Of a DNA stretch of 32,112 nt, positions 1 through 32,112 are shown piece after piece. Positions within the stretch are counted from its first letter, which is position 1, and every line of letters starts with the position of its first letter. The notes under the pieces are model-generated. The model saw nothing but the letters and a program-made list of their open reading frames with translations, made no database searches and was not told where the DNA came from. The stretch spans positions 1 through 32,112 of the forward strand of contig QMOK01000007.1 of assembly GCA_003648195.1 (NCBI GenBank), written 5' to 3'. The position numbers were made by a program, and so were the translations under genes. The stretch is from Chloroflexota bacterium. GTDB taxonomy: Bacteria > Chloroflexota > Anaerolineae > Anaerolineales > UBA11858.

Positions 1-1451
1 AAGACGAATTGTCCTAGCTCTTCATCGTAATAAGTATACCCTTCGTAATGCTGCGTTCCGGCTAAATCGGCTTCAATATCCATCCCCAAATTGGCTACAC
101 CATTCATGTCTGCGTATACAGCGTCAACGGCGTTCACGCGTCCCATTCCTTGCTGCCACATGCTATAAAGGGCTTCTTCTGTTTCTATATCCACCCAGAG
201 GAGTGATGTGCCCATGAGACGGAATTTTATTTCATCAGGCGTCAGGGCCGGGTTTTGATCTAAGGCTAGAGCAGCTATCCCAGAAACGACCGCGGTTGCT
301 TGAGAAGTTCCGGCGATAGAGTAGTAATCTTGTCCAACTTTAGAATCTTTATAAAGATGAGCAAGATAGCTGTTTTTCGGCATCGGTGAAAGCATGTGAG
401 CGCCCGGTGCGACAACATCTGGTTTGACAAAGCCATCCAAAGTAGGTCCGGCTGCTGAGAATGGGGCTATGTAATCATCGCTCCAATCGTTGGGGGTGTA
501 ATTGTCAGTGAACGCTCCAACTGTAATGACGTAAGGGTTGTTGCCGGGAACACCTATAGTCATGGGATCAGGCCCTCCGTTCCCAGCCGCAACTACTACG
601 GTGATACCTTCTGCCCAAGCGCGGGTGACAGCTTGATTTAATGGGTCAGCCCAATAAGGTGACTGCACGGGGGAAACCAAAGACAAGTTCATGATCTTGA
701 TGCCATATTCGTCTTTGTGTTCAACAACCCATTGTATGCCTTGAATAACTTGTTCATAGGTTCCAAAACCTTCTTTGTTAAGAACCCGTACAGATACTAT
801 ATTTGCCTGAGGGGCAATGCCGTTCCATTCACCATCTTCACCAATTTGGGGGTTGGCAATGATACCCGCTATGTGAGTGCCGTGTCCATTAGGATCGTGT
901 GGTTTCTTCTTATTCTCTACAAAGTCAACCCAACCAATAAGGCGTTCGGCGGCTTTTTTGTTTTTCGCGAATAATGTTTTAGTGTCTATGCCTGTATCAA
1001 TAACGGCAATGGCAACTTCAGCGCCAGTTGCGCCACATTCCCAAGCAATATCGGCTCCGGTCACGTCTGGATAATTGGTTGCTGGAATGTTTTTGTTGTT
1101 CTTGTTAGTATCTTTATTTTTGCTATGGTCGTCACGATTATCTCCATCGGCGAGATTAACTGCCGCATCAGGCGTGATAGAAGAAATCATCGGTTCAGCC
1201 AAAAGTTGAGCTATCATTCTTTCGGGTATGATAGCGCCAACACCATCAATTATCTCAAGATAGGATGTCACCTCACCTCCGTAATTTTCCACCACCTGGG
1301 CAACTTCGTTCGAGTTATTTCCTTGAACAATAACGCCCACAGTGTAAGAGGAAGACGACATAAAATTAGGAGCGATCAAAGCAAAAACAGTTACAAAAGT
1401 GATTGCCAAAATTAATATTTTCTTTTTACATTTCATACGATTGATATTCAT
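1..1451 (-). CDS. S8 subtilisin-like secreted serine protease, partial (C-terminus beyond window start)
   Basis: Minus-strand translation from ATG at 1451 (MNINRMKCKKKILILAITFVTVFALIAPNF, signal-peptide-like) stays open to position 1. Catalytic motifs are in order: AVIDTGID (Asp), HGTHIAG (His), AAGNGGPD (oxyanion Asn), GTSQATAVVSG (Ser). SD aaggag upstream. Confidence 0.95.
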   Translation of the reverse strand, partial: MNINRMKCKKKILILAITFVTVFALIAPNFMSSSSYTVGVIVQGNNSNEVAQVVENYGGEVTSYLEIIDGVGAIIPERMIAQLLAEPMISSITPDAAVNLADGDNRDDHSKNKDTNKNNKNIPATNYPDVTGADIAWECGATGAEVAIAVIDTGIDTKTLFAKNKKAAERLIGWVDFVENKKKPHDPNGHGTHIAGIIANPQIGEDGEWNGIAPQANIVSVRVLNKEGFGTYEQVIQGIQWVVEHKDEYGIKIMNLSLVSPVQSPYWADPLNQAVTRAWAEGITVVVAAGNGGPDPMTIGVPGNNPYVITVGAFTDNYTPNDWSDDYIAPFSAAGPTLDGFVKPDVVAPGAHMLSPMPKNSYLAHLYKDSKVGQDYYSIAGTSQATAVVSGIAALALDQNPALTPDEIKFRLMGTSLLWVDIETEEALYSMWQQGMGRVNAVDAVYADMNGVANLGMDIEADLAGTQHYEGYTYYDEELGQFV

Positions 1452-1463
1452 GATAATCTCCTT

Positions 1464-1517
1464 TCAGTCTTGTGGCTTTCTAAATACAAGAGTTCCAATA
1501 TTTATCCGTTTGCCCAT
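1464..1517 (-). CDS. possible leader peptide/uORF MGKRINIGTLVFRKPQD
   Basis: 17 codons with GGAGG-type SD (ttggaggcagctATG), ending 12 nt upstream of the protease ATG. Confidence 0.3.
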   Translation of the reverse strand: MGKRINIGTLVFRKPQD

Positions 1518-1555
1518 AGCTGCCTCCAAATAGTAATAAATACTGCACTAGAATC

Positions 1556-1633
1556 AAAAACACACAGCAAGATGACAGTAATCCTTTGCCGATTCAAGAA
1601 GGGGTTAGCTTCTCTGTCACGTTCTGTGTGTGG
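1556..1633 (-). terminator. long intrinsic-terminator-like hairpin in the protease leader
   Basis: On the minus strand: CACACACAG..GTGACAG ... CTGTCAT..CTGTGTG followed by TTTTTG. Two nested complementary segments, then a U-run. Confidence 0.55.
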
Positions 1634-1647
1634 CGTTTAAAAACACA

Positions 1648-1757
1648 AATTCGTTGTTCTTCGGCAACTTGGCGATCTTAGGTATTTCTCAATACCCTTA
1701 GCCCCAAGCTTTGTGCACCTAACTTTCACTAGGATTACCTTTTCGGATTTCGAATTC
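1648..1757 (-). promoter_or_regulatory. GEMM/c-di-GMP-I-like riboswitch aptamer upstream of the protease
   Basis: Minus strand: CGAAAAGGTAATCCTAGTGAAAGTTAGGTGCACAAAGCTTGGGGCTAAGGGTATTGAGAAATACCTAAGATCGCCAAGTTGCCGAAG. It has a GAAA-tetraloop P2 (CCTAGT-GAAA-GTTAGG), a CAAAGC joining segment, a P3 with GGGGCTAAGG and CCTAAG receptor-like strands, a GCCAAGTTGCCGA 3' strand, and a closing AATTCG/CGAATT helix. Resembles the GEMM-I consensus, with deviations. Confidence 0.65.
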
Positions 1758-2180
1758 ACATTTCGCAAATAAATTATGGTTCTTCAAGAAATAGGGGAAT
1801 TGCACTTAACAAAGTAACCCAACTATGTCGATTCGCAATGACATTTACCCTGCTATTTCCCATCAGCCTAAATCATTTACGCTTTAAGTTTAACATATTT
1901 GTCTATGCAAGATTTTTGGCAGGACTAACAACTTTGTTAAGCCATTGTAAAGACGCTGTGCTACATTTCAAATATAAAATGGATGTTTATTTTGGGAAAA
2001 TACCCTATTTTACGATTAAGTACAAGAATTTACCAATATTAAGCGACCTCAAAACCAAAGAAATGTGTCCTATACTCTGATATAAAAAAATCGCCATCCA
2101 ATTAGTTTTTAGCACACCCCGCATTGGGCTTTGCTTGCTTAATAAAAAGCTACCTGGTAAAATTATGAGCACTAAATTCT

Positions 2181-2252
2181 GCGGGTGTCGCCAAGTGGTA
2201 AGGCATCAGCTTCCCAAGCTGACATTCGTCGGTTCGAATCCGATCACCCGCT
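2181..2252 (+). tRNA. tRNA-Gly(CCC)
   Basis: Acceptor GCGGGTG/CACCCGC, anticodon stem TCAGC/GCTGA with loop TTCCCAA, T-arm GTCGG-TTCGAAT-CCGAT. Confidence 0.93.
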
Positions 2253-2342
2253 CTCACCCGCCCGCTCGTAGAGAGATATAGCGGGAACCATTACATCAAA
2301 CTCGACAAGGCAACCCTATTAGCATAAAGGTTTTCTCTATAA

Positions 2343-2384
2343 GCGGAAGTATAAGTAAGCCTCTTAATAACTTATAGCTTCCGC
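2343..2384 (+). promoter_or_regulatory. stem-loop in the 5' region of the first receiver gene
   Basis: GCGGAAGTATAAGT ... ACTTATAGCTTCCGC, a near-perfect inverted repeat, about 30 nt before the ATG at 2415. Confidence 0.5.
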
Positions 2385-2414
2385 GTTTGTTAATTAAGGA
2401 GTACCACAACTATT

Positions 2415-2798
2415 ATGAAGTCAATACCCGTTATCCTTTGCGTAGAAGACAATCAAAGAAACCGAACTTTGGTCAAACGCATACTTGAATTTGAAGGATA
2501 TGAAGTACAAGAGGCAGAGAACGCTCATCGAGCTTTAGAAATGTTAAAGACAATGACGCCAGCCCTAATATTGATGGATATTAATATGCCCGAGGTTGAC
2601 GGATTTACACTAACTAGACAGTTACGGAAGCTACCCCAATTAAGCAATATTCCCATCATCGCCATTACAGCCAACGCGATGAAAGGTGATAAGGAACGCA
2701 CGCTTCAAGCGGGATGTGATAGTTATATTGAGAAACCAATTGATGTTGATTTGCTGATTACCCAAGTTAATTCATATTTAACTCCTCCTCAAAATTGA
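2415..2798 (+). CDS. single-domain response regulator (CheY-like receiver)
   Basis: ILCVEDNQRN acidic pair, LILMDINMPEVDG phospho-Asp, ITANA (Thr switch), YIEKPID (Lys). No output domain. SD aaggag. Confidence 0.95.
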   Translation: MKSIPVILCVEDNQRNRTLVKRILEFEGYEVQEAENAHRALEMLKTMTPALILMDINMPEVDGFTLTRQLRKLPQLSNIPIIAITANAMKGDKERTLQAGCDSYIEKPIDVDLLITQVNSYLTPPQN

Positions 2799-2887
2799 AT
2801 GCGGGTTTTCAAGAAAGCAGGTATCGGTTTATATTTTTAGAAATGACCTTTTTGCAGAAGAGTCATATTTAGATCATAAGGAATCCA

Positions 2888-3316
2888 ATGGCTAACATAG
2901 ACGCCCAAAACGAAATATCACAAAACACCACTGTTCTGGTAGTAGAAGATAACGTCTCTAACTTCGTACTCATTGCCCGCCTCCTGGGATACATGGGCAT
3001 CCACTGCGAATGGAAAACCTCCGGTTACGAAGTAGTAGAATATGCCGATACTCTCCCCCGCTTAGATCTTGTCCTCATGGATATCCGCTTGCCTTATGAA
3101 GATGGTTATGGGGCATTAAAACAAATTCGTAGCGCGCCAAGGTTAAAGGACACCTTAATTATAGCGGTCACAGCTCACGCCAGTCGAGAAGAAATGAGAA
3201 AGTCCAAAGAAGCCGGCTTCGATGGCTTCATAGCTAAACCTATTGACCCCGACCAATTTCCAAAACAAATTAAAGAAATATTAGCAGGCGCATCCGTTTG
3301 GGATTTAGGAATGTAG
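2888..3316 (+). CDS. single-domain response regulator (CheY-like receiver)
   Basis: VLVVEDNVSN, LVLMDIRLPYEDG, VTAHA, FIAKPID. No output domain. Confidence 0.94.
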   Translation: MANIDAQNEISQNTTVLVVEDNVSNFVLIARLLGYMGIHCEWKTSGYEVVEYADTLPRLDLVLMDIRLPYEDGYGALKQIRSAPRLKDTLIIAVTAHASREEMRKSKEAGFDGFIAKPIDPDQFPKQIKEILAGASVWDLGM

Positions 3317-3436
3317 CACTAGTTTCCATTCCCTAATAATCGCCATCCACATGGAATAAGCGAAGCGGCGGGGGAAAACAATACTACAACATATTACAAT
3401 AACGCTTTTTGTCTTTTCTAGTTTAAGGAGTATGGC

Positions 3437-6307
3437 ATGTCCCTAGCCGCACCGACACCTAGTCCCAAGTTCAACGGCAAACTTTCCCGCACCATGTTAT
3501 TCCTTATCATCCCTATTGTCTTGGTGCCAATCATAATCGTGGGAAGTATCGCCTATATTGAAGCCAAAGACCTGCTCGAAAAGCAAAACTACGCTCAACT
3601 TTCTACAATAGAACAAAACGCTAAAAGCCAAATTAACTCTTGGATAGCAGAAAAACACATCATTCTCTATAAAGTAGTTAGAACCGAACAATTCTCAAGC
3701 TCTATCCAAAAGCTATTTTCACTAGATACGCAAAGTGCCGAATACAATGCCGCAGAGGAAAAAATAACCACAGAGCTTGTGGAGACGGGCCTTAGCCATT
3801 TTGTGATTGTAAACCAAACGGGGGAAATTCTCACCGCATCAACTTCTAATTGGGTAGGCGAAACAATTAACGACGAGCAATTTTTTTCCAGCCTAGACAC
3901 AGAAGCAATCCGCTCAAAAATTGTCTATCGACTTGACCCCTTCGCAGCTAGCGATGTTGTCATTCTCACAGCCGCGCCCATATTTTCTGAAGACGCCTCC
4001 TACCTTGGAGCCGTCATCGCCATCACACATGGAGATGAACTCAGACCATTCCTACAAACAGCCCAAATATATCCATCCAGCCAGGCTTACTTCATAAACG
4101 CCGATAAAACCTACCTAGTGGTAACAAAACTCCTCCAAACCATAGCCCGCCTAGACCCATCAGAAAGTCAAAAGCAAATAATAGGAACTGGCCTCACAGA
4201 ATGTTTAAAAGAAGGTGAATATTCACTAGAAACAAAGTATAGATCTTTCGACTCTGAACCTGTTCTCGGAACATTCCTCTGCATCCCGGAAATCAGTAGT
4301 GGTCTAATAATAGAAATACCAACGGTCGCAGTATATGCACGCTTGAATGATTTAATCCCTTTAACACTAGGCTTGTTAGCAATACTTACCGTAATAATGG
4401 TATTACTAATTCGGTTCGGAGCGAGTCGGATTGTAGGCCCAATCGTTCAAATAGCAAATACGGCTAACAACATAGCCCAAGGAGATTGGCGAACAAGAGT
4501 GCCCATAACACGCCATGATGAAATTGGCCTCCTCGCTTACTCTTTCAATGAAATGGCAGACCAATTATCAGAATTTTACAGATCCCTAGAAACCCAAGTG
4601 CAAGAACGAACCAATCAAATCTACGCCATTTCAAAAATTGAACACAAAATGAGTTCAGCATCCACTGTAAGCGAACTCTTCAACACCATAACCCAAACCA
4701 TAAAACAGAGTTTTGATTTTTATCATGTTTCCCTATATGAACTAAACTCCTCCCAACAATATGCCATACTCCGCAGCATCGCAGGGGAACAATCTCCCCA
4801 AATGCTCATAGACCACTACACGTTAAATGTGCGAGCACATGCCCTCATTCACGCAGCTATCACCACCACCAAGCCCAGCATTACTTCCAGCAAAGACACA
4901 AACCCTCATTTTGAACACGACCGTCTTCCACATACCCAATCAGCAGCCATTATCCCCCTCCTCTCCCAAGGAGAAGTTTTCGGCATACTCAACCTACAAA
5001 GCAAAAGTCCTCCAGCATTCAGTCAAAGTACACTCGCAGCCCTGCAAATTATTGCAGAGCAATTCACAATTTCTCTACAAAGCATTCACCTTTTAGAAAG
5101 CGCTGAAGGTGACCTGGCAGAAATATCTCGTCTTTACCAATCCAGCCATAAGATAGCGCAAACAAACAACTGGGATGAAGTCGTAGGTATCATCAGCAAT
5201 ACACTAGCAAAGACATCACTTATATCGGGAGTTTTCATCGCCGAAGATGAGAGACTCCAAGTGAACTCCATCGTGGATCCACAAAACAAACGTCTTGCCC
5301 CTCCCCAAGAATGGTTGCCAATCACCAGACAAGCGATCGAAGAATTTCTCCCGCACGCCAAGCCATTCCTCATTCTCAAAGACTTGGAACACCCAACAAA
5401 AATACCAGCCCCAATGCTAACTATCTCCCAAGAACTTGGCTGTCAAGAACTGGCATTTTTGCCTATTTGGGAAAAAGACCATTTATCGACCCTGATTTTG
5501 CTGGGTTCCCAAGATAAAAACACCCTTACCTCAACCTCAATTCAACCTTATATAAATTTAATCGAAATGGCAAACACAACTCTGGAAAACATGATTGCCT
5601 CACACACAATCAACCAACAACTCACAAAATTACAAACCATCCAGAGAATCAATCAAACAGTTTCGCAAGAAACAACCCTTGATAAACTCTTCCAAGTATT
5701 TCACGAAGAAATAAAACGAACACTGGGAGATGTAGGCTTCCTTATTTCCATCTACGACCAAGAAACAAAACTAATTCGAGTACCATACATGTACTCAAAA
5801 AAGACTGGCTTATCTACCATTCCTCCATTCCCATTAGGAGAAGGGCTAACCTCTATCATCATCAGAACAAAAAGCCCCTTGATGCTTGTAGAAAACACAC
5901 GTGAAAGAGCAAGCTCACTAGGAGCCAAGACAATAGGAGAACCCGCCCGCTCCTGGCTAGGCGTCCCACTGCTAACACACGATGAACCAATCGGCACAAT
6001 TGTAGTGCAAGACCTAGAGCATGAAAACGCATTCACTCAAGAAGACCTGGAATTTTTATCTACGCTAGCCGCACAAGTCAGTATCGCTATTCGCAATACT
6101 CTAACCTTAGAAACAATACACTATCGCTCTCAACGTCAAAATCAACTGCTCGCAGCCACGGGCAAAATACGAAGTTCCACGGATATGCAAACCATTCTGG
6201 CCACAACAGCACAAGAAATCAGCAATATTCTAAATGCCAAAAGCGCCAGAATAGAAATCGCTCCCCTTCAAGAAACAAAATCCGAGCAGGTGGAGATAAG
6301 CGCATGA
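3437..6307 (+). CDS. TM-dCache-like-TM-HAMP receptor with three GAF domains and a truncated GAF-like tail, no kinase domain
   Basis: N-terminal TM, long extracellular region, second TM, HAMP (IVGPIVQIANTANNIAQGDW...DEIGLLAYSFNEMADQL), GAF repeats, tail KIRSSTDMQTILATTAQEISNIL. SD aaggag. Confidence 0.88.
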   Translation: MSLAAPTPSPKFNGKLSRTMLFLIIPIVLVPIIIVGSIAYIEAKDLLEKQNYAQLSTIEQNAKSQINSWIAEKHIILYKVVRTEQFSSSIQKLFSLDTQSAEYNAAEEKITTELVETGLSHFVIVNQTGEILTASTSNWVGETINDEQFFSSLDTEAIRSKIVYRLDPFAASDVVILTAAPIFSEDASYLGAVIAITHGDELRPFLQTAQIYPSSQAYFINADKTYLVVTKLLQTIARLDPSESQKQIIGTGLTECLKEGEYSLETKYRSFDSEPVLGTFLCIPEISSGLIIEIPTVAVYARLNDLIPLTLGLLAILTVIMVLLIRFGASRIVGPIVQIANTANNIAQGDWRTRVPITRHDEIGLLAYSFNEMADQLSEFYRSLETQVQERTNQIYAISKIEHKMSSASTVSELFNTITQTIKQSFDFYHVSLYELNSSQQYAILRSIAGEQSPQMLIDHYTLNVRAHALIHAAITTTKPSITSSKDTNPHFEHDRLPHTQSAAIIPLLSQGEVFGILNLQSKSPPAFSQSTLAALQIIAEQFTISLQSIHLLESAEGDLAEISRLYQSSHKIAQTNNWDEVVGIISNTLAKTSLISGVFIAEDERLQVNSIVDPQNKRLAPPQEWLPITRQAIEEFLPHAKPFLILKDLEHPTKIPAPMLTISQELGCQELAFLPIWEKDHLSTLILLGSQDKNTLTSTSIQPYINLIEMANTTLENMIASHTINQQLTKLQTIQRINQTVSQETTLDKLFQVFHEEIKRTLGDVGFLISIYDQETKLIRVPYMYSKKTGLSTIPPFPLGEGLTSIIIRTKSPLMLVENTRERASSLGAKTIGEPARSWLGVPLLTHDEPIGTIVVQDLEHENAFTQEDLEFLSTLAAQVSIAIRNTLTLETIHYRSQRQNQLLAATGKIRSSTDMQTILATTAQEISNILNAKSARIEIAPLQETKSEQVEISA

Positions 6308-7926
6308 AATTTTTACCGCCATTCCGCAATATGCTAATAAAAAATCTGTTCTCGCCAATAAAAACTGTTGAAATCAATAAACTCCGAGAGCAACTCTTAG
6401 CCACACTTCTCTATGGAATTGTAGCGCCTGGTTTCGTTGTATATTACATCGGCGTCAGAGATTCCTTTGCCCTCCAGAAATGGGGATTAATAACTGCCTA
6501 TACAATAGCGTTTGGCTTCATACTAACAATAACGTTCTACAAGCGATTTTCTTATTATGTTAGAGCAGGCAGCTTAGTAGGGCTTCTTTACATACTCGGA
6601 ACAAGCATCTCTATAGTATATGGACTAGGCGGCGATGGCAGAATGTGGATGATGGGATTCGTCACCTTGGCGGCAATCTTCTTTAGTCCGCAAATCAGCA
6701 TTATTGCCGCCATAATTGGCGCAACAACCTTAGTAAGCATAGGATGGGCCTTAAATCAAGGCTTAATTCCTACTCAGGCGCTTTTCCTTAATCCTATGTC
6801 CAGTTGGATTCCAACTGGCATCACATTCCTCCTTGTCAGCCTGGTTATTATTGGCACTATCGGCTACTTACTTGCCAATCTGTCGGAACGCCTGGAAAAA
6901 GAACATGACATCACCAACGAGCTAGAGTACGAGCGTCAAGAACTAAGAGAAAAGACCTCAGCTCTAGAACAAAAACAAATTCAGTTACAAACCGCGGCAG
7001 AGATTTCTCAAGCAATTACAAGTGAACTAGACTCCGACACCATCTTCCAACAAACAGTTACTCTCATAACAGACCGTTTTGACCTATACTATGCTGGCAT
7101 ATTCATCCTAGATGAAGAAAAACAATACGCCGTTCTCCAAGCAGGTTCTGGTGAAGCGGGGCACACAATGCTCGCCGAAGGATATAAATTACCAGCTAAC
7201 GAAAGCTCTACAGTTGGCTGGGCAATAGTTAACAAGCAAGCACGTATCAACCTGGATATTGATAAAGCATCTGTACGCTTTGATACCTCTCACCTCCCAT
7301 TAACCCGCTCCGAACTTGGTATTCCCATAACCAGCCGAGGCCGCATTTTAGGCGCACTTATCGTCCAATCTACCGAACCGCAAGCATTCGATGAAAACGA
7401 TATAGCTATTCTGCAAACCATGGCCGACAGCCTAGCCACCTCAATTGATAATGCACGGTTATACCAAGAATCTCAAAACAACTTAGAAGAAATCAGCACG
7501 CTCCACCGCCAATATCTTCAACAAGCCTGGGAGACAGTTGCCAAAAACCGTACTGACCTAACGCACTTTTTCGTGAATGAGCGATTTACTGCACTTGAAG
7601 GCGAAACATCGACCATAGAAGTTCCACTTATCTTGCGTGGGCAACAAATTGGCAGTTTGGTACTTGAAACTAGCAAACCACATTTAACCGCAGAAGAAAA
7701 AGGCGTTCTGGACTCGCTTGCTACCCAAGCAGCACTTGCTTTAGAAAATGCCCGCTTGATTGAAGCGACCCAACAGCGGTCTCAACGAGACCGCATTGTT
7801 TCAGAAATCGCTGGCAAAGTGCAACGCGCAAGTAAAGTTAATGAGGCCTTAAAAATAACACTACAGGAATTAGGGCAAACCTTGGGTGCTTCCGAAGGAA
7901 TGATTTACCTGGAGATAAACGAATGA
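6304..7926 (+). CDS. polytopic (about 6 TM) sensor with coiled coil, GAF, half-GAF and GAF-like tail
   Basis: ATGA overlap with the upstream gene. Hydrophobic N-terminus to about residue 200, GAF (YYAGIFILDEEKQYAVLQAGSGEAG), YLQQAWETV motif, half-GAF, tail AGKVQRASKVNEALKITLQELGQTLG. Confidence 0.87.
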   Translation: MKFLPPFRNMLIKNLFSPIKTVEINKLREQLLATLLYGIVAPGFVVYYIGVRDSFALQKWGLITAYTIAFGFILTITFYKRFSYYVRAGSLVGLLYILGTSISIVYGLGGDGRMWMMGFVTLAAIFFSPQISIIAAIIGATTLVSIGWALNQGLIPTQALFLNPMSSWIPTGITFLLVSLVIIGTIGYLLANLSERLEKEHDITNELEYERQELREKTSALEQKQIQLQTAAEISQAITSELDSDTIFQQTVTLITDRFDLYYAGIFILDEEKQYAVLQAGSGEAGHTMLAEGYKLPANESSTVGWAIVNKQARINLDIDKASVRFDTSHLPLTRSELGIPITSRGRILGALIVQSTEPQAFDENDIAILQTMADSLATSIDNARLYQESQNNLEEISTLHRQYLQQAWETVAKNRTDLTHFFVNERFTALEGETSTIEVPLILRGQQIGSLVLETSKPHLTAEEKGVLDSLATQAALALENARLIEATQQRSQRDRIVSEIAGKVQRASKVNEALKITLQELGQTLGASEGMIYLEINE

Positions 7927-10277
7927 GCCTATCTAACTCACAGGGAACTGAGCAATTGCATCCCCCGAAAAGAGAAGAAAAACAACAAGACCCACAAGTT
8001 CAATTCTCAATGCGAATTAAACTCACTATTATTCTTGTTAGTCTTACCCTTATCTCCATGGGAATAATGGCTGTCTCTATCATTAATACAACTCGTACCG
8101 CTTTAATAGATGCCGCGAACCAAAACCTGGTCAGCACAGCCAAACAGATTTCAACGAAAATACACAGCTACGTAACAACAAACCTTGCTAGCCTACAAGC
8201 AGAAGCTCAACTGCCAAATTTTCAACAATTTATCAGTGCCACGTTACCATCAGAGTATTACCTCCAAAATTTAAAAGATTCTCTCACGACCCTTAAGAAC
8301 AAAGACCCCTATATTCTCTCTTATTCTTTACTAGATGCAGAAGGTAATGTTTTAGCAGACACTAGAACATGGGATCCCAGTACAATTCCAGCTTTTCTTG
8401 GCACCGCGGAAGAGGTGCAAAGAAATTTAAAAAATAAGACAGGAACCGGGTTGCCCTGGATTTCTCCCATAAGTTTTGAAAACGAACAGGGAGTTCTCTA
8501 TCTTTCAGCCCCCATACAAGATATGAATGGCAACCCAGCAGTCCTGCTAATAGCCCGTTACGACATTGCAGCATTCCAAGACATTGTAAAGCAAAATAAC
8601 GATTTAGCGGGAACAGGCTCATATGGCGTTCTCTATTCACAAATCTACGACAACTATATCATTTTAGCTCATGGAAGTTCCCCAGACTTGATTGCAAAAT
8701 CTGTAGTGCCATACTCAGATACGCGAATGCGTGAACTGTTAAAAAAGCGTCTAATCCCAAACTTGCCAGCAGAAGAACTCTCCCTAAATATCCCCCATTT
8801 TATAACTAACTTAGAAGACGCCATTCGAGAACCTTATTTCACATTCACAGAAGAAGACTCTGTAAACCAAGTAGCTGTTATTCAAATACAAATTAAAGAC
8901 AAACAATGGTTGCTAGCTTTCTACCAACCTCAAGAAACTTTCCTAGCCCCTATCGCCGAGCAAACCACGTTAGCAATTCTCTTAGCAATTATCATAGGAG
9001 GACTAGCATCATTAGCTGCCTACCTTGTTGCCCGAAACTTCATCGCCCCTATTTCCTATCTGGCAGATATAGCTCAAAAAGTGGGTCAAGGGGATTTGAA
9101 TGTTCGCGCGGAAGTGAAAACTCACGACGAGATTGGTATGCTTGCCCAGACATTCAACACTACAACAGAGCAACTCCAACGCACCTTAGAAACACTAGAA
9201 CAAAATGTAGCGAAGCGCACAGAAAACCTTGCCAGACGTGCGGTGCAAATTCGAACGGCCTCAGAGGTAGCCCGAGATGTGACCACCATCCGAGACAAGT
9301 CGCTATTATTGACACGCGTTACTCAATTGATAGCAGATCGCTTTGGGTTCTATCACGCAGGGATTTTCCTCCTAAATGAAACCGGAAGCCATGCTGTCTT
9401 ACAAGCCGCCAATAGCGAAGGCGGAGCGCGTATGCTAGCACGAGGACACAGCCTCCCAGTTGGGGAAGCTGGTCTTGTAGGATATACCGCAGCAGTGGGC
9501 GAAGCCCGTATCGCACTAGACGTAGGGCAAGACGCCGTTTTCTTCGACAACCCCGATTTGCCAAAAACTCGCTCCGAGATAGCGCTGCCGCTGATAATTG
9601 AAAACAATGTTATTGGAGTGCTTGACGTACAGTCACAAGAGCCTGGAGCTTTTAGCAAAGAAGATATAGAAATCATTCAAGTGCTAGCCGACCAAGTAGC
9701 AATAGCTTTAGATAACGCACAGCTCTTAGAACAAAGCCAAAACGCGCTCGTTGAACTAGAAGACCTCTACGGAGAGCATATTAGGGGAAGCTGGGAACGC
9801 TACCTTGAAGATCAGCCCGGTGCTTATAATTACAAAGCTGGCCAAATCACGCCAATTTCTACGCCAGAAGAATGGGATAACGTTAAATTGACGCCCAATC
9901 GCCCGGCCCTGGAAAACCACAAACTTGTTGTTCCCCTTGAGATACGAGGCCAAAGAATTGGAGGAATCACTTTCCAAAGAAAAGAAAATCAGCCCAACTG
10001 GACAGAAGATGATCTAGAATTAGTGAGAGAAACAACAGGGCAAATGGTAATTGTGCTGGAATCCACTCGCCTTTACGAAGATACCCAACGCCGGGCTGCT
10101 CGCGAGCAATTAACCCGCGAGATAGCAGATAATATACGAGGTGCCGCCAATATAGAAGATGCCATCCAACGGGCCATGCAGGAATTGGGCCAAGCACTGG
10201 GAGCCTCGGAGGTGGTGGCTCACATTGGCACAGAACAAGATTTACTCTCTGGGCAGGGAGAGAACAATTATGAGTGA
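7923..10277 (+). CDS. TM-dCache-like-TM-HAMP-GAF receptor with half-GAF and GAF-like tail
   Basis: ATGA overlap with the upstream gene. HAMP (FIAPISYLADIAQKVGQGDLNVRAEVKTHDEIGMLAQTFN), GAF (FYHAGIFLLNETGSHAVLQAANSEGG), YGEHIRGSW, tail ADNIRGAANIEDAIQRAMQELGQALG. Confidence 0.9.
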   Translation: MSLSNSQGTEQLHPPKREEKQQDPQVQFSMRIKLTIILVSLTLISMGIMAVSIINTTRTALIDAANQNLVSTAKQISTKIHSYVTTNLASLQAEAQLPNFQQFISATLPSEYYLQNLKDSLTTLKNKDPYILSYSLLDAEGNVLADTRTWDPSTIPAFLGTAEEVQRNLKNKTGTGLPWISPISFENEQGVLYLSAPIQDMNGNPAVLLIARYDIAAFQDIVKQNNDLAGTGSYGVLYSQIYDNYIILAHGSSPDLIAKSVVPYSDTRMRELLKKRLIPNLPAEELSLNIPHFITNLEDAIREPYFTFTEEDSVNQVAVIQIQIKDKQWLLAFYQPQETFLAPIAEQTTLAILLAIIIGGLASLAAYLVARNFIAPISYLADIAQKVGQGDLNVRAEVKTHDEIGMLAQTFNTTTEQLQRTLETLEQNVAKRTENLARRAVQIRTASEVARDVTTIRDKSLLLTRVTQLIADRFGFYHAGIFLLNETGSHAVLQAANSEGGARMLARGHSLPVGEAGLVGYTAAVGEARIALDVGQDAVFFDNPDLPKTRSEIALPLIIENNVIGVLDVQSQEPGAFSKEDIEIIQVLADQVAIALDNAQLLEQSQNALVELEDLYGEHIRGSWERYLEDQPGAYNYKAGQITPISTPEEWDNVKLTPNRPALENHKLVVPLEIRGQRIGGITFQRKENQPNWTEDDLELVRETTGQMVIVLESTRLYEDTQRRAAREQLTREIADNIRGAANIEDAIQRAMQELGQALGASEVVAHIGTEQDLLSGQGENNYE

Positions 10278-11706
10278 ACAACTTCAAACGCCATTAGAAA
10301 TAGAGACGGGGCAAGATAAAAATATTCGCACGCAGTTATTTCGCGTCAACGCACAGATCAACATAGTTGGAGTAATCATAGCTCTACTCTCTCTTATTAT
10401 AAACGGCTTGGTGAATCATCAATTTCTCATCTGGCCTATGATATTAATTGCTGGAGGATATACATTAGTAGCCCTCTTTGTCTATTGGCTCAATGCCCAA
10501 GGGCATTGGTACTGGACTATTACCATTCATTTGATCAGTTTGACCGCCTTTTTGTTCGCACTTGCTTATTACACCAATGGCAGTATGAGTCCCTTTGTAA
10601 TAGTATTAATAACAGTACCTTTGTCAGCTCAATTATTCGGAGAGCGGCGATTATCCCGTTGGGCACTATGGAGTATAGTTATACTCTACCTGGGAATGAG
10701 TACAATGGAAGCCTTGGGTATTCTGCAACCAATGAAAATGCCCACTTTGTTCCTCAGAATAATGTATGTAATACTCCTTTTTGCAACCCTTGAAGCAACT
10801 GTCATCGTCACCTCAATATTTAAGGAACAGTCACGACAATCATTATCCATAGCCCAGCAACAAAACCAAGAATTAGCCAAAGCCAGCCAGCAAGCTGAAG
10901 AAACTGCCTTGGCTGAGAGAGCATCTAAACAACAACAAGAAAAAAACATTCGCTATCTGCAGCAGACAGTACAAAAATACAAAAGATTCTTAGGACAAGT
11001 GATAACGGGCAATTACAATGTACGACTGGCTTTAGAGGATAAGGGCGATATTGATAATGAAATCTATACAGACCTGCACACCCTAGGTGAGTATCTAAAC
11101 ACTTCTGTTGAGGCACTGACAGGAGCGCTAAATAACTTGCAAGCGGTTCAAAGACGCTATGTTCGAGGAGCATGGGAAAGCTATACGCCCATAGGTAAGC
11201 AACGAAACTTCCGCTATTCAAAAGAAAAGGGAAGCGCAATACCAGATGACAATATTACCCTGCCCTTTTCATCAAACATCCCCAAAGACGTAAATGCAAT
11301 AGCAGATAGTGGTGAGTTAACGTTACCCATTAAGCTACACGGCGAGGTTATTGGCGCCATAGCAGCACGCCGAGAAACAAAATCCAAATGGAGTGATGAA
11401 GATATTGCTCTATCTACAGCAATCAATGACCAGTTAGCTCAGACTATTGAGAACTTGCGTCTGTTAGAAGAAACCCAACGCCGTGCCGAGAGAGACCGGC
11501 TGACCAGTAGAATAATGACCCATATGCGTGAGACATTGGACGTAGACACTATTTTACAAACCGCTGTTCGCGAGATGCGTGAAAATATGGATTTGCATGA
11601 TGTAACTATCAAATTAGGATCCCCTCAGCAACAATCCACATCTTATCGCCCCAGTGTAGAAGAATCCGGTTCGCCCAGTGGCATTTCGGAGACTTTAGAA
11701 GATTAA
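10270..11706 (+). CDS. polytopic (about 6 TM) sensor with coiled coil, HAMP-like segment, half-GAF and GAF-like tail; lacks the first full GAF
   Basis: The track ORF starts at 10159, but the first 37 codons overlap the upstream CDS in another frame. ATG at 10270 (MSEQLQTPLEIETG) has an SD-like GGGAG and overlaps the upstream stop by 8 nt. Tail MTHMRETLDVDTILQTAVREM. Confidence 0.82.
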   Translation: MSEQLQTPLEIETGQDKNIRTQLFRVNAQINIVGVIIALLSLIINGLVNHQFLIWPMILIAGGYTLVALFVYWLNAQGHWYWTITIHLISLTAFLFALAYYTNGSMSPFVIVLITVPLSAQLFGERRLSRWALWSIVILYLGMSTMEALGILQPMKMPTLFLRIMYVILLFATLEATVIVTSIFKEQSRQSLSIAQQQNQELAKASQQAEETALAERASKQQQEKNIRYLQQTVQKYKRFLGQVITGNYNVRLALEDKGDIDNEIYTDLHTLGEYLNTSVEALTGALNNLQAVQRRYVRGAWESYTPIGKQRNFRYSKEKGSAIPDDNITLPFSSNIPKDVNAIADSGELTLPIKLHGEVIGAIAARRETKSKWSDEDIALSTAINDQLAQTIENLRLLEETQRRAERDRLTSRIMTHMRETLDVDTILQTAVREMRENMDLHDVTIKLGSPQQQSTSYRPSVEESGSPSGISETLED

Positions 11707-11739
11707 GTCTCAAACCATTAAGAAGAAAGGGAAAAAAAG

Positions 11740-12672
11740 ATGACACCAAAAATAGTTAGAAATATCATCCTAATCGGAATAGTATTGCTCTTAACGGCCT
11801 GCCAGTCCCCAGAAGAAGCAACGCCTACAATTGTCCCCTTGCCAGTAGAAACCTTATCTCCAGAACAAACGTTTGTACTGGGAGACGTTTCAGGGAATGC
11901 CGCTTGGACAATTGAACACTTTGGGCCTTTGGCAGATTATTTAGCGGCCAATTTGAGCGACTTCGGCATCACATCTGGAAGAGTTGTTGTTACCTCTGAC
12001 CTAGAGAGCATGGTAGAACTTTTGGAAAACGGGGAAGTCGACCTTTATTTCGACAGCCCTTACCCAGCATTAGAAGTCTACGAAAATATAGGAGCAGTTC
12101 CTTTAGTTCGACGCTGGAAGGGAGGCGTGAGCGAGTATCACTCAGTGATTATAGCCTTGAACGGCGGCGAGATTACTGAACTGGACGACCTGCTAGGAAA
12201 AATGATTGCCTACGATCACCCAGCCTCAACATCAGGTTACTTACTGCCAACATCGTATCTGGTCACAGAGGGCTACACTCTCACCGAAAAAGACAGCGTA
12301 GACGCCGCCGTTGCGGCAAATGAAATTGGCTATGTATTTGCCTATGGTGAAGAAAACGAAGCTTCATGGGTTATTCAAGGGAAGGTAGTTGCCGCCGCTT
12401 TCGCCAATAGCGATTTTGAAGACCTTTCACCTGAACAACAAGAGCAACTCACTATTCTAACCCAAACGCCCTCAGTGCCCCGACACGTTGCGCTGGCCCG
12501 GCCAGGTATGGACGAGAGATTGCAATCACGCATCATCGAATTACTATTAGAGATAGACCAGACCCCCGAAGGCCCTGCCATTCTAGAAACGTTTGAAAGA
12601 ACCAGTAAATTTGATGCGCTTCCGTGGGGCATGATGGAATCCCTCAAAATTCTATTTGCCCCTGTTCGGTAA
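11740..12672 (+). CDS. PhnD-like phosphate/phosphonate-type solute-binding lipoprotein
   Basis: Lipobox LLLTAC. PhnD-family features VDLYFDSPYPALEVYENIGAVPLVRRWKGGVSEYHSVII, DHPASTSGYLLP. No ABC permease or ATPase nearby. Confidence 0.87.
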   Translation: MTPKIVRNIILIGIVLLLTACQSPEEATPTIVPLPVETLSPEQTFVLGDVSGNAAWTIEHFGPLADYLAANLSDFGITSGRVVVTSDLESMVELLENGEVDLYFDSPYPALEVYENIGAVPLVRRWKGGVSEYHSVIIALNGGEITELDDLLGKMIAYDHPASTSGYLLPTSYLVTEGYTLTEKDSVDAAVAANEIGYVFAYGEENEASWVIQGKVVAAAFANSDFEDLSPEQQEQLTILTQTPSVPRHVALARPGMDERLQSRIIELLLEIDQTPEGPAILETFERTSKFDALPWGMMESLKILFAPVR

Positions 12673-12756
12673 ACATATACAAGAATATATACCCTTAATC
12701 GCTTCCAAAATCTGCACTCCAAAATATTGAAAAGATTTCACAAACGAGAAATTATT

Positions 12757-14577
12757 ATGCACCTCAAACAATTCAAACTAACTGTTCTAGGGCCAGTAAT
12801 AATAGGGGTAATTCTCTCCTTGTCCCTTAGTGCATTCATAGCCATTGGTATAAACGCCGGGCAAAACGCAGGCTGGGAAAGAATGATAAGCAATAACAGA
12901 GCAACGCTTTCTTTATCAGCCAAGCTGGCGTTTAATCCTCTCTATCGATCAGATATATGGACGTTAGAAGGTATGCTAGAGCAATTCATTGGAGAAGCAG
13001 ATATTGTTCACTCAGCGGTACGAGATGCATCTAACACCATTGTAGCTGAAGCCACAATGCAAGAAACGTCCCTCGCATTAGACAAAGCAATCAGCCATAA
13101 TCTAGCCAATCAAGCCCTATCGCAACAAGATATTGTTTATTATGAGAGCGAAGATTATCTAGTACTATGCGGGCCAATAACTTCGGGGGCAGAGCAACTT
13201 GGTACCTTAGAAATTGTTATTGATCTTGCTCCTTACCATGCTTCACTCGTGCCAATGATTACAGCCATGATGCTTGCCGCTATAATTACTGTCATCGGCA
13301 GCCTCGTAATTGTCATCTTACTCACTCGCCGCTTCACAAAACCTCTCAGCCAACTTGCAGCAGCAGCCTCTGAAATAGGGCAAGGAAATCTTAATACGCT
13401 AGTTCCTATTCAAGGAACAGAAGAAACCATGTCGTTAGGAAACGCTCTGGAGCAAATGAGAACTAGCCTAAACGAATCATACAATAACCTTGAACAACAA
13501 ATCAAAGCCCAAAAACGACGCGCTGAACAACTCCAGGTCACAGCCGAAGTAGCCAAAAGGGCCGCCGCCGAAATTGATACTCAAATCCTACTACAACGTG
13601 TCGTAAACTTGATACATGAACAATTTAGATTTGACCGCCTGGGCATCTTCCTAGTAGATTCCACCGGAGAATGGGCCGAATTGCAAGCAGCAGCAGGTGT
13701 GGACGTGAAACAGTTGCTAAATCGTGGATACCGCCTAAAAATAGGAGAAGAAGGCATAGTCGGGCATGTCGCCCAAACAGGGGAATCATACATAGCAAAA
13801 GATGTGAGAGAAGACCCTCTTTTCGTTCGTGGCTCAGATGTTGACATACTTTCAGAAGCTATTTTGCCACTACAAGCCCGAGGCGAGATACTAGGCGTGT
13901 TGGATATTCAAAGTCTAGAACTGAACGCATTCCTCCCAGACGACATTACCATACTTCGAATATTAGCAGACCAAATAGCTATGGCTCTTAGCAATGCTAG
14001 ACTTTTCCAGACAGTCCAAGAAAATTTGCAAGCAATGCGGCGTGCTTACGGTGAATTTAGCCGCGAAGCTTGGATAGAAATGTTGCAAGGCAAACCTGAC
14101 CAAGGTTATTACTGTGATGAATTGGGCGTCAAAGCCATAGAAAGTGAAACGGTAAAAAACGAAGATAATTTACCAGAAGCAAATATTCCCATTACTGTAC
14201 GAGATCAAATTATTGGCACCCTCAACGCTCACAAATCCAAAAACACAGATCAATGGACTGAAGAAGAGCTGGCTGTGATGAAATCACTGGCCATCCAATT
14301 AGGCATGGCGCTGGATGGAGCTAGGCTCTATGAAAACACCCAACAGCACGTTGCCCGCGAAACTGTCATCCGCGAGATCACCGACAAAGTCAGCGCTACA
14401 TTTAACATCCAAGAAACGTTACACACAGCAATAGGAGAGCTGAGCACAGTTCTTAGAGCCAGCGGTGCTCACATTGAATTAAATTTACCGAAAGAGCTAA
14501 CAACTGTAAACGAGACACAGTTGGCATATTCGGCATTGTTTGATAAAGGCAGTGAATCGTTGGAGGAGGGCATCTGA
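12757..14577 (+). CDS. TM-extracellular-TM-HAMP-GAF receptor with half-GAF and GAF-like tail
   Basis: Likely ATG at 12757 (MHLKQFKLTVLGP); the track start at 12727 is TTG. HAMP (RRFTKPLSQLAAAASEIGQGNLNTLV), GAF, AYGEFSREAW, tail TDKVSATFNIQETLHTAIGELSTVL. Confidence 0.87.
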   Translation: MHLKQFKLTVLGPVIIGVILSLSLSAFIAIGINAGQNAGWERMISNNRATLSLSAKLAFNPLYRSDIWTLEGMLEQFIGEADIVHSAVRDASNTIVAEATMQETSLALDKAISHNLANQALSQQDIVYYESEDYLVLCGPITSGAEQLGTLEIVIDLAPYHASLVPMITAMMLAAIITVIGSLVIVILLTRRFTKPLSQLAAAASEIGQGNLNTLVPIQGTEETMSLGNALEQMRTSLNESYNNLEQQIKAQKRRAEQLQVTAEVAKRAAAEIDTQILLQRVVNLIHEQFRFDRLGIFLVDSTGEWAELQAAAGVDVKQLLNRGYRLKIGEEGIVGHVAQTGESYIAKDVREDPLFVRGSDVDILSEAILPLQARGEILGVLDIQSLELNAFLPDDITILRILADQIAMALSNARLFQTVQENLQAMRRAYGEFSREAWIEMLQGKPDQGYYCDELGVKAIESETVKNEDNLPEANIPITVRDQIIGTLNAHKSKNTDQWTEEELAVMKSLAIQLGMALDGARLYENTQQHVARETVIREITDKVSATFNIQETLHTAIGELSTVLRASGAHIELNLPKELTTVNETQLAYSALFDKGSESLEEGI

Positions 14578-16262
14578 TGGAAAATGCAAATCAGAAACGC
14601 GTGAATAATACAAATACGGTTTCCGAACTAGATGCCTGGCGTGCCCGCACGCTAAATTTTTTGTTGCTAGTCACTTCTGGAGCAGGCGGCTTAGCAATTA
14701 TACCGGCAGTCATTATAGGCATTCAGTCATCAGGGCATTGGGCAATAACCTTAACCATCGTGTTGCTCTATCTACTAATAGTTATTATGACCATCTTCCG
14801 CCGCATTAGCTTCCAGGTAAAGACGTTAAGCATCCTGCTGGCAGGGTATCTAGTAGCCATGATAACCATGGCCCAAAACGGTCTGGCGGGGGTAGGACCA
14901 TTGTATCTTCTAGGTCTTCCTATCTTGAGCATCGTTCTCCTTGATATACGAACTGGAATAATCACAAGCTCATTTAGTGTACTCGTTTTTTTGATCTTTG
15001 GAGTAATGGCTCACTTCGGTTGGTCAGAAAGCTGGCTTGTAACTCTGGAAAACCCTCGCCAACTCGTGGATTGGATAGGCAATGGGACTGTTTTTGCCAT
15101 GCTATTAGCAACCTTAACCTCGCTCTTGGGATTTTTCTCACAATTCCAGAAACAGTCCCTACAAACCTCCCAAGAAAAAGCAAATGAACTAGACAAAGCT
15201 TATGCTCTTTTAGAAAAACGAATAAAAGAAGAGGAACGGCGTGCCAACCAATTCAAGGCTATCGCCCAAGTCGCTCGCAAGACAACAGAACTGCTTACGC
15301 CAGAAGAAATGCTTCAACAGGCAGTCACATCCATCAAAAACCAATTCAATTTTAATGCAGTAGCAGTTTTCTGGGCTAGTGAAGAAAAACCCACTATTCT
15401 TGGCCCAGAAATCAAGCTAGAAGCTATAGCGGGGAGTAGCCCAGGGACAAAATCTTACTCCGAACTAGTGAACATAGCCCAAGAGGTTATCCAAGAGAAA
15501 CTGGATACTTCCGTGTCTTCCATATCGCTAAATGGCGTTCCATTTAAACAGTTGGGGATTCCGCTTCGCTCACGCGGAAAAGTTCTCGGCACATTTGTAA
15601 TCCAAACTCAAGAAACCTCTTTCTATGAAGAAAATATCGAAATTCTCCAAATACTAGCAGATCAAATTACCACGGCACACGATAACGCACGCCTCTTTGC
15701 GGCATCAGAAGCTAGCCTAAGAAGGGTGAATGCGCTTTATCAACAGTACGCCCCTGAGGCTTGGCAAGAATATCTGCAAAGCATCCCAGATAGCATCACC
15801 TATGTAGAAGGAGAAATAGCGCAATCAAGTGATACCTGGCAAAAAGCCCAAGAGCGTGCCCAAAAGTCAGAAGAGATGGTAAGCATCACCCAAGAGACCG
15901 CCTCAGGAGAAAAAGTTCATTCTCTAGCCGTCCCAGTGAACTTGCGCGGATTACCGCTTGGAATAATAGGCTTCCATCGCCCAATTGGAGAGGGACCATG
16001 GCAACAAGACGAGATGAGTACCGTGCAAGCAATTACTGATCGTTTAGTCTTAACCATAGAGAACATTCGCCTGCTAGAGGACACGCAGCGCCGCGCTGCG
16101 AAAGAACGCCTGACAAGCGAAATAACAGCCCGTATGCGTGAAACCTTGGATATGGACACTGTGCTACAAACCGCTATTCGAGAAATTGGAGGAACACTAG
16201 ACATCTCCAGAATTAAGTTACGCATGAGCAGTGATACACACGAACCAACCCCAGAAAGGTGA
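14577..16262 (+). CDS. polytopic (about 6 TM) sensor with coiled coil, GAF, half-GAF and GAF-like tail
   Basis: TGATG stop/start overlap. Hydrophobic N-terminal domain resembling 6304-7926 and 19095-20795, YQQYAPEAW motif, tail TARMRETLDMDTVLQTAIREIGGTL. Confidence 0.87.
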   Translation: MENANQKRVNNTNTVSELDAWRARTLNFLLLVTSGAGGLAIIPAVIIGIQSSGHWAITLTIVLLYLLIVIMTIFRRISFQVKTLSILLAGYLVAMITMAQNGLAGVGPLYLLGLPILSIVLLDIRTGIITSSFSVLVFLIFGVMAHFGWSESWLVTLENPRQLVDWIGNGTVFAMLLATLTSLLGFFSQFQKQSLQTSQEKANELDKAYALLEKRIKEEERRANQFKAIAQVARKTTELLTPEEMLQQAVTSIKNQFNFNAVAVFWASEEKPTILGPEIKLEAIAGSSPGTKSYSELVNIAQEVIQEKLDTSVSSISLNGVPFKQLGIPLRSRGKVLGTFVIQTQETSFYEENIEILQILADQITTAHDNARLFAASEASLRRVNALYQQYAPEAWQEYLQSIPDSITYVEGEIAQSSDTWQKAQERAQKSEEMVSITQETASGEKVHSLAVPVNLRGLPLGIIGFHRPIGEGPWQQDEMSTVQAITDRLVLTIENIRLLEDTQRRAAKERLTSEITARMRETLDMDTVLQTAIREIGGTLDISRIKLRMSSDTHEPTPER

Positions 16263-16318
16263 TTCTGCAAAAAAGATGAGAACTATCCTGATACCGTCCC
16301 CCCTTACTAGAGGCGACT

Positions 16319-19090
16319 ATGACTGAAAAAGACAAAATGCAACATCCTCCCCAAAAAACGGAGTTAAATTACAAAGCTACGGCTAAAGTCACCATGGAAC
16401 AATACCGTCTCAACTACACACACCTCATGTGGGTTCTGGTACCTGGCGCCTTTATCTTCGCTGTTGCTTACCTGGTTATCTACATACAGACCAGAGCCTG
16501 GCAACTTCTAGGACAAACAGGATTACTTATAGTAGCCGTCACCTGCGCGGCTATAGGCTACTACAATCTAATACGCCGAGAAAAATTCGACACTGCTGGA
16601 TATTGGCCTCTTATAGGTCTAGTAATTGGCTATGGCGGTGCAGAAATATTCTTCAGCGGAATGACCGTATACCACGCTATAGGCGGCATCTTATTAATTT
16701 TGCTTTTAAGCAGTCTGCTCCTGCAAAAAAAATGGAAGTCTTGGTTAATCGCAATAGCTTCATTCGGGGCTTACATCTGGCTGGTCAATTTATTTGAACC
16801 ACTACCTCGCTACAACGCTACCCAAATCCCCTTACTAAACTTCGTTATTCCCGGCCTAACAGGAGTATTGGTACTATTATCTCTTTGGCAAGTTATCAGC
16901 TTACTCCGTTTCGGCACCATCCGCACCCGACTATTAATAGCATTCGCTACAGTGACTCTTCTAATAACTGCCTCAATCAGCATCACTTGGGTAATAATGG
17001 GCTACCAGAGCTTACAAGCTCAACAAATAAACCACCTTGAATCAGTAGCAATGCTCAAAGAAGCCGAGGTTAAAGATTGGTTAAGTAATCTCGAAATAAA
17101 CCTTTCTCTCATATCATCTAGAAAAAACGCGTTAGACAATTTGGAAATCATCTTGTCGCCCGATCCAGCAGAAACATCGGCATATAACACAGCTTATAAA
17201 GACCTAGCAGAACGTCTCAATTGGACCATCGAACAAACGCATCTCTTTGAAGAAATATTCATTCTAGACCTCCAGGGAAAGGTAATAGTGTCTACAAATC
17301 CTGTCCAAGAAGGCAAACTCTACGCCAATGAAACCTATTTCCAGCAAGGGTTAGAAGAAACCTATATCCGCCCCCCAGCTTACGCCTTGTCGGCAAACAA
17401 AACTACAGTGTTAATAGCACTGCCATTACTTGACCAAGAAGAAAAAACAATAGGTGTCATCGCAGGCCACAGCAACCTAGACACCTTGAATGAAGTTATG
17501 ACCAAACGAACAAATCTGGGAGAAACAGGGGAAATCTATCTGGTGGATAGCGGTTATGGTATGCTAACCGAATCACGCTTTGGTAAGAAAGAAGGCTATA
17601 TGAGTACCGAAGGAGTCAATACCGCAGTAGATGAACAAACCAATGGCTCTGGGCTATACGAAGACTATCGCGGTATTCCTGTTATCGGAGTCTACCATTG
17701 GATGCCAAAACTTCAGGCAGCGTTGCTGGTTGAACAAAACCAAACCGAGATATTCGCCCAGATCAGCAACATAGCACTAACCAGCCTCGCTGTAGCTATC
17801 GCCTCTATCCTGCTTAGCTTAGGTGGTTCACTACTAATCACCCGCAGCATTGCTAACCCCTTAAGCATTCTAGTGGAAACAGCATCTCAAATTGCAGCCG
17901 GCGAACTAGAACACACCGCCGAAGTAATAAGAAAAGACGAAATAGGCACATTAGCTCAAGCATTCAACCAAATGACAACCCAATTGCGTGAATTGATCAG
18001 TGGACTAGAAGAGAGAGTACTTGAGCGCACTAAAGAACTAGAACAACATTCGTCTTACCTAGAAGCTTCAGCCGCTGTAAGCAGGGCGGCTACATCCATC
18101 ATAAATACCGACCAATTGGCCCAAGAAGTGGTTGAACTCATTCAGGAACGATTTGATTTGTATTACGTAGGGCTTTTCATTGTGGATGAGACCAATGAAT
18201 GGGCCATCTTACAAGCAGGAACAGGAGAAGCGGGGCGGCAAATGCTGCTAGAAAAACATAGGCTGAAAATAGGCGGCGAATCAATGATTGGGCAATGTGT
18301 AGCCCAATCCGAAGCGCACATAGCCTTAGATATTGGAGAAGAAGCAGTCCACTTCGATAACCCCTACCTTCCAGAGACACGTTCCGAAGGAGCATTACCT
18401 CTCCGTTCCCGAGGACAAGTACTTGGCGCGCTCACTGTCCAAAGTGTCGAAGAAGCCGCATTCGACAAAGAGGCCATCACCGTACTACAAACCATGGCCG
18501 ACCAAATTGCGGTAGCCCTAAACAACGCCCAACTCCTCACTGAGGCCAATACAGCCCTAGAAGCAGAACGCCGAGCCTACGGCGAACTCAGCCACCAGGC
18601 TTGGACCAATATGCTGCACTCCCGCACCGATTGGGGCTACGACTTTGAAAATATGTCCCTTTTAAAAGCTCAAGGAAACTGGAGCAATGAAATGCGGCAA
18701 GCTGAAGAAACGGGCAAAAGCATACTCAGTGACGATGAAACAAGTTTAGCTATCCCCATAGAAATACGTGGGCACGTACTAGGCGTATTAAACTTTGATA
18801 AAGATAACCCAGAAGAACATTGGACTCTTGAAGAGCAGGCTTTACTAGAAAGCTTGACTAAAGAACTAGGCCAAGCTCTGGAAAGCGCACGCCTCTATCA
18901 AGATACCCAACGCAGTGCCGCTCAAGGGCGTATCGCAAGTGAAATCACGACCCACATGAGAGAAACACTAGACATTGAAACCGTACTCAAAACCGCTGTA
19001 AGCGATATCAGTGAAGCTTTAGGATTAGCGGCACTAGACGTACAATTAGGCACAGCCTCAAACGCATCCAATAAAAACACCCTAGAGTAA
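16319..19090 (+). CDS. dual-input receptor: polytopic TM module fused to TM-dCache-like-TM-HAMP, GAF, half-GAF and GAF-like tail
   Basis: N-terminal about 6 TM, then another TM-extracellular-TM, HAMP (SIANPLSILVETASQIAAGELEHTAEV), GAF, AYGELSHQAW, tail TTHMRETLDIETVLKTAVSDISEALG. Confidence 0.88.
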   Translation: MTEKDKMQHPPQKTELNYKATAKVTMEQYRLNYTHLMWVLVPGAFIFAVAYLVIYIQTRAWQLLGQTGLLIVAVTCAAIGYYNLIRREKFDTAGYWPLIGLVIGYGGAEIFFSGMTVYHAIGGILLILLLSSLLLQKKWKSWLIAIASFGAYIWLVNLFEPLPRYNATQIPLLNFVIPGLTGVLVLLSLWQVISLLRFGTIRTRLLIAFATVTLLITASISITWVIMGYQSLQAQQINHLESVAMLKEAEVKDWLSNLEINLSLISSRKNALDNLEIILSPDPAETSAYNTAYKDLAERLNWTIEQTHLFEEIFILDLQGKVIVSTNPVQEGKLYANETYFQQGLEETYIRPPAYALSANKTTVLIALPLLDQEEKTIGVIAGHSNLDTLNEVMTKRTNLGETGEIYLVDSGYGMLTESRFGKKEGYMSTEGVNTAVDEQTNGSGLYEDYRGIPVIGVYHWMPKLQAALLVEQNQTEIFAQISNIALTSLAVAIASILLSLGGSLLITRSIANPLSILVETASQIAAGELEHTAEVIRKDEIGTLAQAFNQMTTQLRELISGLEERVLERTKELEQHSSYLEASAAVSRAATSIINTDQLAQEVVELIQERFDLYYVGLFIVDETNEWAILQAGTGEAGRQMLLEKHRLKIGGESMIGQCVAQSEAHIALDIGEEAVHFDNPYLPETRSEGALPLRSRGQVLGALTVQSVEEAAFDKEAITVLQTMADQIAVALNNAQLLTEANTALEAERRAYGELSHQAWTNMLHSRTDWGYDFENMSLLKAQGNWSNEMRQAEETGKSILSDDETSLAIPIEIRGHVLGVLNFDKDNPEEHWTLEEQALLESLTKELGQALESARLYQDTQRSAAQGRIASEITTHMRETLDIETVLKTAVSDISEALGLAALDVQLGTASNASNKNTLE

Positions 19091-19094
19091 AACT

Positions 19095-20795
19095 ATGGAA
19101 ACCATAAACAAAAAGGGCGCAATAAATTCTAATACACAATATACCCAAGGAACAATTGACGCATTCCGGCACAAATTGCTTCAAAACATACTGCGTGTCA
19201 TTTCTAGCGTAGGACTATTAATTGTTCTAATGGGCACACTTTCTGCTATTATGCAAGAAATGTTTTGGACAATAGCAGTATATTGGGGCAGCTACATTAG
19301 CGTTTTAGTAGTCCTCTTCTGGAAAAAAGCTCCCTATGCTTTACAATCTTGGGTAACTATCATTGTTTTTTTCAATTTAGGAATTGTCAACTATATTCCT
19401 GACGGTCTAAATGGAGTCTCGTTCATATTTCTTTTGGCGGCAGTTTTCCTGGGCGGAATTCTGCTGGAAAAACAAGGCAGCACAATCACTTTATCAGCCA
19501 CTATCACTGCCATAATAGCCTTTGGAGTGCTTTACACAACTAACATTCTCCCGCCTCCTACCATACGCTCCACAGAACCCCTGGAATGGATAACATCTGG
19601 TGGAGTTTTTCTACTGATTGGCCTTCTTTTCGGTACTTCAACCAACTACCTGCTATCGCGCCTAATAACCGCCCTCAACCAAAGCTACCAGCTAACAAAC
19701 GAACTAGAAGAACATCAGAAATCGCTAGAAAAAGCCGTAGAAGAACGCACCGCCTCTTTAGAAAAACGCAGCACCCACCTAGAGGCAGCAGCTTACGTGG
19801 CCCGTGAGTCAGCCACAATCCAAGAAGTAGGAACCCTCTTAGATAAAATCTCAGACCTCATCTCAGAACATTTTGGGTTCTACCACACCGGTATTTTCTT
19901 ATTAGATGACACCAAAAAATACGCCATTTTGCGTGCCGTTTCCTCAGAAGGCGGACAACGCATGCTAGACAACAAACACCGCCTCCAGGTAGACGAAAAC
20001 AGCATAGTTGGCTATGCCGCCCACCAAGGGAAACCTCGCATCAGCCTTGATGTCGGTGAAGACGCCGTTTACTTCAACAATCCCTATTTACCAGACACCC
20101 GCTCCGAGATGGCACTTCCCCTCCGCGTACATGGAGAAATCATTGGCATACTAGATGTACAAAGCACCCAACCAAAAGCTTTTACAACTGAAGATGTAGC
20201 AACATTACAAACCCTTGCCGACCAAGTTGCACTAGCTATCCGCAATACGCGCCTTTTCCAAGAAAGTCAAGAAAGCCTAAAAGCCTTGCAACGGGCATAT
20301 GGAGAATCTAGCCGCGAAGCTTGGAAAGAATTCCTAACTAGCCAACCAAACCTAGGGGAGAGGCACGATCCATTGGGCGTTTTGCCACCCCCCAACCAAT
20401 GGAACGAGGAAATGAAATTGGCAGTCCAACAAGAAAAAACGGTCACAGACAAAAGCCGAACGCTGGCAATTCCTCTCAAAGCACGCGGCCAGGTCATTGG
20501 CGTTATCAATGCCCTTAAAGCTCAAGATGCTCCTCCATGGATAGAAGAAGAAATAAACCTCATCGAAACCCTAACCGACCAGTTAAGTATCGCCCTAGAA
20601 AGCGCACGCTCTTACCAAGAAACCCAACACCGCGCCATCCGTGAGCGCGTTATCAGCAAAGCCTCATCTCGCATGAGAGAAACCCTAGATATCAATAGCG
20701 TACTCCAAACCGCAGCCAAAGAATTACGAGAGGCTTTAGGCATCGCAGCCGCAGAAGTTTGGGTAGAAGTAGAAGAATCGTCTGAAAACAACTAA
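19095..20795 (+). CDS. polytopic (about 6 TM) sensor with coiled coil, GAF, half-GAF and GAF-like tail
   Basis: Hydrophobic N-terminus, GAF (FYHTGIFLLDDTKKYAILRAVSSEGG), AYGESSREAW, tail SSRMRETLDINSVLQTAAKELREALG. 4-nt gap to the upstream gene. Confidence 0.88.
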   Translation: METINKKGAINSNTQYTQGTIDAFRHKLLQNILRVISSVGLLIVLMGTLSAIMQEMFWTIAVYWGSYISVLVVLFWKKAPYALQSWVTIIVFFNLGIVNYIPDGLNGVSFIFLLAAVFLGGILLEKQGSTITLSATITAIIAFGVLYTTNILPPPTIRSTEPLEWITSGGVFLLIGLLFGTSTNYLLSRLITALNQSYQLTNELEEHQKSLEKAVEERTASLEKRSTHLEAAAYVARESATIQEVGTLLDKISDLISEHFGFYHTGIFLLDDTKKYAILRAVSSEGGQRMLDNKHRLQVDENSIVGYAAHQGKPRISLDVGEDAVYFNNPYLPDTRSEMALPLRVHGEIIGILDVQSTQPKAFTTEDVATLQTLADQVALAIRNTRLFQESQESLKALQRAYGESSREAWKEFLTSQPNLGERHDPLGVLPPPNQWNEEMKLAVQQEKTVTDKSRTLAIPLKARGQVIGVINALKAQDAPPWIEEEINLIETLTDQLSIALESARSYQETQHRAIRERVISKASSRMRETLDINSVLQTAAKELREALGIAAAEVWVEVEESSENN

Positions 20796-20810
20796 CAAAA
20801 GGAGAATATT

Positions 20811-21569
20811 ATGAAAAACTATCGCCAACTTATTGTTCTATCCCTTATTATCGTGATGTTTTCAGGCCTGCTTATAGGTTGCCAGCCGCAAGAAACAACC
20901 CTTGAGGTTTATGCTGGTAATGGTATCAAAAAACAAATGGAAGAGATTAAAGCGCTTTATGAAGCGCAAAATCCGCATATTACACTCGTTTACAACTTTG
21001 CGTCATCCGATGCCTTACAAGCGGCTATGCGGACACTTGAACAGGGTGATTTAATAATCACCGGAGAAAGTGATATTGAAGCCATGTTTCAAGACAATTT
21101 GGTTCTTGAGCGCTATCACGTTGCGTCTAAAATTACAACTCTCGTTGTACGTGAAGGCGATGACACTGTTACAACTTGGGACGATCTTGCCAAAGAGGGT
21201 GTGCGTATTACCATGCCTAATCCCGAATTAGGCAGTGGTGGCCGCGCTGCAGAGCAGACAATTAAAAATTCACCATTGAGCGAGCAAATTTCCGCGAATA
21301 TCGTTTCCTACACATCAAAACCAGCAGATGCTGTTACCCTCTTACTCAACAACGAAGTTGACGTTGCCATCCGGCCATTTTTTATTACAAGCGCAGAAAT
21401 AAAATTTATTGAAGTGCCTGAAGAAATTGTCGAAAACTTCCTCCTTTGGATTGCGGTAACAACCTTCACTCAAGCCGAAGAAGAAGCGTTGGCGTTTGCC
21501 CAGTTTGTTATCAGCGATGAAGGGCAGCAAATCTTCCAAGATGCTGGGTACTCTGTTGCTGAACAATAA
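20811..21569 (+). CDS. ModA-like (periplasmic binding protein type 2) solute-binding lipoprotein
   Basis: Lipobox LLIGC. LEVYAGNGIKKQMEEIKALYEAQNPHI, LIITGESDIEAM, FAQFVISDEGQQIFQDAGY. SD aaaggag. Confidence 0.82.
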   Translation: MKNYRQLIVLSLIIVMFSGLLIGCQPQETTLEVYAGNGIKKQMEEIKALYEAQNPHITLVYNFASSDALQAAMRTLEQGDLIITGESDIEAMFQDNLVLERYHVASKITTLVVREGDDTVTTWDDLAKEGVRITMPNPELGSGGRAAEQTIKNSPLSEQISANIVSYTSKPADAVTLLLNNEVDVAIRPFFITSAEIKFIEVPEEIVENFLLWIAVTTFTQAEEEALAFAQFVISDEGQQIFQDAGYSVAEQ

Positions 21570-21604
21570 ATTTTTGGTGGTGGCTCTCAAGTAAGTAACG
21601 CGCT

Positions 21605-21712
21605 TGTCACTGCGAGCGGAATTTACAGAGCGTGACAGTCTCCGGCATCACAAGGGAGATTGCTTACTCAAGAATATGCTTCGCTATCGGCAAAAAACGC
21701 CTCGCAATGACA
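21605..21712. repeat. intergenic imperfect inverted-repeat element (TGTCAYTGCGAG ... CTCGCAATGACA)
   Basis: Ends TGTCACTGCGAGCG and CTCGCAATGACA are reverse complements with one mismatch. Internal GTCTCC...GGGAGATTGCTT follows the pattern of the widespread CATTGCGAG/GGAGATTGCTTCG/CTCGCAATGACA repeat. Confidence 0.8.
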
Positions 21713-21781
21713 GTACCATCGCTTACTTTACCACTACTAAATTTTTTAGATTTTCCCATTTCCACTTAGAGTGAGGCCCGT

Positions 21782-23590
21782 ATGTCTCTTAAGTTAAAAA
21801 TAACTCTTCTAGTCATGATGATCGCTAGCGTGCTAATTGCTTCGCTTCTTGTATTTTCATGGAATACCGATCAGATAGCTAACATCAACACCAAACGTGA
21901 GTTCGGGCAAATATTGCTCTCTACTAGCAATAACCTAGCCCTAGGAAAACTTGTACTCCAATCCGATAGCGATGAGAAAGCCGCTGTTTCATCTAAGCTT
22001 TCTAGTGACATTTTCGTCGTGCAAATTGCTATTAAAACTAACTTAAAATACGAAACTCACCCAGAACAACAAGCAAATTTGCGTAATATTCAAATTCAAT
22101 TGCCAACAATCAGTTTGTTGCTAGAAAGCATCCAGACCCGTTTGGAAAATAACGAAGAACTCACTGGAGACGACATTCTTAGCTTAAATCAGCTAGACAG
22201 TATGGCTAGCGACATCCAACAAACAGTAAGTAACTATAATGACTATCTAGACACAGAAGAAGCTCGCATCACAAAAACGACTACACTCTATATGAATATT
22301 CTCATTGGCTTAATGCTTGCGCTAGTTTTAGGCGTTACATTATTTGCCTCGTTCAACATTCTCCGCCCTATTCGCAATCTCACAGATTTCGCAGAGACTC
22401 TTACTCAGGGAGTTTATGACCAAAATATAAATATCCGCAGCCACGATGAATTTGGTCAACTTGGCCACACGTTCAACACCCTGTCTACGCGCTTAAATGA
22501 CCTAATCACCAACCTTGAAAACCGTATCTCTGAACGCACTTCCGAGCTGAAGCAACGTTCCGCTTACCTAGAAGGCTCCGCCGAAATCAGCCGGGCAGCA
22601 AGTTCTATCTTAGATACAAACACATTAATCAAACAAGTGGTGCAACTTATCAAAGAGCGTTTCAATTTCTATTACGTGGGCCTTTTCCTTGTGGATGCAA
22701 GAAATGAATGGGCGGTGCTTCAAGCTGGCACAGGTGAGGCAGGGCAAAAAATGCTCGCCCGTAACCACCGTCTCAAAATTGGAGAAGGCATGATCGGCTG
22801 GAGCATTGCCAACGCTGAAGCCCGCATCGCGCTGGATGTCGGCAAGGACGCCGTGCGCTTCGAAAACCCCGACCTTCCCGAAACCCGTTCTGAGGGCGCG
22901 TTGCCCCTCCGCTCGCGCGGGCATGTGCTAGGAGCCTTAACAATCCAAAGCACCGAAGAAGCTGCATTCAACCAAGACATCCTTACCACCCTGCAAACCA
23001 TGACCGACCAAGTGGCTATAGCACTCGATAACGCCGAATTACTCGCCAAAAGCGAAGCCGCTCTAGAAGCCGAGCGCAAAGCTTACGGTGAATTAAGCAA
23101 AGAAGACTGGAAAGAACTGGCTCGCGGACAAACCATTCCTCGCTATCGTTCAGACGCTCCAGATACTGTCTACCCTATCACAGAAAAGGAACGTCCCGAA
23201 GCAGCTCAAACCGCCCCAGACATTCAAGACAATGGCCTTACCATCACTATTCCCATCAAAAGCCATGATTATACTCTAGGCGGCATCAAGCTCAGCAGAC
23301 TAAAAGATAGTCCCGACTGGACTGAAGAACAACTTGAAATAGCTCAACTACTGAGTGAACAAATGAGCGTAGCCCTAGAAAGCGCGCGTCTCTATAGCGA
23401 CACTCAACGCCGTGCCGCCCACGAACAATTGATCAGTGAAACCACAGCACGTATTCGTGAGACACTGGATATGGACACCATTATGAAAACAGCCGCCGAG
23501 GAAATTCGCCAATCTCTTGATTTGCCCGAAGTCGTTGTCCAATTAATCCCTCCTCAAAAGGTGTTGTCAAGCGAGGAAAAAACCGCATGA
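21782..23590 (+). CDS. TM-helical extracellular domain-TM-HAMP-GAF receptor with half-GAF and GAF-like tail
   Basis: Helix-rich extracellular region (possible four-helix bundle), HAMP (ILRPIRNLTDFAETLTQGVYDQNINIRSHDEFGQLGHTFN), GAF, AYGELSKEDW, tail TARIRETLDMDTIMKTAAEEIRQSL. Confidence 0.88.
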   Translation: MSLKLKITLLVMMIASVLIASLLVFSWNTDQIANINTKREFGQILLSTSNNLALGKLVLQSDSDEKAAVSSKLSSDIFVVQIAIKTNLKYETHPEQQANLRNIQIQLPTISLLLESIQTRLENNEELTGDDILSLNQLDSMASDIQQTVSNYNDYLDTEEARITKTTTLYMNILIGLMLALVLGVTLFASFNILRPIRNLTDFAETLTQGVYDQNINIRSHDEFGQLGHTFNTLSTRLNDLITNLENRISERTSELKQRSAYLEGSAEISRAASSILDTNTLIKQVVQLIKERFNFYYVGLFLVDARNEWAVLQAGTGEAGQKMLARNHRLKIGEGMIGWSIANAEARIALDVGKDAVRFENPDLPETRSEGALPLRSRGHVLGALTIQSTEEAAFNQDILTTLQTMTDQVAIALDNAELLAKSEAALEAERKAYGELSKEDWKELARGQTIPRYRSDAPDTVYPITEKERPEAAQTAPDIQDNGLTITIPIKSHDYTLGGIKLSRLKDSPDWTEEQLEIAQLLSEQMSVALESARLYSDTQRRAAHEQLISETTARIRETLDMDTIMKTAAEEIRQSLDLPEVVVQLIPPQKVLSSEEKTA

Positions 23591-26439
23591 TATTTCCTAA
23601 TATAGACCAAACTATTCAACTTCTCGCTTGGTTCCTCGCTTTTGGGGAATTAATCTTCGGGATATATTTCTTAATCACTAATCCCCGGCACCGCATCAAC
23701 CGCTTTACGGGGGTCACTTTATTTATTTTGGCAATCAATAGTTTTATCAATGGCTTTTTGCCATTAGCCCCAAATGCTAATACCGCCCTCATCTTAACTA
23801 TCGGCTCAGCTATTACAAACCCTATACTTAGCCCGGTTCTCATGCACTCATTCATCGCCCTCATTAAACCGACCTGGCTAAAAATAAAGGGTGGTTGGCT
23901 AAATAAGTTGCTTTTCGTACTTGCCGGATTACCAATCTTATTCACTATCTCAGATATATTATTGGGGACAAATTTATGGTACACCGGCTTGCCAGAAACA
24001 TACATTAATGGGTGGATAGCTTTTGATAACTACGCGCAAGGAAGTCTTAGTATAATTATCCGATGGGTAAATTTCTACGCGATTACATTCATCTCCCTTT
24101 TTGCAGCCCTCTATATTGCCCTACGGAGTGAAAATATTCGCACAAAACGTTTAGGATGGCTTTATTTTGGAATACAACTCACTTTCACAACCACTTCAGC
24201 AATATTACACTCTATTGAACCACTCAAAACAACGTCCACTATAATTACCAACCTTATTATGACTATAGGTCTAATTTGGATTACTATTCAGAAACTGCGC
24301 ATCGAAAAAGTTCCCACTTCCGGTAGAATCCGCATCCGTGCAATTAGCTTGGTTTTAGGAACATCATTCTCCGTTTTTGCCGTTGTCACAGCAACCATGA
24401 CTAACCAAACTACCATGGCCTTATCTACCATAACAGCCAATCAACTTAGAAAAAGTAGTCAAGCTTTATCGCTCAACACTTTTTCTTGGCTAGAAAATTC
24501 GCGCAAAGCCCTAGAAAAAATAGTTACTAATCCGGCCATAATCAGCATGGACCCCGAACAACAAAAAGTCATCCTGGAAACAGCAGTTAGCGTTCACCCT
24601 GATTGGTATTTAGTAAGTACAACTGACACTCAAGGTATCAATGTAGCTCGCAGTGACAATGCAGAACCTAAAGATTACAGCGACAGGGACTGGGTGAATG
24701 ACGCATTGGCAGGTAATTATATAACTTACCAAACGCTCGTTGAACGCACAAACGAAGAACCGGCTATAGTTTTCTCCATGCCTATCAAAAATGAGGCTGG
24801 TGAAATTATAGGCGTAGGCATGTTTGCCAGTGATCTAAAAGAACTGACAAAACAAGTAAATTCCACCGTAATTGGAGAAACAGGATATGCCTTTGTGGTA
24901 AACGCTAATAACCAAGTAATTGCTCACCCCAATAATAGTTTTGTGTCTGAATTACACGATCTAAGCCAGTACCCACCAGTGATAGCCCTTCGAGAATTGA
25001 AGCGCGGCGATAGCAAGCAAGTAAATTTTGTTGACGATGAAGGCGTTAAATGGCATGCTTATATAAACGTATTACCAAATTCATGGGGAATTATTGTTCA
25101 AGAAACTGAAGAAGAAACACTTACTGCTAACCATAAAATAGCTGGCATAGGCGCCATGTCTTTATCACTAGGTTTTTTGTTAGTGGGCTTGGTTATTAGC
25201 ATTGTTATTACTCAAACCCTATACCCCATTTTACGCTTAACCGTTACAGCTACAGCCATTGCAAAAGGCAACCTAGAACAAAACGCAGAAATACTTAGCA
25301 CCGATGAAGTCGGGCAACTTGCCAGAACTTTTAATACCATGACAGAGCGATTACGTGAAACTATTGGCTCTTTGGAAACGCAAGTAGCCGAACGTACAGC
25401 AGAACTAGAACAACGTTCCGAACAATTACACGCAGCCACTGAAGTAAGCAGTGCCGCTTCCGCCATTTTGGATACCGAGCAATTGATCCAAAATGTGACA
25501 GAACTCATCCGTGAACGCTTTAATTTATCTTACGTAGGTCTTTTCCTCGTTGATGAAACTTTCGATTGGGCCATACTCAGAGCAGGAACCGGCGAAGTAG
25601 GAAAAGCCATGCTCGCTAGAGGCCATAAAATTAGAGTAGGAGAAGGCATGGTTGGCTGGAGTGTGTCCAACGCCCAAGCTCGGGTAGCCCAAATAGCCGC
25701 CGAAGACGCTTTCCGTCTAACCGCTGAAGAGTTACCTGAAACTCGTTCCGAAGCCGCCATCCCTATCCAAGCACGAGGAAAAACCTTAGGCGCATTAACA
25801 GTTCAATCTGCTCAGCCAGAGGCCTTTGACGAAATCTCCATCTCCACATTACAAACAATGGCCAATCAAATTGGCGTTGCCATTTCTAATGCGCGCTTAT
25901 ACACAGAGAGTCAAGAGGCTCTTGCAACTGCTCACCGCGCGTATGGTGAAGTAAGCCGCCAGGCCTGGCAAGAACTCGTTCAAAGGGATCTATCCGCCCA
26001 TGGCTACCGCAGTACAGCCAAAGGCAGCACTCCCGAAAAAGACACCCTCCCTCCCGAAACGCTCCAAACCCTCCAAAAGGGAAAAAGCGTCACTATGGAA
26101 TCAGAAAATCGCTACACCTTGCTTCTACCTATTCTAGTGCGCGATACTGTCATTGGCGTCATCAACACGCATAAACCAATTCATGAAGATGCTTGGACAG
26201 CGGAAGAAATTAACCTCCTAGAAACATTAGCCGAGCAATTAGGCGTAGCTCTGGAAGGCGCGCGTTTGTACCAAGAGACCCAGCGTCGTGCCATCCATGA
26301 GCAACTGACAGGAGAAATAGCCACCCGTTTGCGCGAAACACTAGATATTGAAACCGTACTCGCAACCGCGGCTAAAGAATTGCGTGATGCTTTGGGTGTT
26401 GCCACCGCAGAAGTTTGGATAGAATCAGAGAATGAGTAA
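23587..26439 (+). CDS. dual-input receptor: HisKA_7TM-like N-terminus fused to TM-dCache-like-TM-HAMP, GAF, half-GAF and GAF-like tail
   Basis: ATGA overlap. 7TM-type N-terminus (FPNIDQTIQLLAWFLAFGELIFGIYFLITNPRHRINRFTG), dCache-like DYSDRDWVNDALAGNYITYQTLV, HAMP, GAF, AYGEVSRQAW, tail ATRLRETLDIETVLATAAKELRDALG. Confidence 0.88.
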   Translation: MIFPNIDQTIQLLAWFLAFGELIFGIYFLITNPRHRINRFTGVTLFILAINSFINGFLPLAPNANTALILTIGSAITNPILSPVLMHSFIALIKPTWLKIKGGWLNKLLFVLAGLPILFTISDILLGTNLWYTGLPETYINGWIAFDNYAQGSLSIIIRWVNFYAITFISLFAALYIALRSENIRTKRLGWLYFGIQLTFTTTSAILHSIEPLKTTSTIITNLIMTIGLIWITIQKLRIEKVPTSGRIRIRAISLVLGTSFSVFAVVTATMTNQTTMALSTITANQLRKSSQALSLNTFSWLENSRKALEKIVTNPAIISMDPEQQKVILETAVSVHPDWYLVSTTDTQGINVARSDNAEPKDYSDRDWVNDALAGNYITYQTLVERTNEEPAIVFSMPIKNEAGEIIGVGMFASDLKELTKQVNSTVIGETGYAFVVNANNQVIAHPNNSFVSELHDLSQYPPVIALRELKRGDSKQVNFVDDEGVKWHAYINVLPNSWGIIVQETEEETLTANHKIAGIGAMSLSLGFLLVGLVISIVITQTLYPILRLTVTATAIAKGNLEQNAEILSTDEVGQLARTFNTMTERLRETIGSLETQVAERTAELEQRSEQLHAATEVSSAASAILDTEQLIQNVTELIRERFNLSYVGLFLVDETFDWAILRAGTGEVGKAMLARGHKIRVGEGMVGWSVSNAQARVAQIAAEDAFRLTAEELPETRSEAAIPIQARGKTLGALTVQSAQPEAFDEISISTLQTMANQIGVAISNARLYTESQEALATAHRAYGEVSRQAWQELVQRDLSAHGYRSTAKGSTPEKDTLPPETLQTLQKGKSVTMESENRYTLLLPILVRDTVIGVINTHKPIHEDAWTAEEINLLETLAEQLGVALEGARLYQETQRRAIHEQLTGEIATRLRETLDIETVLATAAKELRDALGVATAEVWIESENE

Positions 26440-26469
26440 CTCAAAAACTGCATCACTAGGAGATAAAAA

Positions 26470-27747
26470 ATGAAACACCATAAACTATCATTTGTATTCG
26501 CTGGATTGTTGTTTGTCTTACTGCTTGCGTCTTGTACTACAAACCAACCGGCCCAAACACCTACCCCTGAGATTAAAATACTCAAAATTGGCGTGTTAGG
26601 CCCTTTTACAGGCCCTTCTGCCGCTACTGGCACGCAAATTAAAAACGCGGTAACAATGGCTTTTGATGATATAGATTACACTATAGGCGATTACCAAATT
26701 GAACTGGTCTGGATAGATTCCAAATCTGATCCAGAGATAGCTACACAAGCCTATGAAGAAGCCATTAAAAATCAAGGTGTCCAAGTTGGCATCATGAACT
26801 GGCACAGCTCTGTAGCTGTAGCTGCCATGGAAGTGACCGCGAGAAATAAAATCCCCCACTTTTTCGCCATGGGAGCAAGCAGCGCGGTCAACCAGAAATT
26901 CCACGCCAGCCCAGAATTTTACGGGTATTGGAACTTCAAAGGCTGGCCTGGTGTTGAACAAATTACCTCTACCTACGTCCAAGTAGCTGAAGATGCTATT
27001 ACCGCTGGGGTTTTACAGGTTGATGAGAAATTGGCTGCCATCTACGGAGAAGACACAGACTGGGGACGTGGCTTTGGAAACGCAATCAAACCTCACCTAG
27101 AAGCCAGTGGGTGGAGCATTGTCTCTGAACAATACCTTTCTTTGGATGCCACCGATTTCTCAGCCGTTGTTAAAGATTTCGAAGAAAAAGGAGTCGTTCT
27201 AGTAGCGGGTACCGCAACATCAGATACTTTTATGGCCGAATTTCTTAAAGAGCTTGACCAATCTGATTTAAATATTATAACAATTGCAGATGGTTTGGGT
27301 TGGCTTAGCGAATGGTATAGCTCGGCTGGCAGCTCATCCAACTACGTTCTAGACCAAGGGCCTCCAGGCTGGAAAACTAACGCGGCGCAAGCTTTTGCAG
27401 AAGATTACGAAACCCGATGGGGAATCGCTCCCAGCCCAACAAGTGCCGGGCTAACGTATGATTATGCTAATTTTTTCATTCAGATAGCTAAGGCAACTTA
27501 CGATCAATATGGCGAATTGAACAGTGAAACCCTATATGAATTTGGCAAAGAAAAAGTGCAAAGCGGACAATTCAGTTATGCCGATGGTGTCTTGATGCCA
27601 GAATACAAATACACGCCAGAAACCGTCCCCGATCCCATAGTTGGCATAGAATACTACGTTTTTCCTGTACTTCAGTATATTAATGGAGAAGGCGTAGTAA
27701 TCTGGCCCGAAGAATGGAAAGAAGCTGACTTCCAGGTGAAACCCTAA
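26470..27747 (+). CDS. Peripla_BP_6/LivJ-like (branched-chain amino-acid type) solute-binding lipoprotein
   Basis: Lipobox LLLASC. IKIGVLGPFTGPSAATGTQIKNAVTMAFDDI-type start, VGIMNWHSSVAVAAMEVTARNKIPHFFAMGASSAV, AAIYGEDTDWGRGF. SD aggag. Confidence 0.9.
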   Translation: MKHHKLSFVFAGLLFVLLLASCTTNQPAQTPTPEIKILKIGVLGPFTGPSAATGTQIKNAVTMAFDDIDYTIGDYQIELVWIDSKSDPEIATQAYEEAIKNQGVQVGIMNWHSSVAVAAMEVTARNKIPHFFAMGASSAVNQKFHASPEFYGYWNFKGWPGVEQITSTYVQVAEDAITAGVLQVDEKLAAIYGEDTDWGRGFGNAIKPHLEASGWSIVSEQYLSLDATDFSAVVKDFEEKGVVLVAGTATSDTFMAEFLKELDQSDLNIITIADGLGWLSEWYSSAGSSSNYVLDQGPPGWKTNAAQAFAEDYETRWGIAPSPTSAGLTYDYANFFIQIAKATYDQYGELNSETLYEFGKEKVQSGQFSYADGVLMPEYKYTPETVPDPIVGIEYYVFPVLQYINGEGVVIWPEEWKEADFQVKP

Positions 27748-27760
27748 GCAAGGAGCAGTT

Positions 27761-30079
27761 ATGAGCACACAATCACAGACTAAAACACCTGTGAGAAGTA
27801 TCCCTCTCCTCCATTTGTTACAAACCAGGTTAATCTTGTTCTTCCTGGCTATTTCTATTATCCCTCTAGTGTTTGTGAGCTGGTGGACATTTACCCGTTC
27901 GCAAAACGCTCTGAGCGCACAAATAAATGATCGCCTTGTCGCCGTGCGAAACTTAAAAGCTGAACGTTTGGAGGCTTTTCTCACCTCACTTGAAACAAGC
28001 TTAAATGTTGATGCTAACTCCCCTGTGATTGTCGATGCTCTTCAGCATTTTTCTTCCGCAGAAGATTTTTATTCCATACGTCTAGCCTATTTGTGGGATT
28101 CCACTTTATTAGACGCTGGTCAAGGCACCATTTACGATAGATACCATGCTCAGTACCACAACATATTTGGAAGCATGTTAAACACCAAGGGCTATGCTGA
28201 CATGTACCTGGTAGCTCCCGATGGCACCATAGTCTACAACTTTGATAAAGGCGATGATTTTGCTACTAACCTCTTAAGCGGGCCTTATAAAGATACTCAT
28301 CTAGCCGCTTTATTCCGCGAATTACGCACAAGCACTGATGCTGAAGAAGTAAAAATAACTGATTTTGTCCCTTACGGCCCTTCTCACGGCATACCAGCCA
28401 GTTTTATAGGCTCTCCAATAATAGCCAATGGAGAAAACATAGGCGTACTTATCTATCAACTTAACTTGGCATATCTTAATGACATCTTACAAAAAGAGGC
28501 TGAAGTTATAGGAATGACAGGCGAAGTCTATCTAGTTGGAACAGATAAATTAATGCGCTCCGATTTGCGTTTTAGTGAAGAAAGTACTATTCTAAAACAA
28601 GAGATTGATAATCAAGCAGTAAGATCCGCGTTAGATGGCAAAACTAGTACCGGACAAATTACAAATTACAATGGCGAGCTTGTGCTTGTTGCCTACCAAC
28701 CCCTAAAATTTGGAACGCAAACCTGGGCTTTAGTAACGCAGGTAGACGCAGCAGAAGCCGCAACCCCCGCCAATCTTCTTAGTAGTTCAATCTTGTTTTT
28801 TAGTGGAGTGGTTGCCCTGCTAGTGACAATAATAGGAATTATTATCACCAGGCGCATTATCAAACCTATTTCCGAGTTAACAATGGCAGCGGCAGCCATA
28901 GCAGAAGGCGACATAAACCGCCCTGTACCAGTTACTACACGTGACGAAATTGGTCTCTTAGCTCAAGCTTTTGGCACAATGACAGAACGTCTGCGAGACT
29001 TATTAAGTGGCCTAGAGCAGCAAATTGCTGACCGCACCCGTGCCCTAGAACAACGTTCCGCTTACCTAGAAAGTTCCGCCGAAATCAGCCGAGCGGTAAC
29101 CTCTATCTTGGATACAGACATCCTAATCCGACAAGTTGTGCGGCTCATCAAAGATCGTTTCAATCTCTACTACGTGGGACTTTTCCTTGTGGATGAAAGA
29201 AACGAATGGGCAATACTTCAAGCTGGCACCGGCGAAGCTGGACAAAAAATGCTCGCCAGCAATCACCGTCTTAAAATCGGAGAAGGCATGATAGGCTGGA
29301 GCATCGCCAACGCCGAGGCTCGCATCGCACTGGATGTAGGCGAGGACGCCGTACGTTTCGAAAACCCCTACCTGCCCGAAACACGCTCTGAAGGCGCATT
29401 GCCACTTCGTTCGCGTGGGCGCGTGCTAGGAGCGTTAACAGTCCAAAGCGCCGAAGAATCCGCTTTCGATCAAGACATTCTCACCACTCTACAGACCATG
29501 GCCGACCAAGTGGCTGTAGCCCTAGATAACGCCGAGTTGTTCGCCAAAAGTGAAGCAGCCCTAGAAGCTGAACGCAAAGCCTACGGCGCATTAAGCCAAG
29601 AAGCCTGGAAAGAAATAGTTCGCGGTCAGACCATTTCTGGTTACATCTCTAACGCCCCGGGAATGGCATACCCTATCCAAGACCAACAAACCCTCCCCTC
29701 GCTGCACACCATAGATCAAACAATCCAAGATGAAGGTCTCTCCGCCGTTATCCCCATCAAAAGTCACGGACGCATTTTAGGCGGCATCAAACTTGGCAAA
29801 CTTGAAGGCAGCAAAGAATGGACACAAGACCAACTTGCCCTAATCCAAACCGTGAGCGAACAAATGAGCGTGGCGCTGGAAAGTGCGCGTCTCTACCAAG
29901 AAACTCAGCGCCGTGCCACTCGTGAGCGTGTAATTGCGCAAGTATCAACTCATATTCGCGAAACCCTGGATATACAAACGATCCTTGAAACAACTGTAGA
30001 TGAATTATACGAACGCTTAGGATTAGAAACGGCAGCCATCCACTTGGCTACCGAGATTGTGCAAAGCGAGGAGGAATAA
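27761..30079 (+). CDS. TM-dCache-like-TM-HAMP-GAF receptor with half-GAF and GAF-like tail
   Basis: SD aaggag. HAMP (IIKPISELTMAAAAIAEGDINRPVPVTTRDEIGLLAQAFG), GAF, AYGALSQEAW, tail STHIRETLDIQTILETTVDELYERLG. Confidence 0.9.
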   Translation: MSTQSQTKTPVRSIPLLHLLQTRLILFFLAISIIPLVFVSWWTFTRSQNALSAQINDRLVAVRNLKAERLEAFLTSLETSLNVDANSPVIVDALQHFSSAEDFYSIRLAYLWDSTLLDAGQGTIYDRYHAQYHNIFGSMLNTKGYADMYLVAPDGTIVYNFDKGDDFATNLLSGPYKDTHLAALFRELRTSTDAEEVKITDFVPYGPSHGIPASFIGSPIIANGENIGVLIYQLNLAYLNDILQKEAEVIGMTGEVYLVGTDKLMRSDLRFSEESTILKQEIDNQAVRSALDGKTSTGQITNYNGELVLVAYQPLKFGTQTWALVTQVDAAEAATPANLLSSSILFFSGVVALLVTIIGIIITRRIIKPISELTMAAAAIAEGDINRPVPVTTRDEIGLLAQAFGTMTERLRDLLSGLEQQIADRTRALEQRSAYLESSAEISRAVTSILDTDILIRQVVRLIKDRFNLYYVGLFLVDERNEWAILQAGTGEAGQKMLASNHRLKIGEGMIGWSIANAEARIALDVGEDAVRFENPYLPETRSEGALPLRSRGRVLGALTVQSAEESAFDQDILTTLQTMADQVAVALDNAELFAKSEAALEAERKAYGALSQEAWKEIVRGQTISGYISNAPGMAYPIQDQQTLPSLHTIDQTIQDEGLSAVIPIKSHGRILGGIKLGKLEGSKEWTQDQLALIQTVSEQMSVALESARLYQETQRRATRERVIAQVSTHIRETLDIQTILETTVDELYERLGLETAAIHLATEIVQSEEE

Positions 30080-30082
30080 GTT

Positions 30083-31906
30083 ATGCCCATACTTTTTTGG
30101 GTAGAAATTGCAGCCTATTCAGCAGCTACCCTTAGCGCATTCACATTGGGTTTAATGGTATTAGCGACCGCGCCCAGACAACTGCTCAACCGCTTCTTTG
30201 CTTTTATCGCCATCTTAGAAGCTATTTGGGCTGTTTCTGCCGTACTATTAAGAATTGATCTACTGCTAGAGATAGGCAACGCTACCTTTTGGTTAGAATT
30301 TGCCGCCATTGCCTTGAATGTCATAGGTTATATTTTGCCCGCGTTTGCCATTCGCTACGTTGGACGCCGGTCAAAACGTGTTGATATATTTGTACTGCTA
30401 GGCTTTGTTGCCGCAGCAATTGTTATGGTGCCTACCTTCCGCGGCCAAATTTTGTTTAATCCAAATTTGGCCGCAAACGGCATCGCTATATACGATGTCA
30501 CTCAATGGGGATATATAGCCCCCTTGATACCTATACCATATTTTATTTTATCGTTTGTGATTCTTTGGCGTGATCGCCACGAGGCAAAGTCTACATACTT
30601 AGCATTAAGCACATTAGTCTTATTAATTGGGTTCGTATTGGGTGGAATATTACGTTCTGTTTTTCCATTACCAATTTTATCAATTACAGTCGCGCTCAGC
30701 GTAGGGGTTATGGGTTATGGCATTATTAAAAACCAGCTTTTCAATCCTTTAAAAGAATTAACCGAGCAATTAGAACAAAAAGTAGCAAAACGCACGCAAG
30801 AACTAGAAATCAGCCGCGATGCGCTCGCCGCTCAAACCCGTAAAATGGAACGCCGCAACAAGTACCTAGAAACAACTGCCACTGTAATACAAGAAGTCTC
30901 TTCTGTATTGCAGCCAGACGAATTACTCTCCGAAATAACGAACTTAATCACTGAACGGCTTAAACTTTTCCGCGTCGGCCTCTTTCTAATAGATCCAAGT
31001 AAAGAATGGGCTGTCCTTCGTGCCGCCGCTGGCCACGGAGCATTAAAAGAATTGGTTAAAGATGAGTTTCGTCTGCGCATTGACGAAAACGGAATCGTTG
31101 CCCATGTTATCAAAACAGGTCTCCCATACCTTACAGCAGACACAACCCAAGAACCTATCTATCTTCAAGTAGATAAAATTGCCGATACACGCTCCGAGTT
31201 AACCGTACCCTTGCGAGCACGCGGCAAAATTATGGGTGCCTTATCTATCCAAAGCCCAGAACTAGACACGTTCAACGAAGAAGACATTACTATTATGCAA
31301 ACACTAGCAGACCAAGTGGCATTAGCAATCAGCAATGCCCAACTCTTCCAACAAACTCAAGAAAGTCTAGAAATTGAGCGGCGGGCCTATGGTGAATTAA
31401 GCCGAGAAGCCTGGCAAAAATTGCTCCGCGGACAAGACAGCATAGCAGTCCTTCGGGATGAAAGCGGCGTCACACAAATAAGCGAATGGATTGACCCTGA
31501 AGTGAAACAAGTACTCGAAACAGGGGAAATTATCAGGAGCGAAGGAAACGCCACAAAACTGGGAGTGCCCATCCGCGTGCGTGGACAAGTCATTGGCGCT
31601 ATTGACGTTCATAAACACGAAGGCGCTGGTGAATGGAACAAAGAGCAAATAACTTTAGTAGAGACGCTGGCAAGCCAAGTTGGTGAGGCCCTTGAAGCCG
31701 CGCGTCTTTACCAAGAAACCCAGCGCCGTGCCGCCCGTGAACGAACAGCTAGCGATATTACCGCCAAAATGCGCCGTGCCGCTGGCGTAGAAAGAATTGT
31801 CCAAACCGCGCTAGATGAACTTTACGAAACATTAGGTACATCACGCGCCTTTATTCAACTAGGAACAACGCCAAATCAAAATGAAAACCCAGAAGAAGAT
31901 AAATAA
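30083..31906 (+). CDS. polytopic (HisKA_7TM-like) sensor with coiled coil, GAF, half-GAF and GAF-like tail
   Basis: 7TM-type N-terminus, coiled coil NPLKELTEQLEQKVAKRTQELEISRDAL, GAF, AYGELSREAW, tail TAKMRRAAGVERIVQTALDELYETLG. SD gaggagg. Confidence 0.88.
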   Translation: MPILFWVEIAAYSAATLSAFTLGLMVLATAPRQLLNRFFAFIAILEAIWAVSAVLLRIDLLLEIGNATFWLEFAAIALNVIGYILPAFAIRYVGRRSKRVDIFVLLGFVAAAIVMVPTFRGQILFNPNLAANGIAIYDVTQWGYIAPLIPIPYFILSFVILWRDRHEAKSTYLALSTLVLLIGFVLGGILRSVFPLPILSITVALSVGVMGYGIIKNQLFNPLKELTEQLEQKVAKRTQELEISRDALAAQTRKMERRNKYLETTATVIQEVSSVLQPDELLSEITNLITERLKLFRVGLFLIDPSKEWAVLRAAAGHGALKELVKDEFRLRIDENGIVAHVIKTGLPYLTADTTQEPIYLQVDKIADTRSELTVPLRARGKIMGALSIQSPELDTFNEEDITIMQTLADQVALAISNAQLFQQTQESLEIERRAYGELSREAWQKLLRGQDSIAVLRDESGVTQISEWIDPEVKQVLETGEIIRSEGNATKLGVPIRVRGQVIGAIDVHKHEGAGEWNKEQITLVETLASQVGEALEAARLYQETQRRAARERTASDITAKMRRAAGVERIVQTALDELYETLGTSRAFIQLGTTPNQNENPEEDK

Positions 31907-31932
31907 GGCAATTAAAGCAGCAAGAGGCCACA

Positions 31933-32112
31933 ATGACGGATAAACAAACCAAGATCAACCAGCAAGAACAAATAAAAAGAGAGCTACGCGAAAGCGAAGC
32001 ACGCTTCCGCGCAATTGTAGAAAATTCTCAATCTGGCATTTTGATAGTGAACAATAACTTTGAATTCACCTATGTTAACGATATGCTCTGCCAAATTTTA
32101 GATAGCAGCCAA
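31933..32112 (+). CDS. PAS-domain signalling protein, N-terminal 60 codons only (cut by window end)
   Basis: Translation MTDKQTKINQQEQIKRELRESEARFRAIVENSQSGILIVNNNFEFTYVNDMLCQILDSSQ has the PAS signature ESEARFRAIVENS. Open at the edge and absent from the ORF track. Confidence 0.88.
   Translation, partial: MTDKQTKINQQEQIKRELRESEARFRAIVENSQSGILIVNNNFEFTYVNDMLCQILDSSQ

Follow-up and report, generated by a model that had tools for sequence, protein, structure and literature searches.

In C. difficile, class I c-di-GMP riboswitches are mostly OFF switches, and one of them, Cdi-1-12, controls the secreted protease gene zmpI (PMC6200980). The ligand-contacting residues G20, A47 and C92 of the Vc2 aptamer correspond to G11, A38 and C81 of Bc1 (PMC11218506, with equivalences also drawn from PMC4744006), and the natural GEMM-I variants that carry an A at position 20 are the cGAMP-selective GEMM-Ib riboswitches, described in Geobacter (PMC6456294). 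A limited search of the open-access literature for c-di-GMP riboswitches associated with subtilisins, or present in Chloroflexota, returned nothing directly on point.

The window analysed here is a whole contig (C7) of 32,112 nucleotides from a 2.98-Mb, 327-contig assembly of a Chloroflexota bacterium. A cmscan search of the whole window against all Rfam families places a c-di-GMP-I aptamer at 1749-1660 on the minus strand, which matches RF01051 over its full length (model positions 1-87 of 87) with an E-value of 3.5e-9 and a score of 58.6 bits, well above the curated gathering score of 35 bits. The leader element is thus almost certainly a c-di-GMP-I riboswitch, i.e., a new member of an already known class, for which the mechanism described below is what we infer. 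The features of the locus are as follows.

1660-1749, minus strand: c-di-GMP-I (GEMM-I) aptamer (cmscan, RF01051)
1718-1733, minus strand: P2 hairpin CCUAGU-GAAA-GUUAGG with a GAAA tetraloop (cmscan alignment)
1714-1737, minus strand: two co-changed core pairs, U1737-A1714 and U1734·U1717 (alignment of 31 aptamers)
1731-1738, minus strand: 5' target strand of the anti-aptamer within the aptamer, GUAAUCCU (complementarity)
1661-1667, minus strand: 3' target strand of the anti-aptamer within the aptamer, UUGCCGA, including the C92 equivalent (complementarity)
1578-1592, minus strand: bipartite anti-aptamer (antiterminator) strand, UCGGCAA plus AGGAUUAC, between the terminator arms (complementarity; folding of growing transcripts)
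1556-1632, minus strand: intrinsic-terminator-like hairpin (fold; position in agreement with the terminators of related leaders)
1458-1461, minus strand: Shine-Dalgarno sequence GGAG, with a 6-nt spacer to the ATG at 1451 (sequence)
3-1451, minus strand: S8 (subtilisin) protease, predicted to be secreted and truncated at the contig end after 483 aa (PF00082, E 1.2e-52; translation)

The preliminary description, made from the letters alone, had recognized GEMM-I-like elements on the minus strand, and the motifs that it quoted are all present, including the GAAA-capped P2 at 1733-1718 and TTGCCGA at 1667-1661; the comparison with the Rfam GEMM models that it proposed gave the RF01051 match above. 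Its assignment of a secreted subtilisin as the controlled gene is likewise borne out. The reading frame, starting with the ATG at 1451, is open up to the contig end, and the encoded protein contains a PF00082 (Peptidase S8) domain with the catalytic Asp, His and Ser motifs DTG, GHGTH and GTSQA. Its N-terminus is signal-peptide-like, suggesting that the protease is secreted. The named relatives of the protease are from Chloroflexota and Anaerolineales MAGs. A 17-codon ORF, MGKRINIGTLVFRKPQD, is found at 1464-1517 on the same strand; its ribosome-binding site (GGAGG) is strong, it extends to the Shine-Dalgarno sequence of the protease and it is not obvious in related leaders. A leader peptide or translational coupling are possible roles for this ORF. 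The upstream intergenic region gave only sub-threshold matches in a search for further structured RNAs in Rfam, and a plasmid search with the leader as query gave no match.

The aptamer shares with the Vc2 type the full 87-position match, the GAAA-capped P2, the P3 helix, the residues at the three ligand contacts and a terminator downstream. The P3 strand of the tetraloop receptor, CUAAG, is present, while its partner UAUG is UAAG in the window. G20 and A47 are retained as G1739 and A1712, and C92 is retained at a position which is probably C1664 (or C1663). RF01051 is the best match of the window aptamer, in contrast to seven related leaders which by E-value match best to c-di-GMP-I-GGC (RF03167), a sister family of the same clan. 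With 58.6 bits, the window aptamer is the lowest-scoring of the protease-family aptamers (about 64-86 bits for the others). In an alignment of 31 aptamers four of its core positions differ from bases that are invariant in the 30 relatives, and a fifth difference is a one-base gap within P3 (alignment column 44). The four changed positions form two facing pairs beside P2: U1737-A1714 replaces a C-G pair (30/30 relatives) and U1734·U1717 replaces an A·G pair (30/30). In terms of model positions, GGTAATCC and GGTGCACAAAGC thus represent a paired change, C13-G36 to U-A and A16·G33 to U·U, of which the former is a compensatory Watson-Crick change. The altered pairs adjoin the ligand-contacting residues, which are themselves unchanged.

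On account of these core deviations the preliminary description had questioned the identity of the ligand, a doubt that does not hold in view of the unchanged contacts and the recurrence of the U-A pair in five other c-di-GMP-I aptamers. A pattern search in 399 genomes of the order gave seven matches to the U-A version of the core, i.e., the window, five matches within RF01051-scoring aptamers and locus L079, which has no aptamer match; the consensus version was matched in 141 genomes. Because the G20, A47 and C92 contacts are unchanged and position 20 is a G, c-di-GMP is the predicted ligand. The genome encodes nine GGDEF matches, which makes c-di-GMP plausible as a ligand. That the core changes have shifted the preference to another dinucleotide, e.g. 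3',3'-cGAMP, is very improbable. Four core positions do differ from those of 30 relatives, and GEMM-I variants of altered specificity occur in nature, but these are marked by an A at position 20 (PMC6456294), whereas the window, with the same architecture, has G1739. The remaining contacts are kept as well, and the changed pairs are second-shell, one of them recurring in ordinary c-di-GMP-I aptamers. As the main reading, an altered ligand was rejected on the basis of the unchanged contact residues and the recurring U-A pair. Elsewhere in the order, an A at the Vc2 G20 equivalent, the signature of cGAMP-binding GEMM-Ib riboswitches, is present in the protease-leader aptamers of L053 (G141) and L061 (G386) and in the first aptamer of L081; judged from this residue, the protease relative in the L053 and L061 genomes may be under the control of cGAMP instead of c-di-GMP. 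In addition, L077, L078, L080 and L081 contain tandem c-di-GMP-I aptamers of which one copy has the U-A core; the second copy is C-G in the three loci with an alignment of it (L077, L078 and L081).

Downstream of the aptamer, the arms CACACACAG (1632-1624) and CTGTGTGT (1567-1560) form a terminator-like hairpin followed by U5 (1560-1556), as proposed earlier. Its lower stem is CACACACAG/CUGUGUGU and its upper stem GUGACAG/CUGUCAU, with a predicted folding energy of -23.3 kcal/mol and a modest z-score of -1.8 (9 of 200 shuffles fold equally well). A simple terminator scan did not list the 1632-1560 hairpin, because its loop is large. Between the two arms lies a 15-nt strand, UCGGCAAAGGAUUAC (1592-1578), which is fully complementary to two strands of the aptamer, UCGGCAA (1592-1586) pairing with UUGCCGA (1667-1661) over 7 bp and AGGAUUAC (1585-1578) with GUAAUCCU (1738-1731) over 8 bp. 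Each of the target strands forms one side of the ligand pocket. The competing strand had been noted before, and its match is slightly better than was then claimed: the two segments abut without a gap and are nested, such that all 8+7 bp can form together. Among 2000 dinucleotide-shuffled sequences, a nested match of at least 15 nt occurs in 0.55% of cases when the platform is shuffled and in 0.05% when the aptamer is shuffled, as determined after the pattern had been noticed. A single complementarity of 7-8 nt was discarded as evidence, being found in 12-13% of shuffles and rare only as an abutting bipartite match; the stability of the global leader fold was discarded as well, since it is not unusual (z -1.07).

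In equilibrium folding of growing transcripts, the helix with the 3' strand of the aptamer has a probability of 0.93-0.99 as long as the transcript ends between 1585 and 1564, and from 1575 to 1564 the two anti-aptamer helices are both predicted at 0.95-0.99; the terminator displaces the anti-aptamer only once the transcript end passes 1562. The predicted energies of the two states are nearly equal (-44.2 and -49.1 kcal/mol, from models of the minimum-free-energy type that leave out tertiary contacts and the ligand). Even without ligand the terminator is favoured by about 5 kcal/mol, such that the switch would depend on kinetics. With the 3' arm of the terminator the anti-aptamer shares only about two bases (C1578 and U1577), so that exclusion would be mainly topological and kinetic, the 5' arm being enclosed in the loop of the anti-aptamer. 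A pseudoknotted co-structure may hold both. The designation as a 'textbook' switch is too strong: the textbook layout, in which the antiterminator overlaps the 5' arm of the terminator, is that of the related leaders, and the window contains a rearranged version of it.

These related leaders were identified among 399 genomes of the order, 37 of which encode a close relative of the protease (match E ≤ 1e-80). Directly upstream of the protease gene, 31 of the 37 carry an aptamer of the c-di-GMP-I type, matching RF01051 or the sister family RF03167, and these genomes represent seven families; in one subset of the scanned loci the aptamer is upstream in 26 of 26. An upstream aptamer was not found in the six other protease-bearing genomes (G004, G022, G028, G053, G065 and G317). 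In a protein tree that left out G053, G065 and G317, and in which the inner branches of the riboswitch-bearing group are poorly resolved, the riboswitch-free relatives are mostly positioned outside this group or at its edge. G004 is the sister and nearest relative of the window protease (76% identity), and the absence of its riboswitch is likely a loss. Comparison of the G004 and window leaders revealed neither an aptamer nor leader similarity in G004, with the coding region alone aligning. As a consequence, the window platform has no close relative for covariation analysis. In the G004 locus (L033, G004:C99; about 1140-1480) the reading frame shifts between the N-terminal and catalytic parts near an Asp-rich stretch, which may reflect decay or an assembly error. 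In L071 and L072, from two genomes, the riboswitch-controlled protease gene is followed by a cobalamin riboswitch (about 3530-3716, plus strand). The order-wide association of riboswitch and protease was not found in the open-access literature covered by our limited search.

The related leaders (L034, L035, L037, L049-L074) share with the window the protease family, the aptamer and a terminator ~28 nt past the aptamer. A downstream complement of at least 6 nt to the aptamer 3' strand (last 22 nt) is present in 26 of the 31 leaders, compared with 5.1 expected from shuffles (made, like those above, after the pattern had been noticed), the leaders being non-independent samples of which 30 are distinct (one contig has two locus ids, L043 and L065). 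This complement mostly belongs to the 5' arm of a terminator, which begins about 22-40 nt past the aptamer, e.g. GCCTGGC opposite GCCAGGC of the aptamer. From this classic antiterminator layout, in which ligand binding would free the terminator, the related leaders are predicted to be c-di-GMP OFF switches. The window has lost that arm. It keeps the aptamer, the terminator position and the antiterminator principle, but differs from the Vc2 type in that its antiterminator now occupies the terminator loop and has the 5' pocket strand as a target in addition to the 3' strand.

Taken with the folding models, this arrangement makes a c-di-GMP OFF switch the probable mechanism of the window: with c-di-GMP present the terminator would form and the protease would be OFF, and with c-di-GMP absent the anti-aptamer would form and the protease would be ON. 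At low c-di-GMP concentrations the strand 1592-1578 would, upon leaving the polymerase, pair at once with the empty pocket strands GUAAUCCU and UUGCCGA. The resulting 15-bp anti-aptamer would enclose the 5' arm of the terminator and extend into the beginning of its 3' arm (C1578 and U1577), the terminator would form too late and protease would be made. At high concentrations the ligand would hold both target strands in the aptamer and block the anti-aptamer, allowing the 1632-1560 hairpin to form and the polymerase to halt at U1560-1556. Ligand binding, the OFF polarity and kinetic control are here what we infer.

An unlikely, though not negligible, alternative is that the element is a decaying relic, in which the aptamer binds poorly and the hairpin is a constitutive attenuator of the protease. 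Such a relic would account for the aptamer score, which is the lowest of the set, for the changes at four positions that are invariant in the relatives, for the terminator as thermodynamic winner without ligand, and for a sister gene in G004 that lacks the aptamer and is frame-shifted between its N-terminal part and protease domain; a c-di-GMP riboswitch that is unresponsive in vivo also has a precedent in Bc1 (PMC11218506). The core changes, however, affect both sides of each pair and leave the helices intact, good aptamers elsewhere also have the U-A pair, and the ligand contacts are kept, while a bipartite anti-aptamer is an unlikely by-product of decay and the protease frame is open in the window genome. 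Distinctly improbable is translational control, in which GGUAAUCCU, the 5' strand of the aptamer, would once freed bind the ribosome-binding region AGGAGAUUAUC (about 1462-1452), and the ligand, by retaining this strand, would expose that region (ON). The pairing, between 1731-1739 and 1452-1462 on the minus strand, is part of the minimum-energy fold of the full leader, with a predicted probability of 0.43, but it appears in the terminated-state ensemble only, the closer and longer anti-aptamer captures the same strand first, and the related leaders have a termination layout. Beyond the OFF switch favoured here, it is conceivable, albeit doubtful, that the core pairs and the bipartite anti-aptamer have co-evolved, yielding a re-tuned pocket (in affinity or ligand) and a single strand in the terminator loop that captures both pocket halves, a design that none of the 31 other protease leaders analysed here shows.

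The genome contains a second c-di-GMP-I riboswitch (L001, G000:C18; 63.3 bits), which has no terminator and is separated by just ~40 nt from the start codon of a gene for a predicted secreted protein, pointing to probable translational control. Lacking a terminator and having a different target, it was rejected as an explanation of the window platform. Divergent from the riboswitch leader is a tRNA gene at 2181-2252 on the plus strand (RF00005, 66 bits), which, with CCC as the anticodon, apparently encodes tRNA-Gly. From 3437 to 31906 the plus strand encodes an extended series of sensor-like proteins with HAMP, dCache, MASE11 and GAF domains, without a Pfam kinase match at the cut-off used and with interspersed genes for solute-binding proteins; two receiver-only response regulators precede this series.

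The closest functional parallel is Cdi-1-12/zmpI of C. difficile, in which a class I c-di-GMP riboswitch likewise represses a secreted protease gene (PMC6200980). ZmpI is a zinc metalloprotease from another phylum for which the effect has been measured, whereas the window encodes a subtilisin and the effect is predicted. In seven families of an Anaerolineales-like order a c-di-GMP riboswitch is tied to a single family of predicted secreted proteases, with one likely loss, and the window is a case in which the expression platform has been rewired with its logic kept. If the OFF polarity is true, protease production would cease in cells with high c-di-GMP, which are typically sessile, in the same way as that of ZmpI in C. 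difficile. Extracellular proteolysis would then be connected to c-di-GMP, in a manner open to direct testing, in bacteria of which the signalling is little known.
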